Shown in pieces: positions 1 to 64,000 of a stretch of 64,000 bases of DNA. Position numbers and translations under genes: made by a program. Within the stretch, counting starts at the first letter, position 1, and the number at the start of each line of letters is the position of its first letter. The stretch is from NCBI RefSeq assembly GCF_004340785.1, contig NZ_SLXS01000005.1, positions 186,001-250,000 on the forward strand, given 5' to 3'. The notes beneath the pieces are model-generated. The model had not been told where the DNA came from. It searched no databases and saw only the letters and a program-made list of their open reading frames with translations. This DNA comes from Tumebacillus sp. BK434 (GTDB taxonomy: Bacteria > Bacillota > Bacilli > Tumebacillales > Tumebacillaceae).

Positions 1-437
1 GCCGCCAGAATCGGCATGGCGTGCGTCGGGTCGCTCACGCCAAGCGCCGACGACCAGGGCACCAGAAACGAGGTGATGTCACTGCCGAAGTGGTAGAACA
101 GCGCATAGACGGCTGCGAAGACCGGCATTTGCAAAATCGCCGTGCCGATCGCGCCAAACGGGTTAAACTTGTGCTCCAAGGCGAGCTTGGTCGTCTCTTC
201 GCGCAGCTTCTCCGGCTTGTCGCCCAGCTTTTTGCGCAGTTCCATCATCGCTTTGGAAAACTTGCGGTTCTTCCAGGCGAAGCGGGCCTGGCGAACGGAA
301 AACGGGAACAAAATCATACGTACCAACAACGTGAACAAAATGACAGCCAGACCCCAGTCATGGACAAAACTTTCGATCGTGGTCAGCACAGGGTGCAGCA
401 CCCCGGCCAGAAATTGAATGACTCCCCAGTTGCTCAT
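1..437 (-). CDS. yidC: YidC/Oxa1 membrane protein insertase, N-terminal part (runs off the window)
   Basis: This is the first 145 residues of a YidC-family insertase, which places proteins in the cytoplasmic membrane. The ATG at 437-435 follows a GGGAGA ribosome binding site. The visible part holds a hydrophobic segment near residues 25-45 (beginning DWGLAVILFT), the charged cytoplasmic loop (KKLGDKPEKLREE) and the hallmark stretch KFNPFGAIG...QMPVFAAVYALFYHF. No lipobox signal peptide is visible at this start, unlike the lipoprotein-type SpoIIIJ/YidC of Bacillus, so this may be a second, short-N-terminus paralogue. The 3' part lies left of base 1. Confidence 0.9.
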   Translation of the reverse strand, partial: MSNWGVIQFLAGVLHPVLTTIESFVHDWGLAVILFTLLVRMILFPFSVRQARFAWKNRKFSKAMMELRKKLGDKPEKLREETTKLALEHKFNPFGAIGTAILQMPVFAAVYALFYHFGSDITSFLVPWSSALGVSDPTHAMPILA

Positions 438-482
438 CTTTCTCCCTCTTCCCGTTTCTTATTCATCAGTTGCTCCATGTGG

Positions 483-995
483 TTAGGAAGCTGCGAAGAT
501 TGTGATGTGTTCAGGCTTGACCGGTGCGCCGATGCGGAAGATCGTCTCGCCGTTTTGCCATTCGATCAGCATTGCCTGTCCGCTGTCGGCGACGTGCATC
601 CACCAGTAGACCGGATCGACCGTGTTAAAGGCGCTGTGGCCGACCGTGTTCACGTTCGACTCCCCGCGCACTTTTTCAAAATAAGACTCGTCGTCGTAGA
701 TCATCTCGTAGTTGACCGCGTCCGGATTCTCCAGACGGGCCTGAATCGTATCGTACAGGTACGCGCGGACCGTTTCCTGGCTTTCCACCAGCAGGAAGCG
801 CTTGCGCCCTGCATCGTTCAGCAGGTAGCCGATGCGCTGGCGGGGGCCGCCGCGATAGACGGTGAAGCCCTCGACTTCATAATCGGTCAGGTCGCAGGAG
901 ACAATATCGCCAACCTTTAGATTTGCCAGGGTGCGTTTTTCCAACTCTTTCTTCTCAGCACCGAAGATCCCTTTGATCTTATCGAAAAATCCCAT
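483..995 (-). CDS. DUF4178-like protein of unknown function
   Basis: A 170-residue soluble protein starting at ATG 995 behind AAGGAG. The N-terminus (MGFFDKIKGIFG) is an amphipathic, basic segment, followed by a beta-rich body with 'LKVGDIVSCDLTDYEVEGF' and 'WMHVADSGQAMLIEW', the pattern of small DUF4178-type proteins. Function is unknown. It is transcribed toward yidC with 45 bases between the genes, so the two could be cotranscribed. The family name is from remembered pattern only and needs a profile search. Confidence 0.55.
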   Translation of the reverse strand: MGFFDKIKGIFGAEKKELEKRTLANLKVGDIVSCDLTDYEVEGFTVYRGGPRQRIGYLLNDAGRKRFLLVESQETVRAYLYDTIQARLENPDAVNYEMIYDDESYFEKVRGESNVNTVGHSAFNTVDPVYWWMHVADSGQAMLIEWQNGETIFRIGAPVKPEHITIFAAS

Positions 996-1143
996 AGACT
1001 GACTCTCCTTGTCACAGCATTCTCACACAGGTCTGCAGGTAGTATACGGGCGAACGCGGCAAGAGTTTCACCTCATATTCGTTTCGCCTGCGAATAAAAT
1101 ATGGAAAAGGCGGGGCTTGTCCTTTGCGCGGAAATCAGTCAAT

Positions 1144-1160
1144 ATAGTACTAGGTACTAA
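1144..1160 (+). promoter_or_regulatory. FapR-type operator upstream of fabI
   Basis: The 17-mer ATAGTACTAGGTACTAA is a near-perfect inverted repeat and matches the known FapR consensus TTAGTACCNRRTACTAA apart from two positions. It sits 31 bases before the fabI ATG and overlaps the likely -10/+1 region. FapR represses fatty-acid synthesis genes and is released by malonyl-CoA, so fabI is probably in its regulon here. fapR itself is not in the window. Confidence 0.8.
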
Positions 1161-1191
1161 AAGTGCATTCTACTCACAAAGGAGATTGAAT

Positions 1192-1962
1192 ATGAACCAA
1201 CTGTTAGCCGGTAAGAAGTTCTTGATCATGGGCGTTGCCAATGACCGCTCCATCGCTTGGGCGATCGCGAAACAGCTGCACGAAGCGGGCGCGACTCTCG
1301 CGTTCAGCTACCAGGGAGATCGTTTGGAATCCCGCGTGCAGAAGCTTGTGGAATCGACGATGCCCGGTTCGCCGATGATTTCGGTCGACGTCACCCGCGA
1401 CGAAGAGATCACCGCTGCGTTTGGGCAACTCAAGGAACAATGGGGCACGATGGATGGGGTCGTTCACTCCTTGGCATACGCAAAAGCGGAAGACCTCGAA
1501 GGCACGTTTGTCGACACGTCCCGCGAAGGCTTCCATCTGGCGCATGACATCTCCGCTTATTCGCTGGTGACGATCGCACGTCAGGCGAAAGAGCTGATGA
1601 CAGAAGGCGGCTCGATCATCACGATGACCTACATCGGCGGCGAGCGCATCGTCGGCAACTACAACGTCATGGGCGTGGCGAAAGCAGCGCTGGAGCACAG
1701 CGTGCGCTACCTGGCCAACGACCTCGGCCCGGCGGGCATTCGCATCAACGCGATCTCCGCTGGCCCGATCAACACCTTGGCTGCTCGCGGCGTGAAGAAC
1801 TTCACGTCGATCCTCCCGCAAGTGGCGGAAAAATCCCCGCTGCGCCGCAACATCACCCAAGAAGAAGTCGGCAAGACCGCACTCTTCCTCGCCTCCGACC
1901 TGGCGAGCGGCATCACCGGCGAAACGATCCACGTCGACGCCGGCTACCACATCATGGCTTAA
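1192..1962 (+). CDS. fabI: Enoyl-[acyl-carrier-protein] reductase (NADH) FabI
   Basis: FabI reduces the enoyl-ACP double bond in the last step of each fatty-acid elongation cycle, in the cytoplasm. The 256-residue length is typical. Visible marks are the nucleotide-binding N-terminus (GVANDRSIAWAIAKQL), the SDR-like HSLAYAK region and the catalytic Tyr-x6-Lys in YNVMGVAK. The ATG at 1192 is chosen because AAAGGAG lies just upstream; an in-frame start at 1009 would run across the FapR box. It is a single-gene unit: operator in front, strong terminator directly behind. Confidence 0.95.
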   Translation: MNQLLAGKKFLIMGVANDRSIAWAIAKQLHEAGATLAFSYQGDRLESRVQKLVESTMPGSPMISVDVTRDEEITAAFGQLKEQWGTMDGVVHSLAYAKAEDLEGTFVDTSREGFHLAHDISAYSLVTIARQAKELMTEGGSIITMTYIGGERIVGNYNVMGVAKAALEHSVRYLANDLGPAGIRINAISAGPINTLAARGVKNFTSILPQVAEKSPLRRNITQEEVGKTALFLASDLASGITGETIHVDAGYHIMA

Positions 1963-1974
1963 CTCGCACCAGCC

Positions 1975-2011
1975 AAAGCGGTGTGCAGGACAACCCTGCA
2001 CACCGCTTTTT
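1975..2011 (+). terminator. Rho-independent terminator of fabI
   Basis: A 15-bp perfect stem (AAAGCGGTGTGCAGG with its complement), a 5-base loop and a terminal T-run, 12 bases after the fabI stop. Confidence 0.9.
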
Positions 2012-2096
2012 CATGGGCCAATCCGCACGTTGCCGCGATCCTGCTGCGAACCAGACGGTCGCTCTTCATCGTTTGGCCGCCAGATCGCCTGCGTGC

Positions 2097-2405
2097 TTAC
2101 AGCCGGATCTTGTCTGGAATCACAAATCCGGCCGCCCGGATGCGGTACACCTGCTCTTCGGGATCATAGTCGATCTTCAGCGGCTCGTCGACGAAGAACC
2201 AGGAACTTCTGTCCACGACGACCCGGAGGCCGTCACCTGCGTCGATCACTTCATCGTCTGCTCTTGGCTCATCCAGAGCCAAATCATAATAGGTCGTCGC
2301 GCTTCAGCCGCCTTCTGTCTCGATATAGAAGCGCAAAGTGAGCGCTTCACCTTCCGTCTTGTAGGCGAAGAGCGCCGCTTTGGCGCGGTCGGTTACGGTG
2401 ATCAC
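2097..2405 (-). CDS. HesB-like protein with in-frame UGA, candidate selenoprotein
   Basis: Read through one in-frame TGA (2304-2306, codon 34), this gives 102 residues from GTG 2405 behind GGGGG. The N-terminal part (VITVTDRAKAALFAYK) and the part after TGA (SATTYYDLALDEP...) join into one HesB/IscA-like iron-sulfur biogenesis domain. The TGA lies exactly where HesB proteins have the conserved Cys of GGC-SG. HesB-related selenoproteins with Sec at this Cys are an established family. A perfect 7-bp hairpin starts 21 nt after the UGA, with a UGGAU loop whose second base is G, fitting the bacterial SECIS rule. It lacks the usual C-terminal CxC. A second such gene lies at 45023-45313. A plain nonsense mutation is the alternative. 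Confidence 0.75.
2264..2282 (-). promoter_or_regulatory. SECIS-like hairpin downstream of the UGA codon
   Basis: TTGGCTC-TGGAT-GAGCCAA on the minus strand: a perfect 7-bp stem with a 5-nt loop carrying G at its second position. The loop begins 29 nt after the UGA, inside the 16-37 nt range described for bacterial SECIS elements. Almost the same 19 bases occur in the second HesB-like gene. Confidence 0.65.
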
Positions 2406-2474
2406 ATCTGCTTCCCCCTTTGGGATAGTGTATCTCCCTGCGGCACATCCTAGCTACTGCAGGAGGTGACGCGA

Positions 2475-2699
2475 ATGTACGTTGGACGCACACTCAATGA
2501 ATTGCAAGACGTTCCTTACGAAAAATGGACCCTCGAAGAGCTTGCTTATCATCAAGATACGATGAACCAGCTCAAACGCTGCCTCAATGCGGCAGGGCAA
2601 ACCATTCTGCAAAAAGTGCTGGCGGAGATCGAGTCGCGCGGCGGAATTCCCGTCTACGGCGGCGACTACGACCATCCGTCCACCCTCCACTATGACTAA
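2475..2699 (+). CDS. Small conserved-looking protein, function unknown
   Basis: A 74-residue soluble protein, probably helical in the middle (WTLEELAYHQDTMNQLKRC...) with a Gly/Pro/Tyr/His-rich end (VYGGDYDHPSTLHYD). ATG 2475 is chosen over the in-frame GTG at 2466 because AGGAGG at 2461-2466 is 8 bases before the ATG and would overlap the GTG. It is divergent from the HesB-like gene (69 bases between starts) and followed by a terminator. I do not recognise a family. Confidence 0.6.
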   Translation: MYVGRTLNELQDVPYEKWTLEELAYHQDTMNQLKRCLNAAGQTILQKVLAEIESRGGIPVYGGDYDHPSTLHYD

Positions 2700-2739
2700 A
2701 CAAACCATCACGAAGATCACCGTCCACAGTACCAGAGAA

Positions 2740-2771
2740 CTGCCGCTTTTGGGAAGCGGCGGTTTTTTTTA
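2740..2771 (+). terminator. Rho-independent terminator
   Basis: GCCGCTT / AAGCGGC stem with a 5-base loop followed by eight T, 42 bases after the 74-residue gene. It separates that gene from the mini-peptide cluster. Confidence 0.85.
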
Positions 2772-2806
2772 TTTTCAGCAACGCTTACAGACAGGAGTTT
2801 CATTTT

Positions 2807-2828
2807 GTTGTGTAGAATTTATTTATTA
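2807..2828 (+). repeat. AT-rich element, copy 1 (possible promoter/operator)
   Basis: GTTGTGTAGAATTTATTTATT shares 16 of 21 positions, without gaps, with the element at 3024-3044. Each copy lies 50-70 bases before a mini-peptide start codon. A duplicated promoter or regulator site is inferred; no clean -35/-10 pair is obvious here. Confidence 0.4.
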
Positions 2829-2874
2829 GAACATGATTAATTAATTCATTTCCCAAGGGGGGAGGTGACCAGAC

Positions 2875-2922
2875 ATGGAGCGCAACATCGCAGTCGGCGA
2901 CATCAACATCTGGATTTGCTAG
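2875..2922 (+). CDS. Mini-peptide 1 (15 aa, ends in Cys), candidate RiPP precursor
   Basis: ATG GAG ... TGC TAG encodes MERNIAVGDINIWIC. A very strong GGGAGGTGACC lies just before the ATG. It is the longest of five tiny ORFs placed head to tail before an EpiD-like Cys decarboxylase. All five end in aromatic-aliphatic-Cys-stop, here Trp-Ile-Cys, the kind of tail that EpiD accepts. Unlike the others it has its own hairpin terminator (2936-2965), so it may be a separate or more strongly expressed unit. No leader peptide can be separated from a core. Confidence 0.75.
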   Translation: MERNIAVGDINIWIC

Positions 2923-2935
2923 TTTTCAGGTCCGA

Positions 2936-2965
2936 AAAGCCTGGTTTTTTGCGAAGCCAGGCTTT
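2936..2965 (+). terminator. Hairpin terminator/attenuator after mini-peptide 1
   Basis: A 9-bp perfect stem AAAGCCTGG / CCAGGCTTT with a 12-nt loop, followed by AATTTTT. Confidence 0.7.
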
Positions 2966-3023
2966 AATTTTTCATTTTTGTACTTTTTCAAAATATTTTC
3001 ATTTTACGGTAGGATTTTGAGAA

Positions 3024-3044
3024 GTTGTGTGGTATTTATATCTA
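3024..3044 (+). repeat. AT-rich element, copy 2 (possible promoter/operator)
   Basis: GTTGTGTGGTATTTATATCTA, the partner of the element at 2807. A weak sigma-A-like pair TTGAGA (3017-3022) and TATCTA (3039-3044) with 16-bp spacing overlaps it. Confidence 0.4.
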
Positions 3045-3079
3045 CAGGAGCTTTAAATAAATATAAGGTGGTGACAAAC

Positions 3080-3106
3080 ATGCGTGATCCGGTCTATCTG
3101 TGCTAG
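3080..3106 (+). CDS. Mini-peptide 2 (8 aa, ends in Cys), candidate RiPP precursor
   Basis: Encodes MRDPVYLC, stop TAG, behind AAGGTGGTGACAAAC. It shares the tail pattern [Asp/Glu]-Pro-aliphatic-aromatic-aliphatic-Cys with mini-peptides 3 and 4. With eight codons it can hardly contain a leader, so the whole product may be the substrate. Confidence 0.72.
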   Translation: MRDPVYLC

Positions 3107-3145
3107 TTCCAACTTGGCCTAAAATCTGACTGGGAGGTGACAAAC

Positions 3146-3178
3146 ATGGCGTCCTACGAGCCGATCTTCATCTGCTAG
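3146..3178 (+). CDS. Mini-peptide 3 (10 aa, ends in Cys), candidate RiPP precursor
   Basis: Encodes MASYEPIFIC, stop TAG, behind GGGAGGTGACAAAC. Its last five residues PIFIC are identical to those of mini-peptide 4, and the last 18 bases including the stop (CCGATCTTCATCTGCTAG) are identical too, showing a recent duplication of the 3' end with divergent N-termini. Confidence 0.75.
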   Translation: MASYEPIFIC

Positions 3179-3222
3179 TTTGCGATATGTCGATAGATAC
3201 TTTGAAGCGGAGGTGACCACCA

Positions 3223-3258
3223 ATGATCGTAGTAACCGATCCGATCTTCATCTGCTAG
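3223..3258 (+). CDS. Mini-peptide 4 (11 aa, ends in Cys), candidate RiPP precursor
   Basis: Encodes MIVVTDPIFIC, stop TAG, behind GGAGGTGACCACCA. It has the same PIFIC tail as mini-peptide 3. The bases between mini-ORFs 3 and 4 are otherwise unlike, while ribosome binding site and C-terminal codons are kept, which is what selection for translation would give. Confidence 0.75.
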   Translation: MIVVTDPIFIC

Positions 3259-3306
3259 TTTCCTTGCTTCGATTCGATAAAATGACGCAGTTCGGAGGTG
3301 ACAAGC

Positions 3307-3333
3307 ATGGACGATCAAGTTTGGGTTTGCTAA
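3307..3333 (+). CDS. Mini-peptide 5 (8 aa, ends in Cys), candidate RiPP precursor
   Basis: Encodes MDDQVWVC, stop TAA, behind GGAGGTGACAAGC. The tail Trp-Val-Cys again fits an EpiD-type substrate. It is the last mini-ORF before the hairpin at 3361 and the decarboxylase start at 3414. Confidence 0.72.
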   Translation: MDDQVWVC

Positions 3334-3360
3334 TTGCTTGACTCATAACATGCATCTTTG

Positions 3361-3390
3361 AAAAGCCTGGATGCTGCCATCCGGGCTTTT
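3361..3390 (+). terminator. Attenuator hairpin between mini-peptides and decarboxylase
   Basis: AAAAGCCTGGAT pairs with ATCCGGGCTTTT (one G-U pair, 6-nt loop), followed by CTT. Located between precursor-like ORFs and enzyme genes, it would give excess peptide message over enzyme message by partial read-through, as in many lantibiotic operons. Confidence 0.7.
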
Positions 3391-3413
3391 CTTCCATACA
3401 CGGAGGGGATTTT

Positions 3414-3983
3414 ATGGACATCAAAAAAGTACTCGTCGGCATTTCCGGTTCCATCGGCGCCGTTGAAATTCAAAACTATCTGGCCGCGCTGCGCAGCACC
3501 TGGGGCGCCAGCGTCCACGTGATCATGACCGAAAGCGCGGCGGCGATGCTGCAAAGCAAAACGGTCAACTATTTTATCGATGGAAACGTATTTTTGAAGT
3601 CGACCGACTCGACCGACCAATTTAAAATTCCGCACATTCATCTCACTTCGTGGGCCGACCTGATGGTGATCATCCCGGCCAGCGCCAACATCATCGGCAA
3701 AGTCGCCAACGGCATCGCCGACGACCTGCTTTCCACCGCGGCGATGGCTGCGAAATGCCCGGTCGTCTTTTGCCCGAACATGAACGAACACATGCTCAAC
3801 CGCCCTGCGATGCAGCGCAACATGAAGCAGCTCAAAGAAGACGGTTATCTGATCATCGAACCGGGAGAAGAAGAAGCGATTCAGCTGTCGACCGGTCAGA
3901 AAGTACAAGGTGCGATGCCCGGCTTCAGCCAGTTCATCCCGCGCCTCGAAGAGACCTTGAGGGGGCAGGGCCTGTATGTCTAA
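3414..3983 (+). CDS. HFCD-family flavoprotein, EpiD-like peptidyl-cysteine decarboxylase
   Basis: A 189-residue flavin-dependent decarboxylase of the homo-oligomeric Cys decarboxylase family (EpiD, MrsD, Dfp/CoaC). The flavin-binding N-terminus reads VLVGISGSIGA. The catalytic His is in HIHLTSWAD (His74 by comparison with Dfp). The PASAN motif is at about 88-92 and the substrate-clamp motif PNMNEHM at about 121-127. All residues expected for activity are present. EpiD enzymes oxidatively decarboxylate a C-terminal peptidyl Cys to an ene-thiol. Five upstream mini-ORFs all end in such a Cys, so they are the likely substrates. It lacks a CoaB domain and is not beside coenzyme A genes, which argues against CoaC. 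The stop overlaps the MFS start. Confidence 0.88.
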   Translation: MDIKKVLVGISGSIGAVEIQNYLAALRSTWGASVHVIMTESAAAMLQSKTVNYFIDGNVFLKSTDSTDQFKIPHIHLTSWADLMVIIPASANIIGKVANGIADDLLSTAAMAAKCPVVFCPNMNEHMLNRPAMQRNMKQLKEDGYLIIEPGEEEAIQLSTGQKVQGAMPGFSQFIPRLEETLRGQGLYV

Positions 3984-5211
3984 CTTGCAGACACAGCCTG
4001 CACAACCTCAGCCAAAGCCTGGCAGCGCCCGTTTTTATTACCTGCTGTTCGGCCTTTTGTTTTCACGACTTGGCAACAACATCTATCTGCTCGCCCTGCC
4101 TTGGCTGGCTTATGACCTGACCGGGTCGTCCGTGCAGATGGGGACGGTGTTTGCGTTTGAGACCTTGCCGTTCATCCTCTTGTTGCCGCTTGGCGGTGTG
4201 ATCATCGACCGTTCTGATCGCCGTATGATCATGATGGTCTGCGATATAGCACGTATGGCACTGATCATTTCTCTTCCTCTGCTCTACTGGGCAGACCTTT
4301 TGACGATGGCGTATATCTTCGTGCTGTCGTTTGTGATTTCTTCGCTTTCCTTCTTCGTCGACATTTCGATGTCGGCGATCATTCCGAACCTCGTCAACAA
4401 AGAGCAGCTGATCAAGTCGAACGGCCAGCTGCAGCTCGTCGACAACACGGTCCGCCTGCTCGGTCCGATCCTCGCCGGCACCTTGCTGGCAGCGATCGGC
4501 ACGCCCTTGTCGATCTTCATCTGCGGCTTCTCCTACCTCGTGATGGCATTCTGCGTGCTTCTGATCGGCAAGATTCCCCGTCCCGACGCCAGCGGACAGG
4601 AGCCGAAGACGATCTGGCAGGACATGCGCGAAGGGTTCGCGTACGGCTGGAACCGCATCGACCTGCGCGCGATCGGTGCGATCTCGATGCTCGCCAACTT
4701 CGGCCTCGGCCTCGTGATGTCCACTTTGATCTTCTACCTGCGCGACACGCTCGGCACCAACGAGTGGCGCGTCGGCTTCGTCTTCTCTTCCGTCGGCATC
4801 TTCGGCATCATCGGGGCGCTGATCACGCCGCAACTGACCAAACGCTTTCGGCGCGGGTTTCTGCTCAGCTTCATGATGATCTTCGGCGGCGGCTTGGGCG
4901 GCGGACTGATCGCCCTGGTGCCGTACTGGATCGCCACCGGGCTTGGCCTTGGCATTCTGCTTGGCAGCGTGGTCGTGATGAACGTGATCCTGAACGCCTA
5001 CAAGCAAGGCAACATCGACAACCAGATGTTCGGCCGTGTCGAAGGCGCGATCACCTCGATCTCCAACTGCTGCATTCCGCTGGCCGGTGTAGTCGGCGGG
5101 ATCACGATCGGTCTCAGCTCCGGCTCGGTGATCACCTACCTGCTCGCCACGGCGATGATCGTCGGCTCAGGTCTGATTTCTTTCTTCACCCCATTACGCA
5201 AGATCGCATAG
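3976..5211 (+). CDS. MFS transporter, probable peptide or product exporter
   Basis: A 411-residue major facilitator with about 12 hydrophobic segments. It has the loop motif GGVIIDRSDRRMIM after TM2 and resembles the EntS/MFS_3 group of drug and siderophore exporters. A Pro/Gln-rich tail precedes TM1. The ATG at 3976 overlaps the decarboxylase stop by 8 bases, so the two are translationally coupled. In this setting it most likely exports the modified mini-peptides and gives self-protection. That role is inferred from position only. Confidence 0.85.
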   Translation: MSNLQTQPAQPQPKPGSARFYYLLFGLLFSRLGNNIYLLALPWLAYDLTGSSVQMGTVFAFETLPFILLLPLGGVIIDRSDRRMIMMVCDIARMALIISLPLLYWADLLTMAYIFVLSFVISSLSFFVDISMSAIIPNLVNKEQLIKSNGQLQLVDNTVRLLGPILAGTLLAAIGTPLSIFICGFSYLVMAFCVLLIGKIPRPDASGQEPKTIWQDMREGFAYGWNRIDLRAIGAISMLANFGLGLVMSTLIFYLRDTLGTNEWRVGFVFSSVGIFGIIGALITPQLTKRFRRGFLLSFMMIFGGGLGGGLIALVPYWIATGLGLGILLGSVVVMNVILNAYKQGNIDNQMFGRVEGAITSISNCCIPLAGVVGGITIGLSSGSVITYLLATAMIVGSGLISFFTPLRKIA

Positions 5212-5223
5212 GAGGTACGCTGC

Positions 5224-7095
5224 ATGAACGTGATGCTGGATCAAATCATCTCGACCGAAGTTTCCGCCGCCGTCAACGCGCTGTTTGCAGGCAGGTCGTC
5301 CGGCAAGACCATCTGGGTCGAAAATGGACAGCCGTCCGATCTCGACGCTGTGTTTGCCGAATTTGCCGGCATGGACGGCGTATTTTTCCGCACCACCCTG
5401 CCGCTGCTCGACCGCAACGTGTTTGGCCCGATCCGCCAGCTGCTGCAACAGACGCGGGCAATCTGGTCGCAATGGGAGTGGGTTGAGCAGGACTATTTCC
5501 GCGAAGTGAACGGCCTGTTTCCCAACACGTACGAAGGCAAGCAAAGCGTCTTTCACGTCTCTTATTCGTGGTCGGAACTGCGCTTGAACCGCGACATCCA
5601 GTGGGGCTTCCGGCTGATGCATTTCGCCGCGCTCGTGCTCAAAGAGCTGGCCCAAGTGAAGCCGCTGGTCATCGCGATCCACGACGTGCAGCATGCCGAC
5701 CGCCTCAGCCTGCAGACTCTGTACCATCTGCTGCACAACCTGAAAGCGGACGGCATCGTGCTGATCCTGCAAAAAGGCACGTATGACCATGACGGCCGCC
5801 CGGTCACCTCCGACACCGGCCAGTCGATCGAAAAACTGCTCTGTGTGATCGCCGACGCGCTGCAGCCGCTGCGACTGATCGGTTCGAAGACGGCGCCTGT
5901 ACCCGCACCGGCATTGGCGCTGGACGGCGATCCGCCTGTCGACCACATCCGCGCGATGATCGGCGAGCTGCAAAACGGCTTCTGGGATGCAGAAGCGATC
6001 AAGAAAAAGCTCGACGGCGTGATGTCGGTCTACAGCCTCGACAACGTGCTGACGCTCGGCGATGCGGTGCTCGCCCACCTGCCGGAGCTGTCTGCCGAAG
6101 ACGAGCGCGCGATCCGCTTCCACGTCTGGCGCAAAAAGGGCGTCGCCCTCGCGTTTATGGAGATGTATCCGGAAGCGATCCACGCCTTTACGCTGATGCA
6201 CGACTACGCCGGCAACATGGCCGACCGCACCAAAGCGTATCACCTGCTCGCCCTCTGCTACGGCAAGCGCGTCGGGCGCTGGGACATCGCCAAGCAGTTC
6301 CTGCATGAAGGCCTGCGCATCACCGAGGGGCGCAGCGACTTCGACACGGTGTATGAGCGCTGCTGGCTGTACAACTTCCTCGCCTACGTCACCTACCTGC
6401 ATGATCGCGACATCCCGCTGGCGCTCGAATATGCCAACTCGGCGTACGAAGGCATCAAGCCGTTCTCGCACATGACCAAAGGCAACGTCATGAAAGAGCT
6501 GGAAGATCCGAAACTGCCGCTCCGCCTGTTTTACAACCTGTCGATCAACATCTCCTACCTGCATTACTTTGCCAAAGACTACGAGGCGGCAAAAGACCTC
6601 TGGCAAAATACGGTCGGCGAGTCGGTCAAAGACATTCCGGACATCTTCAAAAAAGAGTTCTTCTACTTCGACGGCAACATCCTGAACCGCCTAGGCGAGT
6701 ATGAAGACGCCGTCACCGCCTACCAGCGCACCTACGAGATCTGCGTCACGCACGCTGACTCGTTTAACGCCGAGATCGCACTTCGCCCGCTGGCGAGCAC
6801 TTATTTCCAGATGGAGCGCTACGAAGACGCGCTGCACTGGTATGAGCGCATCTTGCAGTTGAAGCGCGAAACGGGCGATCTGCGCCTCACCTCGACCTAC
6901 CAGTCGATCATCCTCTGCCACCTCAAGCTCGGCCATGTGGAGCTGGCGCAGAGCGTGTTCCAAGAGGCGCAAGAGCTGCTCCCGCCGCGCTTCGCCGAGC
7001 TGTTCGTCAAAGGAACGTTGGCCGCCCACGCCGCCGAATTCCTCGAGTACGGCCCGTACATCATCAACCAGTCGATCACGCAGATGATCATCTAA
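5224..7095 (+). CDS. P-loop/TPR protein of the mini-peptide cluster, function unknown
   Basis: A 623-residue cytosolic protein behind AGGAGG, 12 bases after the MFS stop. The N-terminal third looks like a reduced STAND/AAA-type ATPase: AGRSSGKT (residues 22-29) fits the P-loop pattern [AG]x4GK[ST], and VIAIHDVQHADRLSL resembles the Walker B of MalT-like ATPases (hDDhHWAD). From about residue 290 on it is built of helical TPR-like repeats (AIHAFTLMHDYAG, EDAVTAYQRTYEI, EDALHWYERILQL). There is no DNA-binding domain at either end. It could be a chaperone-like partner that holds peptides, or a regulator. I cannot name the function. Confidence 0.65.
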   Translation: MNVMLDQIISTEVSAAVNALFAGRSSGKTIWVENGQPSDLDAVFAEFAGMDGVFFRTTLPLLDRNVFGPIRQLLQQTRAIWSQWEWVEQDYFREVNGLFPNTYEGKQSVFHVSYSWSELRLNRDIQWGFRLMHFAALVLKELAQVKPLVIAIHDVQHADRLSLQTLYHLLHNLKADGIVLILQKGTYDHDGRPVTSDTGQSIEKLLCVIADALQPLRLIGSKTAPVPAPALALDGDPPVDHIRAMIGELQNGFWDAEAIKKKLDGVMSVYSLDNVLTLGDAVLAHLPELSAEDERAIRFHVWRKKGVALAFMEMYPEAIHAFTLMHDYAGNMADRTKAYHLLALCYGKRVGRWDIAKQFLHEGLRITEGRSDFDTVYERCWLYNFLAYVTYLHDRDIPLALEYANSAYEGIKPFSHMTKGNVMKELEDPKLPLRLFYNLSINISYLHYFAKDYEAAKDLWQNTVGESVKDIPDIFKKEFFYFDGNILNRLGEYEDAVTAYQRTYEICVTHADSFNAEIALRPLASTYFQMERYEDALHWYERILQLKRETGDLRLTSTYQSIILCHLKLGHVELAQSVFQEAQELLPPRFAELFVKGTLAAHAAEFLEYGPYIINQSITQMII

Positions 7096-7105
7096 AGGCA
7101 ACGCC

Positions 7106-7141
7106 AAAAGCACGCATCCGGAAACGGACTGCGTGCTTTTT
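7106..7141 (+). terminator. Terminator of the mini-peptide operon
   Basis: An 11-bp stem AAAAGCACGCA / TGCGTGCTTTT closed by a 13-nt loop and followed by T, 11 bases after the TPR gene. Confidence 0.9.
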
Positions 7142-7150
7142 CTGGTTACA

Positions 7151-7184
7151 AAAAGAAAAGCCGCTTTCCTAAGGAAAGCGGCTT
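7151..7184 (-). terminator. Terminator of the small membrane protein gene
   Basis: A 12-bp stem AAGCCGCTTTCC / GGAAAGCGGCTT with a 3-nt loop; on the minus strand it is followed by CTTTTCTTTTT. Confidence 0.9.
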
Positions 7185-7198
7185 AGCCGGATGGCAGG

Positions 7199-7432
7199 TT
7201 ACGCTTGTTCGGTTTGGTCAAAAACGCCCATGCTGCGCAGCACGCGCTTGCGAATCATGAAACCGATGCCGGTCATCAGCACGGCAGCCGCGAGCAAGAC
7301 GCCTGCGAGCGCGTAATGGAACATCGAGAAGGTGATCCCGACCAGCGCGAACGTCGTCATGATCAGCAGCACGTACGTGAAAAAGAACACCTGGGCCTTC
7401 TTCGGCATCGGTGATTGAAACCACAGTGACAT
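7199..7432 (-). CDS. Small two-helix membrane protein
   Basis: A 77-residue protein with two hydrophobic segments (about 15-35 and 40-60) and a basic cytoplasmic end (IRKRVLRSMG). The start is ATG 7432, preceded by GAGGTGAGAAAC; an in-frame ATG six codons upstream has no ribosome binding site. It is a single-gene unit with its own terminator. No family recognised. Confidence 0.65.
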   Translation of the reverse strand: MSLWFQSPMPKKAQVFFFTYVLLIMTTFALVGITFSMFHYALAGVLLAAAVLMTGIGFMIRKRVLRSMGVFDQTEQA

Positions 7433-7590
7433 GTTTCTCACCTCGTTCATGAAAAAGGAGTTGATGTTTTCATCATATCACAAGTTGGCCCGAAATCGCG
7501 GCAAAACGAAAAAAATGTAGTTCAGGTGACAGTAGTGAACAGAAAGTCAGGGTAAAGTAGTAGCATTAGCGTACGAAAGGAACGATCCCC

Positions 7591-8619
7591 ATGAACATCC
7601 TGATTGTTCTTCCGCCGAACCAGCCGTCCGGCGGCAATTGGACTTACTCGGGGCGCTTGCAACGCAACTTGCGCCCGTACGGCATCGACATCACGATCAA
7701 ACCGCTCGACCAAGTGTCCGACCCGGACTATGCGGCGGCCGATATCATACACTCCTACAACGCTTATGTGACCGGACGCCACATCGTCAAGGACGCTAAG
7801 CGCCACAAGAAGCCGCTTGTGCTGACGATGACCGGCACCGATGTCAACGAGCATCTCGGCCATCCCGACACGACCGAAACGATGACCGAAGCGGTCGATT
7901 ACGCGGCGGCGATCGTCTTCTTGACAGAAGAAGCGAAAGAGCGCCTCGCGACGCTGCGCCCGTCGGCGGCTGCCAAGTCACAGGTGATCAACCTCGGGAT
8001 CGACCTGCCGCAAGGGGCGGGCAAAACGCGGGCCGATTTTGGCTTGGCGGACGACGAATTCCTGTTCCTGCTCGTCGCCGGCCTGCGCCCTGTGAAGCGC
8101 CCGCTCGACGCGTTCGAGCCGCTGCAAAAAGCGTATGAGCAGTTGCCGCAGGTGCGGTTTGTACTGGTCGGCCCGGTGCTCGATGACAAGGTGAAAGCGG
8201 AAGTCGATGCCGCGTTTGCCGGCAGCCCGTTCGCCCGTTACCTCGGCTCGGTGCCGTATGAAGAGATCGCCGATCTATACCGGGCGGCCGATGTGGTGAT
8301 GAACACGTCTTCTTCCGAAGGCCTCTCCCACGCCCTGCTCGAAGCGATGTCGATCGGCAAGCCGGTGCTGGCCTCTGACGTGCCGGGCAACCGCGACCTG
8401 ATCCGGGACGGTGTGAACGGCTTCCTCTACGACAATGGCCCGGAACTGACCGCCAAGGCCGTCCAACTCGTCACCGACCCCGACATGCGCGCGAAGCTCA
8501 GCCAAGGGTCGCTGCGCACCATCGCCGATCATTACTCGCTGGAACGCGAGCGCGACACCTTCCTCGCGATGTACCGCGCGATCTGCAACGCCGCACCTTG
8601 CGGCGCTCCTTCCAACTAG
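7591..8619 (+). CDS. Glycosyltransferase family 4 (GT-B fold)
   Basis: A 342-residue GT-B glycosyltransferase. The N-terminal acceptor domain contains GGNWTYSGRL. The C-terminal nucleotide-sugar domain has the GT4 marks GLRPVKRPLDAFE and EGLSHALLEAMSIGKPVLASDVPGNRDLI, which includes the E-x7-E retaining motif. The ATG lies behind AAAGGAACG. Acceptor and sugar cannot be read from sequence. The convergent polysaccharide co-polymerase/kinase gene just downstream suggests cell-surface polysaccharide work. It is followed directly by its own terminator. Confidence 0.88.
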   Translation: MNILIVLPPNQPSGGNWTYSGRLQRNLRPYGIDITIKPLDQVSDPDYAAADIIHSYNAYVTGRHIVKDAKRHKKPLVLTMTGTDVNEHLGHPDTTETMTEAVDYAAAIVFLTEEAKERLATLRPSAAAKSQVINLGIDLPQGAGKTRADFGLADDEFLFLLVAGLRPVKRPLDAFEPLQKAYEQLPQVRFVLVGPVLDDKVKAEVDAAFAGSPFARYLGSVPYEEIADLYRAADVVMNTSSSEGLSHALLEAMSIGKPVLASDVPGNRDLIRDGVNGFLYDNGPELTAKAVQLVTDPDMRAKLSQGSLRTIADHYSLERERDTFLAMYRAICNAAPCGAPSN

Positions 8620-8625
8620 CAAAGC

Positions 8626-8656
8626 AAAAGGGACTCGATCTCCGAGTCCCTTTTTT
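8626..8656 (+). terminator. Terminator of the glycosyltransferase gene
   Basis: An 11-bp stem AAAGGGACTCG / CGAGTCCCTTT with a 5-nt loop, ending in six T. Confidence 0.9.
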
Positions 8657-8709
8657 CATGCACACAACTTGTTACCTCTGTGACCTCAATCTCCGGCAGG
8701 CTGGGCGGC

Positions 8710-10140
8710 CTAGTTAGAAACGCTGTTTTCTCCCTGATGCATCTCGATATCCTTTTGCAGCACCCGCTCCAGCAAGAACGGCGGGCGCTTGGAATTCGCT
8801 TCGTTTTTATTGAGAACGGCGCCGAGGATCTTGGCGCTTACCTGGCGCAGGCCGGCTACGGCGGTGGCGGCGGCCTCGCGGGCGACTTTGCCGCTCTTGA
8901 TGACGAACAGCACGCCGTCCGCATGGCGGGCCAAAGCGTTTGGCAGCAGCGAAGAGTTCATCGATCCGCTGTCGATCAGGATGATGTCGTAACGGTCGCG
9001 CAAGACCGGCATCACGTCTGTTAGGCGCCCTTCTGCCACCGAGCGCAGCGCCTGCAGCGAGGCCCGGCCCAGCGGCAAAACATCAAGGCCTGCGATCACC
9101 GACTGGCGGATCGTCTCGTCGAGCTCTGCCGCTCCGAGCAGCAGATCGCACAAGCCCGCCTCTCCCCCGCCCGGCGCAAGGCCGTGCAAGACCGGCTGCT
9201 CCGCATTGGCGTCGAGCAGCAGCACGGAGTGCCCATGTTGCGCCATCAGGATGCCAAGGTGGGTCAAGATCGTCGTTTTGCCTTCCTTGTCGTGCGTCGA
9301 GGTGATGACGATCGTGCGCACATCTTCCATCGTCAGCACCGGCAGCAGGTTGCGGTACAGATGCTGATAGCCATCCAGCACGCGACGGTTGCGCTTCGTC
9401 GGGTTCAACTTCAGCTGCGGCAGTTCGCTTGCTGCTGCGACATCTTGTTTCAGCCCCCACCAGCGCCGCTTCGGCGACCACGTGCCGATCTCGCCGATCG
9501 TCGCCAGCCCGGTCTCAAACTTGATCTCCTCGCGGCTCTTCATCGTCGGATCGAGGTATTCCCGCACACCAAACGCGCCGATCGCCGCCATCGTCGACAA
9601 GATCAGAGCGATCGCCACGTTCATCGTTACATTGGGAGCCGTTTTCGAAGACGTCTGCATCGTCGCCCGATCGACGACGACCACATTGTCGACCTGCATC
9701 AGCTGTCCGATCTTCAGCGTAAACACGCGGGCCAGTTCATTGGCGATCACGATCGCCGCTTCCCGATCCGGATAGGTGACGGTGATCGTGAAGATCGACG
9801 AGTCGGTGTTGTTGACGATCTTGATCTTCGTGCCCAGCTCATCGGGCGACATCTGCAGGTGCAACTTGTCGATCACCTCTTGCAGCACGAGATGGCTTTT
9901 GATGATCTCATTGTAGGTCTTGATCACCTTCTGGTTGGTCAACACTTCATTGAGCAGATATTCGGCCGAGATCGTCGGGTCGGTGTTGACGAGGAGCGCC
10001 GTCGTCGCCTTGTACGTCGGCGTCACCACGAACATGCTCAGGTAGGTCGAGGTGCCGACCGCAAAGCCGACGATCAAAACCAACAAGCCGAGGCGTTTCT
10101 TAACGGCATTGTAGTACTTTTTCCACAGATAGCCTAACAT
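8710..10140 (-). CDS. Wzz chain-length domain fused to BY-kinase-like ATPase (Wzc/CpsCD type)
   Basis: A 476-residue fusion. The N-terminal Wzz part has two membrane segments (about 17-37 and 170-190) around an extracellular coiled region. The C-terminal CpsD/Wzc-like ATPase starts near residue 265 with a Walker A variant STHDKEGKTT, then VLLLDANAEQP (A') and DIILIDSGS (B). Such proteins steer the length and export of capsular or exopolysaccharides. The C-terminus has no Tyr cluster, the normal autophosphorylation site, so kinase control may be lost or may use another residue. It is preceded at 15 bases by the gene 10156-11034, its likely operon partner. Confidence 0.85.
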   Translation of the reverse strand: MLGYLWKKYYNAVKKRLGLLVLIVGFAVGTSTYLSMFVVTPTYKATTALLVNTDPTISAEYLLNEVLTNQKVIKTYNEIIKSHLVLQEVIDKLHLQMSPDELGTKIKIVNNTDSSIFTITVTYPDREAAIVIANELARVFTLKIGQLMQVDNVVVVDRATMQTSSKTAPNVTMNVAIALILSTMAAIGAFGVREYLDPTMKSREEIKFETGLATIGEIGTWSPKRRWWGLKQDVAAASELPQLKLNPTKRNRRVLDGYQHLYRNLLPVLTMEDVRTIVITSTHDKEGKTTILTHLGILMAQHGHSVLLLDANAEQPVLHGLAPGGGEAGLCDLLLGAAELDETIRQSVIAGLDVLPLGRASLQALRSVAEGRLTDVMPVLRDRYDIILIDSGSMNSSLLPNALARHADGVLFVIKSGKVAREAAATAVAGLRQVSAKILGAVLNKNEANSKRPPFLLERVLQKDIEMHQGENSVSN

Positions 10141-10155
10141 GCCGGTTACACCTCC

Positions 10156-11034
10156 TTATTTGCCTGCTCCGGTCACAGCCGTATGCGTGTTGAAAAACAT
10201 CCAGACCGGCTCGGCAACGAGCGGGTTCATCAGGTTCGGTTCATCGACCACAAAACGCGCCTGAATCGACAGCTTGTCCTGCTCCGCCTTGTATTCGATC
10301 AGCTTCTTGACCAGCTTCGGGTCTTTGACTTCATCTGGGGCAAACCTCATCTCCAGCATCCGCACTTCGCCCGGCAGCCACTCGTCAAGCGGCCCTTCAA
10401 TCGTTCCGTTAAAAACCACGCCTTCATAATAGTAGGCGCTGAGGACGATTCGCTTCGGCGTGAAATTGCGCAAATAGCCGTTGTACAAAAACATCTTTAC
10501 GCTGACGGCACCGGTATCGTCCATCTGCAATTTGCTGTCGCCGGGGATAAATAGCAGATTGAAAAAACCGGAGACAAAATACCGCCCCGTCGGCATCGCC
10601 GCCAGGTGACTTTCCACGTCCCGGCGCTCTTTTTCTGACAATTCCTCGAGCTGTTTCTTGTTCCAGACCACCGTCTTTGGCAAAAAAGTGGTCACCGCAT
10701 CGGCCGGTTTCGCCGGCTCCTCCGCGTCTTCGGAAACGACCGGCGGCTGCTCAACCGGCGCCGGAGCGGCTCCCTGCTTGAGGAAATACATGGCGCCGAG
10801 ACCGATGTTGCCTAGCAGCGATGCGCCGATCAGCATCAGGAGCCAGCGCGGCAATTTCCAGCCCGCACTATGCTTTTTGACCACCTGCGCCCTGATGCTG
10901 CGCGGCGCTAACCGTTCCGCATCGGTCGGCAGGCTCAGCGCCCCTGCCTGCTCCTCGACAGCCTGAAGCGCTTCAAAAAATCCTGCCTCTTGTGAGGCGG
11001 AGCGGAGCTTGTCTTTACGCTCTTCAGTTCCCAT
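10156..11034 (-). CDS. Single-pass membrane protein of unknown function, polysaccharide operon
   Basis: A 292-residue protein with a charged cytoplasmic N-terminus (about 60 residues), one membrane segment (WLLMLIGASLLGNIGLGAMYFL), a Pro/Glu-rich linker, and a beta-rich extracellular domain (from TFLPKTVVWNKKQLEEL). That outer domain has weak likeness to SLAP-type surface domains, which I do not consider proven. It is the first gene of a two-gene unit with the Wzz/BY-kinase fusion, so it probably takes part in polysaccharide export or attachment. Confidence 0.6.
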   Translation of the reverse strand: MGTEERKDKLRSASQEAGFFEALQAVEEQAGALSLPTDAERLAPRSIRAQVVKKHSAGWKLPRWLLMLIGASLLGNIGLGAMYFLKQGAAPAPVEQPPVVSEDAEEPAKPADAVTTFLPKTVVWNKKQLEELSEKERRDVESHLAAMPTGRYFVSGFFNLLFIPGDSKLQMDDTGAVSVKMFLYNGYLRNFTPKRIVLSAYYYEGVVFNGTIEGPLDEWLPGEVRMLEMRFAPDEVKDPKLVKKLIEYKAEQDKLSIQARFVVDEPNLMNPLVAEPVWMFFNTHTAVTGAGK

Positions 11035-11182
11035 CGTGCTACCTGCCCCTTTTCCGCTCTATAAATCAGAATCATCCCTGAGATTTAATGTTTTAAATCA
11101 AATTTGGTACTCCAGAACTATTGAATCGATTCTCGAAAGAATAAAATCATCTAAATCATAGGCAATAAGTCCTGCTGATGTC

Positions 11183-11211
11183 TTGACTTCGCTTTAATTA
11201 TATCCTACTAT
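11183..11211 (+). promoter_or_regulatory. Sigma-A promoter of the riboswitch transcript
   Basis: TTGACT (11183-11188), a 17-bp spacer and TACTAT (11206-11211). The start would fall near 11218, about 55 bases before the riboswitch. The 11035-11272 interval has no gene; it is AT-rich and also contains CATAGT repeats and the divergent promoter region of the polysaccharide operon. Confidence 0.7.
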
Positions 11212-11273
11212 GAAACTATCGTCATAGTCATAGTATAAAAAATCATCTATCATATGTCGAATTTTGTAAAATC

Positions 11274-11366
11274 CACACGAAATGGCAAACCGCTCGAAAG
11301 GGCGGGACGCAAAGCTGCGGGCCTACAGCGGGTGACCACTCGCCATGGCAGCCGGGTTGCCGAAGG
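11274..11366 (+). ncRNA. Cyclic di-GMP-I (GEMM) riboswitch
   Basis: It has the conserved GEMM-I layout in order: GGCAAACC, a GNRA-like hairpin (CGCTCGAAAGGGCG), the core GACGCAAAGC, the P1b arm with GCGGGCCTACAGC, and the tetraloop receptor side GGCAGCCGGGTTGCCG, which pairs with GGCAAACC. Such riboswitches bind c-di-GMP and control motility, adhesion and matrix genes. It ends 11 bases before the GTG start of the downstream exported protein, so control of translation or of termination is possible. No clear intrinsic terminator is seen between it and the gene. Confidence 0.92.
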
Positions 11367-11377
11367 GAGAGAGAATT

Positions 11378-11689
11378 GTGCGTTTCCGTTTACCTGTTTC
11401 ATTGATGCTAGGCGTACTCGCCGGTTCGATGTCTGTCATGCTGAACGTGCCTGACATGATGTCAAACGCGGAAGGCATTGGATTCACACAGTCTGTTGCC
11501 CTTGAATCTGAACAACTGAAATCGTTCATGCAGCGTGACCACAACTTAGTCCTCGAACAGAATCGTTTTTATCAAGAGAACCGTGATCTGTTCGACAACT
11601 GGGAATTATTGCAACAACATTCCGAATTATTTTCCATTTATCAAGAAAAGCTCAATGAACTCTTTCAAGATAATATCCAACTGTTTTAA
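11378..11689 (+). CDS. Small exported protein under c-di-GMP riboswitch control
   Basis: A 103-residue protein. GTG 11378 lies behind AAGGGAGAGAG; the upstream in-frame ATG at 11345 falls inside the riboswitch and is rejected. An N-terminal hydrophobic stretch (LPVSLMLGVLAGSMSVML) after two Arg looks like a signal peptide or anchor. The rest is highly charged and rich in Gln/Glu/Asn/Phe, predicted helical (FMQRDHNLVLEQNRFYQENRD). Unknown family. Riboswitch control and nearby polysaccharide genes suggest a matrix or adhesion role (inference). Confidence 0.7.
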   Translation: MRFRLPVSLMLGVLAGSMSVMLNVPDMMSNAEGIGFTQSVALESEQLKSFMQRDHNLVLEQNRFYQENRDLFDNWELLQQHSELFSIYQEKLNELFQDNIQLF

Positions 11690-11710
11690 CACCACGAATC
11701 TGACATCCGC

Positions 11711-11742
11711 CCTGTTGCCTTTCCGGCAACAGGTTTTCTTTT
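11711..11742 (+). terminator. Terminator of the riboswitch-controlled gene
   Basis: CCTGTTGCC / GGCAACAGG stem with a 5-nt loop and TTTTCTTTT. Confidence 0.9.
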
Positions 11743-11760
11743 GATTATACATAAATAACA

Positions 11761-11793
11761 GCCCCTGTTCCATGAGGAGGACAGGGGCATTTT
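11761..11793. terminator. Hairpin between convergent genes
   Basis: GCCCCTGT / ACAGGGGC with a 12-nt loop and ATTTTT on the plus side. It may serve the convergent YitT gene or back up the previous terminator. Confidence 0.55.
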
Positions 11794-11811
11794 TGTCAAA
11801 AAACGGTCACT

Positions 11812-12696
11812 TTAATGAATCGCTTTTTTCTTAAAGCGTCCGCCCATCACGTCGGCGACATGCTCGATCGCGATAAAGGCAGCCGGGTCGTATTCGAGTA
11901 CGATGTCTTTCAGCTTGGCAACCTCCAGCCGGGTGACGATCACGTAAAGCAGTTCTTTCGGTTCACCGCTGTAGCCGCCTTTGCCGTACACGTGCGTCAC
12001 ACCGCGCCCGAGGCGGTTGAGGATCGCTTCGGAGATGTCGTCCGGATAGTCGGAAATGATCGTGACCGATTTCGATTCGTCGAGTCCTTCGATGGTGATG
12101 TCGATCATTTTAAAGGCGATAAAATAAGCGATCAGCGAATACATGGCATGGTCCCAGCCAAAGACAAATCCGGCGCTGCCGAGGATGAACACGTTAAAAA
12201 ACATCACCACTTCGCCGACGGAGAACCCCGACTTGCGCGAGACGAGGATGGCGACGATCTCCGTACCGTCGAGCGACCCGCCGTAGCGGATGATCGTGCC
12301 TACGCCGATGCCGATCACCACACCGCCGAACACGGTGGCGAGCAGCAGATCGTCTGTAAACGGACGTGCACCGTGCAACAGCGTCACGAAACCGGACATC
12401 AGGATCACGGCGATCAAGGTGGTAAACGCAAACGTGCGTCCGATCTGTTTGTAACCGACGAGTAAAAACGGCAGGTTGAGCAGGATCATGTAGATCCCAA
12501 ACGGCGTGTTTGTCAAATAGGCCAGCAAGATGGAAACGCCGATGATCCCGCCGTCGATCACCGAGTTGGGGACGAGGAAGATCTCCAGCGCCACCGCCAC
12601 CAGCAAGGAGCCGAGCGTGATGAAAAACAAGCGCTTCAGCTTGGCGGCAAGCGATTTCTTGCGGTGCGCGCGCCGGGTTGTGGTCTGTGCGTCCAT
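11812..12696 (-). CDS. YitT family membrane protein (DUF161 plus DUF2179)
   Basis: A 294-residue protein with five to six hydrophobic segments (for example LFFITLGSLLVAVALEIFLV and FGGVVIGIGVGTIIRYGGSLDG) and a C-terminal soluble DUF2179 domain (SVTIISDYPDDISEAILNRLGRGVTHV). This is the exact layout of YitT proteins, which are common in Bacilli and of unsettled transport function. The ATG lies behind AGGAGGC. The N-terminus is strongly basic (RRAHRKKSLAAKLKRL). Monocistronic. Confidence 0.88.
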   Translation of the reverse strand: MDAQTTTRRAHRKKSLAAKLKRLFFITLGSLLVAVALEIFLVPNSVIDGGIIGVSILLAYLTNTPFGIYMILLNLPFLLVGYKQIGRTFAFTTLIAVILMSGFVTLLHGARPFTDDLLLATVFGGVVIGIGVGTIIRYGGSLDGTEIVAILVSRKSGFSVGEVVMFFNVFILGSAGFVFGWDHAMYSLIAYFIAFKMIDITIEGLDESKSVTIISDYPDDISEAILNRLGRGVTHVYGKGGYSGEPKELLYVIVTRLEVAKLKDIVLEYDPAAFIAIEHVADVMGGRFKKKAIH

Positions 12697-12758
12697 AGGA
12701 GCCTCCTACAAGATTGATCCTCCTAATCGTTTCCTACTGCCCCCGTTTTATACCTAGC

Positions 12759-12799
12759 AAAAAGCACCCGGTCTCCTCGATGGCGAGCGGGTGCTTTTT
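12759..12799 (-). terminator. Terminator of the FadR-like regulator gene
   Basis: A 12-bp stem AAAAAGCACCCG / CGGGTGCTTTTT closed by a 17-nt loop. It overlaps the last codon of the regulator gene and would also work for plus-strand transcripts. Confidence 0.8.
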
Positions 12800-13529
12800 A
12801 TGTTTTGCGGACCAGGATCTGGCGTTCGCCGTGCTCCAGATGGGCATGAATCAGCAGGGCGGCCCGCTTTGCGTCACCGGCTGCGATCGCTTCGTACAGC
12901 AAACGGTGCTCGCGGATCGACGCTTCCGGGTCGGCAGCCGTCTCATGCGTGGCGCGCAAGGTGCTGCGCAGCGCTTCGGACAGCGTGTTCATCAGGTTGA
13001 GAAGCACGTTGTTGCCGGACGCTTCGGCGATGGCGATGTGAAACTGCAAGTCGCAGGCGACCTGCTCCTCAAGCGTATGGCGGGCTGTCTCCTGCCCTTC
13101 CAGCGCCTGCTTGATCCGCAGGAGCCCTTCCTCCGTCCGGCGCTCGCAAGCCGCCTGTACGGTGCCGGTCTCCAGCAGGCGGCGCATCTCCAACAGGTCG
13201 CGGAGGTTGCTGCGGCCAAGCAGGAGCGCAGCGTTCATCGGCTCGATGATCATCGTCTGCACGTCGATGCGCTGCACGAACGTGCCTTCGCCGTGGCGCA
13301 GGTCGATCAGGCCCATGCCGACCAGTGAAGAAAACGCTTCGCGCACCGCCGCGCGGGACACGCCAAACTGTTTGGCCAGTTCGGTCATCGGCGGTAGTTT
13401 GTCACCTGGGGCGAGCACGCCGTCCTCGATCATCCGCTTGATGTGGCGAGCCACCTCTTCATAGATCTTCGTCGGCTTGGTTTTGGACTTGGCTTTCGGT
13501 GTGGTTGGTTTGGCCGGTTTCGTATTCAC
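12798..13529 (-). CDS. GntR-family regulator, FadR subfamily
   Basis: A 243-residue regulator. After a Lys/Pro/Thr-rich tail (about 22 residues) comes a GntR winged helix (IYEEVARHIKRMIEDGVLAPGDKLPPMTELAKQFGVSRAAVREAFSSL split over residues 22-70). A helical FCD ligand domain follows, with the metal-binding pattern around DLQFHIAIAEASGN and HRLLYEAIAAGD. FCD members sense small organic acids or sugars. The start is GTG 13529. No target is obvious nearby; it lies between the YitT and GDSL genes, so the ligand cannot be inferred. Confidence 0.88.
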   Translation of the reverse strand: MNTKPAKPTTPKAKSKTKPTKIYEEVARHIKRMIEDGVLAPGDKLPPMTELAKQFGVSRAAVREAFSSLVGMGLIDLRHGEGTFVQRIDVQTMIIEPMNAALLLGRSNLRDLLEMRRLLETGTVQAACERRTEEGLLRIKQALEGQETARHTLEEQVACDLQFHIAIAEASGNNVLLNLMNTLSEALRSTLRATHETAADPEASIREHRLLYEAIAAGDAKRAALLIHAHLEHGERQILVRKT

Positions 13530-13583
13530 AGGCGTACCTCGACTCAGATGAATTTTGATTTATTATATTATAACACGATGAAA

Positions 13584-14228
13584 CTACCGAATGTAAGAAG
13601 CGAGGTGGCGGGCGATCATAGCATGACCGGCGTTATTCGGGTGGATCGGGCGGCGGAACGGGCGCAAAGCGTCTTCAATCCGGCCGTTGCGGTACCCGAA
13701 GATCAGCGCAGGCTGACTGCCTTCGAACCATTCGTGAACGGGTGCCAGCTCAGTGCCGAGGCGCTTGGCGCTGTCGGCGGTGCTCTTGTTGAGGGCGGCG
13801 ACTCCTTCGACGGCGACGGGGGAGTTGGGGAACGGATTGTACTGGGTGCAGAGGATGATACAAGCCTTGCTGTGCTGGCGGACGGAGGCGACGATGCGCT
13901 CCATGTTGCTGCTGTAGCTTGCTAAGCGTCCTGCGATCGCCGTCTGCACGGGACGCCCCCCGACGACGATGCCGGCTGCGGCCTGCAGCAGATCGTTGCC
14001 ACCAATCCAGATCGTGATGGTGGTCGAGTTGTGCAGCAGCCCGGCCGCCTCAGGTGCGACACAGCGAAGCGCGCTGCTCGTCCAGCCGTTCTGGGCGATC
14101 ACGCCGAGCTTTGCCTCTTTGCCCCGCTCTTTCAGGCTGCGCATGATGCATGACGGGTACGCCAAGGACGGGGCAGATGCGTTCAGCCCGGCCGTGATCG
14201 AATCGCCCATGGCAGTATACAGGATCAT
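13584..14228 (-). CDS. SGNH/GDSL-type esterase or lipase
   Basis: A 214-residue SGNH hydrolase. Block I is MGDSITAG with the nucleophile Ser at about residue 9, block III is GGND, and block V is HPNNAGH with the catalytic His. ATG 14228 sits behind GGGGAGGTGAAACT, so the 13 upstream in-frame codons are not used. There is no signal peptide, hence a cytoplasmic ester or acetyl hydrolase is likely. Substrate unknown. Confidence 0.85.
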   Translation of the reverse strand: MILYTAMGDSITAGLNASAPSLAYPSCIMRSLKERGKEAKLGVIAQNGWTSSALRCVAPEAAGLLHNSTTITIWIGGNDLLQAAAGIVVGGRPVQTAIAGRLASYSSNMERIVASVRQHSKACIILCTQYNPFPNSPVAVEGVAALNKSTADSAKRLGTELAPVHEWFEGSQPALIFGYRNGRIEDALRPFRRPIHPNNAGHAMIARHLASYIR

Positions 14229-14310
14229 AGTTTCACCTCCCCGCAGTTTTCCCGGATAGTAAAGCATATGACTGCACAGTCAAAACGGCGTGGACGAACG
14301 CCTGCTCCGG

Positions 14311-14349
14311 GGAAAAACGCAAAGACTCTGCCCGCCTAGGACAGAGTCT
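14311..14349 (-). terminator. Terminator of the serine hydrolase gene
   Basis: AGACTCTG / CAGAGTCT stem with an 11-nt loop; on the minus strand the stem is followed by TTGCGTTTTT. The 14350-14478 stretch before it has no recognisable gene. Confidence 0.6.
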
Positions 14350-14478
14350 CTTTTTACACATGCGCGGCACCCGGTTCATGCCGAACGACTTGGCGCGGGC
14401 GATCGAGAACAGGCTGTGAATCTCCTGCTTCGCCAGCTCCGCTTCCAGCCCTGGCTGCCGTCCCCTTTTGGCTGCCGG

Positions 14479-15576
14479 TCAGTCGTTAAACACCCTTTTG
14501 TGAACGGCCCGCGTCCAGTCGTACAAGCCGTCGCTTTGGCTGCCTTGCGCAGCGTTCGTCAAGATGACTGACGTAAGTTTGCGCACCGGGTCGCACCACA
14601 GAGAGCAGCCGGTCGTGGAGAGCTGGCCGTAGGACAAGAGCGGCGCGCGCTCCCCGGCCGGACAGTCGGCCGCAGCCGTCTCCCAGCCGAGGCCGAAGCG
14701 CTGCCCCTGCCAGACGGCGTGCGAATTGACTGCGAGCGAGACCAGCGTGGTGTCCAGATAACGCTGGCGCTGGTGGATGCCTTTGCGCACCCACATCTCC
14801 GCATAGCGGGTCAGGTCGAGCGCTGTGGAAAACAGCCCGGCATGCCCGGCGACCCCATCCAGTCCGTAGAAGGCGTTCCCGTCCTGCGCTTCTCCGCACA
14901 GCACGTGGTCACGCCAAGGAAAGGAAGCGTGCCGGCCTGCCGCCACTACGCGCCGCTGCTCCTGCTCATTGCCCGGCTCCGTCACCGCGCACAACTCCGG
15001 CGGCAGGCCGTCCCCTTCGGCGAACGAGGTCTGGTACAACTCCAGAGGGCCAAAGACCAGCCGTTCGCAGACCTCCGCAAACGGGCGGTCCCAGATCCGC
15101 TCAAGCGCAAAGGCGAGCAGCATGTAGCCGAGGTCGCTGTTGATCAGCCGCTCGCCCGGCACCGCTTCCAGCGGCGTGTCGGCCATGGCGCGCAGATACG
15201 CTTTTACCCCGCGCGCTTCGAGGAACAGCGGCTTCCACGCCGGCAGACCTGACGCGTGCGACAAGAGGTGGAACAAGGTGATCTGTCCTTTGGCATGACG
15301 GTCGACGCCGGTGGCCAGCTCCGGCAGAAAACGGGCTACCGGGTCGACGAGCGTGCATTTGCCGAGCTGCACGGTGCGCAGCACGGCGGGCAGCGTCGCC
15401 ACGACCTTGGTCAGCGTGGAGATGTCAAATCGTGTCTCGATCGACATGGCGCGCCCCTGCGCGGGGTCGGACTCGCCGTGCGCTTCGAAAAACAGCGGGT
15501 CGCCGTTGCGCGCCACGCAGACGACCGCGCCGGGGAACATGCCTTTGGCGACACCTTGCATGATCGTATCTCGCAT
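14479..15576 (-). CDS. Serine hydrolase, class C beta-lactamase/DD-peptidase fold
   Basis: A 365-residue protein of the beta-lactamase superfamily, which includes esterases and D-aminopeptidases. The SxxK motif is STLTK (about residues 53-57). The second motif has NSDLGYML in place of YxN. LSHASGLPAW is the typical family signature. There is no signal peptide, so action in the cytoplasm, not on peptidoglycan, is likely. It lies just downstream of the NRPS terminator in the same orientation and has its own ribosome binding site. A role in releasing or editing the NRPS product is possible but unproven. Confidence 0.82.
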   Translation of the reverse strand: MRDTIMQGVAKGMFPGAVVCVARNGDPLFFEAHGESDPAQGRAMSIETRFDISTLTKVVATLPAVLRTVQLGKCTLVDPVARFLPELATGVDRHAKGQITLFHLLSHASGLPAWKPLFLEARGVKAYLRAMADTPLEAVPGERLINSDLGYMLLAFALERIWDRPFAEVCERLVFGPLELYQTSFAEGDGLPPELCAVTEPGNEQEQRRVVAAGRHASFPWRDHVLCGEAQDGNAFYGLDGVAGHAGLFSTALDLTRYAEMWVRKGIHQRQRYLDTTLVSLAVNSHAVWQGQRFGLGWETAAADCPAGERAPLLSYGQLSTTGCSLWCDPVRKLTSVILTNAAQGSQSDGLYDWTRAVHKRVFND

Positions 15577-15631
15577 TTTCTCGTCCCTCCCAAATGAATT
15601 ACTAAGATCCTATGCGAGAGGGACGCCTGAT

Positions 15632-15673
15632 AAAACAAAAACCTCGTCCCCCGGCAAGCGGCGGGGACGAGGT
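15632..15673 (-). terminator. Terminator of the NRPS gene
   Basis: An 11-bp stem ACCTCGTCCCC / GGGGACGAGGT closed by an 11-nt loop, followed on the minus strand by TTTTTGTTTT. Confidence 0.9.
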
Positions 15674-15683
15674 GGGCAAGCGC

Positions 15684-18600
15684 TTAGAACAGATCGTCGA
15701 GCGTGTCTTCGAGACGCTCCAGCTCAAACTGCTCCAGCCGTTTCTCCGGCTCGGTGACAAACTGTTCGAGCACATAGAGGAACTGGTTCAGCAGGCGGTC
15801 GATCGTGTCGACGGTGAATCTTGCGTTGTTATAGTTGGTGCGGACCCAGAGATGGTCGCCTTTTTCAAACACTTCGACATGCAGGTCGAACGGGTAGCGC
15901 TCCTCATTCAGGCTCATCTGGTCGCGGAGCAGCTCTTCATAGGCGAACTGCTCGGCAGTGAGGTCATGGAGCTTGAAGCCACCCGTGTGGACGTTTTGCC
16001 CGACCAGCACGATCGAATAGAGCGGATCGCTTTCCGGACGGTGCGGGCGCAGGTCTTGCACGAGCAGGTCGTACGGATAATCCTGGTTCGCGTACGCTTC
16101 CAGAGCGATCGTCTTCGTGCGCTCCATCACCTGTTCTGCGCTCGGGTTGCCCGACAAGTCGGTGCGCAGCGCCGCCGGGTTGACGAGGACGCCGATCACC
16201 GGCTCCAGCTCCGGGTTGGTGCGGCCGGTCAGCGGCGAGCCGACCACGACGTCGGTCGTGCCCGAGACGCGGGACAGCCAGATGTTGAACGCCGCCACGA
16301 CGGCGAGGAACGTGGTGGTGCCCTGCTTTTGCGCAAGCTTGCGCACGTTTGCGGTCAGCTCCGGCTCGACCGTCGTGTGACGCGTGAGCATCGGCTCCGG
16401 GCGCTCCACTTCGTCCGGCGCAAAGTCGTGCGGCAGCTGCGGCGGCGAACCGGCACCGGCCAGACGCTGCAGCCAGTACGCCTTTTGCTCGTTCATGTCG
16501 CCGTCGGCGAGCGACAGCGTCTGCCACGCGGCGTAGTCCACATACTGCAGCGCATCCGGAAGTTCCGGGTCGATGCCTTCCACCGCCGCTCTGTACAGCG
16601 CGGCGAAGTCGTTCATGTAGACGTTCGAAGACCAGCCGTCATAGACGATCGCATGCGTCGAGCGCACCCAGAGCGCTTTCGTCCCGGTCAGCTTGATCAG
16701 CGCCGAGTAGAACAGCGGGCCGTTGATCAGGTCGAACGGCGTGCGGTAGACGCGGCCGAGATGCTCGGCCAGCTTCGCCTGCTGCTCCGCTTCGGACAGC
16801 ATCGAGAGGTCTTCGAAGCTGCACGGCACGTCAAGGTCGTCGCGCACCACCTGATACGGCACGCCTTCCGCTTCGAGGAACGTCGTGCGCATGATCGTGT
16901 GGCGCTGCACCAGCTGTGCATACGCCTGCAGGAACGCTTCGACGTTGAGCGCGCCATGCAGTTCGCTTACCATCAGCGGGCCGTACGCCGACTCCGGATG
17001 CATCACATAATCGAACCAGAAGCGCTGCTGGGCGTTGGACAGCTCATAGCGGTCGCGCTTGGGCGCTTTTTTGACCGGTTTGAGCCGGCCTTGCGCACCG
17101 CTGTTGCGGACTTCATCCACGCGCTTGGCGAGGCCGGCGACAGTCAGCGTCTCAAACAAGGCGCGCAAAGGCAGCGCAGTGCCGAGCTCGCGGTTGACGC
17201 GGGACATGATGCGGGTCGCATCGAGCGAGTGTCCGCCGAGGTCGAAGAACTTGTCGTAGACGCCGACCTCTTTCAGGCGCAGGATCTCCTGCCAGATGTT
17301 CGCGATCGTCCGCTCCGTCTCCGTGCGCGGCAGGATCAGCGCCCCTTCGAGGTCCGGGCGATCTTCGCCCGGATCGGGCAGCAGCTTGCGGTCGAGCTTG
17401 CCGCTGACGGTGGTCGGCAGGGCGTCCATCGCCACGAAGCGCGCCGGAACCATGTACTCCGGCAACAGCGCCAGCATGTGTTCGCGCAGCCCTTCGGTCG
17501 ACGCGGTCAGGCCCGGCTCGGACTCGTAGTAGCCGACGACATAGTAGCCGTTCGGACGCTTGTGTGCGACGACGGCGCATTCCTTGACCGCCGGATGGGT
17601 GACCATCACCGCTTCGATCTCCGCCAGTTCGACGCGTTGGCCGCGCACCTTGACCTGATCGTCACGGCGGCCGAGGAACATGATCGAGCCGTCGGCGCGG
17701 TAGTAGCCGCGGTCGCCCGTCTTGTACACCACTTCGCCCGGCGCAAACGGGTGTGGGAGAAACGCTTCCGCCGTGCGCTCCGGGTTGTTCAGGTAGCCGC
17801 GGGCGAGGCCGATTCCGGCGAGGTAGAGGTCGCCCGGCACGCCGACCGGCACCGGCTTGAGCTGCCCGTCAAGGATGTAGACCTGGTTGTTGTCGATCGG
17901 ACGACCGACAGAGACGATGCCTTCTTCGTGCGCATCCGCTTCGGTCACCTCGTGGCAGGTCGAGTCGATCGACACTTCGGTCGCGCCCCACTGGTTGAAC
18001 AGTCCTGCCTGTGGCAAGCTGTGCAGGAACGAGCGGACGAGATCGGCGCGCAAAGCTTCCCCGGACGAGATCACCACGCGCAGCGCGTTCAGCTGCGCGC
18101 GCTTCTCTTCCGTGACCGCGTCAAGGAACAGGGAGAGCATCGACGGCACGAACTGCAGCACGGCCGTCTCATAGCGGACCGCCGCGTCCATGATCGCCAG
18201 CGGGTCTTTGTGCAGCTCCGGCTCCAGCATCGCGATGCGGGCGCCGACCATCAGCGGCCAGAAGAACTCCACCGCCGCATCGTCGAAGGTCAAGGTCGTT
18301 TTTTGCAAAAGAGTTTCGGACGCCTGCAAGCTGTAGCGGCGCTGCATCCAGTTCATGCGGTTGACCCAGCCGAAGTGTGTCGAGCAGACCCCTTTCGGCT
18401 TCCCGGTCGAACCGGAGGTGTAGTAGATCGAGACGAGATGCTCCGGCTGCACGTCCACGTCCGGCTTGGTCACCGGATGTTTCGCGATCTCCGCCGCATC
18501 CCCGTCGACAAACACGTAGCGGACCGCGCCCTGCGGCAGCTTGTCGGTCAAGCTGGACTGCGAGAGGCAGACCGGCGCCTGCGCGTCTTCGAGCACCTGT

Positions 18601-21600
18601 GCCTTGCGGGCCGGCGGAGCGTCGGTGTCGAGCGGCAGGTAGGCGCCGCCCGCCTTCAGCACGGCGAGCAGGGCGGTGACCATCTCGACGGAGCGCTCCA
18701 CCGTCACGCCGACCGGCACATCCGGGCCGACGCCAAGCGCGCGCAGGTGGTGCGCCAGCTGGTTGGCCTGACGATCCAGTTCGGCATAAGTCAGCGTCCG
18801 TTCGCCGAAGATGACGGCGGTGTTGTCCGGCGTCTTCTGCACCTGCTCCTCAAACAATTGGTGCAAGCAGAGCTCGGCCGGATAGTCGGCCGCCGTGTCG
18901 TTCCAATCGCTAAGCAGTTTGCGCTCTTCTTGCTGCGACAGGAGCGGCAGGTCGCCGATGCGCGCTTCCGGCTCGGCGATGACGCCGCGCAGCAGGTTGA
19001 TCCAGTTTTGGATCATGTGGTCGATCGTGTCCGCTTCCCAGAGGTCGGAGTTGTACTCCCAGTTCACGGTGATGCCTTCGTCTTTCAGCTCGCCTTTGCC
19101 GCGCACGCCAAGGCGCTTCGAGTGGCGCGGGATGACCATGATGTTCATGTCAAATTTCGCCGAGCCGTTGTTCAGCCCCTCGTGGATGAACATCTCCACG
19201 CCCGGGATCTCCAGCTCCGGCATCGGGGTGTCGTGCATCGAGAACATCACTTGCATCAGCGGGTTGCGGTTCAGGTCGCGTTCGATGCCGAGCGCACCGA
19301 TGACTTTGTCAAACGGCACGTCCTGGTGGTCGTACGATTCCATCGACGCCTGGCGCACCTGCTCGACGATCGCTTTGAACGTCGGGTTGCCGCCGAGCTG
19401 CGTGCGCAGCAGCACGTTGTTGACGATCATCCCGATCAGCCGCTCCGTCTCTTTCAAGCGGCGGTTGGCGATGCCGGTGCCGACGAGGATGTCCTCCTGA
19501 CCGGAATAGCGGTACAAGAGCACGTTGTACGCCGCCATCAAGGTCATGAACAGCGAGACGCCGTTCTTGCGCGAGAACTCGCGAACGCCCTGGCAGACTT
19601 CGTACGGGATCTGGAAGCGGAACGCCGCCCCTTTGAAGCGCTGCACCGCCGGACGCGGATGGTCGAGCGGCAGTTCGAGAATTTCCGGCGCCCCGGCCAG
19701 TTTTTCCTTCCAATAAGCCAGTTGGCGGTCGCCTTCCGGGCCTTCCATCATCTCGCGCTGCCAGTCGGCAAAGTCGACGAACTGGATCTCCGGCTCCGGC
19801 AGCGGCGATGCGTCACCCGTCAGGTACGCATTGTAGATATGCACGAAGTCGTAGAGGAAGACGGAGAACGAGAATCCGTCATGAACGAGATGGTCTTCCA
19901 CATGGAGCAGCGTGTGCACGTCTTTTTCCAATTTGAACAATGTCCAGCGCACCATCGGCAGTTCGTCGAGCTTGAACATCTTTTTGATCTCCACGTCGAC
20001 GACCGCGTCCATCTGCGCTTTCTTTTCAGCTTCCGGCAGCTCGTGCAGGTCGAGCACGCGCAGTTTGACCGGCTCATACGGCATGACCACTTGCGCCGGT
20101 TCGCCGTCATACGCCTGGAACGTCGTGCGGAAGATCTCATGACGGCGCAGAATCTCGTTTAGCGTGCGCTCCAAGACCGCCACGTCAAATTCGCCTTTGA
20201 ACGTCAGCAGGCAGGACGCGCTGTAGGACAGGTTGTCCGGAAACAGCTCGCGCAGGAACCAGATGCGCTCCTGTGCGTACGACAGCGGCATGCGCTCGCG
20301 GCGCGGACGCTTGGTCAGCGGGGTGAGCGTTTCGACCGGCGCGCTGCGCAGCTCGGCAAGCTCTTCGACCAGCTCGGCGACGGTCGGCTTCGCAAACAAG
20401 GTGTTCAGCGGCATCTCCACGCCGAACAGCTCGCGCACGCGCGCCACCACTTTGGTGGCGAGCAGCGATTCGCCGCCCAGTTCAAAGAAGTGGTCGTGCA
20501 CGCCAACCTGTTCCACGCCGAGCACGTCGCGGTAGATCGCAGCCAGCGCCGCTTCCTCCTCGTTGCGCGGCGCGACGTACGCTTCATCATGCAGCGCGCG
20601 GTCGGCCGCATCCGGCACCGGCAACGCCCGGCGGTCGATCTTGCCGTTTGGCGTCAGCGGCAGTTCGGGGAGCATGGCAAACGCGGTCGGCACCATGAAG
20701 TCGGGCAGGCGCGCGGCGAGATAGCTGCGCAGGTCGCGCACCGAGATCGCCGCGCCGTCCTTCGGCACCACATAGCCTGCGAGGCGTTTGACGCCCGGCG
20801 TATCTTCGCGGTCGATCACCGTCGCCGACAGCACGTCGGGATGGGCGAGCAGCGCCGACTCGACTTCGCCAAGCTCGATGCGGAAGCCGCGGATCTTCAC
20901 CTGATGGTCGATCCGGGCGATGTATTTCACCCGTCCGTCCGGCAGATAGCAGCCCAAGTCGCCCGTCTTGTACAGGCGCGGCGCGATGCCGTCAGCAAAC
21001 GGATTGGCCACAAATTTTTCCTGGGTCAGCTCCGGGCGGCCCAGATAGCCCCGCGCGAGACCCGCCCCGCCGATGCAGATCTCGCCCGGCACGCCGACCG
21101 GAACGGGCTGCATGTTTTGGTCGAGCAGATAGACGATACCGTTGATCAACGGACGGCCGACCGTCACCGCTTCCTCCGGTTGGCAGACGCCGATCAAAGC
21201 GCCGACCGTGCCTTCCGTCGGACCGTAGCCGTTGACAAACGTACGGGTGGACGCAGACCATTTCCGCACCAGTTCCGCCGTGCACGCTTCCCCGACCGAC
21301 ACCACCACCTGCAAGTGCGGCAGTTGGTCTTCCGGCAGCAGCGCCAGCACAGACGGCGGCAAAGCGACATGGGAGACCTGCTCGCCGTTCAACAGCTCCA
21401 CGAGGCCCGGCCCCGGCATGATCTTGTCTTTCGGAGCCAGCAGCACGGTGCTGCCGTGCATCAGCGCCGGGAAGATCTCCGCGACCGACGCGTCAAACGA
21501 AAAGGCGGCGAACTGCAGCATGACCGACTTATCATCGAGGAAAAAGCGTTCCGCCAGCGCCGCTGACATGTTGCAGACGCTGCTGTTTTCGATCATGACG

Positions 21601-22757
21601 CCCTTCGGCTTGCCGGTCGAACCGGACGTGTAAATTACGTATGCCAAGTTGTCCGGCTCGACCTCATAATCCGGGTTGTCTGTGCTTTCCTTGGCGATTT
21701 CCGGCCAGTCGCGATCGAAGCAGATCTTCCGCTCCACCGGCACGGTGACCGCATCTTGCAGGTGTTCCATCGTCAGCAGCAGTTGCACGCCGGCATCTTC
21801 CACCATATATGCGAGACGCTCCGCCGGATAGGACGGGTCGAGCGGCAAATAGGCGGCACCCGCTTTCAAAATGCCGAGGATGCCGACGAGCAGCTCCACC
21901 GAGCGGTCGACGCAGAGCCCGATCAACTGCTCCGGCTGCACCCCTTGGCTCCGCAACGCGCGTGCCAACTGGTTGGCGCGGGCGTTCAGTTCAGCATAGG
22001 TCACGCTGGTGCCTTCAAAGCGCAGCGCAGTGCGCGTCGGTGTTAATTCGACTTGCTTTTCAAACAATTTATGAATCACATCATGAGCTAGAGGAACGGC
22101 CGGACCTGACGTCCACGTTCTGAGCAGTTGCTCGCGCTCCGCTTCGGTGATCAGGGGCAGCACGCCGATCGGCTGTTGGCTGTCGGTCAACGCTGCCTGC
22201 AGCAGCACTTGGAAATGACCGCCCATGCGCTCGATCGTCTCTTGCGCAAACAGCTCGGCGTTGTAGGACAGGATGAGCACCAGCCCCTCCGCTTCTTGAC
22301 GGGAGATCAGCGCCAGATCGTAACCTTTCGCCTCAGGCAGCACGCCGTCCAACGCGGCCAGCACCTGCAGGTCGGCCGCGTCGGCGACAACTGCTGCCGA
22401 CTGCGCCTGCTCTACGTCAGTCTGCACCGACTTCAGCAGCGCGGCAAACGATTGCTCGAAGCTCAGTTCGCCATACAGCAGACGCGCTTTTCCAGCAGCA
22501 TCGACCAGGCCGATCGGCAGTTCATCCTGGCCCGAATAGCGGGCCAGCAGCGTTTGAAAGGACGCCAAAAGCAGAGCGGAGGCAGTGACCCCTTCACGGG
22601 CGGACGCTACGGTCAGCGCTTGCGAAAACAGTCCCGGCAGTGCAAACCGCACTTCCGCTTCCTGAAAAACAGCGGTTGCAGGACGCGGGCGATCCACAGG
22701 CAATGTCAGCAGAGGAATCTCGGAAACTCGTTCTTTCGTGGCATTTTGGACCAGCAC
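15684..22757 (-). CDS. Non-ribosomal peptide synthetase, [partial C]-A-T-C-A-T-C(degenerate)
   Basis: A 2357-residue, two-module NRPS. Residues 1-205 resemble only the C-terminal half of a condensation domain and lack HHxxxDG. A1 has YTSGSTGKPKGV near 372, then T1 (GGESLLA, Ser near 759). C2 has DHLVHDG near 954, keeping the second, catalytic His. A2 has YTSGSTGKPKGV near 1446, then T2 (GGHSLDA, near 1839). The final C domain has HAIVYDG near 2034, where Ala replaces the catalytic His. There is no thioesterase, reductase or epimerase domain. A1 pocket reads Asp-Ala-Ala at 235/236/239 and A2 Asp-Asp-Val, codes I cannot assign. The start is uncertain: TTG at 22769 abuts AAGGAG, so GTG 22757 is preferred. 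No MbtH-like, PPTase or exporter gene is adjacent. Confidence 0.9.
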   Translation of the reverse strand: MLVQNATKERVSEIPLLTLPVDRPRPATAVFQEAEVRFALPGLFSQALTVASAREGVTASALLLASFQTLLARYSGQDELPIGLVDAAGKARLLYGELSFEQSFAALLKSVQTDVEQAQSAAVVADAADLQVLAALDGVLPEAKGYDLALISRQEAEGLVLILSYNAELFAQETIERMGGHFQVLLQAALTDSQQPIGVLPLITEAEREQLLRTWTSGPAVPLAHDVIHKLFEKQVELTPTRTALRFEGTSVTYAELNARANQLARALRSQGVQPEQLIGLCVDRSVELLVGILGILKAGAAYLPLDPSYPAERLAYMVEDAGVQLLLTMEHLQDAVTVPVERKICFDRDWPEIAKESTDNPDYEVEPDNLAYVIYTSGSTGKPKGVMIENSSVCNMSAALAERFFLDDKSVMLQFAAFSFDASVAEIFPALMHGSTVLLAPKDKIMPGPGLVELLNGEQVSHVALPPSVLALLPEDQLPHLQVVVSVGEACTAELVRKWSASTRTFVNGYGPTEGTVGALIGVCQPEEAVTVGRPLINGIVYLLDQNMQPVPVGVPGEICIGGAGLARGYLGRPELTQEKFVANPFADGIAPRLYKTGDLGCYLPDGRVKYIARIDHQVKIRGFRIELGEVESALLAHPDVLSATVIDREDTPGVKRLAGYVVPKDGAAISVRDLRSYLAARLPDFMVPTAFAMLPELPLTPNGKIDRRALPVPDAADRALHDEAYVAPRNEEEAALAAIYRDVLGVEQVGVHDHFFELGGESLLATKVVARVRELFGVEMPLNTLFAKPTVAELVEELAELRSAPVETLTPLTKRPRRERMPLSYAQERIWFLRELFPDNLSYSASCLLTFKGEFDVAVLERTLNEILRRHEIFRTTFQAYDGEPAQVVMPYEPVKLRVLDLHELPEAEKKAQMDAVVDVEIKKMFKLDELPMVRWTLFKLEKDVHTLLHVEDHLVHDGFSFSVFLYDFVHIYNAYLTGDASPLPEPEIQFVDFADWQREMMEGPEGDRQLAYWKEKLAGAPEILELPLDHPRPAVQRFKGAAFRFQIPYEVCQGVREFSRKNGVSLFMTLMAAYNVLLYRYSGQEDILVGTGIANRRLKETERLIGMIVNNVLLRTQLGGNPTFKAIVEQVRQASMESYDHQDVPFDKVIGALGIERDLNRNPLMQVMFSMHDTPMPELEIPGVEMFIHEGLNNGSAKFDMNIMVIPRHSKRLGVRGKGELKDEGITVNWEYNSDLWEADTIDHMIQNWINLLRGVIAEPEARIGDLPLLSQQEERKLLSDWNDTAADYPAELCLHQLFEEQVQKTPDNTAVIFGERTLTYAELDRQANQLAHHLRALGVGPDVPVGVTVERSVEMVTALLAVLKAGGAYLPLDTDAPPARKAQVLEDAQAPVCLSQSSLTDKLPQGAVRYVFVDGDAAEIAKHPVTKPDVDVQPEHLVSIYYTSGSTGKPKGVCSTHFGWVNRMNWMQRRYSLQASETLLQKTTLTFDDAAVEFFWPLMVGARIAMLEPELHKDPLAIMDAAVRYETAVLQFVPSMLSLFLDAVTEEKRAQLNALRVVISSGEALRADLVRSFLHSLPQAGLFNQWGATEVSIDSTCHEVTEADAHEEGIVSVGRPIDNNQVYILDGQLKPVPVGVPGDLYLAGIGLARGYLNNPERTAEAFLPHPFAPGEVVYKTGDRGYYRADGSIMFLGRRDDQVKVRGQRVELAEIEAVMVTHPAVKECAVVAHKRPNGYYVVGYYESEPGLTASTEGLREHMLALLPEYMVPARFVAMDALPTTVSGKLDRKLLPDPGEDRPDLEGALILPRTETERTIANIWQEILRLKEVGVYDKFFDLGGHSLDATRIMSRVNRELGTALPLRALFETLTVAGLAKRVDEVRNSGAQGRLKPVKKAPKRDRYELSNAQQRFWFDYVMHPESAYGPLMVSELHGALNVEAFLQAYAQLVQRHTIMRTTFLEAEGVPYQVVRDDLDVPCSFEDLSMLSEAEQQAKLAEHLGRVYRTPFDLINGPLFYSALIKLTGTKALWVRSTHAIVYDGWSSNVYMNDFAALYRAAVEGIDPELPDALQYVDYAAWQTLSLADGDMNEQKAYWLQRLAGAGSPPQLPHDFAPDEVERPEPMLTRHTTVEPELTANVRKLAQKQGTTTFLAVVAAFNIWLSRVSGTTDVVVGSPLTGRTNPELEPVIGVLVNPAALRTDLSGNPSAEQVMERTKTIALEAYANQDYPYDLLVQDLRPHRPESDPLYSIVLVGQNVHTGGFKLHDLTAEQFAYEELLRDQMSLNEERYPFDLHVEVFEKGDHLWVRTNYNNARFTVDTIDRLLNQFLYVLEQFVTEPEKRLEQFELERLEDTLDDLF

Positions 22758-22831
22758 GTGTACTCTCAACTCCTTAAATACTATGACTTTCTTAATATGA
22801 ATCCTATCAGTAGTAATAGAATGGAGTCAAT

Positions 22832-22866
22832 AAAAAAAAGCCTCGTTCATATTGAACGAGGCTTTT
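22832..22866 (-). terminator. Terminator of the BI-1/YccA gene
   Basis: A 14-bp perfect stem AAAAGCCTCGTTCA / TGAACGAGGCTTTT with a 3-nt loop, flanked by an A-run that becomes a T-run on the minus strand. Confidence 0.9.
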
Positions 22867-22884
22867 ACAGTTGCGGACTGATAC

Positions 22885-23529
22885 TTAGTCGTCCGAGCCC
22901 AAGTTGATGCCGAACAGACGCAGCACGAAAAGGAACAGGTTGATGAAGTTCAGGTACAAGTTCAGCACCGCCATCGGCACCATCTCTTCCGGCACGCCGT
23001 GGCGTGCGATGTTGGAGATGTCGTACAAGGTGAAGCCGATGAAAATGAAGATGCCAAGCAGCGTGAAGCCGAGGTACATCGTGCCACCGAGCGGGAAGAA
23101 CATGTTCCACAGGGACAGGCCGATCAACGCGATCAGGCCGACCATCAGGAAGCCGCCGAGGAACGAGAAGTCAGCTTTCGATTTCCAAGCGTACAGAGCG
23201 GTCGCGCCGTATGCGAGGGTGGAGACGCCAAATGCGGCCATCACCATGTTGCCGCCGATGCCCATCGTGTAGTGAGCGAGCACCGGATACAGCGTGATCC
23301 CGCTGATAAAGGTGAACAGGTAGAGGAAGGTGTAACCGACGCGGCGTTTGCGCATAAACATCGCCACGATCAGCATCCCGATTTCAACAATCGCCAGCGG
23401 CAGGAACAGCGCGGTCGGCACCTGCGTGCCTACGATTGTGCCAATCAATGCGAACAGAAGGCTCAGGAAGAACATCGGCAGCACGCGATTGATGCCAACC
23501 GTACGACTTCCGGAATAAGACGGATTCAT
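22885..23529 (-). CDS. Bax inhibitor-1/YccA family membrane protein
   Basis: A 214-residue protein with seven hydrophobic segments in the BI-1 (TMBIM) pattern. The family signature is in IGFTLYDISNIARHGVPEEMVPMA (shown in part: FTLYDISNIA), followed by LNLYLNFINLFLFVLRLFG. Bacterial members such as BsYetJ are pH-sensitive calcium leak channels; YccA-type members affect FtsH. ATG lies behind AAAGGAG. Monocistronic with its own terminator. Confidence 0.9.
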   Translation of the reverse strand: MNPSYSGSRTVGINRVLPMFFLSLLFALIGTIVGTQVPTALFLPLAIVEIGMLIVAMFMRKRRVGYTFLYLFTFISGITLYPVLAHYTMGIGGNMVMAAFGVSTLAYGATALYAWKSKADFSFLGGFLMVGLIALIGLSLWNMFFPLGGTMYLGFTLLGIFIFIGFTLYDISNIARHGVPEEMVPMAVLNLYLNFINLFLFVLRLFGINLGSDD

Positions 23530-23743
23530 GACATGACACTCCTTTCAAATATCTCTACAACATTATACAACCTTATACGCAGAAAAAGAAATTAAGTTTC
23601 AGACAACTGACTGGAAAAGAAAGAGACCTCCAAACGTGATCAGAACTGTGACCCACACGATGGACACTTTGAAAAAAGTGAATTTCTTGTGGGTCATTTC
23701 TGTTTATAATCAGACTATCGAAAAAGAACGAGAGGTTCAGAAC

Positions 23744-24176
23744 ATGAGGAAAAGACATCGATTCACCGACCATGAGATGCGGCGTCTTGAGGCAAACCCG
23801 AATGTGGCATATGTAACGGACAAAAGTATTACTTACTAGCCATCGTTCAAGATCGCTGCCGTTAGAGCGTATGCATATGGTAAAAAAACGATAGATATTT
23901 TCCTCGATGCAGGCTTTGACCTGGACACCATTGGTCATCAGAAGCCAAAGAGCTGCCTTAAGCGTTGGCATGATGTATTTGAAGCTCATGGGGAGGCAGG
24001 ACTTCTCGAAGAGAGATGCGGAAAAGGAAGCACGGGGGCGAAAGCCAGCCGTTTATGTATCAGCAGAAGAGAAACTAAAACGTGCGGAAGCGCGGATCAA
24101 ACTGCTTGAGGCGGAAAACAATTTCTTAAAAAAGCTCGACGCGCTCGAAAGAGATGCTATGGAGAGGAAACGCTGA
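23744..24176 (+). pseudogene. IS3 OrfA (helix-turn-helix), broken
   Basis: It starts MRKRHRFTDHEMRRLEANPN and is cut by an in-frame TAG at 23837-23839. It continues as FKIAAVRAYAYGKKTIDIFLDA and then needs a frameshift near 24020 to reach the coiled-coil end EKLKRAEARIKLLEAENNFL. This is the usual order of an IS3/IS150-type OrfA. Confidence 0.75.
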
Positions 24177-24407
24177 CACCCTTCGAGCGCAATAGTCTCA
24201 TCAATCTTACGATTCGTACGCATGGTTTGAAACGAATGACACGACTTTTATGCAAACTGTATGGCGTCAGCCCGAGCGGCTATTATCGGTGGCTAGGTTC
24301 TGAGGAGGATCGACAAATTCGAGAGAATGCAGATAAATGCGACTTTCTCCTCATCAAAGCTCACATTGACCGGTTCCTTGGAAAAGCTGGTGCTTTGGTT
24401 ATCAAAA
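24171..24407 (+). pseudogene. IS3 OrfB 5' fragment
   Basis: LTPFERNSLINLTIRTHG...RLLCKLYGVSPSGYYRW is the standard N-terminus of an IS3 OrfB transposase. Likeness ends after KAGALVIKM; the catalytic DDE core is missing on this strand. Confidence 0.75.
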
Positions 24408-24610
24408 TGCAGCAGTTCCCATTGCGGGACATTGATTGTTTGAAACCAGCTTCCCTGATCCGTTCAAGAAGCGAGAGATGGGTATAGTGTTCGCCTTGGT
24501 CTGAGTGTAAAATGGCTTCAGGATGGATGTTTCCATCAAGTCGTTCGAGCAGCCGGTCAATGGTTTGTTGCACAAATTGAGGGAAACACGTTACGTGATG
24601 ATTCAAATGA
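24408..24610 (-). pseudogene. IS3 OrfB integrase-core fragment, inverted
   Basis: The minus strand reads AILHSDQGEHYTH and GFKQSMSRNGNC, the second-Asp region of the IS3 rve integrase core. The DNA then changes to the inverted 5' fragment instead of the expected WDNA. Confidence 0.75.
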
Positions 24611-24699
24611 CGCACGAACGTGCTCCCTTTTCTGGAATTTATTCTGCCCGTTTGGGTCAAACCTGAATCCCTGATTTTCCGTGGAGGAGCTCATATTAT

Positions 24700-25455
24700 T
24701 TAGAACACCCCAAAAGATGGAAAGCTTTTCTGCTGCGGTTGGGCCAGTGCCAATGCTCTTTTTTCCTGTTTTTTGCCTTCGGCAAACAGTTTACGAATTA
24801 TATCATATAGATTCTGAGTTCCTTTTTAGAACAGTTCAGAAACCTTTTCCTGCAGATTTTGAATGCTTAACTCCGCCATCTTTCGTGATTCCCGCTCAGC
24901 TGTTCCCACAAGTCGAAGATCATCTTCATGGGCTTTGATATGTCCTTGGATTTCTTCGATCCCTTTATGTATTACATTATGGCAAAGATCAAGATAGCGG
25001 ATTACTAGGCGGTCGAAATCAGCCATTTTCGACACGGCTGATTTTAAACTGATCAGTGCAGAATGATGATGCGCGGTTTGAATGACTTCTTTGAGCGGTA
25101 TGCCAAACAAGCTTTCCTCCCATAAGGTTTGTACGCTCTCCTGAACCTCCACAGCATCCTCGATATACTTCTGCCATCGTTTCCCCATCGCCTCTTCCGC
25201 GAAATCGACGACCCCCCCCATGCTGCTCAAGGTCAGGCAATTCCCCGTAAGCGCTCTCCAAGTGTTCGGCTTAATAAAATCCCCCCTACAGAGCTTCCAG
25301 CCATTGGTCGGTCTGTGCAGAGGTAAGGCTGCGCTTGTGTTTCCCTTTCGAATCTTTCAACAAATCTGGCGTTGCCTTCAATTCCTCCCAAAATGATTGC
25401 TGCTTTTGAAGCAAACGCAACACTTCTTGGCGTGTTGTTTCGATAAATTAATCGT
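24700..25455 (-). pseudogene. Decayed gene of unknown function downstream of dpdD
   Basis: Three coding-like pieces on the minus strand: FIETTRQEVLRLLQKQQSFW...QWLEAL (25455-25287), ESAYGELPDLEQHGG (about 25258), and a 134-codon helical ORF at 25230-24826 that begins after an eight-C tract (25212-25219). In that third frame, coding-like sequence goes on for 41 codons past a TAA (KGTQNLYDIIRKLFAEGKK...). The C8 tract between the last two pieces marks a slippage-type frameshift. It may once have been part of the dpd operon, but I recognise no domain. Confidence 0.4.
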
Positions 25456-25538
25456 GCATCTCAAACTCCCCCTCAGACTCTGTGTCAGGAGCGAAGAGAG
25501 GCTCCCGTACAATTCCAGAGAACCTCTTTTCAGTTTCC

Positions 25539-27776
25539 TTACCGGTCATGCCGCTCTAAATACTCGTGCAAGGCACGAATAATACCGGAACTGCCTTTGC
25601 CCTCTGGATAAATCGGTTGCCTGCCTCTGGTCGAATAACGATCTGCAAGTGAGACTGTCGCAGCGTGTTTGGCACTCTGCCACGAGATGATCAACAGGTC
25701 CGATGCATCTGCCAATGTCTCCAGAGAAGCCGTGTTGACCTTCGAATGGTCGACAATAAATTTTGAGTCAGGCGCGTGGGACTGGATCATAGATTCCACC
25801 TTACGGGCGACTTGACGGGTTAACGTATACAGCCCGACAGTCCGTCCGGAAAGCTTGGCCCAAATAGACACTTCCCGTTTCAAGTCTATTCTGTCAAGGT
25901 CAAATTCCTGAACCAGTGCCGGCCACGCGGCCTCCATCCCAAAATCCTGATACAGTAGTTTTAACAACTCCCACTGCGTGTAAGATACATGCCGCTTGTA
26001 TTGCCGAAACTTCTCGGTAATGAGTTGCAGATACTCTACGCGAAGTTCACGTCTCGGGCACTGGTTGAGAAAAATCATTTCCAGATATTCCATTGCCCAG
26101 TTGAGATGCGGGAAATCACCGTAATCCGTAAACATGTCGACGGCGGCGTACAACACTGTTTCGTATACCGAATCGCTGATGTTTGTTTTTAAAAGCCCCT
26201 CCGTCAACTCGTAGAGCAGATAGAAATCATTGACATGCCCATTAGTGCTGAGTATGATCCACTCAATCAGCTTCAAATACACGGGCTGAAGTCGTTCATT
26301 CGGCCAGCGGGGATCCCGTTTTAGCAGCTCAAGCGCATGCGGCACGGCTGAAAATACCAGGTCTTGCGTCTCCTTCTTGTTGAAACAACGATCCATACCG
26401 TCAATGAAACGCTGCATATGATCGGCCGAATTAAGCAGTTCTCCCTCAGGCCAATCGGCAGGGTTGAGATACACCAAATCAAAAAACTTCACCTGTTGCT
26501 GGTTTTCCACACGCTCCAGCCAGTCAAGCCAGCCAGAAGGAGGCGCTTCTTCCTCCGTATCATTCGCCGGAAAAATTTGCTCAAGGAGGCTCTGCAGAGT
26601 CTTCGAAGATTTCAGTTGTTGATGTTCCTCTACCGACAATTGCCCCATCATCTCTGACACATATTCGCGCGCTTCAGTCGTGCGTAGCTTAAAGGCAATC
26701 TGAATGCCATACTGAACCGCCTCCAGATTGCACCGCGTCGGTTTCAACCATCGCAGTGCCGATTCATAGGAACCGATGCTGAAGTCTGCCTGCGCTTTCT
26801 CCATTTCGGTCATATGATGAGGGGGCAACTCTTGAGGCAGAAATTGAGACACTGCTTCAAGGAACTGCCTGTCTTTGGCATCAAGACTGGGGGTCGCAAG
26901 TATTTCGTTGCACAAAAGCAACTGAACAGGCTGTACTGCCACCGCGCGCAGCATGAAACTTTTCAGCGCTTCAGGGCTTTGCATTTGCCCGCGATGCGTG
27001 TAAAGGGCACCAAATTGCGGCCAAACTTCATCACGAAACACATCCAGAACTTTTGCGGGCTGATGCTCCCACTTGGCCAAGAAATGATGGTACACCGCTT
27101 GAATCAACGATTCTGTCACACGCTGCGGACGTTTGAGCGCCAACAATGTACCCATCTGACGGAGTTGCACCACTTCATCCCACTTTTCCATTCCGGTCAA
27201 CATATGAACCCGCAAAAACAGGAGATTGTCCGCGTTTACGTAGTGGCGGGCTTTCAATTCGTTCAGCAACTCTTCTGCCGACGAGCGCTGTCCCACTTGC
27301 ACCGCCACATAGAAGTCCCGTAACAACCGCCCTACCGTTTTCGAGACATCCACTTTCTGGGAGGATTTTCCCTTTCTCCAGAGTTGACCCATCAAGACCA
27401 CAGTGGCAGTTATTTCCGCCGAGTTCCCATGAAACCGATAGTATCGTCCTTCTGTCAGCCCATTGACCATCTGATCAAAAGCAAGTGAGGGGTTAGGAAC
27501 TGCACGCCGTCCTTGAAAATCGGAATATGAAACTCCTATGAAACTCTGCAATTGCTCTCCCAGCCATTGCATGTCCTCCTCAGAAAAAGCGACTCCGTAC
27601 CAATAGACCCTGTTACCGTCGAGCGGTTTAAAGGGCAGTATTGTAGGTTGCGGCGGATCTTGGGCAATCCGGCTCGTGAAGTACATCAACTCATTTTGTT
27701 CAAGCCTTTTCAACGTGATACCGTTAAAAGCCGGATCGTAAAAACGGGAGAACCAATCTTTCCGGGGGTTGCTCAT
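25539..27776 (-). CDS. dpdD: DpdD-like protein, last gene of the dpd restriction operon
   Basis: A 745-residue protein named from operon position and its own weak character: no known catalytic motif, a helical middle with TPR-like stretches, and a C-terminal part ending in STRGRQPIYPEGKGSSGI. DpdD is one of the proteins needed for restriction in the Dpd 7-deazaguanine island described in Salmonella Montevideo; its biochemistry is unknown. ATG 27776 follows GGGGGG; upstream in-frame ATG 27794 lies within dpdK. It overlaps the end of dpdK by 4 bases. In the Salmonella island dpdD comes earlier in the order, so the gene has moved here. Confidence 0.6.
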   Translation of the reverse strand: MSNPRKDWFSRFYDPAFNGITLKRLEQNELMYFTSRIAQDPPQPTILPFKPLDGNRVYWYGVAFSEEDMQWLGEQLQSFIGVSYSDFQGRRAVPNPSLAFDQMVNGLTEGRYYRFHGNSAEITATVVLMGQLWRKGKSSQKVDVSKTVGRLLRDFYVAVQVGQRSSAEELLNELKARHYVNADNLLFLRVHMLTGMEKWDEVVQLRQMGTLLALKRPQRVTESLIQAVYHHFLAKWEHQPAKVLDVFRDEVWPQFGALYTHRGQMQSPEALKSFMLRAVAVQPVQLLLCNEILATPSLDAKDRQFLEAVSQFLPQELPPHHMTEMEKAQADFSIGSYESALRWLKPTRCNLEAVQYGIQIAFKLRTTEAREYVSEMMGQLSVEEHQQLKSSKTLQSLLEQIFPANDTEEEAPPSGWLDWLERVENQQQVKFFDLVYLNPADWPEGELLNSADHMQRFIDGMDRCFNKKETQDLVFSAVPHALELLKRDPRWPNERLQPVYLKLIEWIILSTNGHVNDFYLLYELTEGLLKTNISDSVYETVLYAAVDMFTDYGDFPHLNWAMEYLEMIFLNQCPRRELRVEYLQLITEKFRQYKRHVSYTQWELLKLLYQDFGMEAAWPALVQEFDLDRIDLKREVSIWAKLSGRTVGLYTLTRQVARKVESMIQSHAPDSKFIVDHSKVNTASLETLADASDLLIISWQSAKHAATVSLADRYSTRGRQPIYPEGKGSSGIIRALHEYLERHDR

Positions 27777-28303
27777 CGGATGCTTCCCCCCCATTTCGTT
27801 TCGAGATGGTTGCGGTTGGTCGCCACTTCAGCAGCATCTGTAGTAAAATGAATCTTCTCTTCGTTTATCGTGATTCCCGAGTACGTAAAGTTCATGGAGC
27901 CGCTCAGAAAATATCCATCTCCAAGCAGCCCTTTCACATGCAGCAATGCGCTTGTTTTCATCATCAGCCTTGGATCATTGTCGCCAAAACGCCCGCGCAT
28001 CGACGCTAAAAAGGGGCGCGTGTAAACATTATCTCTGGATATGATGTGAACATGTGTATTGTTTTCCACCATGCGCGAAATAACTTCGGACAATCTGAGT
28101 TTACGATGCGGCCAGTGTGGTTCAAAGGTGAAAAACTGACCGCCCCGATTGTCCAGAATGTCGATGTCATAGATCCACGGTGAGACGAGCCAGAGTGACC
28201 GGCTCGGCCGTACCAACTCTGCGGTAAACAAGGACTGCAGCAGTTCACCTGCTTCTCGTGTTGAGTTATGGGTGTAAATGATGCGGGGCTGATATTCACT
28301 CAT
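27773..28303 (-). CDS. dpdK: DpdK, phospholipase D-like nuclease
   Basis: A 176-residue protein with one HKD half-site near the C-terminus: HVKGLLGD followed by SGSMNFTYSG. PLD-superfamily members of this size act as dimers that build one active site from two HKD motifs and often cut DNA. DpdK is the nuclease-like member of the Dpd restriction set. Its ATG overlaps the dpdJ stop (ATGA type), showing translational coupling. Confidence 0.85.
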   Translation of the reverse strand: MSEYQPRIIYTHNSTREAGELLQSLFTAELVRPSRSLWLVSPWIYDIDILDNRGGQFFTFEPHWPHRKLRLSEVISRMVENNTHVHIISRDNVYTRPFLASMRGRFGDNDPRLMMKTSALLHVKGLLGDGYFLSGSMNFTYSGITINEEKIHFTTDAAEVATNRNHLETKWGGSIR

Positions 28304-31300
28304 TGAATCGCCTCCCGTAAATCAAGCGCCACAAGGTAATGATCGCCTTCCCGCTGCAAACCTTCGACTCGCGGATAGAGGTGCAGGTACTCGATCTCAA
28401 TCGGATTGACCAATAATTGAAGGATCGCATGACGCAACTCTTCATGTTGGGACAATAACGCGCGCAATCGTACAGTCCCGCAGTTGAGCAGCGCATCCCC
28501 GATTTTCTTCATACGGTCCGGGTCAGAGAGATCGACCGTCACCCCTCCGGAGACATCTCGCAACAGAAGCATTCGCTCCGCTTGAATATCTTCCACATAT
28601 GGATTATACGAACTGAGGTTCTTTGAGCGGATTGAGTTTCCTCTCGCCCAGATCAAGCTGTAGATCAACTGATAGCGCCAATTTTCATCGTCAACCAGAT
28701 TGGAATCGATGTGTGCGAGGGCTGCCTGAAAACGGTCATAGATTTGCGAACTTGCACTGGCAACGTACGCAAATACGCGCGCATCCAGTTCTACGCCAAG
28801 CCGGGCTTCTTCCGCGTTCCATGTTTCAATCAGGTCATACAAAAGTTGGTCGGATTGCCTGGAGCTTGCCGGTTTGAGAATTCGATTGAAAATCGAACTC
28901 ATCACCGTATGAGTGGTAAGCGTTCCCCTGTCTTGCAGATTATTTTGCAAGGTCTGCAAAGCAAGTTCCTGCTCTCGATAGTTCTCCGCCAACCGCACTT
29001 CTTCGAGAAGGTTTGCCGTTTCTTGATCGTGAATTGCAAGATGCAGCGTACGAGACAATTCAGTGTCTGCCAATTCAAAATCTGAGGGGCCAAGTGCGCT
29101 TTCAACCAATCGAAAAAAACGGCGCGGATCTTCTTGATACCCGCGAATCACCTCTTCGATTACGCCCCCGCCACCTGAAGTATTTTCAGTAATCCAGATG
29201 TCATGCCGTTCATTAGGGTTCTCCGCTCCTCCTAGCGGCGAACTCCCCCCACTTATATCTAATCGCAAATCCTCGCTGCCAAATTCGGAAGCGAGTTCTT
29301 TGCAGGCTTGAAGTACTGCGCCCCCCAATGTAGCCAGCCATCGCTGCTCAGCCCACTCTTGCCAACGATGGTCTGGACGATCCCATAAAACGGTCGCCAG
29401 TTCATGCAGCACCACAAAGACAACATCATGTTCCAGTACCTTCTTCATCCTTTGATGCGACCGAGAAAGCAGCTCATCATCCGCCTCATCCAAATCGTCA
29501 TCCCGCTCCCCATCTGCCGCTTCATCGAGCCGAACAGATCGAAGCACGACCGCGAAGACCTTATCGAGTCCACCTCTCCAATTCGCCGTATTCCATTTGG
29601 AATTGGCTTCTACCAACGAGCATTGATCTTTGCTTGCCGTTGCGATCAACCCGTCCAGATAAGCTTCACTAAGCAAGTCACGCGCAAAGATATCCGTTAC
29701 CTTAGACAGCCGTTCATCTTGCCGCACCAAGTGGCGAAATAGCGCTGTGCGATAAGAACGAACCGTGGCTTCGTCGTGTTCTCCCGGGAGCAGCAATGGC
29801 TTGTTCGGCAGTTGGTACTGAATCCGGATTGCATCAACTTCTTGCGAAAACCCAAGCGCCACAGGCTGCTCTTCGCTAGAATAGCGAATGCGAGAAATCA
29901 CCTCTTTCCCGTCTTTCATTCGAATCGTAGCGTCCGACCCCAAAGCAAAGCGGCGGACGGTCACCGGGGATTGATCGGTGTGCGTATAAAACTGAATCCC
30001 TTGCACATATTTCAACCACGGCGATCCTGCGGGAAGTTCTGCAGATAGACCCGATGCAACGTCAGGTCCTTGCCGGAGCAAAACGGCTGGAAAAATTTGC
30101 GTTTTCCAGATCAGAAACGCATTGGAAGTTGTTTTGACTTCTCGTGGCACCAGAGCAGGCTTGATCAATAATGGACGAAGGGCACGAACCGATACTGTTC
30201 GACCGTCCGTTTCATATTGGTACTCCCCCAGTTCTTCTGTTTCTGGATAGAATTCCTGCATCTCCAGATACTGTGCCTCTTCTGTGTTCTCAAAGGAAGG
30301 CGGTTGAACCCAATGGCTTACTCCACTGCGGTGGATGCCGAACCGCCGAGTAGCGCGTCCCGGCGCGAACGATTTCAACGCAGGCAGAATCTGCATGTCA
30401 TGCCTTTCCCCTCCACTTTTCCGTTTTGAATCTAATGGCAATTCGATCAAGACTTCTGGCAAGCTCAAATCGCTAAACAACGTCGACGGGATAAACTCCG
30501 GAAGCGGAGAGTCTGACACCCATAATTCCATGCTTTGATCGTATCGTTTCCAACCTTTGCGCAGACGGCGCAGCATCGTCGGCAACACATGAAGCATGAG
30601 AGAACGCGGCGACTCCCAAAACAGCGCGTCCGCCTGTTCATCCGAGATATTCAAGGCTGCACGAAGATGCGTTTTAAACTCCTCACGCGAATGAGGCCGG
30701 TCCAACAAACTTGCCACTGTATCCGCGATTAACTTCTGTACTTTCTCCGCCCAATCTCGGACATTCGAATCAGTCGCCCCTGAAGCCGGTTGGGACAGAT
30801 TGAACCAGACATTTGAATTATTGACCTCAATCACTTCGGACAAATAGTCCATCAAGCAGTAAACAGCCTGCATGCGCAAAACATAGCGATTATGGATCGG
30901 GAGATCGCGCCGCTGCAGTTTCGGATCAAAAATCGCCTCGTAGAATTGGTACGATGTTCGGTCTCTGCCATAGTCGGACAGCACCGTGATCGTCCAGGGC
31001 CGCATGCTCCGCTTACGTCCTGCCCGACCTTTTCGCTGTAGGAAAGACGCCATATCCAAAGGAGCTTTATGCTGAATCACCGCCCCGACAAATGGATCGT
31101 TATACCCGACCTCCAACGAAGCCGTAGCAACAATAACATCGGCATTGGGATTCACGCCTTTGTCCTGTGAACTGGTGCGTCCAATGTCGAGTTTGTGAGA
31201 TAAATCGTGCCCGATTTCCAATGGAAAGTCCCAGAGTTGCCCTTCCTGTGCCCGTTCAGACTCCTCGTGTGGCATGGCATGCTTGTTTCGGTCACGCAAA

Positions 31301-32889
31301 CGCGCCAAAGTGTCCTTTTTGCGTCTCGAGTCTTGTCCTTCGGCATCCTTTAAATCATCATACAGCCGATTCGTAACGTCTAAGTCGTCCGTAAATACAA
31401 AAACGCGTTTGCCGTTCCAGCCATTCGACGGATTCTCCCAATCCACATCGAGCATCCGGCGCATCAGCATGATCGTCTGGATGGTGGTGGAGAGCAGCGA
31501 TGCGTTTGACGTCGGGTCCCCGCGCAAGATCAATTGATACTCGCGCCCTTCCTGAATCAGCGGATCATCATGCATATCGACTGCAGTCACCTGTTCCAAC
31601 CCGAGACCCGTCAATTGAGCAAAGAACTGAACGGGCTCCTCCAGGGTTGCCGACAAGCCTGTGAAGTGTACCGGCTTGGTGACCGCATTGTGCCAACGGC
31701 GGATCAGCAAGGCAACCTGCGCGCCGTGCACACCCGTGTACGTATGCACCTCGTCGAGCAGCATGAAACGAACCGGGTGTTCCGCGCCAATGCCGATCAC
31801 ACGGTGATACTGTTTGTTGCTCATCAAGCGATTCAGCATCTCGGTGGTGGTAAACAGTACATCAGGCTGATTGTCTCTCATCCGCTCTCGCGTCAGCACG
31901 ATTTCATCCGATTCAATCCTCTTGGCGCATTTTCTTTGGGTACAGGATAAAGCTTCATATCCCCTCACAGCATCCTGCTTTATCCACACCATCTCCGACC
32001 CGCAATCCGGGCAGATGAAATAAGGGCAGAGGTATCCCTGATATTGCTGCTCATCCTTCCATTTTATCTGTTTATGGTTTTTCGGAGTGTCCCCATAGAA
32101 AGCTCCAATCAGCAATTTGCGTCCGGAAGTCTCTTTCAATCGTGCATCCAGTTTCCGCGCCTCTTCGTAGGTCTCCATAAACTGATCCTTTAAGAGTTCA
32201 CTCCGCGGATAAAGCGCAATCGCCTTTGTATAGGGCTTGGGCTGTTGCTCAATCTGATCAGCAATAGAGGTTAAAGCCGGGAGATAGAAGGACAAAGTTT
32301 TGCCTGTACCTGTGCTGGCCAAAACGATCATCCCTTGGCTTTTACGTTCTCGAATACTGGAAAACATCCGCATGGCCGCACGAACTTGAAACGGCGACAA
32401 CAAAAACGGCTTGTCCGGTTCACCACGGGAAAGCAAGGTGGCAAGGATCTCGAGTTGTTCAGAGGCAAGACCCGAACGTTTCGCTTGTTCAATCACAGTC
32501 TCCGTTGTGATGTTTCGCTCCGGGTACCGGCGTTTCCGAATCCCAAAGCGAAAGTCAGAGACAAGTGTAGGCGCCACATTCCAGTCCTTTTCATCAAAAC
32601 GCTGTCTCAGGCGGGCAAGCAGACGGACGGTTTCCGCCATCCTCGTCCGCCAGATGGTACGTCCGCCCATGTTTAATTCCAACAGCATCTTCTGGTTCGA
32701 AAGCGTATCGATAAGTTCCTCAACCGAATGCGGGCATTCCGATTGCTCTTGCAAAGATAGCCACTCATACGCTTTATCATGAACGTCCGGTTCCGTAAAC
32801 CCACCGTCTACATATCCCCAAGACAGAAACTTCGCTTCTTCTTCCTCTAAGAAACTGAGCAGATTCCCTGCGTATTCCTGAAGCGTCAT
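28300..32889 (-). CDS. dpdJ: DpdJ, DEAD/DEAH-box helicase-like protein
   Basis: A 1529-residue SF2 helicase. Motif I is LASTGTGKT near residue 188, with a zinc-ribbon insertion CPDC...CTQRKC, motif II DEVH in LLDEVHTYTG, and a helicase C-terminal domain with VATASLEVGYND and QRKGRAGRK. A long C-terminal region follows (DUF1998-like: ELATVLWD, GGGGVIEEVIRGYQED). DpdJ is an established member of the Dpd restriction complex and is thought to act on unmodified DNA. It starts 5 bases after dpdI and overlaps dpdK by 4 bases. Confidence 0.85.
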   Translation of the reverse strand: MTLQEYAGNLLSFLEEEEAKFLSWGYVDGGFTEPDVHDKAYEWLSLQEQSECPHSVEELIDTLSNQKMLLELNMGGRTIWRTRMAETVRLLARLRQRFDEKDWNVAPTLVSDFRFGIRKRRYPERNITTETVIEQAKRSGLASEQLEILATLLSRGEPDKPFLLSPFQVRAAMRMFSSIRERKSQGMIVLASTGTGKTLSFYLPALTSIADQIEQQPKPYTKAIALYPRSELLKDQFMETYEEARKLDARLKETSGRKLLIGAFYGDTPKNHKQIKWKDEQQYQGYLCPYFICPDCGSEMVWIKQDAVRGYEALSCTQRKCAKRIESDEIVLTRERMRDNQPDVLFTTTEMLNRLMSNKQYHRVIGIGAEHPVRFMLLDEVHTYTGVHGAQVALLIRRWHNAVTKPVHFTGLSATLEEPVQFFAQLTGLGLEQVTAVDMHDDPLIQEGREYQLILRGDPTSNASLLSTTIQTIMLMRRMLDVDWENPSNGWNGKRVFVFTDDLDVTNRLYDDLKDAEGQDSRRKKDTLARLRDRNKHAMPHEESERAQEGQLWDFPLEIGHDLSHKLDIGRTSSQDKGVNPNADVIVATASLEVGYNDPFVGAVIQHKAPLDMASFLQRKGRAGRKRSMRPWTITVLSDYGRDRTSYQFYEAIFDPKLQRRDLPIHNRYVLRMQAVYCLMDYLSEVIEVNNSNVWFNLSQPASGATDSNVRDWAEKVQKLIADTVASLLDRPHSREEFKTHLRAALNISDEQADALFWESPRSLMLHVLPTMLRRLRKGWKRYDQSMELWVSDSPLPEFIPSTLFSDLSLPEVLIELPLDSKRKSGGERHDMQILPALKSFAPGRATRRFGIHRSGVSHWVQPPSFENTEEAQYLEMQEFYPETEELGEYQYETDGRTVSVRALRPLLIKPALVPREVKTTSNAFLIWKTQIFPAVLLRQGPDVASGLSAELPAGSPWLKYVQGIQFYTHTDQSPVTVRRFALGSDATIRMKDGKEVISRIRYSSEEQPVALGFSQEVDAIRIQYQLPNKPLLLPGEHDEATVRSYRTALFRHLVRQDERLSKVTDIFARDLLSEAYLDGLIATASKDQCSLVEANSKWNTANWRGGLDKVFAVVLRSVRLDEAADGERDDDLDEADDELLSRSHQRMKKVLEHDVVFVVLHELATVLWDRPDHRWQEWAEQRWLATLGGAVLQACKELASEFGSEDLRLDISGGSSPLGGAENPNERHDIWITENTSGGGGVIEEVIRGYQEDPRRFFRLVESALGPSDFELADTELSRTLHLAIHDQETANLLEEVRLAENYREQELALQTLQNNLQDRGTLTTHTVMSSIFNRILKPASSRQSDQLLYDLIETWNAEEARLGVELDARVFAYVASASSQIYDRFQAALAHIDSNLVDDENWRYQLIYSLIWARGNSIRSKNLSSYNPYVEDIQAERMLLLRDVSGGVTVDLSDPDRMKKIGDALLNCGTVRLRALLSQHEELRHAILQLLVNPIEIEYLHLYPRVEGLQREGDHYLVALDLREAIQ

Positions 32890-32894
32890 TACGA

Positions 32895-33635
32895 TTACAC
32901 CGTCCCTCCTGTGGAAATCCGGATGCTGAGTTGAGATTGGACATTATTTTTACTCAACCATTCCTTTACAACATCGGTGTAACTGTCGAGGCTCGCCCCA
33001 CTGCCTGTACCGGCTGCTTTCAGAAAATCCAGAACTTCATCCGGCACACTGTCGGAGGATAGTTTCACCCACGCCTCATTCATCCGCGAGAGATGCCTCT
33101 CGAACAACTCCAAGTCTGTCTTGGTTCTTGGCATAGTCTGCGAAAGAGGCGTCAATTGGTTCTTGCAGGTTCGAATTGTCTGCACTTCCTGCTGGAACGA
33201 CTTCACATTTTCCATCGCTGACAAAAACGAATCTGATATTTGGGGAACTTTCTGTTTCGTATACGACCCCCATGCATCCTTTATACAATCATCAAACGAT
33301 CTCACGAAGCTTTTTACCCCGAAGCCGACCGTGTTCATCGTGTCGGTATCAATGATCGAAGCGTTGTTTGCGGCAAATCCCTCCTGCAGACGCTGCAGCA
33401 GTGACTGGAGTTTTTTTACTTCTCGATTGGAAATCTCAATTGAGATTCCGTGCTGTTGGAACATCGCCAGCGTCTTCGTGCGGGTTAGCAATTGATTTTT
33501 CCAAGAGGTCATCGTATCCAGACGGGTCTTATACCTTTCCGCGTCTGCGCGTTCTTGTTCCGCATCTTTCAATTGCTGAGTCAATACGACGATGCAGCGT
33601 GACTTCTCCTTCAGTGCATTGGCGGCGCTGCTCAT
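32895..33635 (-). CDS. dpdI: DpdI-like coiled-coil protein
   Basis: A 246-residue, mostly helical protein. Residues 5-45 (LKEKSRCIVVLTQQLKDAEQ...) and 70-90 (NREVKKLQSLLQRLQEG) look like coiled coil. No enzyme motif is visible. The name rests on its position between the DpdH ATPase and the DpdJ helicase, as in the known Dpd islands. Its ATG overlaps the dpdH stop (33632-33635). Confidence 0.6.
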   Translation of the reverse strand: MSSAANALKEKSRCIVVLTQQLKDAEQERADAERYKTRLDTMTSWKNQLLTRTKTLAMFQQHGISIEISNREVKKLQSLLQRLQEGFAANNASIIDTDTMNTVGFGVKSFVRSFDDCIKDAWGSYTKQKVPQISDSFLSAMENVKSFQQEVQTIRTCKNQLTPLSQTMPRTKTDLELFERHLSRMNEAWVKLSSDSVPDEVLDFLKAAGTGSGASLDSYTDVVKEWLSKNNVQSQLSIRISTGGTV

Positions 33636-36600
33636 TCTGCGACCTCCTCATCCATCCCTTTTACCAAGCGAAGCAATTCTTCAAACGTGTTGGCAATCTC
33701 TTGCTTTAGAACTGCTGCTGAACGGAATTCACCTGGAGGCTTTACAAAGCCGATTGTTTGTTTAATCTTATCGATCGATTCATTCAATAACTTGTCGGCC
33801 GACTTTACGAAGATCTCCACTTCTCCCATTTCCCGAACAGGAAGCGAGGCTAAGGCATCCAACCGATCAAACACTGAGAGGTCTCGCTCCAAGCCTGCTG
33901 CCGTTTGCAGCCAGAATTCAAGTATAGAAATCTCTGTGAAAGATTCAGCCTGCTTTTGCAATGTCTCCATGCCGGTGACGGCCATGCCTTCACCTTCCGC
34001 TTTGGTAATGGCTTCGATCACATCGCGGCTGGTACCTGCCAAATCGGGTTGTTCGCCTGCAATCGCAACCATTTCCTTATGCCAGGCAAGCTTATGCCGG
34101 CTCTCCGCATCAATTGCAGGATGCAGTGTCGCATAAAGCGATTGATACATCGTATCCAACTTTTTGAATGCTTGGATCGAAGGGGATTTGTTGATACCAT
34201 GATGCAAAAAGCCTTTTTCACGAAGCGTATCCAACACGGCAATCACTTGGGTGACATCCAAAAACTTATAATTCAACTTGCCGCCTTTGTTACTGGCCGT
34301 ATGAACCGCCAGCAGATGAACGGCTTCTGCCTGAAGGTCCCGCAACGAGTTGTACAGGTCATTCCATTGTTGGGAGCGGTACTGAGAGGATTGAGGCATC
34401 GGCATAAATAGACTGTTGACCTGACCGACAAGGTCCGCACCCGCCGGAAATTCGCCGGACATTTTCGCTCCCAGCGCCAGCACTTCAACAGCACGCGAAA
34501 CCGGGTCGTACTTCTTTCCATCTGCAAGCTTTAATGTTTGGCACTGGCTCAGGACTTCGGCGCTCCACATCTCCAGATAACGGGATACATACCGCAGATA
34601 CTCCAGACCATTTGAGAATCTCCAATGCTTGTAATGTTCAAAATAGACAAGCCCCTGCAGAGCGAGCACAGTTTCACGCTCTTGTTCTTGCTGCATCGGC
34701 AGTCGGAGTTGTATCGTTCTCGAGCGCGTTTCCGTGGTTTGTCCGATAAACGAGATGCTTGTTTTCAGCCAGTGGGCAGCACGAACCCATGAGCCTTGCA
34801 GCATCGCACCGTCCCAGTCAATTCGGAAATTGATCATCGGATACAGCAAGTCGCGGAGATCTTGTGTAACACTTTGCGGAAGAGCCATGCCCTTCTCCCA
34901 ATCATTTAAAGCATCGATTCGCATTTGAACTTTTGGCGGAAGTTTTTCTTCATTCGTTGTTGTTGCAACTGAACCTGAAGGCTTCGCTTCGTTCTTCACC
35001 GCTTCCCCCGCGGGTTCGCCATCCAACGGCTTTACGGCAATTGAATCCTTCTCCGGCAAGGAGGCAGGCTCATCCGTAATCTTTTCGAACGGTTGTTTCC
35101 TGAGCACTGGCAATTGGAATGCTTCATGGATCACCGGATGCAGATCGATCAGCATCTCCGTGTCGCTCCACAATTCCAGCATGACTTCACGCCGATCCGC
35201 ATGCGTCCGGTCTTGCCGAACCAGTTCATTGATTACGCGAGGCACCAGACGCTTGCGTTCTCTTCCCCCCATCGTTGTCAACAGCGCCGGCGGCGGGAAG
35301 TTGCCTTGTTCGATGTGCTGACCGTAGTTTTTCAGCGTTTGTTTTAACACATCTTTGATCATCAGACGCGGATTGAACCGGCTTTTGTTGCTGTCCGGCA
35401 AACGCTCATACATCGTCCGAATGGCTACCTGGTTAAACGGATATAGTCCAATGCCGTTCACGGCGCCAAATGCGCCATGGCATTGTTCCGCCAATTTGCA
35501 TCCGCTGCATGCGGAGGGCATTTCCCGTACGCTTCCCTCTGCAATCTGCTCAGCATGCCAGGTTTTGATGGTCGATTCCGGGACACGCAAGGCGTTTAAG
35601 TAGCGAGAGACAAACTTTTCAATCTCCCGGGCGGAAATTAATTGTTCGTCCTCTAAGATGTCCAAGTCTACCCGAAACTCAATTCGGCGCTGTACCGTCG
35701 GCGGAAGCGTACCAAAATAACCAGTCGTACAGGCCATCGCCACGCGCAGGTTGCAGAGCAGACGGTCACCGTCGCCGCGGGGCTTAGTAAGCAAGGCATC
35801 GAGCAATTGGAAATCGATCCCCTGCAGGACAGCGAAATCCTCGATCAGCAATACCAGTTCGATCTCTAAACGCGCCAGTTCCTCCCGTACATCCTTCATC
35901 AGTTCCATCAGATCAGATCCGTTAAAACTGAGCATTTGAGCGATCGCATGATCCAAATTCTTGTTGATCCACTCAATCGCTTCATCTCTTGCAGCCTCAT
36001 CGTCCAAAAGAAAGGTGAAAATATCTTGTGCCGCTGCGCTGGCCTTCTCAATGTGCGAAGCCCGCATCGGCAAATCTTCCACCTTAAATGTCCGCCGTTC
36101 CTCGCGTCGTTCCGCATCTTGTGAATCACCGGCGATATGGTCGGTCAAGCGATCGATGATTCCTCCGTCTTCCAGAAAAATCAAACGAAAATGCGGGTCG
36201 CGAAAAAGAGCGGGCAGCTGTTCCGCAAAGTACTTCTCCATCGGCTTCAAATCTTGCATGCGGTGTTGCCCATTTTCGCTGATGGAAAAAGCGATGTGAT
36301 CGATCAACATCTCGCGTGCCTGTTTCATCGTGAAAGCAGCCGACGAATGTTTCAGCTTTTCGCGATATTGATCAAACTTTGGCCCCTCCATCCCCTGCAG
36401 GATCAACTCGATCACCCGCTTCAGACTGGAGCCTTTTGGCACTAACAGCACACGGCGTTGCGGCGTTTCGGGAACCTGCGCGTGCACCCAGCGAATCAGA
36501 TGCGACTTGCCTACACCCGATTCTCCTAAAATCGCAACAAATATATAATCCTCCTGCCCCAAAAACTCCTGCAGAAACTGGTTCTCTTCGAAAACAGTCC

Positions 36601-36760
36601 CGGTTCCCTGCTGCGTGGAAGTTGCCATCTGACGATACATTTTGACCGGGTGGTGCGTCGCGGAAAATAGATGGTCAAATACCTGCAGCGCATCGGTGTC
36701 CAAGATACGGTCCAGCATTTTTTGGTTCCAGCAGACCTTTCCTTTCATACTGAGAGCCAT
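33632..36760 (-). CDS. dpdH: DpdH, large P-loop ATPase
   Basis: A 1042-residue ATPase. Walker A is GESGVGKS near residue 85 and Walker B LVLLIEDF near 307. A cysteine cluster CSGCKLAEQC is followed by GLYPFNQVAIRTMYERLP. ATG 36760 lies 8 bases after GAGGGGG and 5 bases after the dpdG stop; the TTG at 36787 is less likely. DpdH is the ATPase of the Dpd restriction set. A second protein of the same build lies at 46205-49372 and shares the P-loop, the Cys cluster and the PFN motif. Confidence 0.82.
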   Translation of the reverse strand: MALSMKGKVCWNQKMLDRILDTDALQVFDHLFSATHHPVKMYRQMATSTQQGTGTVFEENQFLQEFLGQEDYIFVAILGESGVGKSHLIRWVHAQVPETPQRRVLLVPKGSSLKRVIELILQGMEGPKFDQYREKLKHSSAAFTMKQAREMLIDHIAFSISENGQHRMQDLKPMEKYFAEQLPALFRDPHFRLIFLEDGGIIDRLTDHIAGDSQDAERREERRTFKVEDLPMRASHIEKASAAAQDIFTFLLDDEAARDEAIEWINKNLDHAIAQMLSFNGSDLMELMKDVREELARLEIELVLLIEDFAVLQGIDFQLLDALLTKPRGDGDRLLCNLRVAMACTTGYFGTLPPTVQRRIEFRVDLDILEDEQLISAREIEKFVSRYLNALRVPESTIKTWHAEQIAEGSVREMPSACSGCKLAEQCHGAFGAVNGIGLYPFNQVAIRTMYERLPDSNKSRFNPRLMIKDVLKQTLKNYGQHIEQGNFPPPALLTTMGGRERKRLVPRVINELVRQDRTHADRREVMLELWSDTEMLIDLHPVIHEAFQLPVLRKQPFEKITDEPASLPEKDSIAVKPLDGEPAGEAVKNEAKPSGSVATTTNEEKLPPKVQMRIDALNDWEKGMALPQSVTQDLRDLLYPMINFRIDWDGAMLQGSWVRAAHWLKTSISFIGQTTETRSRTIQLRLPMQQEQERETVLALQGLVYFEHYKHWRFSNGLEYLRYVSRYLEMWSAEVLSQCQTLKLADGKKYDPVSRAVEVLALGAKMSGEFPAGADLVGQVNSLFMPMPQSSQYRSQQWNDLYNSLRDLQAEAVHLLAVHTASNKGGKLNYKFLDVTQVIAVLDTLREKGFLHHGINKSPSIQAFKKLDTMYQSLYATLHPAIDAESRHKLAWHKEMVAIAGEQPDLAGTSRDVIEAITKAEGEGMAVTGMETLQKQAESFTEISILEFWLQTAAGLERDLSVFDRLDALASLPVREMGEVEIFVKSADKLLNESIDKIKQTIGFVKPPGEFRSAAVLKQEIANTFEELLRLVKGMDEEVAE

Positions 36761-36765
36761 CGACC

Positions 36766-37674
36766 TTACCCCCTCTGGCCATGCCAAGTGATGTGAGTGA
36801 TGGAACGGTATCCGTTATCATCGGCCACCAACATGGCAGGAGCATCCGACTCGTGCATAAATTCAAGAACCCCTTCATCCTGCAGCCGATGCAATGTGAA
36901 GGAAGTGACAGAGGAAAGCCGCTTGTCGAGAAGAACGCCAACTTCGTAATCGCGCTCCAGTCGTTTGCGGAAGCTCCCCCCTTCAAATACCGGACTCAGT
37001 TCCGCCAAACGATTCATAAATTCTTGGATCGGCAACGTGTTCTGTTCCTGAAAAATGCGTGGCAAACAATACTCGATGTGCCGTGTCGGGTCTGGCATCA
37101 AGCGGGCCGTTCTGTTTAATTCAAAACCATACGTCCATGCCAATCCGCAGTAACAAATCCAGTCTTCAAATTGCCCGTAACGAGCATTGTTCGTGAGTAA
37201 AAGACGATCGTTTTTTAACTGCTTCAGCAACTCCGCCTCGCATTCATCCCAATTGCTAGGCGCATCGAGGACATCCTTCGTCAAATACCAGGCAAACAGC
37301 ATGGCAATATCGTGATTTTTGTCGTTTTCGTTTGAGAAAATCAAGTCGGTCAACGCCAATGGAAACAGCTGGTCTCCCGTTTGGGGATTGCGCAGGTCTA
37401 CTTCCAAAGTTGGCGACAAGACCATATCATCCCCCTCGGTTTGGGCAACACCAAGCGTTTCCAATTCATTTAGGACATGCTTCACCATTTCCGCCGGTTC
37501 TTCTTCCTCTTCCGTCCGCACCTTTTCCTTGGGTGAATAAGCGGCCAGAGACTTTGGGGACAGCAACTGCTCCATGACAGAACGAGGGAGCCGCTGCCCC
37601 GGCGTATGCAGCAAAAGTCGATACGCCGCGGTGATTCGGCTTGGACTCGCGTAGATTTGGGTAAGTAAGCTCAT
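36766..37674 (-). CDS. dpdG: DpdG-like protein
   Basis: A 302-residue soluble protein without enzyme motifs. It has an acidic linker (TEEEEEPAEMVK, about residue 55) and a winged-helix-like C-terminus (SFTLHRLQDEGVLEFMHESD). DpdG always precedes the DpdH ATPase in Dpd islands. Start codon and dpdF stop overlap (37671-37674). The gene at 49376-50101 has a similar build and also precedes a DpdH-like ATPase. Confidence 0.7.
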   Translation of the reverse strand: MSLLTQIYASPSRITAAYRLLLHTPGQRLPRSVMEQLLSPKSLAAYSPKEKVRTEEEEEPAEMVKHVLNELETLGVAQTEGDDMVLSPTLEVDLRNPQTGDQLFPLALTDLIFSNENDKNHDIAMLFAWYLTKDVLDAPSNWDECEAELLKQLKNDRLLLTNNARYGQFEDWICYCGLAWTYGFELNRTARLMPDPTRHIEYCLPRIFQEQNTLPIQEFMNRLAELSPVFEGGSFRKRLERDYEVGVLLDKRLSSVTSFTLHRLQDEGVLEFMHESDAPAMLVADDNGYRSITHITWHGQRG

Positions 37675-40139
37675 AGACGAACCTCCGTTAGAAAAGCTTC
37701 CAATTCATAGGATCTCAGCATCGTGATATCGCGATATGTGCGGTTCGGATGCTGCGGATCAGGCAAATGTTTAGGCAGCAGGAACACGCAAATGCTGCAT
37801 TGCAGGTCACCTTGAAGAGCAAATTGTATTTGCGGATGAAACGCTTGCGGATCGGACGGATGAACCAATACTGTAGGAACTTCTGGCCAATCGCTGCGTC
37901 GCGGCGTCCGCGACAGTTCAGACGAAAAGACCGGTTTCTTGCTCGCAAATGTCTGGCTGCTCAATTCCGTTACAAAGTCAGCGTCGCCAACAAAATGACG
38001 AATCCCCTGGTCGGCAAACCAACGCATTAGTTTCCAAAAATTCCGGTGCTCCCGATCATAAAAGATGACCAGTCTGCCGTTCTCCCCAACCAAGTTGGTC
38101 ATCAAATAGGAGTCTTGTGTTTGCTCCGGTGTATCCCACCGGACCAGTTGCGAACTCGGCGCAAGGCCTGAAACCTCCGCTCCCGTTTTTCGACAATGGG
38201 CGCAACCGCCGCAAACAGGCGTCACCCGAACCCCCCGATCAGAGATGGTATACAGGTCCTGCAAGGAAGCGGACACACAGCGCCTGTCGCGCAAAACTTC
38301 AAGCATGAGATGATAATTGCGCTTGTCCGAACGAATACTCTCCTCACGGTACTTCCCTACATGCGCTTCCCAATACCGTGCGATGCGATGATCTGCATCG
38401 AGGATTCGGATCAGACTGCTGTTTTTACGCGGCGTTGCCTCCCAGTCAAACTCGATCAATCTTGCGCGAGCCATTAAGGTCAGGGTTCGAACATTCCAAG
38501 CCTGGTTGCGCATGTTGTTCATGTCGAGATCCTTCCCTTTGTTGCCGGGGTTAACATCGGTGGAAACATGGTAGGTGCGGGGCGCTCCGGGAATTTCCTG
38601 TTTGCTGCGAAACATCTGCGTCCACCGTTCCAATCCGCGCTTGACACCGATCAACTTCTTGGAATTCATTCTCTTGGCTATCTGCAGATCTTGTGAAGTG
38701 TAGAGCATCAGGGATAAGGAGGCCCTGCCGTCCCGTCCCCCCCGCCCGACTTCCTGGTAGAAACGATCAAGGCTTTCCGGGACACAAGCATGGACTACTG
38801 CCCGAATATCTGTTTTATCGACACCAAGCCCAAATGCGGATGTGGCAACGATAACATCGAGTTCATCCTCTCGCCATTGCTCAAGAAGGTGCTCCCGCTG
38901 CTCAGATTTGGTGTTTCCGGTGAAGGAGGACAAGCGGGAGTAACCCATTTCCCGCAACGTTCTTGCCCAGTATTCCGCGTCCTCTACTTTCGTTGTATAT
39001 AGAATCAAGGGTCTCGGCAAATGATTGATCGCCTCAATCAGCCGCTCCTGCTTGATCACATCGTCTGCACAACAGCTGTTCCAAAAGGAAGGCTCCGACC
39101 GAAGTCGCACCGATGCCAGTTGATGCAGCGGTTCAGGCGAAGCGAAAAGCGTTTCTAACGTGTACAGACAGGACTCCGTAACGGTTGCGGACAATAGCAC
39201 GGTCGTGATCGCAGGGCATACCCGCATCAGACCGCGCCGCCACCCGGCCAGTTCTTGGAAAGAGGAGCGGAATTCATCTCCCCAAGCATCCACGATGTGC
39301 GCCTCGTCGATCACAATACGCTTAATCGATCCAGACTCCGCCGCCTGATGAAGACTCGATTGAAGAGAATTGAGCAAACTTTCAGGTGATGTAAACAGAA
39401 TCCGCTGTGTGCCCAATTCAATCCGCTCACGAATCGCCCGGTTGACGGCCTCACGCCCGCTTCCTTGAAAATAAGCGGCTGGGTGACCGATAAACTCTTC
39501 AATCCGACTCCCTTGATCAATCGTCAATGCGACCGTCGGAACCACAACGACGGTCAACTCTTCCGATTCCTGATCGAGCAGTGCGGGCATGTGCGCCAAC
39601 AGGCTTTTTCCCTCACTCGTTGGCAGGTTTACCAGTAGCGAACTCCCGGGAGGCATCGTCAATACGGAGCGCATGGCATCCCTTTGGGCTGTTGAACGGT
39701 ACCTATGAAGATTCATCCTCCGGAGAAACGGATCTCCTCCTACACTTTGCTCTTTTCGCTTGCTTGTCGTTTGAAACAAAGGTGTATCCGGCGGGTTAAG
39801 CTGAGACCCCCGGAGCCAGTCCGGCCGCCAAGGATTCGCTTTTATTACATAACCGTCTTCAAGTTCATTGACGAGTTCCATCCCCGCTGCTTTCCATTGT
39901 TCCAAATTCGGCCATCCGAGCTGTTTCGGCACTTTCAGCATTTGGGGATGCCCTTGTTTCTCCGATTCAAAGCGCAAAGCAGACCTGACCAGGGCGGTCA
40001 GATCAAGCGGAGCAGGGCGACGATGACTTTTCCTAGCCAGAATCAATCGTCTCAAAAATAGCGATTCCACGGCACGATGATCCAATACGGATACCGATTG
40101 ACTCCAAACCGCGTTTTGAAGCACGTGCAACTCATCCAC
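37671..40139 (-). CDS. dpdF: DpdF, RecQ-like DEAH helicase
   Basis: An 822-residue SF2 helicase of RecQ type. Motif I variant LPTSEGKSLL near residue 180, DEAH in IVIDEAHIVDAWGDEFR, LLSATVTE, and the RecQ motif VGRGGRDGR near 475. Past the helicase core, CGGCAHCRKTG forms a short zinc site. It overlaps dpdE by 8 bases and dpdG by 4. DpdF is one of three helicase-like proteins of the restriction part. Confidence 0.87.
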   Translation of the reverse strand: MDELHVLQNAVWSQSVSVLDHRAVESLFLRRLILARKSHRRPAPLDLTALVRSALRFESEKQGHPQMLKVPKQLGWPNLEQWKAAGMELVNELEDGYVIKANPWRPDWLRGSQLNPPDTPLFQTTSKRKEQSVGGDPFLRRMNLHRYRSTAQRDAMRSVLTMPPGSSLLVNLPTSEGKSLLAHMPALLDQESEELTVVVVPTVALTIDQGSRIEEFIGHPAAYFQGSGREAVNRAIRERIELGTQRILFTSPESLLNSLQSSLHQAAESGSIKRIVIDEAHIVDAWGDEFRSSFQELAGWRRGLMRVCPAITTVLLSATVTESCLYTLETLFASPEPLHQLASVRLRSEPSFWNSCCADDVIKQERLIEAINHLPRPLILYTTKVEDAEYWARTLREMGYSRLSSFTGNTKSEQREHLLEQWREDELDVIVATSAFGLGVDKTDIRAVVHACVPESLDRFYQEVGRGGRDGRASLSLMLYTSQDLQIAKRMNSKKLIGVKRGLERWTQMFRSKQEIPGAPRTYHVSTDVNPGNKGKDLDMNNMRNQAWNVRTLTLMARARLIEFDWEATPRKNSSLIRILDADHRIARYWEAHVGKYREESIRSDKRNYHLMLEVLRDRRCVSASLQDLYTISDRGVRVTPVCGGCAHCRKTGAEVSGLAPSSQLVRWDTPEQTQDSYLMTNLVGENGRLVIFYDREHRNFWKLMRWFADQGIRHFVGDADFVTELSSQTFASKKPVFSSELSRTPRRSDWPEVPTVLVHPSDPQAFHPQIQFALQGDLQCSICVFLLPKHLPDPQHPNRTYRDITMLRSYELEAFLTEVRL

Positions 40140-43100
40140 GAGCGGTCACCCGATCCTTTTTCAATATTCGGCCTGACAAGACAAAGAATCCGACAGAATC
40201 CAACCGGAATCGAGGGTTGAGTATCCCTCGAATCAAAGTTTCCTGAATCTCCTGTTCCTGTTCTAAATCCGGCAGGTCCCCGTACGAAATGTCCGGGTTG
40301 AGTTCCATGACTCTGGAACGTGCAGCCAAGTTTCTTCTGAACATTTCCAAATCAGCAGTCGCCCGCCGGGCCGTCTCTTGGCAAAAACTCTGCATGGTAT
40401 CGCTCATTCTCAAATGCCGTTCCGCCTGGTCGCGCGTGTGATAGCAGGTTGCCGGCCAATATTCGCTCGAAATAATTTGTTCGACAACCTCAAGCCGATC
40501 TTTGATGATGTTTGTGTCTTTCCCGCCGTATTCCCGCTCTTGGAAAGGCTTTTGCAGGTGCTCTAAGAGTTGCGGATCCTCAACAGGTCTCCCGTCCAGA
40601 TCTAAGAAGATTTTCTCTAAACGCGGCGGGAAAAAGCGATCCATTTTTCTTTGCAAAGCTTTGGAGCTGTAAGGGATCGCACGCTTCTGATACACGTGCT
40701 CCGCTTCTGCAATCTCGCCTTCCACCAGAAATTCAAAACAGAAACCAGCCCATTCACTGCCTTCACGCGTATCCCAGCCCGGTACCTGCCGCCAGATCGC
40801 AAATGCCCGTCCACGGTCATCCCAGTCCAAATAGGCGGCAAGCTGCTCCAAAAAAGGATGTCCAATGCGCAAGAGCGAACCGCTTCCGCTCGCGGCCAGT
40901 TTGCGCCGAAATGTCATCGTCTCACTTGATGTGAGATGCAGTGGTGACAAATATCTGGCCGGAACTAATGTCTTATTGCGTTTGGCCTGATAGCGGAACA
41001 TATCCCCTTTGGCACCTTGTGAAATTCGGGAAAAATCCAGTGTATCTACCACCCAAGAGTTAATCCCGTCTTCGATTGTTTCTTCGGTCGCCTCGTGTTC
41101 GAAAAGGGACTTGAAGAAATCGGATGCTTGTTGTTCGCGCGCGTCAATTCCATCCAACGCATACTGCTCCGATAATTTCAGCTGTTCCTCTACGATCTCG
41201 CCCGCCAACGTATCGAGCACGCGATGGAGCCCTGCTACTCCGGACAGATAGGCGGCTTTGTGCAACGCCGGCAGCTTTTCATCCACAAAAAACTGCAAAG
41301 AGGCAACAGATGTTTGGAAGATCTTGAGCCCTTTTTGAAGAACCTCATACCATCCGTAGGAAAACGAGTGAGCGTGATCCGGTCCAACAAATACATAAGA
41401 CCGGAACGGCTTCGTCCTTCCGATGCGGTCCAAACGCCCGATTCGCTGCTCGAGCCGGTTCGGGGAGAACGGGACATCAAAGTGAATCAAAACGTCTGCA
41501 AATTGCAAATTGCGCCCTGCTTCAATCGAACGGTCGCATACCATGATGAGGCATTCCGCATCTTCCTGAAAAGCTGCGATGTTTTTCTCCAGCAAGTCAC
41601 GTGACACCCCCCCGTGACAGCCTGTGACCGCGTGTGCCCCCATCAGCTTTTGCAGGTATTCCAGGATCTCGCGGCATACGCTGGGAAACTGTGAGAAAAT
41701 CACAATTTTCTTGCCCTCTTTAGATGTGGGCGTCTGTTTGAGCAATTGATTCAAGCGAAATAGCAAAACTTCCAACCGCTCATCTTCGGACGGCTGATCC
41801 AGCGCATCGATCATGTTTTTGAGGAGCAATTCTTCTTCGGGGAAGGAGGGGGCGCTGACCAAAGCTTCACCCCCCGCAGTTCCGAGGTCTGTTTGCAGTT
41901 GGGCAGACGCTTTGCCCGTCAATCGGGCTTGCAGCACCTCTTTTAACAATCGCCAGCTGCTGCCATATGTCTCAACCATCGCCAAATAGACTTGCATCAG
42001 ATCGGTGGTCTTTACGTCCGGGTCCTCCCAATTGTGCCGCTCGCTCGCCCAAGCAGATTCTCTCCAGTCCTCAAGCAGGTCGGCGACATTTTCGATCCGG
42101 ACATCCATATCAAACTCTATATCTGTTTTCGAATTCGCTCTGCCGTAAGGAAACAGATCGTCGAGAACTTCTCTTCGATTTCGCAATAAGCGCCGATGCA
42201 GGCGATACGTGTTCGAGAGATGCACTCTGATCTGTTGAATCAATTCTCGAATTCGATCCGTATCTGTTGGTTCCTCCAATAAACAGCTTTCCAATTTATC
42301 CGCCAGTTCTTTTAAGATGGAATCTTCGGGAAACATTGCCTGCAATCTGGGCAATGCACGCTGAAGGACAACCGGCGGCTTGTCTTCCCGGAAGGACAGC
42401 AGGAATCGCCCTACTTCTTGCCGCTTCTCCAAACGCAATTTAAACGAATCCATGTCGTTCAAACTGTATGTCTCCGGATCGAGTAGGTGCAGCATCGCCA
42501 AAAACTCTTTCTCATTGTTGAGTACCGGTGTGGCAGACAAGAGCAGCAGCCCTGCCGTAGCCTGTGAGATTTCACGAAGCGTTTCAAACTCGGAACGCTC
42601 TTGTTCAACGTTTGAGTTTAACTTGGCAGCCAGCAGATGCGCCTCATCCACCATTACCATGCCAAAAGAAGGGGGCGAGTTCTCAAACGCCAGATGGAGC
42701 CGTTCCTGTTCGACCCAAGCCACCCGATCCTCGTAATCAGCGAAACCGAATTTGGTATCCATCTCATGCTGCCATTGGTCCAACAGAAAGCCTGGCACAA
42801 CCAGTAGGACTTTATCGTGCTGAGTGTCCAGTAGATATTGGCGCAAAATTATGCCCGCTTCTATCGTCTTCCCGAGCCCAACTTCATCGGCCAGCAAATA
42901 TCTTTGAATCGGGTCTTCCAAGACGCGTCGAACCACTTCTACCTGGTGGGGAAGCAGTTCGATGTTGGAAGATACTAAACCTGTCATCCCGCGTGCGGCT
43001 GCACGCTGATCCAACAGCGTGTTATAGAATCTGGAGCGATGTATATGGAAAAAGGCAGTCTCCTGCCCTTTTTCTACCAATACCTCTGTCGGGTCTTCAA

Positions 43101-43434
43101 GAGGGGCGTAACAACGGACATGCAAATGGCGCTCCGCTACATAACACGAGTTTTTGTCCGGAAAATCAACCTCGTACTCTCCGTCGACATACCCTTTGAC
43201 ACGCCCAGTCACCCAGCGATTCTCGCCCTCAAGAAAGATATAACATTTGGTTTGCATTTCGATATACGTTCTCGAAATATCGGAACCAAACACGACCTGC
43301 TGTTCCTGCTGTGCGATGGAATGAAAAAATTCTACAATGACTTCATGATGATCCAAGACACGCACGATCTTGCCGATGCCAAGTTGAGAATGCTTAACTT
43401 TGACAAAGGAACCTACACGTACACCATTCCCCAT
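40132..43434 (-). CDS. dpdE: DpdE, SNF2/RapA-like ATPase
   Basis: An 1100-residue SNF2-family translocase, first gene of the operon. An N-terminal SH3-like part (VRVGSFVKVKHSQLGIGKI) precedes LLPHQVEVVRRVL, motif I DEVGLGKTIEAG near residue 205, DEAH in MVDEAHLLAAK, SATPVLNNEKEF, and C-lobe RIGRLDRIGR. ATG 43434 is chosen because GAGGGTGA precedes it at a proper distance. A TATAAT (43485-43490, minus strand) upstream may be the operon promoter. A DpdE ATPase of this type is constant in Dpd islands. Confidence 0.88.
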   Translation of the reverse strand: MGNGVRVGSFVKVKHSQLGIGKIVRVLDHHEVIVEFFHSIAQQEQQVVFGSDISRTYIEMQTKCYIFLEGENRWVTGRVKGYVDGEYEVDFPDKNSCYVAERHLHVRCYAPLEDPTEVLVEKGQETAFFHIHRSRFYNTLLDQRAAARGMTGLVSSNIELLPHQVEVVRRVLEDPIQRYLLADEVGLGKTIEAGIILRQYLLDTQHDKVLLVVPGFLLDQWQHEMDTKFGFADYEDRVAWVEQERLHLAFENSPPSFGMVMVDEAHLLAAKLNSNVEQERSEFETLREISQATAGLLLLSATPVLNNEKEFLAMLHLLDPETYSLNDMDSFKLRLEKRQEVGRFLLSFREDKPPVVLQRALPRLQAMFPEDSILKELADKLESCLLEEPTDTDRIRELIQQIRVHLSNTYRLHRRLLRNRREVLDDLFPYGRANSKTDIEFDMDVRIENVADLLEDWRESAWASERHNWEDPDVKTTDLMQVYLAMVETYGSSWRLLKEVLQARLTGKASAQLQTDLGTAGGEALVSAPSFPEEELLLKNMIDALDQPSEDERLEVLLFRLNQLLKQTPTSKEGKKIVIFSQFPSVCREILEYLQKLMGAHAVTGCHGGVSRDLLEKNIAAFQEDAECLIMVCDRSIEAGRNLQFADVLIHFDVPFSPNRLEQRIGRLDRIGRTKPFRSYVFVGPDHAHSFSYGWYEVLQKGLKIFQTSVASLQFFVDEKLPALHKAAYLSGVAGLHRVLDTLAGEIVEEQLKLSEQYALDGIDAREQQASDFFKSLFEHEATEETIEDGINSWVVDTLDFSRISQGAKGDMFRYQAKRNKTLVPARYLSPLHLTSSETMTFRRKLAASGSGSLLRIGHPFLEQLAAYLDWDDRGRAFAIWRQVPGWDTREGSEWAGFCFEFLVEGEIAEAEHVYQKRAIPYSSKALQRKMDRFFPPRLEKIFLDLDGRPVEDPQLLEHLQKPFQEREYGGKDTNIIKDRLEVVEQIISSEYWPATCYHTRDQAERHLRMSDTMQSFCQETARRATADLEMFRRNLAARSRVMELNPDISYGDLPDLEQEQEIQETLIRGILNPRFRLDSVGFFVLSGRILKKDRVTARG

Positions 43435-43484
43435 TGCATGTTCACCCTCATTTCCCGGTATCAATCGCGACATTCATGCAATAC

Positions 43485-43490
43485 ATTATA
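43485..43490 (-). promoter_or_regulatory. Possible -10 box of the dpd operon
   Basis: TATAAT on the minus strand, 51 bases before the dpdE ATG. No convincing -35 at 16-18 bp is present, so an activator may be needed. The 43491-43612 interval holds no other feature I can name. Confidence 0.4.
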
Positions 43491-43612
43491 CTACAAAACA
43501 ACTTGATTTCGTTGATATAGTAGGTATGTTAAATAGGTGAAAATTATTAGTTTTAGAGAAAGAATCCTACCTCAAGAGAAGGATTCTCCCAATTTCATTC
43601 AGTTCGGATTGT

Positions 43613-44480
43613 TCAACTTGTTGTTGTCCATTCAAAGCGGATGGACAACTCATCCGCCTGCAGTTCTGCCTGCACATTCCCAGCATTTTGTTCATCAAGC
43701 TTTTCACAATCGACAAACCAAGGCCTGCCCACGCCCGGAGCGCGTGCTGTCACTTTTGTAAAAGCGGTCAATCAGCAATTGAAGATCTCGTTCCTCCAAC
43801 TGTGTCACCATGTTTCGAACAGTCAATTGCACGGAGACAGACCCATACTTTGCCTTTGTAATGATGCAGCGCGTTCATCACAAGATTTTCGATGACCCGT
43901 TTCACCGCCGTCGATCGGCGAGGATGACCAATTCCTGGTCGGACAGTGCCAAGACTGATTCACGTCACTGTTGGCGGAATTGGTCATAGGGGCTCATCAG
44001 CACTTCAATCGTCGGATGATTCAGCTTGACCCGTTCCACTTTGAGAGGAAAGTCGGGCGCTTCGATCCTCGATAGATCAGAGAAATCTTCGAGTAAGACC
44101 TTGAGTCGGGAGGCGCTGCTTCGAACGGACGAAGGATACTGACTGCGCTGTTCGGGAGACGTGTCTTCGGAGTCTAGTAGTTGAAGATACCCGAGAATCG
44201 AAGTAATCGGATGCGCAGATCGTGGGATATGTACGCAATCGCCGCCTTCAGTTCATCCTCGATGCGCCGCTGCTCCGCACGGGCAATGTTTGGTGTGATC
44301 GATCCCTTGATTAATCTCTTTCGCCAACTGCTCAAGCTCGCGATTCATCAGTTGCAGATCGATCCTCTTCTCCGTCTTCTTTTGGTTATAAGCGGCAAGA
44401 CGCTGGTGATCCGCCTTATCTCCCGCTTGAACGCCAAGAAGCGGGCGAATCTTTGGAATAGGTTCTTCGAATTTTTCCCA
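43613..44480 (-). pseudogene. Sensor histidine kinase, broken
   Basis: The minus strand shows the pieces of a HisKA/HATPase kinase in different frames: a coiled part (MNRELEQLAKEIN), EQRRIEDELKAAIAYISHDLR, then after a one-base shift PITSILGYLQLLDSEDTS, later VIENLVMNALHHYKGKVWV, LIDRFYKSDSTRSG and GLSIVKSLMNK, ending EWTTTS and TGA at 43613. At least three frameshifts separate these. The H-box, N-box and G-box order is right, so it is a decayed kinase. No response regulator is adjacent. Confidence 0.75.
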
Positions 44481-44482
44481 TA

Positions 44483-44511
44483 GAAAAAGACCCCCTTCAA
44501 ATAGTAGGGGG
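44483..44511 (-). terminator. Terminator after the 44592-44996 gene
   Basis: CCCCC / GGGGG stem with an 11-nt loop followed by TCTTTTT on the minus strand. Confidence 0.65.
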
Positions 44512-44591
44512 CTTGCTTCCTACTGTCTACTTAAAGGGGATCATATCAACGTATGGAGATCTTTCTCTTAGACAGCTACTGCGTGACTCAA

Positions 44592-44996
44592 TTATTGAGT
44601 AACGCCCGGGTTGCCTTCGTACTTGGACGCAATCTTGGTCATCAGCTTGCCGATGTCCGAGTCGTTCAGCGGACGGCCGTCGCGCTGCAGTTTCTCGCCG
44701 ATGCGCTGGAGCTCATCGTGGATGTAGCGCAGCACTTCGTATTTGTTGGTGCCTTGCTTCAGGTTGATCGAGTTGGTCTTCAACTGGTCAACGAACGGCA
44801 CTTCGTTGCTGGCGTTTGCTTCTGCGCCTTGCAGCGGCATGGATTTGTCGTACACTGCGACGATCCCTGCGTTATTGACGATGAAGTAGATCGAGAAGTA
44901 CGCGTTGTTCATCGAAGTCTGGCCGAATGCGAACGTTGCCGAGATGCAGCGCTCCATCGATTTGATATCGTAATTGACTTGTACCGGAGTTTCCAT
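44592..44996 (-). CDS. Protein of unknown function next to the HesB-like gene
   Basis: A 134-residue protein starting at ATG 44996 behind AAGGGG. The first half is beta-like and hydrophobic (NNAYFSIYFIVNNAGIVAVYD), the second half helical and charged (NKYEVLRYIHDELQRIGEKLQRDGRPL). No signal peptide or motif is recognised. It lies 26 bases after the HesB-like selenoprotein candidate in the same direction, so the two are probably cotranscribed. Codon use is GC-rich and host-like, unlike the dpd-type genes on both sides. Confidence 0.6.
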   Translation of the reverse strand: METPVQVNYDIKSMERCISATFAFGQTSMNNAYFSIYFIVNNAGIVAVYDKSMPLQGAEANASNEVPFVDQLKTNSINLKQGTNKYEVLRYIHDELQRIGEKLQRDGRPLNDSDIGKLMTKIASKYEGNPGVTQ

Positions 44997-45022
44997 GCGG
45001 CGTTGTCCCCTTTATGAAGAAG

Positions 45023-45313
45023 TTAGCAAGACGAATTTGGACCTGCTGTATTCTTAATGATGAAATCATCTTCGACGATATCATCATAGTCGATTTGAAT
45101 GCCTTCGATCAGCGCGACAGCAAACGGGTCCATCACAAACGTGATGCCTTCTGCCTCCACCGATTTGTCATAGTCTTTTGACTCATCCAGAGCCAAGCGA
45201 AAGCGCATGCCGCCTCAACCAGGCGATACACTGACGCGAATGACAGTGCCCTGCGGTTCTTGCTCCAGGATCTCTTGAATCTTCTCTTTGGCGATCTGTG
45301 TTACAGAGATCAT
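45023..45313 (-). CDS. HesB-like protein with in-frame UGA, second candidate selenoprotein
   Basis: Read through TGA (45215-45217, codon 33) this is a complete 96-residue HesB-like protein from ATG 45313 behind AGAGGGGTGA. MISVTQIAKEKIQEILEQE leads to VSPG-U-GGMRFRLALDES, so UGA replaces the conserved Cys in the GCGG-type motif, as known for HesB-related selenoproteins. The C-terminus ends in SSC. A hairpin with loop UGGAU starts 18 nt after the UGA and is nearly identical to that of the gene at 2097-2405. Two independent copies with the same UGA position make a chance nonsense mutation unlikely. It would act in iron-sulfur or sulfur/selenium handling. Confidence 0.8.
45178..45196 (-). promoter_or_regulatory. 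SECIS-like hairpin downstream of the UGA codon
   Basis: TTGGCTC-TGGAT-GAGTCAA on the minus strand: a 7-bp stem with one G-U pair. The loop begins 26 nt after the UGA with G in second place. It differs by one base from the hairpin at 2264-2282. Confidence 0.65.
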
Positions 45314-45337
45314 GATGCTCACCCCTCTCTCTTATCC

Positions 45338-45670
45338 TTACAGTGTTCCCTTGCCCTGCGAAAAATTCAGTTCGGCAAAAAACCACACCTTTTTCGCAGC
45401 AGCCCCCCCGACGATGTATGTATCGAGCGTATTCAGAAGTTCAACCGTTTCCGGGTCTTTCAATAGTTTCGCTTCCACGTCCCGATACTCCTCTATCGAA
45501 GGCGCCAAAAAAGTCTCCACGACGAGATTTTTTTGGTCGACGCTCTCACAGACACTATAGTTCATCAGCCCCGCTTGCGTGCGTTTGTCGCGCAGCCGGG
45601 GTATCAGTTCCCGATAGGCTTCCTGCTTTCCTTCTTCAAGCTTGTATTCAAAAAAACCGCGCACTTCCAT
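45338..45670 (-). CDS. NIPSNAP/antibiotic-monooxygenase-like small protein
   Basis: A 110-residue protein starting at ATG 45670 behind GGTGGAGAG; the longer in-frame ORF up to 45841 lacks a ribosome binding site and crosses the divergent gene. The pattern (VRGFFEYKLEEGKQEAYREL at the start, VVETFLAPSIEEYRDVEAKL in the middle) resembles a dimeric alpha/beta-barrel fold of NIPSNAP or ABM type. Function unknown. It is upstream of the HesB-like gene by 24 bases and may head that operon. Confidence 0.55.
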   Translation of the reverse strand: MEVRGFFEYKLEEGKQEAYRELIPRLRDKRTQAGLMNYSVCESVDQKNLVVETFLAPSIEEYRDVEAKLLKDPETVELLNTLDTYIVGGAAAKKVWFFAELNFSQGKGTL

Positions 45671-45774
45671 TCTCTCCACCCCTGTTTTACAAAGGATTAA
45701 GACGCCGTTCAAAAAAGCTCCGGCAAGACCTTGTATGATAAAGATACTACCACCAAACAGGAGGAGTGTCAGCC

Positions 45775-46131
45775 ATGGAAGCCGGAACCCTGATCGTCGA
45801 CCGCACGCGCGTGCCTTATGTAGTAGGTTGTGTCTTGCCAAGTGATGTCATTCGTCAGCAGATCGTGAAGTCGCAATTGCACGTGCACAGCCAAAACGGA
45901 TCGTTGGAGCTGAACGTTCAATTTGATCCCGACGGGCAGCAGCACCGCCTGCATGTCCAGCTCGACGCGGTCAGCCACCGCGACTTCCTGCAGGATCTCG
46001 CCGATGCCTCTGCCCTGTACCTTCTCATCGGCTCCGACCACCCTAACTTGCGCACGATCTGCAACCGGATCAATCAAGGAGGGGTGGCGGTGGAGATTAA
46101 TGAGTTGCTACGTAACCAAGTACTTGCATGA
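45775..46131 (+). CDS. Protein of unknown function, divergent from the HesB group
   Basis: A 118-residue soluble protein with alternating beta strands (SQLHVHSQNGSLELNVQFD, HRLHVQLDAVSH) and a helical end (HPNLRTICNRINQGGVAVEI). ATG 45775 lies behind AGGAGGAG. TATGAT at about 45734 could be its -10. No family recognised. It is separated from the divergent 45338-45670 gene by 104 bases. Confidence 0.6.
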   Translation: MEAGTLIVDRTRVPYVVGCVLPSDVIRQQIVKSQLHVHSQNGSLELNVQFDPDGQQHRLHVQLDAVSHRDFLQDLADASALYLLIGSDHPNLRTICNRINQGGVAVEINELLRNQVLA

Positions 46132-46204
46132 GTTACTGGTAGGGTATCTATTTGCAAATGTACAACGTTTATATATTTATGCATAGCGAGAAAACTGCGA
46201 GGTC

Positions 46205-49200
46205 CTAAAGAAGTCTGTCTTTTGGGTCAAACTTTATCGTCAGAATCAGTTTCTCATGTATGCTCGGAAACTTCTCCGATATTTGTTGAATTGCATCCCT
46301 TATGTGATGTACTCCTACATCTACTTGACCCTTTAGAATGAGCTTTGTAAGTGTATCTTTGATGGCCTCTTTTAGATCTCTATCCGTCCTGAGATAAGCG
46401 TAAAGCACCTCCTCATCAAGATTGTTCCCCTCCACACACCACTGCCGGTCTCTTATCAAATACTTAACAATCTCATTTCTTACATTGCGATTTTCCTTTG
46501 CTTGCACCCATTGCAAATACAAGTTCTGAAAATCCACAACACTATGTCCCACCAAGCATGCGAGATCTTTTGTCCTTACATAATTACCTTCAAGAGACTT
46601 AATAAGACACTCACGAAACGCACATAACGTTAGAGTTTGTGAAAGATTGAACAGTAGATCCGAGTCTTTCTGAAAGAGCGCAGCGACCAAATCTGGTGTC
46701 ATCCTCAACAAAATCTTATTGAGGAGCTGAAGCTCTTGTTGCTTTCGACCCCATCCCCCTTGTACAAGCTGTACATCTTCTAAATACAAGGGATCACGAA
46801 TTTCCGGTATTTTCAGCGCCATCTCCACCCCGCATTGGGACAAGAACTCCAGAGTCTGCTCTCTTACCTCTCGCCAGAGACTGAACTCAGTTCGCACCAT
46901 TTCCTGCAGCGAAACAATTTCTTGATACTCCGGCATAGTCTTGATAAATCTCAGCCAATCGTCCAACTCACACACTTGACCGGCTAAGGACAAAGTTAAG
47001 CGATCAGACGACTCCCGAAATTGAATGATGCTCTCGATTTTATCTTTCCGATCCGCATTGATCATTCCCAGTAATGGGAGCATCTCTTTCACTTCATGCA
47101 GCTTTTCATCTACTAACGGCAATAGTTGTCGCTGGTACTCTCGGACGCTTTTTTGCAAAGCATTGAAAAAAACTTGAAACGGCTCATCCCCCACACTATA
47201 TTTTTCAAAAACACCTTCCTGCAACTTGAATTGTTCCCATTCCTCCAGATCAAGATTTCCGCCTACCCGACCTAACCAGTCGGCATCGATCATGTTTTCA
47301 CGCAACGCAAACCAGTCATGGAACATCGACTCAGCAATCTCTTGGACTTTGACAGTAAATGGTGATCGAACATTCGCAGCCCATGCCTCATTCGACACCA
47401 TCCCCCACTGAGATACCCACTCTAGAAACCGATAGACAAACTGAGGCAGCGACATGCCTAGCGCTTGTTCCATTTCCTTCGTCCAGTTTCGTTGGAAGAG
47501 TTCACCTTGATAAATCCATTCGGCCGTACTAAGCTCATCCGAGAGTTCTGCAAACGAATCTTTGCGATCTTGGAGCTTCAACTGTTGGAACCCGGCAATC
47601 CCAAAAACAGATGTAGTTCTGGGTACAATGATCTCCTGAGACTTCTTTTGTCCGGGAGCAAATGCAATAGGGTAACGAAGACGTTTTTCAATCGCAGTAC
47701 GTTGGATAACAGAGGTAGTTCGCGACGTAAACGGTCTGGATACAAATGTGGCTTTGACCGTATCTTGCACCAGTGAAGCGATCCCTGCACGGACAGGTTC
47801 CAGCAGTTCAAGATTAACCTTTTCCCCTTCAATCCAATCGCGTAAATACGTCATAATGTCGGTTTGCTCGCGCGTCTCTTCCTGCTTTACTGACCTTAGC
47901 GGAGAAGATTGCATTTTGATATTTTGAATGGGAATCGTTACCTCCTCCTTATTGCTTCCGAATCTCTCCACAAGAGCCCTGGGCAGTACAACTTGTGATG
48001 ATTCGAAATCCGCGAACCACTCTGCGAGCAGCTTAAGAACTTGGTCTGGATGATCCGCATATTTTTCCCGTTGGACATACGCATTGACTTTCGTCATTCC
48101 CTTGCGATTGCCTTGCTGAAAGAAGCGCAGCATCTCTTTTGTGTGCAGGATCATGTAGCGCAATTTTCCTTTACCCTGCGGAATACCGTCATACAACCGG
48201 TTCAGAAACGGTTCGTTGAATGGCAATAAGGGCAGGCTACCTGCCGGATCAAGCAGGAAACGAGAACACTCTTTCGCCATTTTGCATGACGTTGAGCAAA
48301 CATACCCTTGTGAGCGTTTCAGTTCTACCAAGTACCGCTCCATATAAGAAACCACATTCTCTTTCCCGAGCGTGTAAAAAACACTCCCTGCTTCGTCTGA
48401 GAGCCAGAGTTTTTTCACTCTGTCATCAATCGTGTCTAAATTCATAATTCGAGTTGTGAGCGCTGCCCCTTTCGCACTGTCCTGCAGCGCTCCCGGCGTC
48501 AGACCGACAACAACGTCCCAGTGCCCTTCTTCTAACGTGATCAGGTGATCTAACAGTTCCGATGCATACAAGTTAATCGACTGAACAAGATCATCGATAA
48601 GCAATAACGGCCGTATTTTCTTCTCAGCCAGAAGAGAAGACAGTTGTTTCATCAAGGACAAGATATCTTTTCCATGGAAAAGAAAGTGGTCTAGTTTTTG
48701 AACAAGTGACCGTCTAAACAATTCGTACTCAACTTCTATGTTCAACGTAGTCCCGTTCACTGCATCTTGAAATTGTTCCTCGCTCAACACTTCTAATGGA
48801 CTCGTTACATCCCCCTTCCGTACTTGTTGTGCAAAGTCCATGATATTTTGCTCGATAATCGGACGCATCAAGAGAGATATCGGCACGATCTGTTCATCCG
48901 TTTCAAAAAACTCAGCCAACGTTGACCAGACGATCTGATTGACGATGGTGATCGGTTTTTTCAGCAAGACATTCCATCGTTCTTCATCTATTTCAATCTC
49001 CAAGCCCAGTCCTAATGTTTGAAAACACTTGTTGATCAAAACCTGGGGATTTAGTTCCGTTCGTGAGATCCGGATAACCGGGCGGTCGATCTTCTGAAAC
49101 TCCCACTGGTCTTTTAGCCAACAAAGCAATTCCGACTTCCCTGCTCCTGTAGAACCAAACACGATATAAACGCGATTTCCTAGCTCAGTGACTTGCACTA

Positions 49201-49372
49201 ACTCATCGAACAACTCCTTCTCTGTTACTTCCTGAATCAATTGGTGTTGATAATACCGATGCATGATTTGCGGATAGTGCGTACTCCGAAAATACTCAGG
49301 AGAGAAATTGTATCTTTCATCCGCAGTTCCGACCAGCAGTTTCATTGCGTCCTTCGTTATACACGGTATCAT
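46205..49372 (-). CDS. DpdH-like P-loop ATPase, second copy
   Basis: A 1055-residue ATPase. Walker A is GSTGAGKS near residue 73, Walker B RPLLLIDD near 257. A Cys cluster CSTSCKMAKEC is followed by LLPFNEPFLNRLYDGIP. The same order and motifs occur in the dpdH gene of this window (CSGCKLAEQC, GLYPFN), and both start with a similar [S/A]THxP segment, so they are paralogues. The sequence is diverged, not a recent copy. ATG 49372 sits 8 bases after GGGGAGG and 3 bases from the upstream gene. It is the last gene of the TGT-like/DpdG-like/DpdH-like unit. Confidence 0.7.
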   Translation of the reverse strand: MIPCITKDAMKLLVGTADERYNFSPEYFRSTHYPQIMHRYYQHQLIQEVTEKELFDELVQVTELGNRVYIVFGSTGAGKSELLCWLKDQWEFQKIDRPVIRISRTELNPQVLINKCFQTLGLGLEIEIDEERWNVLLKKPITIVNQIVWSTLAEFFETDEQIVPISLLMRPIIEQNIMDFAQQVRKGDVTSPLEVLSEEQFQDAVNGTTLNIEVEYELFRRSLVQKLDHFLFHGKDILSLMKQLSSLLAEKKIRPLLLIDDLVQSINLYASELLDHLITLEEGHWDVVVGLTPGALQDSAKGAALTTRIMNLDTIDDRVKKLWLSDEAGSVFYTLGKENVVSYMERYLVELKRSQGYVCSTSCKMAKECSRFLLDPAGSLPLLPFNEPFLNRLYDGIPQGKGKLRYMILHTKEMLRFFQQGNRKGMTKVNAYVQREKYADHPDQVLKLLAEWFADFESSQVVLPRALVERFGSNKEEVTIPIQNIKMQSSPLRSVKQEETREQTDIMTYLRDWIEGEKVNLELLEPVRAGIASLVQDTVKATFVSRPFTSRTTSVIQRTAIEKRLRYPIAFAPGQKKSQEIIVPRTTSVFGIAGFQQLKLQDRKDSFAELSDELSTAEWIYQGELFQRNWTKEMEQALGMSLPQFVYRFLEWVSQWGMVSNEAWAANVRSPFTVKVQEIAESMFHDWFALRENMIDADWLGRVGGNLDLEEWEQFKLQEGVFEKYSVGDEPFQVFFNALQKSVREYQRQLLPLVDEKLHEVKEMLPLLGMINADRKDKIESIIQFRESSDRLTLSLAGQVCELDDWLRFIKTMPEYQEIVSLQEMVRTEFSLWREVREQTLEFLSQCGVEMALKIPEIRDPLYLEDVQLVQGGWGRKQQELQLLNKILLRMTPDLVAALFQKDSDLLFNLSQTLTLCAFRECLIKSLEGNYVRTKDLACLVGHSVVDFQNLYLQWVQAKENRNVRNEIVKYLIRDRQWCVEGNNLDEEVLYAYLRTDRDLKEAIKDTLTKLILKGQVDVGVHHIRDAIQQISEKFPSIHEKLILTIKFDPKDRLL

Positions 49373-49375
49373 CGA

Positions 49376-50101
49376 CTAGCCCTCCCCAACTTCAATCCAG
49401 TTCCATTGATGCTGCGGTCCATATGAACTGTACGGCAAGTCCTGCTTTCGCGTAAGTCTGATCACACCTTGCTTGTCCAAGAAGGACAATCCATAAATCA
49501 CGCCGCGGAAAACGTCACCATTGTGGACACAAGGCAATACAGGATGGATCTGCTCTTGGCAATACTGGTGCAGCGGACCCGACCATTCTCCACTCCGTTC
49601 AATAAACCGCTCCATGAGGCGCAGTTGCGGCAATGCATAGAATCCGGAATAGACGCGGTGGCCTACACCGAAAAACTCCATCATTCGCTTCCATGCATTG
49701 ACCTTTTCCTTCCCGACCAAAGTATCTGGAAATCGTTGATTGGTTTGATGATGGAGATTTTTTATAAACATCGTGTTAGACTTGACAAACAATTCATAGT
49801 ACATATGACTGAAAACATGATCAAAAGTAGCCTCCTCCGACTCATTCCCTACTCGCCGCAACCGCAACAAGACATCGATCACGTCCCAAGCATCTCCTTG
49901 GGAACAAAACTTGCCCTCCCGGTCATAAACCAGACCCAAATCGGTCAAGACCGTAACCGCCCCTTCTATCAGAGACCGAATGTCCCCCTCTTCTGCGTAT
50001 TGAAATTTCATTTGCAAATCATCAAGAGTACAATCTGGAGATCTCCTGACCACTTCATAGATCGATTCCAACTCAGGACCGTAACACATTTGGAACAGCA
50101 T
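49376..50101 (-). CDS. DpdG-like protein, second copy
   Basis: A 241-residue soluble protein starting at ATG 50101 behind AGGAGAGGG, overlapping the TGT-like gene by 29 bases. The C-terminal half (SFLDKQGVIRLTRKQD) parallels the end of dpdG (SFTLHRLQDEGVLEFMHESD). The central NAWKRMMEFFGVGHRV parallels the dpdG segment FEDWICYCGLAWTYGF. Likeness is weak residue by residue, but position before a DpdH-like ATPase supports the link. No enzyme motif. Confidence 0.5.
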   Translation of the reverse strand: MLFQMCYGPELESIYEVVRRSPDCTLDDLQMKFQYAEEGDIRSLIEGAVTVLTDLGLVYDREGKFCSQGDAWDVIDVLLRLRRVGNESEEATFDHVFSHMYYELFVKSNTMFIKNLHHQTNQRFPDTLVGKEKVNAWKRMMEFFGVGHRVYSGFYALPQLRLMERFIERSGEWSGPLHQYCQEQIHPVLPCVHNGDVFRGVIYGLSFLDKQGVIRLTRKQDLPYSSYGPQHQWNWIEVGEG

Positions 50102-50996
50102 TTGTGACCCTCTCCTTCTCATGTTGGAATTGTTGGATTGTTTTTTTCAAGTGATAGTAGTTATGGATCGACCTTAATTTCATATAGTCACGCGGAGTTG
50201 GTATCAAGAGGTCGTCGGGTCGTTCCAGGCATATCGGGCAATCGCAAGGCAATGTGTAATCGATGCGCGTAATCTTCTTATTCACATTCGATTGGTCGAT
50301 GAGATAAGTTCGAAACGGATTGCTGTAAAAGATCTGAAAGAATGCAGCAGCCATCGTCGGACGGGTGGAGTCGAAGGACTGGATGCCTAACTCAACCATC
50401 TTCTGAATTTGTTTCAACCCGGTCACACCGAATACATGAAGCTTGTCCGCACCAACAAGCTCTGCAGCGTAGGTGATAAATGCGATCTGTTCTTGTGGAC
50501 GGCGAGCAAGTAATGATCCGATCCCAAAGTTTATATAACCGATCTTTTTTAGTTCCAATACTGAATAGCGAATGCTCGCCAGATCAAACCCTTGAATTAC
50601 ACCAACAGGGGTAATCTGTTGGGGAAGTTGAGCTGAAGAGAACAAGTTCATATACTCGTAGGCATTAAAAATGGTCTTCTCCATAGCTTTGTACCGATCA
50701 CGGAGTTGTTTCATATTCAACATTGGTTCATCCACATGTACCAGCCGTACCTCAGTGTCGGCTGCTCCGTCCTGCAGGATCTCAAGTTGTCGGCTAAAAA
50801 TGTCCTTTACTCGCGCACGCTCAGGGTGAGACGCATAGAAAACAGCCCCGGAATCGAGGATTAACTTCTTTGGTTTGATTTTGAATCTCCGCAACGGTCT
50901 TATGTTGTCAGGAACTGCGCTGATTAACATCGGGCACCCCGGAAAATAATCGCTATACATGGCATCACTATGTGACCAGCCAACATAGAAGTCCAA
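50073..50996 (-). CDS. TGT-like (DpdA/TgtA5-related) base transglycosylase
   Basis: A 307-residue TIM-barrel protein related to tRNA-guanine transglycosylases. LILDSGAVFYA corresponds to the catalytic DSGGFQ region, FGVTGLKQIQ and SFDSTRPT to the second-Asp region, and CDCPIC with a later His (IHNYYH) to the zinc site CxCxxC-H. Enzymes of this group swap a guanine for a 7-deazaguanine; DpdA members do this in DNA. TTG 50996 is preferred because AGGGGGTGA overlaps the GTG at 51005. It is divergent from the DUF6884-TGT gene and heads the unit with the DpdG-like and DpdH-like genes. It is much shorter than DUF6884-fused DpdA. Confidence 0.75.
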   Translation of the reverse strand: MDFYVGWSHSDAMYSDYFPGCPMLISAVPDNIRPLRRFKIKPKKLILDSGAVFYASHPERARVKDIFSRQLEILQDGAADTEVRLVHVDEPMLNMKQLRDRYKAMEKTIFNAYEYMNLFSSAQLPQQITPVGVIQGFDLASIRYSVLELKKIGYINFGIGSLLARRPQEQIAFITYAAELVGADKLHVFGVTGLKQIQKMVELGIQSFDSTRPTMAAAFFQIFYSNPFRTYLIDQSNVNKKITRIDYTLPCDCPICLERPDDLLIPTPRDYMKLRSIHNYYHLKKTIQQFQHEKERVTNAVPNVLRS

Positions 50997-51180
50997 AGCC
51001 TTCACCCCCTACACAACATATCAAATCGTTTACATATTAAACAACCATAAAAACAATACAGAAAAAATGCACCATCGAACTAACATCTGCCAATTATTCA
51101 TGCGGATAGAAAGCACCGACCGTCTATGTTATTCTTGATAAAGTGATTTGCTGATTCGTAGTTTGAAAGTAGGGATAGAC

Positions 51181-53202
51181 TTGGCGAAACGAGTTTTAGT
51201 GGTAACGTCCTGCACGGGCGAAAAGAAATACAAACCTCACAACCAGTTACTGTTCGATGATCTTCAAAACCCTAATATCAAAGATCAAAAAGAACAAGCA
51301 CTTGCCGGATATAAAACGGAAGCGGTTGAGCTATACACTGGAGGACAACATGTCGATTTGATGAAGGGGGTAAGCGCCTATCGCGCAGCCGGCCTGGATG
51401 TTGATATTGCGATCCTCTCTGCCGGTTACGGTGTCCTGCACGAGAAACAAAGCATCTACCCGTATGAAGTCACGTTTAACGACATGACCGGCAACACAAT
51501 ACAATCTTGGTCGAAACAACTCGCCATCACGGAAACAATGCAAGAACGGATCGAGAACTACGACTTGATCTTTTTCTTGCTGGGCGACAAGTACTTACAA
51601 TCCATCGAATGGCCTTTGAAGATTCGGGACAATCAAAAACTGATCTTCTTCGCAGGTGAATCCAGCAAGAAGCGCATCCAGTTTCAAAAAGGGCACCACA
51701 TGATGGCGATCGGCACCAAAGAAGCAAAGGAATTTGGCTCTGGTCTGATTCGCATCAAAGGACATCTGTTCTCCCAGTTGCTCACTTTTCTAATGGAACA
51801 CCCGGACGTGAGTTGGGATCATATTTATGATCAGCCAGAACTGGCTCGGACAGCAATCTTGGAACTGAATGCCTTTAATAATCAATTGGCGATTTTTGAA
51901 AGCCCGACTGTTGATAATTTATTGCCTTTCAGTACTTATTGCCCTCCCTTCGATGTCGAAGAGGACTTAATCGCCAGAAACTATCAAACAGAATTCAAAT
52001 TCTTTATCCCCGAGAATGATGATCGTGTCGATCCGAACTATGTATTCGAAAATGATTACTCCGATTCGAGACGTGATCGACTGCTCGGTGATCGTTACGC
52101 TCATGAACTTTACAACAATAATCCTAACTATGACGGTGTCCTGATCTCAAAAACAAACATCGATAAAGCCACTCAACGCAAACGTCAATTGATCAGTGAA
52201 ATGGGCATACGCAATTTCCTGCGACTGCCTGAAAACACACCGATCATGGGAGACTGCGGTGCCTTCAGTTACATCGAACAGGACGCGCCTCCGTATACGA
52301 CTCAACAAGTACTCGACTACTATCATGAGTTAGGCTACGATTACGGCGTTTCTGTTGACCATCTGATCGTCGGCCCTTGGGAACGGGATGAACAAGCGCG
52401 TCAACACCGCTATCGACTGACATTGGACAACGCTCGTGAATTTATTCAAATGCATGCTGCTGGGAATTACAACTTCACACCTGTAGGCATCGCACAAGGA
52501 TGGGATCCAGATTCCTTTGCGAATGCTGTCGCTGAGTTGAAAGTCATGGGTTATCAGCATTTTGCAATCGGTGGACTGGCAAGGGAGAAGTCTGAGAAAA
52601 TCTTTGAGATTCTTAAGAAGATAGCTCCGCTGATGGATAATCCGAACTTCCGCATGCATCTGTTCGGTGTAGCGCGTGACGAGGAGATTATGAAAAGCTT
52701 CCACAAACTCGGTGTGACTTCGTTTGACTCCGCTTCGCCACTGCGCCGTGCATGGCTGGGCACAGGTCATAACTTCCACGCTCTCGACGGCACGCACTAC
52801 ACCGCCATTCGCATTCCTGAAGCCAAAGAAACGGCTGGCCGCGTAAAGAAACAAATTGCAGAGCACGGCGGGGTATTTGAAGAATTCAAGCAGTTGGAAA
52901 CCGTCGCCTTGAAATACCTTCGAGAATATGATGCCGGACAGCGAGACCTCGACTCCACCTTGGAGGCGATTCTTGCCTACGACACCCTACTCGGAGAAAA
53001 CCGTGACGTGCATCGTGAACTGTACCGAAAAGTCCTCGAGGAACGCCCATGGGAAGCCTGTGGATGCCAGATCTGCCAAACAGTCGGGATCGATGTAATC
53101 ATCTTCCGCGGCAACAACCGAAACCGCCGCCGTGGATTCCACAACACGTACGTGTACTACGAACGCTTAAAACGTGTCAAAGCAGAACTCTTTGGCAATT
53201 AG
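51181..53202 (+). CDS. dpdA: DUF6884-TGT fusion, DpdA-like DNA base transglycosylase
   Basis: A 673-residue two-part protein. Residues 1-180 match the DUF6884 pattern (VLVVTSCTGEKKYKP, AVELYTGG, ILSAGYGVLHE, PYEVTFNDM). The second half is a TGT barrel with GDCGAFSY (catalytic Asp region), VSVDHLIVG, PVGIAQGWDPDSFA, FDSASPLRRAW and the zinc site CGCQIC plus later His. DpdA enzymes insert preQ0 into DNA. TTG 51181 is favoured over TTG 51148 because GGGA lies just before it. It is monocistronic with its own terminator and divergent from the other TGT-like gene. It could instead recognise tRNA, but the dpd genes around it argue for DNA. Confidence 0.8.
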   Translation: MAKRVLVVTSCTGEKKYKPHNQLLFDDLQNPNIKDQKEQALAGYKTEAVELYTGGQHVDLMKGVSAYRAAGLDVDIAILSAGYGVLHEKQSIYPYEVTFNDMTGNTIQSWSKQLAITETMQERIENYDLIFFLLGDKYLQSIEWPLKIRDNQKLIFFAGESSKKRIQFQKGHHMMAIGTKEAKEFGSGLIRIKGHLFSQLLTFLMEHPDVSWDHIYDQPELARTAILELNAFNNQLAIFESPTVDNLLPFSTYCPPFDVEEDLIARNYQTEFKFFIPENDDRVDPNYVFENDYSDSRRDRLLGDRYAHELYNNNPNYDGVLISKTNIDKATQRKRQLISEMGIRNFLRLPENTPIMGDCGAFSYIEQDAPPYTTQQVLDYYHELGYDYGVSVDHLIVGPWERDEQARQHRYRLTLDNAREFIQMHAAGNYNFTPVGIAQGWDPDSFANAVAELKVMGYQHFAIGGLAREKSEKIFEILKKIAPLMDNPNFRMHLFGVARDEEIMKSFHKLGVTSFDSASPLRRAWLGTGHNFHALDGTHYTAIRIPEAKETAGRVKKQIAEHGGVFEEFKQLETVALKYLREYDAGQRDLDSTLEAILAYDTLLGENRDVHRELYRKVLEERPWEACGCQICQTVGIDVIIFRGNNRNRRRGFHNTYVYYERLKRVKAELFGN

Positions 53203-53210
53203 CTGCTAGA

Positions 53211-53240
53211 AGGGAGAATCTTGGATTCTCCCTCTTTTTT
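53211..53240 (+). terminator. Terminator of the dpdA-like gene
   Basis: A 10-bp stem AGGGAGAATC / GATTCTCCCT with a 3-nt loop and CTTTTTT. Confidence 0.9.
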
Positions 53241-53312
53241 ATGTCCTATTCCCAAACTTTACATACATCTGTATACTAAAAATTGTACGATTGAATTTAA
53301 AGGGAGTGTTGA

Positions 53313-54638
53313 ATGATGAGAATTGATCCTAATGAAACACTCGGTGAAAGAATTAGACGCCTCCGTCTCGAGAAAGGCATGTCGCAAAATGACTTAGCTG
53401 ACGGATTTGTCACCATCTCCATGATCAGTCAGATTGAGAATGAAAGACGGATCCCTTCTGTCGAGTTGGCTCAACATATTGCAAGAAAACTTCAAGTTCC
53501 TCTCTCAGACCTGATGAGGCATGAAGTAGATCAAATGGAGACGGCTTGGAAACATCAAGTTTCCAAAGTGTACATTCTGACCAAGCAACCAGCAGAGGCT
53601 GAGCAACTTTTGAAAGATTTGCTGGGGTTAAAAGACTTATCACATGCTCAACAAATTGAGATGACCGTGGATTTAGCTGAGAGTCTGTATTTGCAGAACA
53701 GGTATTCGGAAATCTTGGAACTCCTCATTCCACTGGCTGAGGAGTTAGAATCATCAACGTTTGATGATGTGCGAACTCTGGCACGAATTCACTATACGAT
53801 AGGGAATGCTTACTACCAGAAACAAAATCTTACGGATGCGAATTTCCATTATCGCAGAGCAGATAGTTTATCCCTTCGTTTCCCGCTCTTTGATGAGTTG
53901 GCTGCGCGAATTTCTTATAATACCGGGATTACATTACAGCTTCAGGGCCATCATCAAAGTTCCGCATACTACTTGGAACGAGCCTATGATTTTTTTAGCA
54001 AAACAGAGAATATGTACGAAACGGCTGCGGTAATTTTTGCTCAGGGGATTACCTACAAAAATCTGCGGGAGTATGAACTTGCCCACGATACTATGTCACG
54101 TGCCTTAACGATGTTTGAGATGCTGAACCTGACGCATAATTCTTATATTGTGAAACGCACCATGGCTTCGACGCTAACTGTCCAGGAAAACCCCAAGCTC
54201 GCTATCGAGCAACTGCAAGATTGCATCAAGCCCTTTGAAGAGCAAAAGAATTACAACTTCTTGGTGATCGTGTTATCTGAAATCGCTGCTATTGAAATTA
54301 GTCTGGGAAACTTGCAGTCTGCCTCTAAGTACTTGGTCGATGCTGACATCACGATTCAAAGACAAGGCCTCCAAAGCAACAGAGAAGCAGGCGAATATTT
54401 CAAAACTGTTGCCCTTTACTACTTAGAGTCCGAACTCTTCTCCGATGCTGTCGAAAATGCATTAATATCAGCAGAAATTTTTGATAAAATTGGCTCAGTG
54501 GCCGATCATGTAGATGCTTTGCAAATTGCTTGTGACGCTTATCATGAATCTGGTCAAGATTCACAAGCCTATTCCATTCAACGGCGATGTATAGAACTCT
54601 TAAAACAACTTACCGGAAGGAGCGAAAGAATCTTATGA
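53313..54638 (+). CDS. RNPP-type regulator: XRE helix-turn-helix plus TPR repeats
   Basis: A 441-residue regulator. Residues 8-66 are an XRE-type HTH (LGERIRRLRLEKGMSQ, SMISQIENERRIPS). The rest is TPR-like (IHYTIGNAYYQKQNLTDA, NTGITLQLQGHHQSS, YFKTVALYYLESELFSDA). This is the build of the Rap-NprR-PlcR-PrgX class, whose members bind short secreted signalling peptides in the TPR groove. A short exported pro-peptide gene overlaps its stop by ATGA, as expected for a cognate pair. TATACT (53272-53277) may be its -10. It lies directly downstream of the dpdA-like gene, so it may control the island. Confidence 0.85.
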   Translation: MMRIDPNETLGERIRRLRLEKGMSQNDLADGFVTISMISQIENERRIPSVELAQHIARKLQVPLSDLMRHEVDQMETAWKHQVSKVYILTKQPAEAEQLLKDLLGLKDLSHAQQIEMTVDLAESLYLQNRYSEILELLIPLAEELESSTFDDVRTLARIHYTIGNAYYQKQNLTDANFHYRRADSLSLRFPLFDELAARISYNTGITLQLQGHHQSSAYYLERAYDFFSKTENMYETAAVIFAQGITYKNLREYELAHDTMSRALTMFEMLNLTHNSYIVKRTMASTLTVQENPKLAIEQLQDCIKPFEEQKNYNFLVIVLSEIAAIEISLGNLQSASKYLVDADITIQRQGLQSNREAGEYFKTVALYYLESELFSDAVENALISAEIFDKIGSVADHVDALQIACDAYHESGQDSQAYSIQRRCIELLKQLTGRSERIL

Positions 54639-54760
54639 AGAAATGGCTGTCTCTCTCTTTATGCCTCGCTGCCTTAATTGCTCTAACAGCAACTTTCGAT
54701 GCGCAAGAGAATGCACTTGATACCCCAATTGGTCCGTTGAGCCCTGTTGAAACTAAGTAA
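54635..54760 (+). CDS. Short exported pro-peptide, candidate signalling pheromone precursor
   Basis: A 41-codon ORF. MKKWLSLSLCLAALIALTA is a classic signal-peptide start (two Lys, then hydrophobic). It is followed by a polar tail ending TPIGPLSPVETK, from which a small mature peptide could be cut. It overlaps the regulator stop by ATGA, the arrangement of Phr, NprX and PapR precursors. AAGGAG lies 12 bases before the ATG, but coupling would also serve. The mature peptide cannot be fixed from sequence. Confidence 0.78.
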   Translation: MKKWLSLSLCLAALIALTATFDAQENALDTPIGPLSPVETK

Positions 54761-54770
54761 CTTCATTACC

Positions 54771-54814
54771 AACATGAATGACCCCGGCACATATGTGCCG
54801 GGGTCATTCATGTT
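54771..54814. terminator. 44-bp perfect palindrome between convergent genes, probable bidirectional terminator
   Basis: Each half reads AACATGAATGACCCCGGCAC and ends in AT. The hairpin is very stable but has no strong T-run on either side. It separates the pheromone gene from the convergent mutY and overlaps the mutY stop. Confidence 0.65.
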
Positions 54815-55898
54815 ATACTAATCCACCAAGTTCCTTCACTACTTTCCCATGCGCCACCGGGAACGTATAAGTCTCCAACTCCCCCACCGGCACCCATCTT
54901 ACATCATCACTCTCGCGCACCAGCCCTTCGGTGATCGCGCATTCAAAAACGCGCATGTCCCATTGCAAGTGGCTAAACGTATGTTGGACTTGAACAAACA
55001 GCCGCCCTGGCTCCACCGTCACGCCAAACGCCTCTCTGAGGTGCAGAGCGAGGCTGTCCTCTAGCGACAGACCTTCGACCCGCTCTCCGCCGGGGAACTC
55101 CCACATGCCTGCGAGGAGCCCTTTGTCGGGGCGTCTGCGGATCAGCACGCGGTCGCCGTCGCGCAGGAGGGCCGCCGTCATGTCGACCGGTCTGGGCGGC
55201 TTCTTCTTCTCTTTCACCGGCAGTTCTTCCTGCACGCCTTCCTCCAGCGCCCGGCAGTGCTCCTTCACCGGGCAGGAGTGGCAGCGCGGGTTCTTCGGAA
55301 TGCAGACGGTCGCCCCGAGCTCCATCAAGCCTTGGTTGAACGACGCCGCCCGCCCCGGCGGGATCAGGAACTCGGCGAGCCCTTCGAACGTCCGCCGCGT
55401 CTTCGGCTTCATGATGTCCTCTTCGATCAGAAAGATCCGCGACAACACCCGAAACACATTGCCGTCTACCGCCGGCACGTCCACATCGTAGGCGATCGAC
55501 AAAATCGCGCCTGCCGTGTACGGTCCGACGCCGGGCAGCGTCGAGATCTCATCGGGCGTGTCCGGCACGCGCCCGCCGAACTTGTCGCGCACCACCTTGG
55601 CGCCTTTTTGCAAGTTCCGCACGCGGGAGTAGTAGCCCAACCCCTCCCACGCCTTCAGCACATTCGGCTCCGGCGCATCGGCCAACGCTTCAATCGTCGG
55701 GAACAGTTCGACAAAGCGGTTCCAATACGGAATCACCGTCTCGACCCTTGTTTGCTGCAGCATCACTTCCGACACCCAGATTTTATACGGATCGCGCGTC
55801 CGCCGCCACGGCAAGTCGCGCTTGACCTGCTCATACCAGTCCAGCAGTTGGCCGCCGACGGCACGGGCGGTTTTTACATCAACATCAACCTTGCTCAT
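54813..55898 (-). CDS. mutY: Adenine DNA glycosylase MutY
   Basis: MutY removes adenine mispaired with 8-oxoguanine. In 361 residues it shows the catalytic Glu region (EVMLQQTRVETV), the helix-hairpin-helix LPGVGPYTAGAIL, the catalytic Asp in PAVDGNVFRVLSR, and the 4Fe-4S loop C-x6-C-x2-C-x5-C (CIPKNPRCHSCPVKEHC). The C-terminal NUDIX-like domain (MWEFPGGERVEG, VQHTFSHLQWDMRVF) reads 8-oxoG. Full length and intact. It marks the return to core genes after the island. Confidence 0.95.
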   Translation of the reverse strand: MSKVDVDVKTARAVGGQLLDWYEQVKRDLPWRRTRDPYKIWVSEVMLQQTRVETVIPYWNRFVELFPTIEALADAPEPNVLKAWEGLGYYSRVRNLQKGAKVVRDKFGGRVPDTPDEISTLPGVGPYTAGAILSIAYDVDVPAVDGNVFRVLSRIFLIEEDIMKPKTRRTFEGLAEFLIPPGRAASFNQGLMELGATVCIPKNPRCHSCPVKEHCRALEEGVQEELPVKEKKKPPRPVDMTAALLRDGDRVLIRRRPDKGLLAGMWEFPGGERVEGLSLEDSLALHLREAFGVTVEPGRLFVQVQHTFSHLQWDMRVFECAITEGLVRESDDVRWVPVGELETYTFPVAHGKVVKELGGLV

Positions 55899-55981
55899 CT
55901 CCCTGCCTCCTTACACTTCCCCTATTATACAAAAAAGCACAGCCATAAAGGGCTGTGCTTTTCATGCTGCACCCCTGGGAA

Positions 55982-57097
55982 CTATTTCAAGTTCTCCGGG
56001 TTCAAACCTTGCAGCTCCGGGATCACGAACAGGCCGTCTTTGCGGATCAGCACGTCGTCAAACCAGATCTCGCCGCCGCCGTACTCCGGACGCTGGATGC
56101 AGACCAGATCCCAGTGGATGTTGGAACGGTTGCCATTGTACGCATCGTCGTAGCAGTTGCCCGGCGTGAAGTGGAAGGAGCCGGCGATCTTCTCGTCGAA
56201 CAGGATGTCTTTCATCGGGCTCACGATGTACGGGTTGAAGCCGATCGAGAACTCACCGATGTAGCGCGCGCCTTCATCCGTGTCAAAGATGCGGTTGATC
56301 GCTTCTGTGTCATTGGCGGTCGCTTCGACGATCTTGCCGTCCTTAAAGGTCAGGCGGATGTTGTCAAATGTCTGGCCGTTGTACAAGGTCGGCGCGTTGA
56401 ACTGCACCGTGCCGTTGACCGAATCGCGCACCGGCGCCGTGTACACTTCGCCATCCGGGATGTTCAGCTTGCCGTCGCATTTCACAGCGCCGATTGCTTT
56501 GATCGAGAAGGACAGATCGGTGCCCGGCCCTTTGATGTGCACGCGGTCGGTGCGCTCCATCAGTTCTTTCAGCGGGTTCATCGCTTCCGACATCTTCGCA
56601 TAGTCGAGCGTGCAGACGTCAAAATAGAAGTCCTCAAAGTCTTCCGTCGCCATGTTCGCCGACTGGGCCATCGACTCGTTCGGGTAGCGCAGGATGCACC
56701 ACTTGGTCTTCGGCACGCGAGTTTCGAAGTGCACCGGCTTGCTGTAGTTCGCTGCAAACTGCTGCATCTGTTCGGACGGCAGACCTGCCAATTCGTTCAC
56801 GTTGCGGGAAGCGCGCAAGGAGATGTACGCATCCATCTGCTCCATGAACTTGCGGTCATGGTCGCCCCAGAACTTGATCTGCTCGGCGCTGGCTCCGCGG
56901 ATCAGCTCGCGTTGAATCTGCGATTCTTTGTTCCACACAAACGGCATGCCGCCGACCGCGTACGCAGCTTTCACCATCTCTTTGGCGAGCGGAATCTCGC
57001 CGTCTGTGATCTCGATCAGCACTTTTTCGCCCGGCTGCAGGGATACAGAATATTCCATCAGGTTCTTCGCAAGCAATTCGTAACGAGCGTCTTTCAT
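55982..57097 (-). CDS. Aminopeptidase, M29 (thermophilic AmpS/PepS) family
   Basis: A 371-residue cytosolic metallo-aminopeptidase of family M29. Marks are VSLQPGEKVLIE near the start, the Glu/Glu/His/Tyr/His/Asp metal site spread over the C-terminal half (GEVYTAPVRDSVNG, FSIGFNP, HFTPGNCYDDAYNG, NIHWDLV). ATG 57097 has GAGGGGG in front; the in-frame start 12 codons upstream has none. Role: general release of N-terminal amino acids in peptide turnover. Confidence 0.9.
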   Translation of the reverse strand: MKDARYELLAKNLMEYSVSLQPGEKVLIEITDGEIPLAKEMVKAAYAVGGMPFVWNKESQIQRELIRGASAEQIKFWGDHDRKFMEQMDAYISLRASRNVNELAGLPSEQMQQFAANYSKPVHFETRVPKTKWCILRYPNESMAQSANMATEDFEDFYFDVCTLDYAKMSEAMNPLKELMERTDRVHIKGPGTDLSFSIKAIGAVKCDGKLNIPDGEVYTAPVRDSVNGTVQFNAPTLYNGQTFDNIRLTFKDGKIVEATANDTEAINRIFDTDEGARYIGEFSIGFNPYIVSPMKDILFDEKIAGSFHFTPGNCYDDAYNGNRSNIHWDLVCIQRPEYGGGEIWFDDVLIRKDGLFVIPELQGLNPENLK

Positions 57098-57213
57098 TTG
57101 TTCAACCCCCTCAGTATGTAAATGCTGGTCCACTCCCCCGCGTTTCTCGCCTTGACTCGTCCGCAGCGGATTGAGACAATGGAAAAAGAAATGAGCGGCA
57201 AGGAGGAACTGTG

Positions 57214-57660
57214 ATGCTAGAGATTGGCGCGACCGCTCCGGACTTTCAGGCAGAAAGTACGGAAGGCCCCATCCACCTGTATGATGATTACAAAGGCAAG
57301 AAGAACGTCATCTTGATCTTCTACCCGATCAACAACACGCCCGGCTGCCGCAAACAGCTTTGCGAGGCGCGCGATGCAGCACCCGATTATGAGAAGCTTG
57401 ACACCGTTGTGCTCGGCATCAATCCCGGCAAGTTCGAAGGCCACATGAAATTCACCGCCAAGCACAACTTCGGCTTCCCGCTGGTCTTTGACGACCGCTG
57501 GAAGATCATCGCCGAATACGGCGTTCCAACGTTTTCCGGAATGATGGTCAGCCGCTGTGTGCTGATCCTCGACAAAGACATGAATCTGCGCTACTTCAAC
57601 AAAGGCATGCCGAGCACCGCCGAGCTGACCGCCGAGCTCGAGAAGATCAATCAGGCGTAA
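57214..57660 (+). CDS. Peroxiredoxin (AhpC/TSA, BCP-like)
   Basis: A 148-residue thioredoxin-fold peroxidase. The peroxidatic motif P-x3-T-x2-C is P38-T42-C45, with a second Cys five residues later (Cys50), the BCP-type resolving position. It reduces hydroperoxides with electrons from thioredoxin. ATG 57214 follows AAGGAGG; the GTG immediately before it is too close. Own terminator downstream. Confidence 0.9.
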   Translation: MLEIGATAPDFQAESTEGPIHLYDDYKGKKNVILIFYPINNTPGCRKQLCEARDAAPDYEKLDTVVLGINPGKFEGHMKFTAKHNFGFPLVFDDRWKIIAEYGVPTFSGMMVSRCVLILDKDMNLRYFNKGMPSTAELTAELEKINQA

Positions 57661-57689
57661 CTTCTTCATTGTAGCATGAATGCAACGCG

Positions 57690-57720
57690 AAAGCGGTGTC
57701 CCTTTGGGCACCGCTTTTTT
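57690..57720 (+). terminator. Terminator of the peroxiredoxin gene
   Basis: AAAGCGGTG / CACCGCTTT stem with a 10-nt loop and six T. It may also end the convergent MarR transcript. Confidence 0.85.
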
Positions 57721-57730
57721 ATCTCAGGTG

Positions 57731-58183
57731 TCAGCTGTCCAGTTTTTTGAAGAAACGTTCCAGGTAGTTGTAAAACTGCTGGCTCTCCTCCGAGGTAAAG
57801 TCGGCAAACATCTCCGAGGTGAACAGGTCGCGGGGTCCTTCGATTTCGCGCATGAACAGCGCGCCTTTCTCCGTCAGCATCACTTTGGTGACACGGCGGT
57901 CGAACTGATCCGGATGGCGGCTGACAAATCCGTCCCGTTCCAGTCGGTCGATCATGCCGGTCATGTTCGCTTTGGTGACCAACAGATTTTTCCCCAACTC
58001 TGTCATGGTCATCCCTTGCCCGTTGCGATCCAATACGCCAAGCAGGGTCCATTGCTGCTGAGACAGTCCGTACGCTCCCGCCAGCTTGTCGCTGTTGCCG
58101 TGCTTGATCAACAAGTTGTTGATCCGGATCACGGCGTGGACGATCGCAGCGCGCAACTCCGTGTCATTATTCAGATTATTCAT
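57731..58183 (-). CDS. MarR-family transcription regulator
   Basis: A 150-residue winged-helix regulator. YGLSQQQWTLLGVLDRNGQG leads into the recognition helix (MTELGKNLLVTKANMTGMIDRL in two parts) and the wing with the DRR motif (HPDQFDRRVTKVMLTEKG). MarR proteins usually repress their own gene and a neighbour and are released by phenolics or oxidants. The convergent peroxiredoxin is not in its operon. No Cys is present, so direct thiol redox sensing is unlikely. Confidence 0.88.
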   Translation of the reverse strand: MNNLNNDTELRAAIVHAVIRINNLLIKHGNSDKLAGAYGLSQQQWTLLGVLDRNGQGMTMTELGKNLLVTKANMTGMIDRLERDGFVSRHPDQFDRRVTKVMLTEKGALFMREIEGPRDLFTSEMFADFTSEESQQFYNYLERFFKKLDS

Positions 58184-58302
58184 ATCCCCTCAACCCTTTT
58201 ATCATCAGATTTTAATATATGAGTTTATAATACTACGCCTGCCCAATTATTCCTTCGTATGAGATCGAAAAAAACGCAAAAAATACGAGTACGGGAGGTG
58301 GT

Positions 58303-58497
58303 ATGAACATGTGGGATATGATCACAGACATGATGCCGGGCCGCAAACGCGGCATGAACACCGTCACAGCTATGGTGCTGGGTGCCGGGATCGGGATCGC
58401 TGCTTGGGAAATGATGCGCCGCAACAACGTTGCCGGCAACAGCACAGATGAGATGGCGCAGATTGCAGATTCCATGATGGACGCTATCACGGAGTAG
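58303..58497 (+). CDS. Small membrane-associated protein, YtxH/DUF3918-like
   Basis: A 64-residue protein: basic N-terminus (MMPGRKRGMN), one short hydrophobic stretch (TVTAMVLGAGIGIAAWEM) and a polar helical tail (STDEMAQIADSMMDAI). ATG 58303 lies just after GGGAGG; ATG 58309, in frame, has better spacing and could be used instead. Function unknown. Terminator follows. Confidence 0.65.
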   Translation: MNMWDMITDMMPGRKRGMNTVTAMVLGAGIGIAAWEMMRRNNVAGNSTDEMAQIADSMMDAITE

Positions 58498-58517
58498 TCC
58501 GCCTCTCAGCCGCAACA

Positions 58518-58552
58518 AAAAGGGTCCCTGCAGCTGCTGCGGGGACCCTTTT
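58518..58552 (+). terminator. Bidirectional terminator
   Basis: An 11-bp stem AAAAGGGTCCC / GGGACCCTTTT with a 13-nt loop, between the small gene and the convergent DUF4097 gene, whose stop it touches. Confidence 0.85.
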
Positions 58553-59831
58553 AATACAGATCTACAAAAATGCTGCCATGATACGACCGCACCGTGACCG
58601 GCCATTCGCCGTCGCCAAGCTGGTCGGTCAGCAAAGTTCCTTGCTTGGTGCCGGCGTTTTTGCTCGATTTGGTCGGGCCTTTGATCACGCCTTTGTTCGT
58701 TTCACCTAAGAATTTGACCGAAGCTGTCTTCGGCATCTCAAGCGTCGTCTTGCCGTTGTTGGCGCCGATCGTCCACGGCGCGAGCACCTCGCCGTGCACC
58801 GTCACGTCACCCAGCCCCGTGATCGTCGCTTCCAGCGGCCCCAGCGGGTCCTGAATGTTGAACACCGCCGATTCGCCAACCGCCAAGATCTGATCCCCGA
58901 TCGTGTTGATGTTGATCTTGCCGAGTTTGACATACAGATCGAGCTTGCCGGCAACTTGTCCGATCTCCGCGTTGCCCGCATCTGAGCGCAGGCGCAAGTC
59001 ACCGCCGATCTTGTTTACCGTCATGTTGCCCTGTCCGGACTGCAGATCGGCTTTCCCATAAACTTCACGCACGTCCAGCGCGCCGTTGTGCACATTGACC
59101 AGCAGGTCGCCGTTGAGCGTATTGACCTTCACCGCACCCGTCTTGCTGATCAGGTCGGCGTTGCCCCGGTAGTTGCTGACCAGCACGTCGCCCGACTCGG
59201 TGCGCACGCGCAGCACCATGCCTTCCGGGACTTGGAGTTTCAAGTCGATCGTGCCGCTCTCGTCGTCGCCCGGCGGTTTGACTTCGACCATCGTCACTTC
59301 CTCGACCGTCGTGTACGGCATCAGCCCGACCGCTGAGACGACCGGTGCGCTGTCGTCGATGATCGAGACGTGTGCGACGGCGTCGATCTCCAACCGGCGC
59401 TCCGTCGTCCCGGTCACTTCGACCGCACCGAGCGGATTGTGTATCACGACCTCCCGCACCTGCTTCGGCAAGGTCACCACTTGTGTCGGCAACGCGATGT
59501 CTTTGCTGGTCACCGTGAGCAAGGGCTTTTGCGGCGGCAGTTCCTCCCCTTCCGCCGTGCGGGTCGTGGAGAGGTAGAAGTTGATCGAGAAGACGCCGAC
59601 GAGGAACAACAGCGCCAGCGACCGCCCGTCAAGACGGATGCGCTCCTGCATCTGCTTGCGGCGGCTCGACAGCCAATTCCAGAGCAGCTCCAGGCCGAGA
59701 CCGATGATGATCAGCGGCCAAAAATTCAGCCCGGATACGAAATAACTCCTCTGCCAAAGGATATCGGATAAAAGAAGAAGACCCAGTGCGAGCATCGTGC
59801 ACGCACTGGTCAAAGTTCCAACTCTACGCAT
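58551..59831 (-). CDS. Membrane-anchored DUF4097-type beta-helix protein (LiaF-like)
   Basis: A 426-residue protein. Three N-terminal membrane segments (ACTMLALGLLLLS, FWPLIIIGLGLELLW, LALLFLVGVFSINFYL) carry an extracellular right-handed beta-repeat domain of DUF4097 type (RTESGDVLVSNYRGNADLIS, KTGAVKVNTLNGDLLVNV). Such proteins often sit next to ECF sigma or LiaRS envelope-stress genes. ATG 59831 lies inside the end of the preceding gene, giving translational coupling. It is the fourth gene of the sigma operon. Confidence 0.8.
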   Translation of the reverse strand: MRRVGTLTSACTMLALGLLLLSDILWQRSYFVSGLNFWPLIIIGLGLELLWNWLSSRRKQMQERIRLDGRSLALLFLVGVFSINFYLSTTRTAEGEELPPQKPLLTVTSKDIALPTQVVTLPKQVREVVIHNPLGAVEVTGTTERRLEIDAVAHVSIIDDSAPVVSAVGLMPYTTVEEVTMVEVKPPGDDESGTIDLKLQVPEGMVLRVRTESGDVLVSNYRGNADLISKTGAVKVNTLNGDLLVNVHNGALDVREVYGKADLQSGQGNMTVNKIGGDLRLRSDAGNAEIGQVAGKLDLYVKLGKININTIGDQILAVGESAVFNIQDPLGPLEATITGLGDVTVHGEVLAPWTIGANNGKTTLEMPKTASVKFLGETNKGVIKGPTKSSKNAGTKQGTLLTDQLGDGEWPVTVRSYHGSIFVDLY

Positions 59832-60585
59832 GTTCACCGCTATTGTCACTCTCTTCTACGCGGGTTTGCGACGGGAACGGAAGCGGCTTGCCTTTGACAA
59901 TCCAGAAGCCGGCCCCGAGGAACAGGGCGGCCGAGACCAGTTGCTTCAGCGCTTCCCGCAGCTCCCAGTTGCCCACGCCGGCGAGATCGATCACGCCGTA
60001 CGCCAGGGCGATGACGCCAAAGATCGCAAAGAGCCAGCCGAGCATCGCGATGTTGAGCAGCTCTTTCCAGCGCGGGTAGATCGGACGGTCTTCCACCGTT
60101 TCGCCGCGATTGATCGCATCGCGGTATTTATGTGCGTCCATCTGGACGTAAAACCACATGATCGGCAGGGAAATGCCGGTGATGAATTGCAGCGAATTGC
60201 TCGGCATGATCGTGTTCAGAACGATCAGCCCGAAGAACAGAATCATCAGCTGCACCCCGCGCACCTGCAGGCCGAGGTAATAATGGCCGAGGCCAGGCAG
60301 GCAGGAAAACAGCGTGGTGAGCCAAAAGCTCTTATGGCCGGTATGCAGCGCTTCCTGTTTGCGTTGCACCGTGCGGATGGCGCGCTGCTTTTTCTTGTCT
60401 GCTTTGGTCAGCGGCTTGCTGCCATCTGACAGCAGACCGGCATCCTCAAGCGTCACCGTTTGCGAGATGCATGACTTGCAGACCGCATGGTCACCCACAG
60501 GGACCACGCATTCGGAGCAGACCAGTTCGTGGCAGATGCGGCATTCGCGCTCCACGTCCCGGTCGGAGTGGTAATAGCAGTTCAT
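59824..60585 (-). CDS. B-box zinc-finger membrane protein
   Basis: A 253-residue protein. The N-terminus is a B-box-type zinc finger (CYYHSDRDVERECRICHEL, CSECVVPVGDHAVCKSC). A Lys-rich linker and then four hydrophobic segments follow (TTLFSCLPGLGHYYLGL, LMILFFGLIVLN, MLGWLFAIFGVIALAYG, ALFLGAGFWIV). Proteins with this build are found in Bacilli beside sigma factors; function is not known. It starts 15 bases after the anti-sigma gene and overlaps the DUF4097 gene by 8 bases. Confidence 0.8.
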   Translation of the reverse strand: MNCYYHSDRDVERECRICHELVCSECVVPVGDHAVCKSCISQTVTLEDAGLLSDGSKPLTKADKKKQRAIRTVQRKQEALHTGHKSFWLTTLFSCLPGLGHYYLGLQVRGVQLMILFFGLIVLNTIMPSNSLQFITGISLPIMWFYVQMDAHKYRDAINRGETVEDRPIYPRWKELLNIAMLGWLFAIFGVIALAYGVIDLAGVGNWELREALKQLVSAALFLGAGFWIVKGKPLPFPSQTRVEESDNSGEHA

Positions 60586-60600
60586 GTGATGGGTCCCTCC

Positions 60601-61110
60601 CTATTTCCATAGATCAAAGCTTGCCACGCTCAGCAGGTAATGGAGTTCAGAATAGACGCGGGTCGTGCCGTCCGCGAACCAGCTTCCGGAGTTGGAAACG
60701 GCCGCGATCGTCTTGCCGACCACCGGGACTTGCTCTGCATAGGACTGACCGGCCGTGCCGAGCACCATAAAACCGGTGACGACCGCCGCCGTGGCGAGGC
60801 GGGTAAACAGTTCGAGTCGCTTGGCCCAGGCTTTCCGAATCATCGGTACCATAGCGCCGGGACCGGCAGTAGCAGCCTTCTCCCGCTCCACCTGCTCAAC
60901 TTCCAGCATAATCCGGTCGACCAGGCTTGCGCTTGGCGATTCCACGTGCAGGATCTCCGGCATATACTCGCCGAGTTCCGCCATGTTGGCAAGGCGTTCC
61001 GCACACAGATCGCATTCGGCCGTATGCCAAGCGACGAGGTCGATCTGCTCATCGGGCAGCTCCTCACCGTTTAGAAACTTCCAAATCAAGTCTCCTGATA
61101 CGTGCTCCAT
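60601..61110 (-). CDS. Anti-sigma factor with zinc-binding zf-HC2 domain
   Basis: A 169-residue protein. The N-terminal ZAS motif is HTAECDLC (H-x3-C-x2-C), which clamps the cognate ECF sigma factor. One membrane segment (LATAAVVTGFMVLGTAG) places the C-terminus outside. The first 47 bases lie inside the sigma gene, the usual sign of a sigma/anti-sigma pair. Release is probably by regulated proteolysis, as for RsiW (family knowledge). Confidence 0.88.
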   Translation of the reverse strand: MEHVSGDLIWKFLNGEELPDEQIDLVAWHTAECDLCAERLANMAELGEYMPEILHVESPSASLVDRIMLEVEQVEREKAATAGPGAMVPMIRKAWAKRLELFTRLATAAVVTGFMVLGTAGQSYAEQVPVVGKTIAAVSNSGSWFADGTTRVYSELHYLLSVASFDLWK

Positions 61111-61666
61111 CTGACCCGCCTCCTTTCAGCCGTTCGCGCAGCATGTTTTTCGCCCGGTACAGCCTGGTTTCGACTGTGCGCGGCGAGATCTCCTGCGCCT
61201 CGGCGATGTCCTTGTAGCTCATCCCTTGAAAATGGTACATCAGCAAGATCGAGCGGTATTTTTCCGGCATCTCCTCCAGCATCCCGTGCACTTCCTCCTG
61301 CTGCTCCCGTCGCAGCAGCACGTGCTCGGGCGATGCATCGAGGTCATCGGGAATCCGCTCGGCCTCTTCCACCTGCGCGGTCTGCTCCTGCCGCGGCACA
61401 TGTTTGCGCCGCCAGTCGATACAGCGGTTGGTGGCAATCTTGCAAATCCACGTCTTAAAACTCGCCTCTTCACGGAAGCTGTCTAACATGCGGTACGCCT
61501 TCAGGAAGATCTCCTGGGTGAGGTCTTCAGCCTCTGTCCGGTCGCGTACCATGCGGTGGGCAATCGTGTAGACAAGAGTCTGGTACCGCTCCACGAGCAG
61601 TCGGTAACTATTGCTGTCACCCGCTGTGACGCGCTGTATCAATTCTTGATCGCTTCCCCCCTGCAT
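61064..61666 (-). CDS. ECF-type RNA polymerase sigma factor, SigW-like
   Basis: A 200-residue group IV sigma factor. Region 2 is seen in YTIAHRMVRDRTEAEDLTQE and in FKTWICKIATNRCIDWRRKH; region 4 in YHFQGMSYKDIAEAQEI and SPRTVETRLYRAKNMLRERL. It heads the operon sigma, anti-sigma, B-box protein, DUF4097 protein, most likely an envelope-stress unit. I saw no clear autoregulatory ECF promoter in the 100 bases upstream. Confidence 0.9.
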   Translation of the reverse strand: MQGGSDQELIQRVTAGDSNSYRLLVERYQTLVYTIAHRMVRDRTEAEDLTQEIFLKAYRMLDSFREEASFKTWICKIATNRCIDWRRKHVPRQEQTAQVEEAERIPDDLDASPEHVLLRREQQEEVHGMLEEMPEKYRSILLMYHFQGMSYKDIAEAQEISPRTVETRLYRAKNMLRERLKGGGSDGARIRRLDLEVSKR

Positions 61667-61781
61667 CGCGTTCCGGTCCCTCCTCTCCCTCGTAGCACCA
61701 CCGTAGAATTCGTTCAGTCACACCTATTGACGAACCCCTGTGGGAGAAACCCTTCACGATTTGGCAAAAAAGTTTAGATCC

Positions 61782-62063
61782 TTAGATCATCATCAGCACG
61801 AGTCCGAACATCGCTGCGACGAGCAGCACGGAGATCAGGTTCAGCAAAATCCCGGTCAGCGCCTGCCAGCCGCCTTTCAACGTCTCCGGATTGCGTTTAA
61901 TCTGGCGGATCGCCACAAACCCGAGCACCATCCCGAGCGGCCCCATCAGCAATATGAAAAAGTTCAAAAACGGAATGATCACCGTCACCAGCGAGCAGGC
62001 GCCCAGCACCAGCGAGGCGACCGACAACCGGTTGGTCTGGAGAAAAGGCCTCGGTTCACTCAT
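61782..62063 (-). CDS. DUF4190-like small membrane protein
   Basis: A 93-residue protein with two or three hydrophobic segments. The pattern LSVASLVLGACSLVTVIIPF, GPLGMVLGFVAIRQI and ALTGILLNLISVLLV is that of DUF4190/small integral membrane proteins. Function unknown. It is 18 bases short of the sigma-side spacer; the 61667-61781 interval contains no other gene. Confidence 0.7.
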   Translation of the reverse strand: MSEPRPFLQTNRLSVASLVLGACSLVTVIIPFLNFFILLMGPLGMVLGFVAIRQIKRNPETLKGGWQALTGILLNLISVLLVAAMFGLVLMMI

Positions 62064-62119
62064 CTATCAAACACTCCCTACTTACAGTCATCAAACGAAT
62101 CGAATCTATTATACCTTAG

Positions 62120-62152
62120 AAACGAAAAAAACGCCCCCGGTGGAGGCGTTTT
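62120..62152 (-). terminator. Terminator of rpsD
   Basis: AAAACGCC / GGCGTTTT stem with a 9-nt loop, followed on the minus strand by TTTCGTTTC. Confidence 0.75.
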
Positions 62153-62165
62153 CCAGATCCCGCGA

Positions 62166-62771
62166 TTAACGGGAGTAGAATTCGACGATCATCGATTCTT
62201 GAACTTGCTGCGGCATTTCTTCGCGGGACGGGTAACGGACATAGGTCGCTTGCAGAGCGTTTTCGTTCCAGTCCATGTAAGCCGGACGGGAAGTCACGCC
62301 AGCCAGCGCGTCTTTCACAGAGACGATATCGTGGGACTTCTCGCGCAGGCTGATCACGTTGCCCGGGCGAACTGCGAACGATGCGATGTCGACTTTGTTG
62401 CCGTTGACGGTGACGTGGCCGTGGTTGACCAGCTGACGAGCGCCGTCGAGGGTGCGTGCAAAGCCCGCTTGGTACACGAGGTAGTCAAGGCGCGAGTTGA
62501 GCAGGCGAAGCAGGTTTTCGCCGGTGATGCCTTTTTGGCGTGCAGCTTCTTCGTAGTACGCGCGGAATTGCTTCTCGAGTACGCCGAAGATGTAGCGCAG
62601 CTTTTGCTTCTCTTGCAGCTGCAAGCCGTATTCGCTGATCTTCTTGCGCTTGGTCGGGCCGTGTTGACCCGGCGGGTACGGGCGCTTGTGCACCGGGCAT
62701 TTTGCGGAGCCGCAAAGAGCTTGGCCAACTTGGCGGCAGAGTTTGTGTTTCGGTCCAGTAGTGCGTGCCAT
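62166..62771 (-). CDS. rpsD: 30S ribosomal protein S4
   Basis: A 201-residue S4 of full length. MARTTGPKHKLCR is the typical start; Cys12, Cys20 and Cys25 indicate a zinc-type N-terminus. The S4 RNA-binding domain is RLDYLVYQAGFARTLDGAR onward. S4 nucleates 16S rRNA folding. Only 9 bases separate it from the stop of the upstream gene, so there is no room for the separate structured S4 leader known from Bacillus unless it lies inside that gene. Confidence 0.97.
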   Translation of the reverse strand: MARTTGPKHKLCRQVGQALCGSAKCPVHKRPYPPGQHGPTKRKKISEYGLQLQEKQKLRYIFGVLEKQFRAYYEEAARQKGITGENLLRLLNSRLDYLVYQAGFARTLDGARQLVNHGHVTVNGNKVDIASFAVRPGNVISLREKSHDIVSVKDALAGVTSRPAYMDWNENALQATYVRYPSREEMPQQVQESMIVEFYSR

Positions 62772-62780
62772 TGTAAGTAT

Positions 62781-63203
62781 CTACTCCCTTATCTGTTCTT
62801 GATCTTGTGCAGCGTGAAACTGCTCCATTTCCTGAAGCATGTGCGAGAGCGGATCGATCACTTCAACGCCCTCGGAACGAAGTCTAGCCAACTCCTCTTC
62901 GGTCTCTTCGATGACCGATGCAAGGAGATAAGTGATGTCATTTTGCTTGTAAATAAGCACGTCGGGTTCGCATGTCTCCGACAAAATTAAAGAATACACG
63001 CCGGAACCGATTTTGACAAGTGCCTTTGTATGCAAATGGCATCCGGTTTCCTCCCATTTTGAGACAAAAACGTCGACATCCGCACTGTAAGGCCAATTTG
63101 TTAAAATGTGTTCCATGCAGTCGATGATTGGCTGCGGCTCGCGGTAATGGCCGACACCCCAGCACATCTGTACGACTTCCTTGCGTATTTTTTGAGCGAG
63201 CAT
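62781..63203 (-). CDS. Protein of unknown function with Fur-box promoter, upstream of rpsD
   Basis: A 140-residue soluble protein. N-terminal helix (MLAQKIRKEVVQMCWG), a mixed alpha/beta middle (VDVFVSKWEETGCHLHTK) and an acidic helical end (ETEEELARLRSEG). No family recognised. Its promoter carries a Fur box, which suggests iron-dependent expression. It is 9 bases upstream of rpsD and probably cotranscribed with it. Confidence 0.65.
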   Translation of the reverse strand: MLAQKIRKEVVQMCWGVGHYREPQPIIDCMEHILTNWPYSADVDVFVSKWEETGCHLHTKALVKIGSGVYSLILSETCEPDVLIYKQNDITYLLASVIEETEEELARLRSEGVEVIDPLSHMLQEMEQFHAAQDQEQIRE

Positions 63204-63218
63204 AGCACATCACCTTTA

Positions 63219-63237
63219 ATTGAAAATGATTCTCATT
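63219..63237 (-). promoter_or_regulatory. Fur box
   Basis: On the minus strand TGAGAAT-C-ATTTTCA fits the 7-1-7 Fur consensus TGATAATNATTATCA with two mismatches and has AT flanks. It lies between the predicted transcription start and the start codon, a blocking position. Confidence 0.75.
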
Positions 63238-63248
63238 CGCCACTGCCT

Positions 63249-63277
63249 ACTATAGCGGAATGAAGAGAGCTTGTAAA
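63249..63277 (-). promoter_or_regulatory. Sigma-A promoter of the Fur-box/rpsD transcript
   Basis: Minus strand TTTACA (63277-63272), a 17-bp spacer and TATAGT (63254-63249). Transcription would start near 63242, just before the Fur box. Confidence 0.75.
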
Positions 63278-63362
63278 CACCCAGACTCAAACACTCCTTC
63301 GTAGCGTAACCATCTGAGACATTTTCCAAACGGCGACTTTGTTATTTTTTGCTGTGCTGATC

Positions 63363-63956
63363 TTATTGGATCTCTTTTTGAGCGCCCGCTTCGTAACCGT
63401 TGACGATCAGCTCGAGCTTGCCGTTTTCCGGGTCGAAGATCAGGCCGTGCACCGGCACGTCTTTCGGGATCAGCGGATTTTCGCGGATCGATTTGACGAC
63501 TTCGGCGACGTTCTCAATCGGATGGTGGAACGTGTCCACCCATTGCGACAAGGTGCCTTCGACCAGTTTGATCGCATCGGGCGAAATGCCGCGGTCGAGC
63601 ATTTTTTCTTTGAGGCCGTCGGCGGTCGCCGTCGCCATGCCGCAGTCGAGATGACCGATGACGATGATCTCTTTGACGCCCAGCGCGTAGATCCCCATCA
63701 CCAGCGACCGGATGACGACGCCAAAGGGGGAAGCGAGCGTGTTGCCGGCGTTTTTGATCACTTTCGCTTCGCCGCGCTGAATGCCCATCGCCCCTTCCAA
63801 AAAGTCGACCAGCCGTGTATCCATACAGGTGAAGATCGCCAGCTCCTTGCTCGGGATCTTCGAGACCGGCTTGCGGTTCTGCCCCTGCAGTTTCTGCCAT
63901 TCCTCGACGAATCCTTCGTTGGCTTCCAAGACTTGCTCCAAGATGGTTTTGTTCAT
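63363..63956 (-). CDS. Beta-class carbonic anhydrase
   Basis: A 197-residue zinc enzyme that interconverts CO2 and bicarbonate. Zinc ligands: Cys44 with Asp46-x-Arg48 in CMDTR, and His102/Cys105 in HLDC. The length and the short N-terminus fit the compact type II bacterial group. Monocistronic as far as seen; the stop lies about 110 bases from the rpsD-side promoter region. Confidence 0.92.
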   Translation of the reverse strand: MNKTILEQVLEANEGFVEEWQKLQGQNRKPVSKIPSKELAIFTCMDTRLVDFLEGAMGIQRGEAKVIKNAGNTLASPFGVVIRSLVMGIYALGVKEIIVIGHLDCGMATATADGLKEKMLDRGISPDAIKLVEGTLSQWVDTFHHPIENVAEVVKSIRENPLIPKDVPVHGLIFDPENGKLELIVNGYEAGAQKEIQ

Positions 63957-64000
63957 CTCTTACACCCCCGTTAGTATCCCTGTGCCTGACGCTGATGGTT

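Follow-up and report, generated by a model that had tools for sequence, protein, structure and literature searches.

Five tandem mini-ORFs in the genome of Tumebacillus sp. BK434, each encoding a Cys-terminated peptide, lie upstream of genes for an HFCD flavoprotein, an MFS transporter and a TPR protein. The best explanation, which we regard as probable though by no means secure, is a minimal RiPP-like system, in which leaderless mini-gene peptides would be oxidatively decarboxylated at their C-terminal Cys and exported. The host is a soil-type bacterium. The window, i.e., the whole stretch of DNA analyzed, comprises 64,000 nt (NZ_SLXS01000005.1, positions 186,001–250,000, forward strand; assembly GCF_004340785.1). 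We refer to the mini-ORFs and the genes that accompany them as “locus A”, and compare it with its counterparts in two other Tumebacillus genomes, T. avium and G005.

An earlier note on this DNA described five ORFs of 15, 8, 10, 11 and 8 codons upstream of the HFCD gene, all preceded by a strong ribosome-binding site and terminating in [WYF][ILV]C. Inspection by eye and by script confirms the ORFs and their termini; the ribosome-binding site is GGAGGTGAC at four of the five and GGTGGTGAC at mini-ORF 2. The HFCD gene does follow the array, and the MFS gene overlaps it by 8 nt. Two elements are absent from that note: a TPR protein gene downstream of the MFS gene, and two strong hairpins that split the mini-ORF region. 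The features are as follows:

2793..2818, + strand: promoter-like site AGGAGTT-N15-GAAT, SigH-like, upstream of mini-ORF 1 (relaxed pattern match)
2875..2922, + strand: mini-ORF 1, MERNIAVGDINIWIC (direct reading and script; orthologues in the two other genomes)
2936..2965, + strand: intrinsic terminator T1, 3' of mini-ORF 1 (stem and T-rich tail)
3011..3035, + strand: second promoter-like site, AGGATTT-N14-GTAT (relaxed pattern; same place in T. avium)
3080..3106, + strand: mini-ORF 2, MRDPVYLC (direct reading, script, orthologues)
3146..3178, + strand: mini-ORF 3, MASYEPIFIC (direct reading, script, orthologues)
3223..3258, + strand: mini-ORF 4, MIVVTDPIFIC (direct reading, script; duplicated in T. 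avium and missing from G005)
3307..3333, + strand: mini-ORF 5, MDDQVWVC (direct reading, script, orthologues)
3360..3391, + strand: 14-bp hairpin T2, between the array and the HFCD gene (in all three genomes)
3414..3983, + strand: HFCD flavoprotein, 189 aa, candidate peptidyl-cysteine decarboxylase (PF02441, E = 1e-31)
3976..5211, + strand: MFS transporter, candidate exporter (closest to the NCBIfam model TIGR00900/2A0121, without reaching the cut-off)
5224..7095, + strand: TPR protein, 623 aa, last gene of the conserved block (Pfam TPR)

The locus A block is kept in the two other genomes examined, with six and four mini-ORFs. The earlier note had staked its reading on conservation in related loci; with these two genomes added, all 15 mini-ORFs across the three end in [WYF][ILV]C, and the class of the side chains at the substrate end is kept from genome to genome. 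At the level of sequence, purifying selection on the mini-ORFs is demonstrated: in a codon test, five pairs shared with T. avium showed 4 amino-acid differences where 11.1 were expected (P = 5e-5), and four pairs shared with G005 showed 11 where 17.8 were expected (P = 4e-4). The TPR gene sits at a matching position in each of the three genomes, and the genes beyond it differ.

Counts in control loci and Markov-1 resampling rule out chance ORFs as an explanation. Under a strict SD rule, applied to ORFs of 6–20 codons on both strands, the window holds eight mini-ORFs, i.e., these five and three others (an out-of-frame reading over mini-ORF 2, a GTG ORF near 9314, and one on the minus strand). 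For a set of other loci totaling 313,676 bases, some of which overlap, the same count gave 12, and for 72 non-overlapping loci of 90 (432,020 bases) it gave 21; none in either set is Cys-ended. When positions 2800–3413 were resampled 20,000 times, a single [WYF][ILV]C mini-ORF arose in one resampling, and two or more in none. With a looser SD rule and a range of 5–40 codons, the window yields 113 mini-ORFs, 10 of them Cys-ended, including these five. The GTG ORF near 9314 is likewise Cys-terminated (RYRC).

Locus A probably comprises two transcription units, with mini-ORF 1 probably a unit of its own. The site at 2793..2818 has the same position in T. avium and G005, and the G005 counterpart of the second site is a variant, AGGAATC, outside the relaxed pattern. 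These sites are called SigH-like by comparison with the SigH consensus. The pattern was relaxed after the sites had been seen, and it matches twice in the 64-kb window vs 0.75 expected matches; the strict pattern has no match there, and the motif is absent from two further arrays (loci B and C, below). We treat the SigH-like motif as a lead. At the position of T1, T. avium and G005 also have hairpins, which differ in sequence. T2 has a weak U-tract, and probably functions through partial read-through or processing.

The domain that identifies the flavoprotein, PF02441, is common to CoaC and hence not specific for peptidyl-cysteine decarboxylases. A catalytic His, PASAN and PxMN are the motifs of HFCD peptidyl-cysteine decarboxylases, and alignment with 30 relatives places HIHL, PASAN and PNMN in the protein from locus A. 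Its best PDB sequence match is MrsD (E = 2.7e-33, with CoaBC at 2e-20). It has LSTG where all 16 CoaBC-side rows of the alignment have LACG, the cysteine of which is the clamp Cys of CoaBC. In a 35-row tree, the CoaBC clade is split from the rest at 100/100 and the HFCD falls outside it; its position beside the RiPP decarboxylases is without support, so that only exclusion from CoaBC is supported. The NCBIfam scores are all below cut-off, at 152 bits for CoaBC (cut-off 219.7), 110 for CoaC (261) and 25.6 for CypD (215), and the top identity outside the genus is 47%, to a CoaBC in G007. Our confidence in the best explanation is reduced on two counts: the tree does no more than exclude the protein from CoaBC, and the curated models rank CoaBC top. 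The other possibility raised in the earlier note, that the protein is a plain CoaC, is disfavored by a separate CoaBC-length homologue elsewhere in the BK434 genome, by the missing LACG cysteine, and by the split in the tree. An AlphaFold model built from a two-row alignment was unusable (pLDDT 38).

From these sequence features, we infer that the mini-ORFs are translated and their products decarboxylated and exported, with a part for the TPR protein and a biological function as a secreted signal or antagonist peptide. Short mRNAs with four to six tiny genes would each give rise to finished peptides of 8–15 residues, one per gene; with no cleavable leader, no protease would be needed. The HFCD would bind the C-terminal aromatic-aliphatic-Cys tripeptide and oxidatively decarboxylate the Cys, which would lose CO2 and 2 H and become an enethiol. 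In the tripeptide specificity of EpiD, Ile or Leu preceding Cys is a weaker choice. The product would leave through the overlapping MFS transporter, and the TPR protein would probably bind the peptide or enethiol, whether to carry, protect or sense it. T2 may keep substrate mRNA more abundant than enzyme mRNA, as in microcin C.

Whether the peptides deserve the word “leaderless”, used in the earlier note, depends on mini-ORF 1. The usual RiPP precursor, a leader plus a core, is not seen among the mini-ORF peptides, which total only 8–15 residues; however, mini-ORF 1, alone in the array, starts with MERN. Because this start is common to three mini-gene families, the four residues may serve as a minimal tag. 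The same note held that lanthionine enzymes are missing. This stands for the seven neighboring proteins scanned, among which there is no dehydratase or cyclase, but not for the genome, which encodes three LanC-like proteins elsewhere.

Two more mini-gene arrays, many of whose members begin with MERN, are present in the same three Tumebacillus genomes. At locus C, the order is array, hairpin, enzyme (a PF14907 nucleotidyltransferase) and overlapping MFS gene. The locus B array adjoins an MFS gene, with no evident enzyme, and in G005 this MFS gene is decayed; an enzyme-free array next to a decayed MFS gene shows that mini-gene arrays in the genus are not always accompanied by an enzyme or pump, a point against the best explanation. 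Locus B peptides alternate Ile/Val with polar residues. Self-assembling beta peptides were considered for locus B, as was metal chelation by the enethiols. A broader reading, which we advance tentatively and at somewhat less than even odds, is that of a Tumebacillus micro-gene family: sets of 4–19 RBS-equipped genes of 8–33 codons, many starting MERN, would be served by a cognate enzyme and a related MFS transporter, with no leader or protease, and the HFCD branch would lead to enethiols or amides. Enzyme and array may be paired, with the HFCD for [WYF][ILV]C and the PF14907 nucleotidyltransferase for a FIDIRK-like motif.

Several other explanations bear on the same evidence. The mini-ORFs could be cis-acting leader peptides, with stalling at their aromatic-aliphatic-Cys ends controlling a terminator before the HFCD and MFS genes, comparable to cysteine attenuation or to the control of antibiotic-inducible efflux genes. 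Consistent with attenuation are the shortness of the ORFs, the strength of their SDs, a hairpin immediately 5' of the first structural gene, and an MFS protein that matches macrolide-efflux models, albeit far below their cut-offs. We nevertheless judge it distinctly unlikely. In all three genomes a terminator hairpin follows mini-ORF 1, and a second promoter-like site comes after it; with its own promoter-like site and terminator, mini-ORF 1 is unlikely to act in cis on the HFCD gene. The stop codon of mini-ORF 5 is 26 nt upstream of T2, which is intact at least in the minimum-energy fold of 3260–3400. A run of four to six leaders would be unusual, the side chains are kept by class at the substrate end, and the other arrays differ in their cores and go with another enzyme or none. 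Far more improbable still is that the HFCD cooperates with an in-trans lanthipeptide enzyme to place AviCys rings on the mini-peptides. The three LanC-like proteins speak for it, as does the statement in PMC11162475 that such HFCDs usually act in AviCys pathways. By contrast, no Lan enzyme is encoded among the scanned neighbors, and the peptides are all too short for a usual leader; the 8 of the 15 that lack Ser/Thr, none of the peptides having an internal Cys, cannot form AviCys or lanthionine rings, and decarboxylation alone fits.

The remaining two readings overlap with decarboxylation and export rather than opposing them. The peptides may be exported signals for TPR-type receptors, in an RRNPP-like manner, with the Cys modification tuning or protecting the signal; this would name the function of the system proposed here, and we consider it somewhat unlikely. 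In its favor are the TPR gene in the block, a weak NprR profile match (E = 3.7e-4), the peptide-binding TPR folds returned by Foldseek for a structure model usable in its TPR part only, the SigH-like sites at locus A, and an HTH_3+TPR regulator near locus C (by Pfam in one genome, with look-alikes in the other two). However, Pfam shows no HTH in the window TPR protein, many other TPR proteins match its profile better than NprR does, further genes lie between the array and the HTH-TPR genes at locus C, and loci B and C lack the promoter motif. The other reading differs only in the end product. A passage in PMC12291118 describes enethiols as unstable unless captured, which makes a free enethiol awkward as an end product, and unprotected enethiol intermediates as being hydrolyzed. 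The Cys could then be sacrificial and the exported product a C-terminal amide (e.g., MRDPVYL-NH2); there is also no cyclizing partner among the scanned neighbors. We find this variant unlikely, as the amide is deduced from chemistry and the TPR protein could protect the enethiol instead.

The earlier note had proposed a search of other Bacilli. Run via the HFCD, MFS and TPR proteins and via DNA likeness, it returned no other mini-ORF/HFCD array: no similar cluster was seen around relatives of the three proteins in 398 genomes of the class, or around HFCD profile matches in 398 genomes of the phylum. Of the 398 class genomes, 46 have an HFCD at E ≤ 1e-32, and standalone HFCDs of other Bacilli were rejected as relatives of the system after inspection of 30 loci, where Cys-ended arrays occurred in Tumebacillus only. 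Seven of eight MFS matches outside the genus were inspected, and none has an HFCD, TPR relative or array nearby; the best non-genus MFS relative is 48% identical (G292). Spread by phages or plasmids was likewise rejected: HFCD matches in 134 plasmid and 33 phage records are all <60% identical, none of 28 viral stretches encodes an HFCD relative, and the TPR protein has no match in plasmids. Many of the 30 plasmid matches listed, of 134, are annotated as CoaBC; the 15 phage matches listed, of 33, carry no annotation. One Priestia plasmid HFCD is annotated within a LanB/LanC cluster. In a sister genus, all five standalone HFCDs found adjoin a radical SAM gene (Pfam), which suggests a RiPP-like setting. 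The literature covered, consisting of titles and abstract openings with most subscription papers outside it, mentions no leaderless HFCD system or Tumebacillus mini-gene array.

Among known systems, microcin C (mccA/mccB/mccC) offers a precedent for the gene order: per PMC6495379, it has a seven-codon gene, an enzyme that modifies the C-terminus, a pump in the cluster, and a terminator between mini-gene and enzyme. Locus A has the same order of mini-gene, hairpin, putative C-terminal modifier and pump. However, microcin C is a known toxin from one mini-gene, to which dedicated enzymes attach a nucleotide, whereas locus A has four to six different mini-genes, an HFCD and a TPR protein. No MccB-like ThiF adenylyltransferase is encoded among the scanned locus A proteins; locus C has the PF14907 nucleotidyltransferase instead. 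The AviCys systems of EpiD, MrsD, CypD and TvaF share with locus A the HFCD family, the C-terminal Cys and the absence of a CoaBC-type clamp Cys, but their precursors are long and carry leaders, and they employ dehydratases and cyclases. The HFCDs of the radical SAM loci in the sister genus and in G697 are 32–45% identical to that of locus A. G697 has a radical SAM neighbor (Pfam), an MFS-like gene nearby, and, directly before the HFCD gene, a single Cys-ended ORF of 24 aa that has an SD. These loci differ in their radical SAM proteins, in longer precursors where recognized, and in having no tandem Cys-ended mini-ORFs. RRNPP quorum sensing also combines short peptides with TPR proteins, but the peptides of locus A have no signal peptides and its TPR protein no HTH.

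If the best explanation is true, RiPP-style chemistry would act on complete peptides of 8–15 residues straight off the ribosome, encoded in tandem gene arrays. Such peptides would form a searchable class of natural products that one published mining rule skips by design, since it calls for 20–100 residues with T/S-X2-6-C (PMC11162475) and so excludes them. The HFCD would serve as a decarboxylase tool that needs no leader, and as a simple model in which to study the reading of a C-terminal tripeptide by a modifying enzyme. If its products hydrolyze to C-terminal amides, it would also open a new way for bacteria to make amidated peptides. For Tumebacillus, locus A would represent a stripped-down new way of making modified peptides.

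The mini-gene array of locus A lies directly upstream of a gene for an HFCD flavoprotein (PF02441), a candidate peptidyl-cysteine decarboxylase. Direct reading, a script and control counts confirm what had been noticed earlier: five tiny Cys-ended ORFs, each with a strong ribosome-binding site, precede the HFCD gene and an overlapping MFS gene. The block is organized as follows:

2875-3333: mini-ORFs 1-5, encoding MERNIAVGDINIWIC, MRDPVYLC, MASYEPIFIC, MIVVTDPIFIC and MDDQVWVC
3414-3983: HFCD flavoprotein gene, downstream of the mini-ORFs
3976-5211: MFS gene, with an 8-nt overlap with the HFCD gene
5224-7095: TPR protein gene, after the MFS gene

Under a strict SD rule (6-20 codons, both strands), the window contains eight mini-ORFs: the five of the array, an out-of-frame reading over mini-ORF 2, a GTG-started ORF near 9314 that is also Cys-ended (RYRC), and one minus-strand ORF. 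The same rule applied to 72 non-overlapping control loci of 90 (432,020 bases) found 21 mini-ORFs, none Cys-ended; a first control with partly overlapping loci (313,676 bases) gave 0 of 12. Markov resampling of the array region (n = 20,000) yielded a single ORF ending in [WYF][ILV]C once, and two such ORFs never. With a looser rule of 5-40 codons, 10 of 113 mini-ORFs in the window are Cys-ended, including the array's five. Further along the window, a c-di-GMP-I riboswitch is predicted at 11274-11364 on the + strand (80.6 bits).

Both of the other Tumebacillus genomes compared keep the block. The T. avium HFCD (AR23208) is 97% identical to that of the window and is accompanied by six mini-ORFs; in G005, the second genome, the HFCD is 91% identical and there are four mini-ORFs, the last one GTG-started. 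Loss of the mini-ORFs or of their terminal Cys in related loci had been set beforehand as grounds for rejection; instead, all 15 peptides from the three genomes end in an aromatic residue, an aliphatic residue and Cys, even as the letters vary between genomes (WIC to YLC, YLC to FVC, FIC to FLC). With C-termini aligned and the start codon omitted, five pairs between the window and T. avium have 4 residue differences where an equal number of random base changes gives 11.1 (P 5e-5), and four pairs with G005 have 11 where 17.8 are expected (P 4e-4); these P values are rough because the null takes no account of codon or transition bias, and the count omits the additional copy of mini-ORF 4 in T. 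avium (MVVSDPIFLC, differing at two residues). Upstream of the block is a fabI-like gene in all three genomes, followed in two of them by a 77-aa ORF. Downstream of the TPR gene the three genomes differ, so the conserved block is bounded at that end.

A hairpin with a T-rich tail directly follows mini-ORF 1, hairpins of differing sequence occupy the matching position in T. avium and G005, and a second, strong hairpin stands between the array and the HFCD gene in each of the genomes. Sites resembling the SigH consensus lie upstream of mini-ORF 1 and mini-ORF 2. The strict form of this pattern has no matches; a relaxed form, adopted after the sites had been seen, matches only these two in the 64-kb window (0.75 expected), both plus one elsewhere in T. 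avium, and a single one of them in G005. From the hairpins and SigH-like sites, mini-ORF 1 is probably a transcription unit of its own, and the HFCD, MFS and TPR genes are probably reached by leakage through the second hairpin. Such an arrangement speaks against the alternative that the mini-ORFs are cis-acting leader peptides.

The nearest solved structures to the HFCD by sequence are MrsD (E 2.7e-33), 7cfu (7e-33) and 6jls (2e-27), with M. smegmatis CoaBC (2e-20) and EpiD (2e-17) later in the same ranking. In CoaC, a clamp Cys reduces the enethiol; without the clamp Cys, the oxidised enethiol remains. In an alignment of 31 HFCDs, LACG is present in all 13 CoaBC-length rows and in three shorter CoaBC-like rows; at this position the Tumebacillus trio has LSTG, five radical-SAM-associated HFCDs of a sister genus have STG or ATG, and rows from genome G697, Priestia and Streptomyces have other letters again. 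MrsD, too, has ATG there. In a 35-row tree, the 17 rows of the CoaBC side are set apart by a 100/100 branch from the other 18, some of which have no known function. The Tumebacillus trio forms a separate lineage outside the CoaBC clade without a supported sister, and the tree therefore gives no placement among known RiPP decarboxylases. A CoaBC-length homologue is present elsewhere in the window's genome. Three observations count against the peptide-decarboxylase reading: the top curated NCBIfam model is CoaBC (152 bits, under its cut-off of 219.7) and the CypD model scores just 25.6 of 215 bits, the best identity beyond the genus is 47%, to a CoaBC of genome G007, and the structure model failed (pLDDT 38, unusable). 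The nearest enzyme family is that of the EpiD/MrsD decarboxylases. EpiD acts on peptides ending in a hydrophobic or aromatic residue, then a small or aliphatic residue, then Cys; all 15 mini-ORF endings satisfy this rule, Ile or Leu before Cys being its weaker option.

Eight of the 15 peptides lack Ser/Thr and none has an inner Cys, so AviCys or lanthionine ring closure is impossible for these eight. Any action of the HFCD on the mini-peptides would yield a linear enethiol, its thioaldehyde tautomer, a disulfide or, on chemical grounds, a C-terminal amide after hydrolysis. Hydrolysis of enethiols that are neither protected nor captured is reported in PMC12291118. A role as protector or carrier of the peptide is possible for the TPR protein, whose TPR part is similar to the peptide-binding TPR domains of LGN and kinesin light chain; its match to NprR is weak, among many TPRs. 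One relative, in G053 (25% identity over 388 residues), adjoins four Lant_dehydr_N proteins; another, in G057, neighbors a peptidase M16, an aminotransferase, a methyltransferase and an FMN reductase; a third is in G310. The G053 and G057 neighborhoods suggest that TPR proteins of this kind may be associated with genes for peptide modification. The G053 stretch (L039), in which two TPR proteins and an FAD oxidase flank the run of four large Lant_dehydr_N proteins, is possibly an unusual peptide-modifying cluster. The window's genome also encodes three LanC-like proteins elsewhere (G000:C4:155962, C2:717209 and C2:753747), and PMC7268733 notes that T. flagellatus has a class I lanthipeptide cluster containing 10 precursors.

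When the array region was used as a DNA query, weak repeated matches appeared at a second place, locus B; a third mini-gene place is locus C. The stretches that hold them in the three Tumebacillus genomes are:

L093:7169-8007 (G000:C3), L094:6929-6457, L111:4161-5990: locus B array
L109:5100-8591, L110:5325-8726, L112:7114-3648: locus C, with array, hairpin, nucleotidyltransferase gene and MFS gene

At locus B, nine tandem mini-genes can be read around a 98-base N run in the window's genome; T. avium has six and G005 has 19, and most encode MERN[IV]KIT[IV]TIEF or MERNGVKITVTIEF. In T. avium and the window's genome the array is divergent from an MFS gene; the MFS gene is decayed in G005. No modifying enzyme is evident among the neighbors scanned, the one radical-SAM-type neighbor being a spore photoproduct lyase. 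At locus C the three genomes carry 7, 6 and 6 mini-genes, 17-33 residues long, whose PxFIDIRK-like motifs are repeated internally and near the C-terminus; five aligned pairs, the only ones counted, have 19 residue differences against 33.7 expected, with 0 resamplings as low. Its array is followed by a conserved hairpin, a PF14907 nucleotidyltransferase gene (E 1.3e-20) and an overlapping MFS gene, with HTH-TPR regulator genes farther away. The MERN start recurs in one mini-ORF per genome at locus A, in 9/9, 6/6 and 16/19 at locus B, and in 3/7, 3/6 and 1/6 at locus C. In the window's genome, the MFS proteins of all three loci have TIGR00900 as best model, under its cut-off, and are only about 25-31% identical to one another. 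Loci A and C thus share the order array, hairpin, enzyme, overlapping MFS, although their enzymes are unrelated and their peptide motifs differ. We regard this as the best indication that the peptides are products and not regulators.

The proposed search of other Bacilli found such arrays in three Tumebacillus genomes and none outside the genus among the HFCD and MFS places inspected. Across 398 genomes of the class, 46 have an HFCD match at E 1e-32 or better (30 places inspected as loci), and outside Tumebacillus the identity does not exceed 47%; in a profile-based phylum scan of 398 genomes without G005 and T. avium, only G697 and the window reach E 1e-40 or better. The G697 HFCD has no mini-ORF array; it has a single Cys-ended ORF and an adjoining radical SAM gene:

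L066:6779-7589: 24-aa SD ORF encoding MEWIQKPDAALDPPQHFDSNCHNC, between the radical SAM gene and the HFCD gene

It represents, in a different lineage, a short precursor with a terminal Cys (CHNC end); compare the CHIC end of an ORF encoding MEKMIDLAPTLDVLDGNLDDLLSLSDVDNENGNCHIC at L015:2096 (G001:C1; the region is also L023), which follows an MFS-HFCD pair and adjoins a radical SAM gene. In the sister genus, a small protein with TVPTQNTNNNVC repeat units (L019:9371-9721) is encoded in the vicinity of an HFCD gene and a radical SAM gene. The TPR protein has matches in 6/398 genomes and the MFS profile in 11/398 (E 1e-50 or better), three of each being Tumebacillus; seven of the eight non-Tumebacillus MFS neighborhoods were inspected, and none has an HFCD or array nearby. 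The locus C nucleotidyltransferase occurs in 3/338 genomes, all Tumebacillus, and among 14 genomes of the order the locus B array DNA matches strongly in three Tumebacillus, the best match outside having E 0.07. These scans rest on protein and DNA likeness, and arrays with unrelated enzymes elsewhere could escape them.

The nearest working model for locus A is microcin C, which combines a gene of seven codons, a terminator ahead of mccB, modification of the peptide's C-terminus and a pump (PMC6495379). Locus A is not a member of that family, because a ThiF protein was not found at the locus, and it is not an AviCys RiPP, because two defining features of that class are missing. One large study that mined genomes for Cys-ended peptides together with PF02441 demanded 20-100 residues and Ser/Thr two to six residues before Cys, which excludes the mini-ORF peptides (PMC11162475). 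The literature searched yielded no description of such a system. The earlier note's idea that whole 8-15-residue peptides are decarboxylated by an EpiD-like enzyme and then exported finds partial support, all of it computational; we consider it reasonably probable that the mini-peptides are HFCD substrates in a leaderless export system. More tentatively, loci A, B and C may represent a genus-wide family of micro-gene peptide systems in Tumebacillus.
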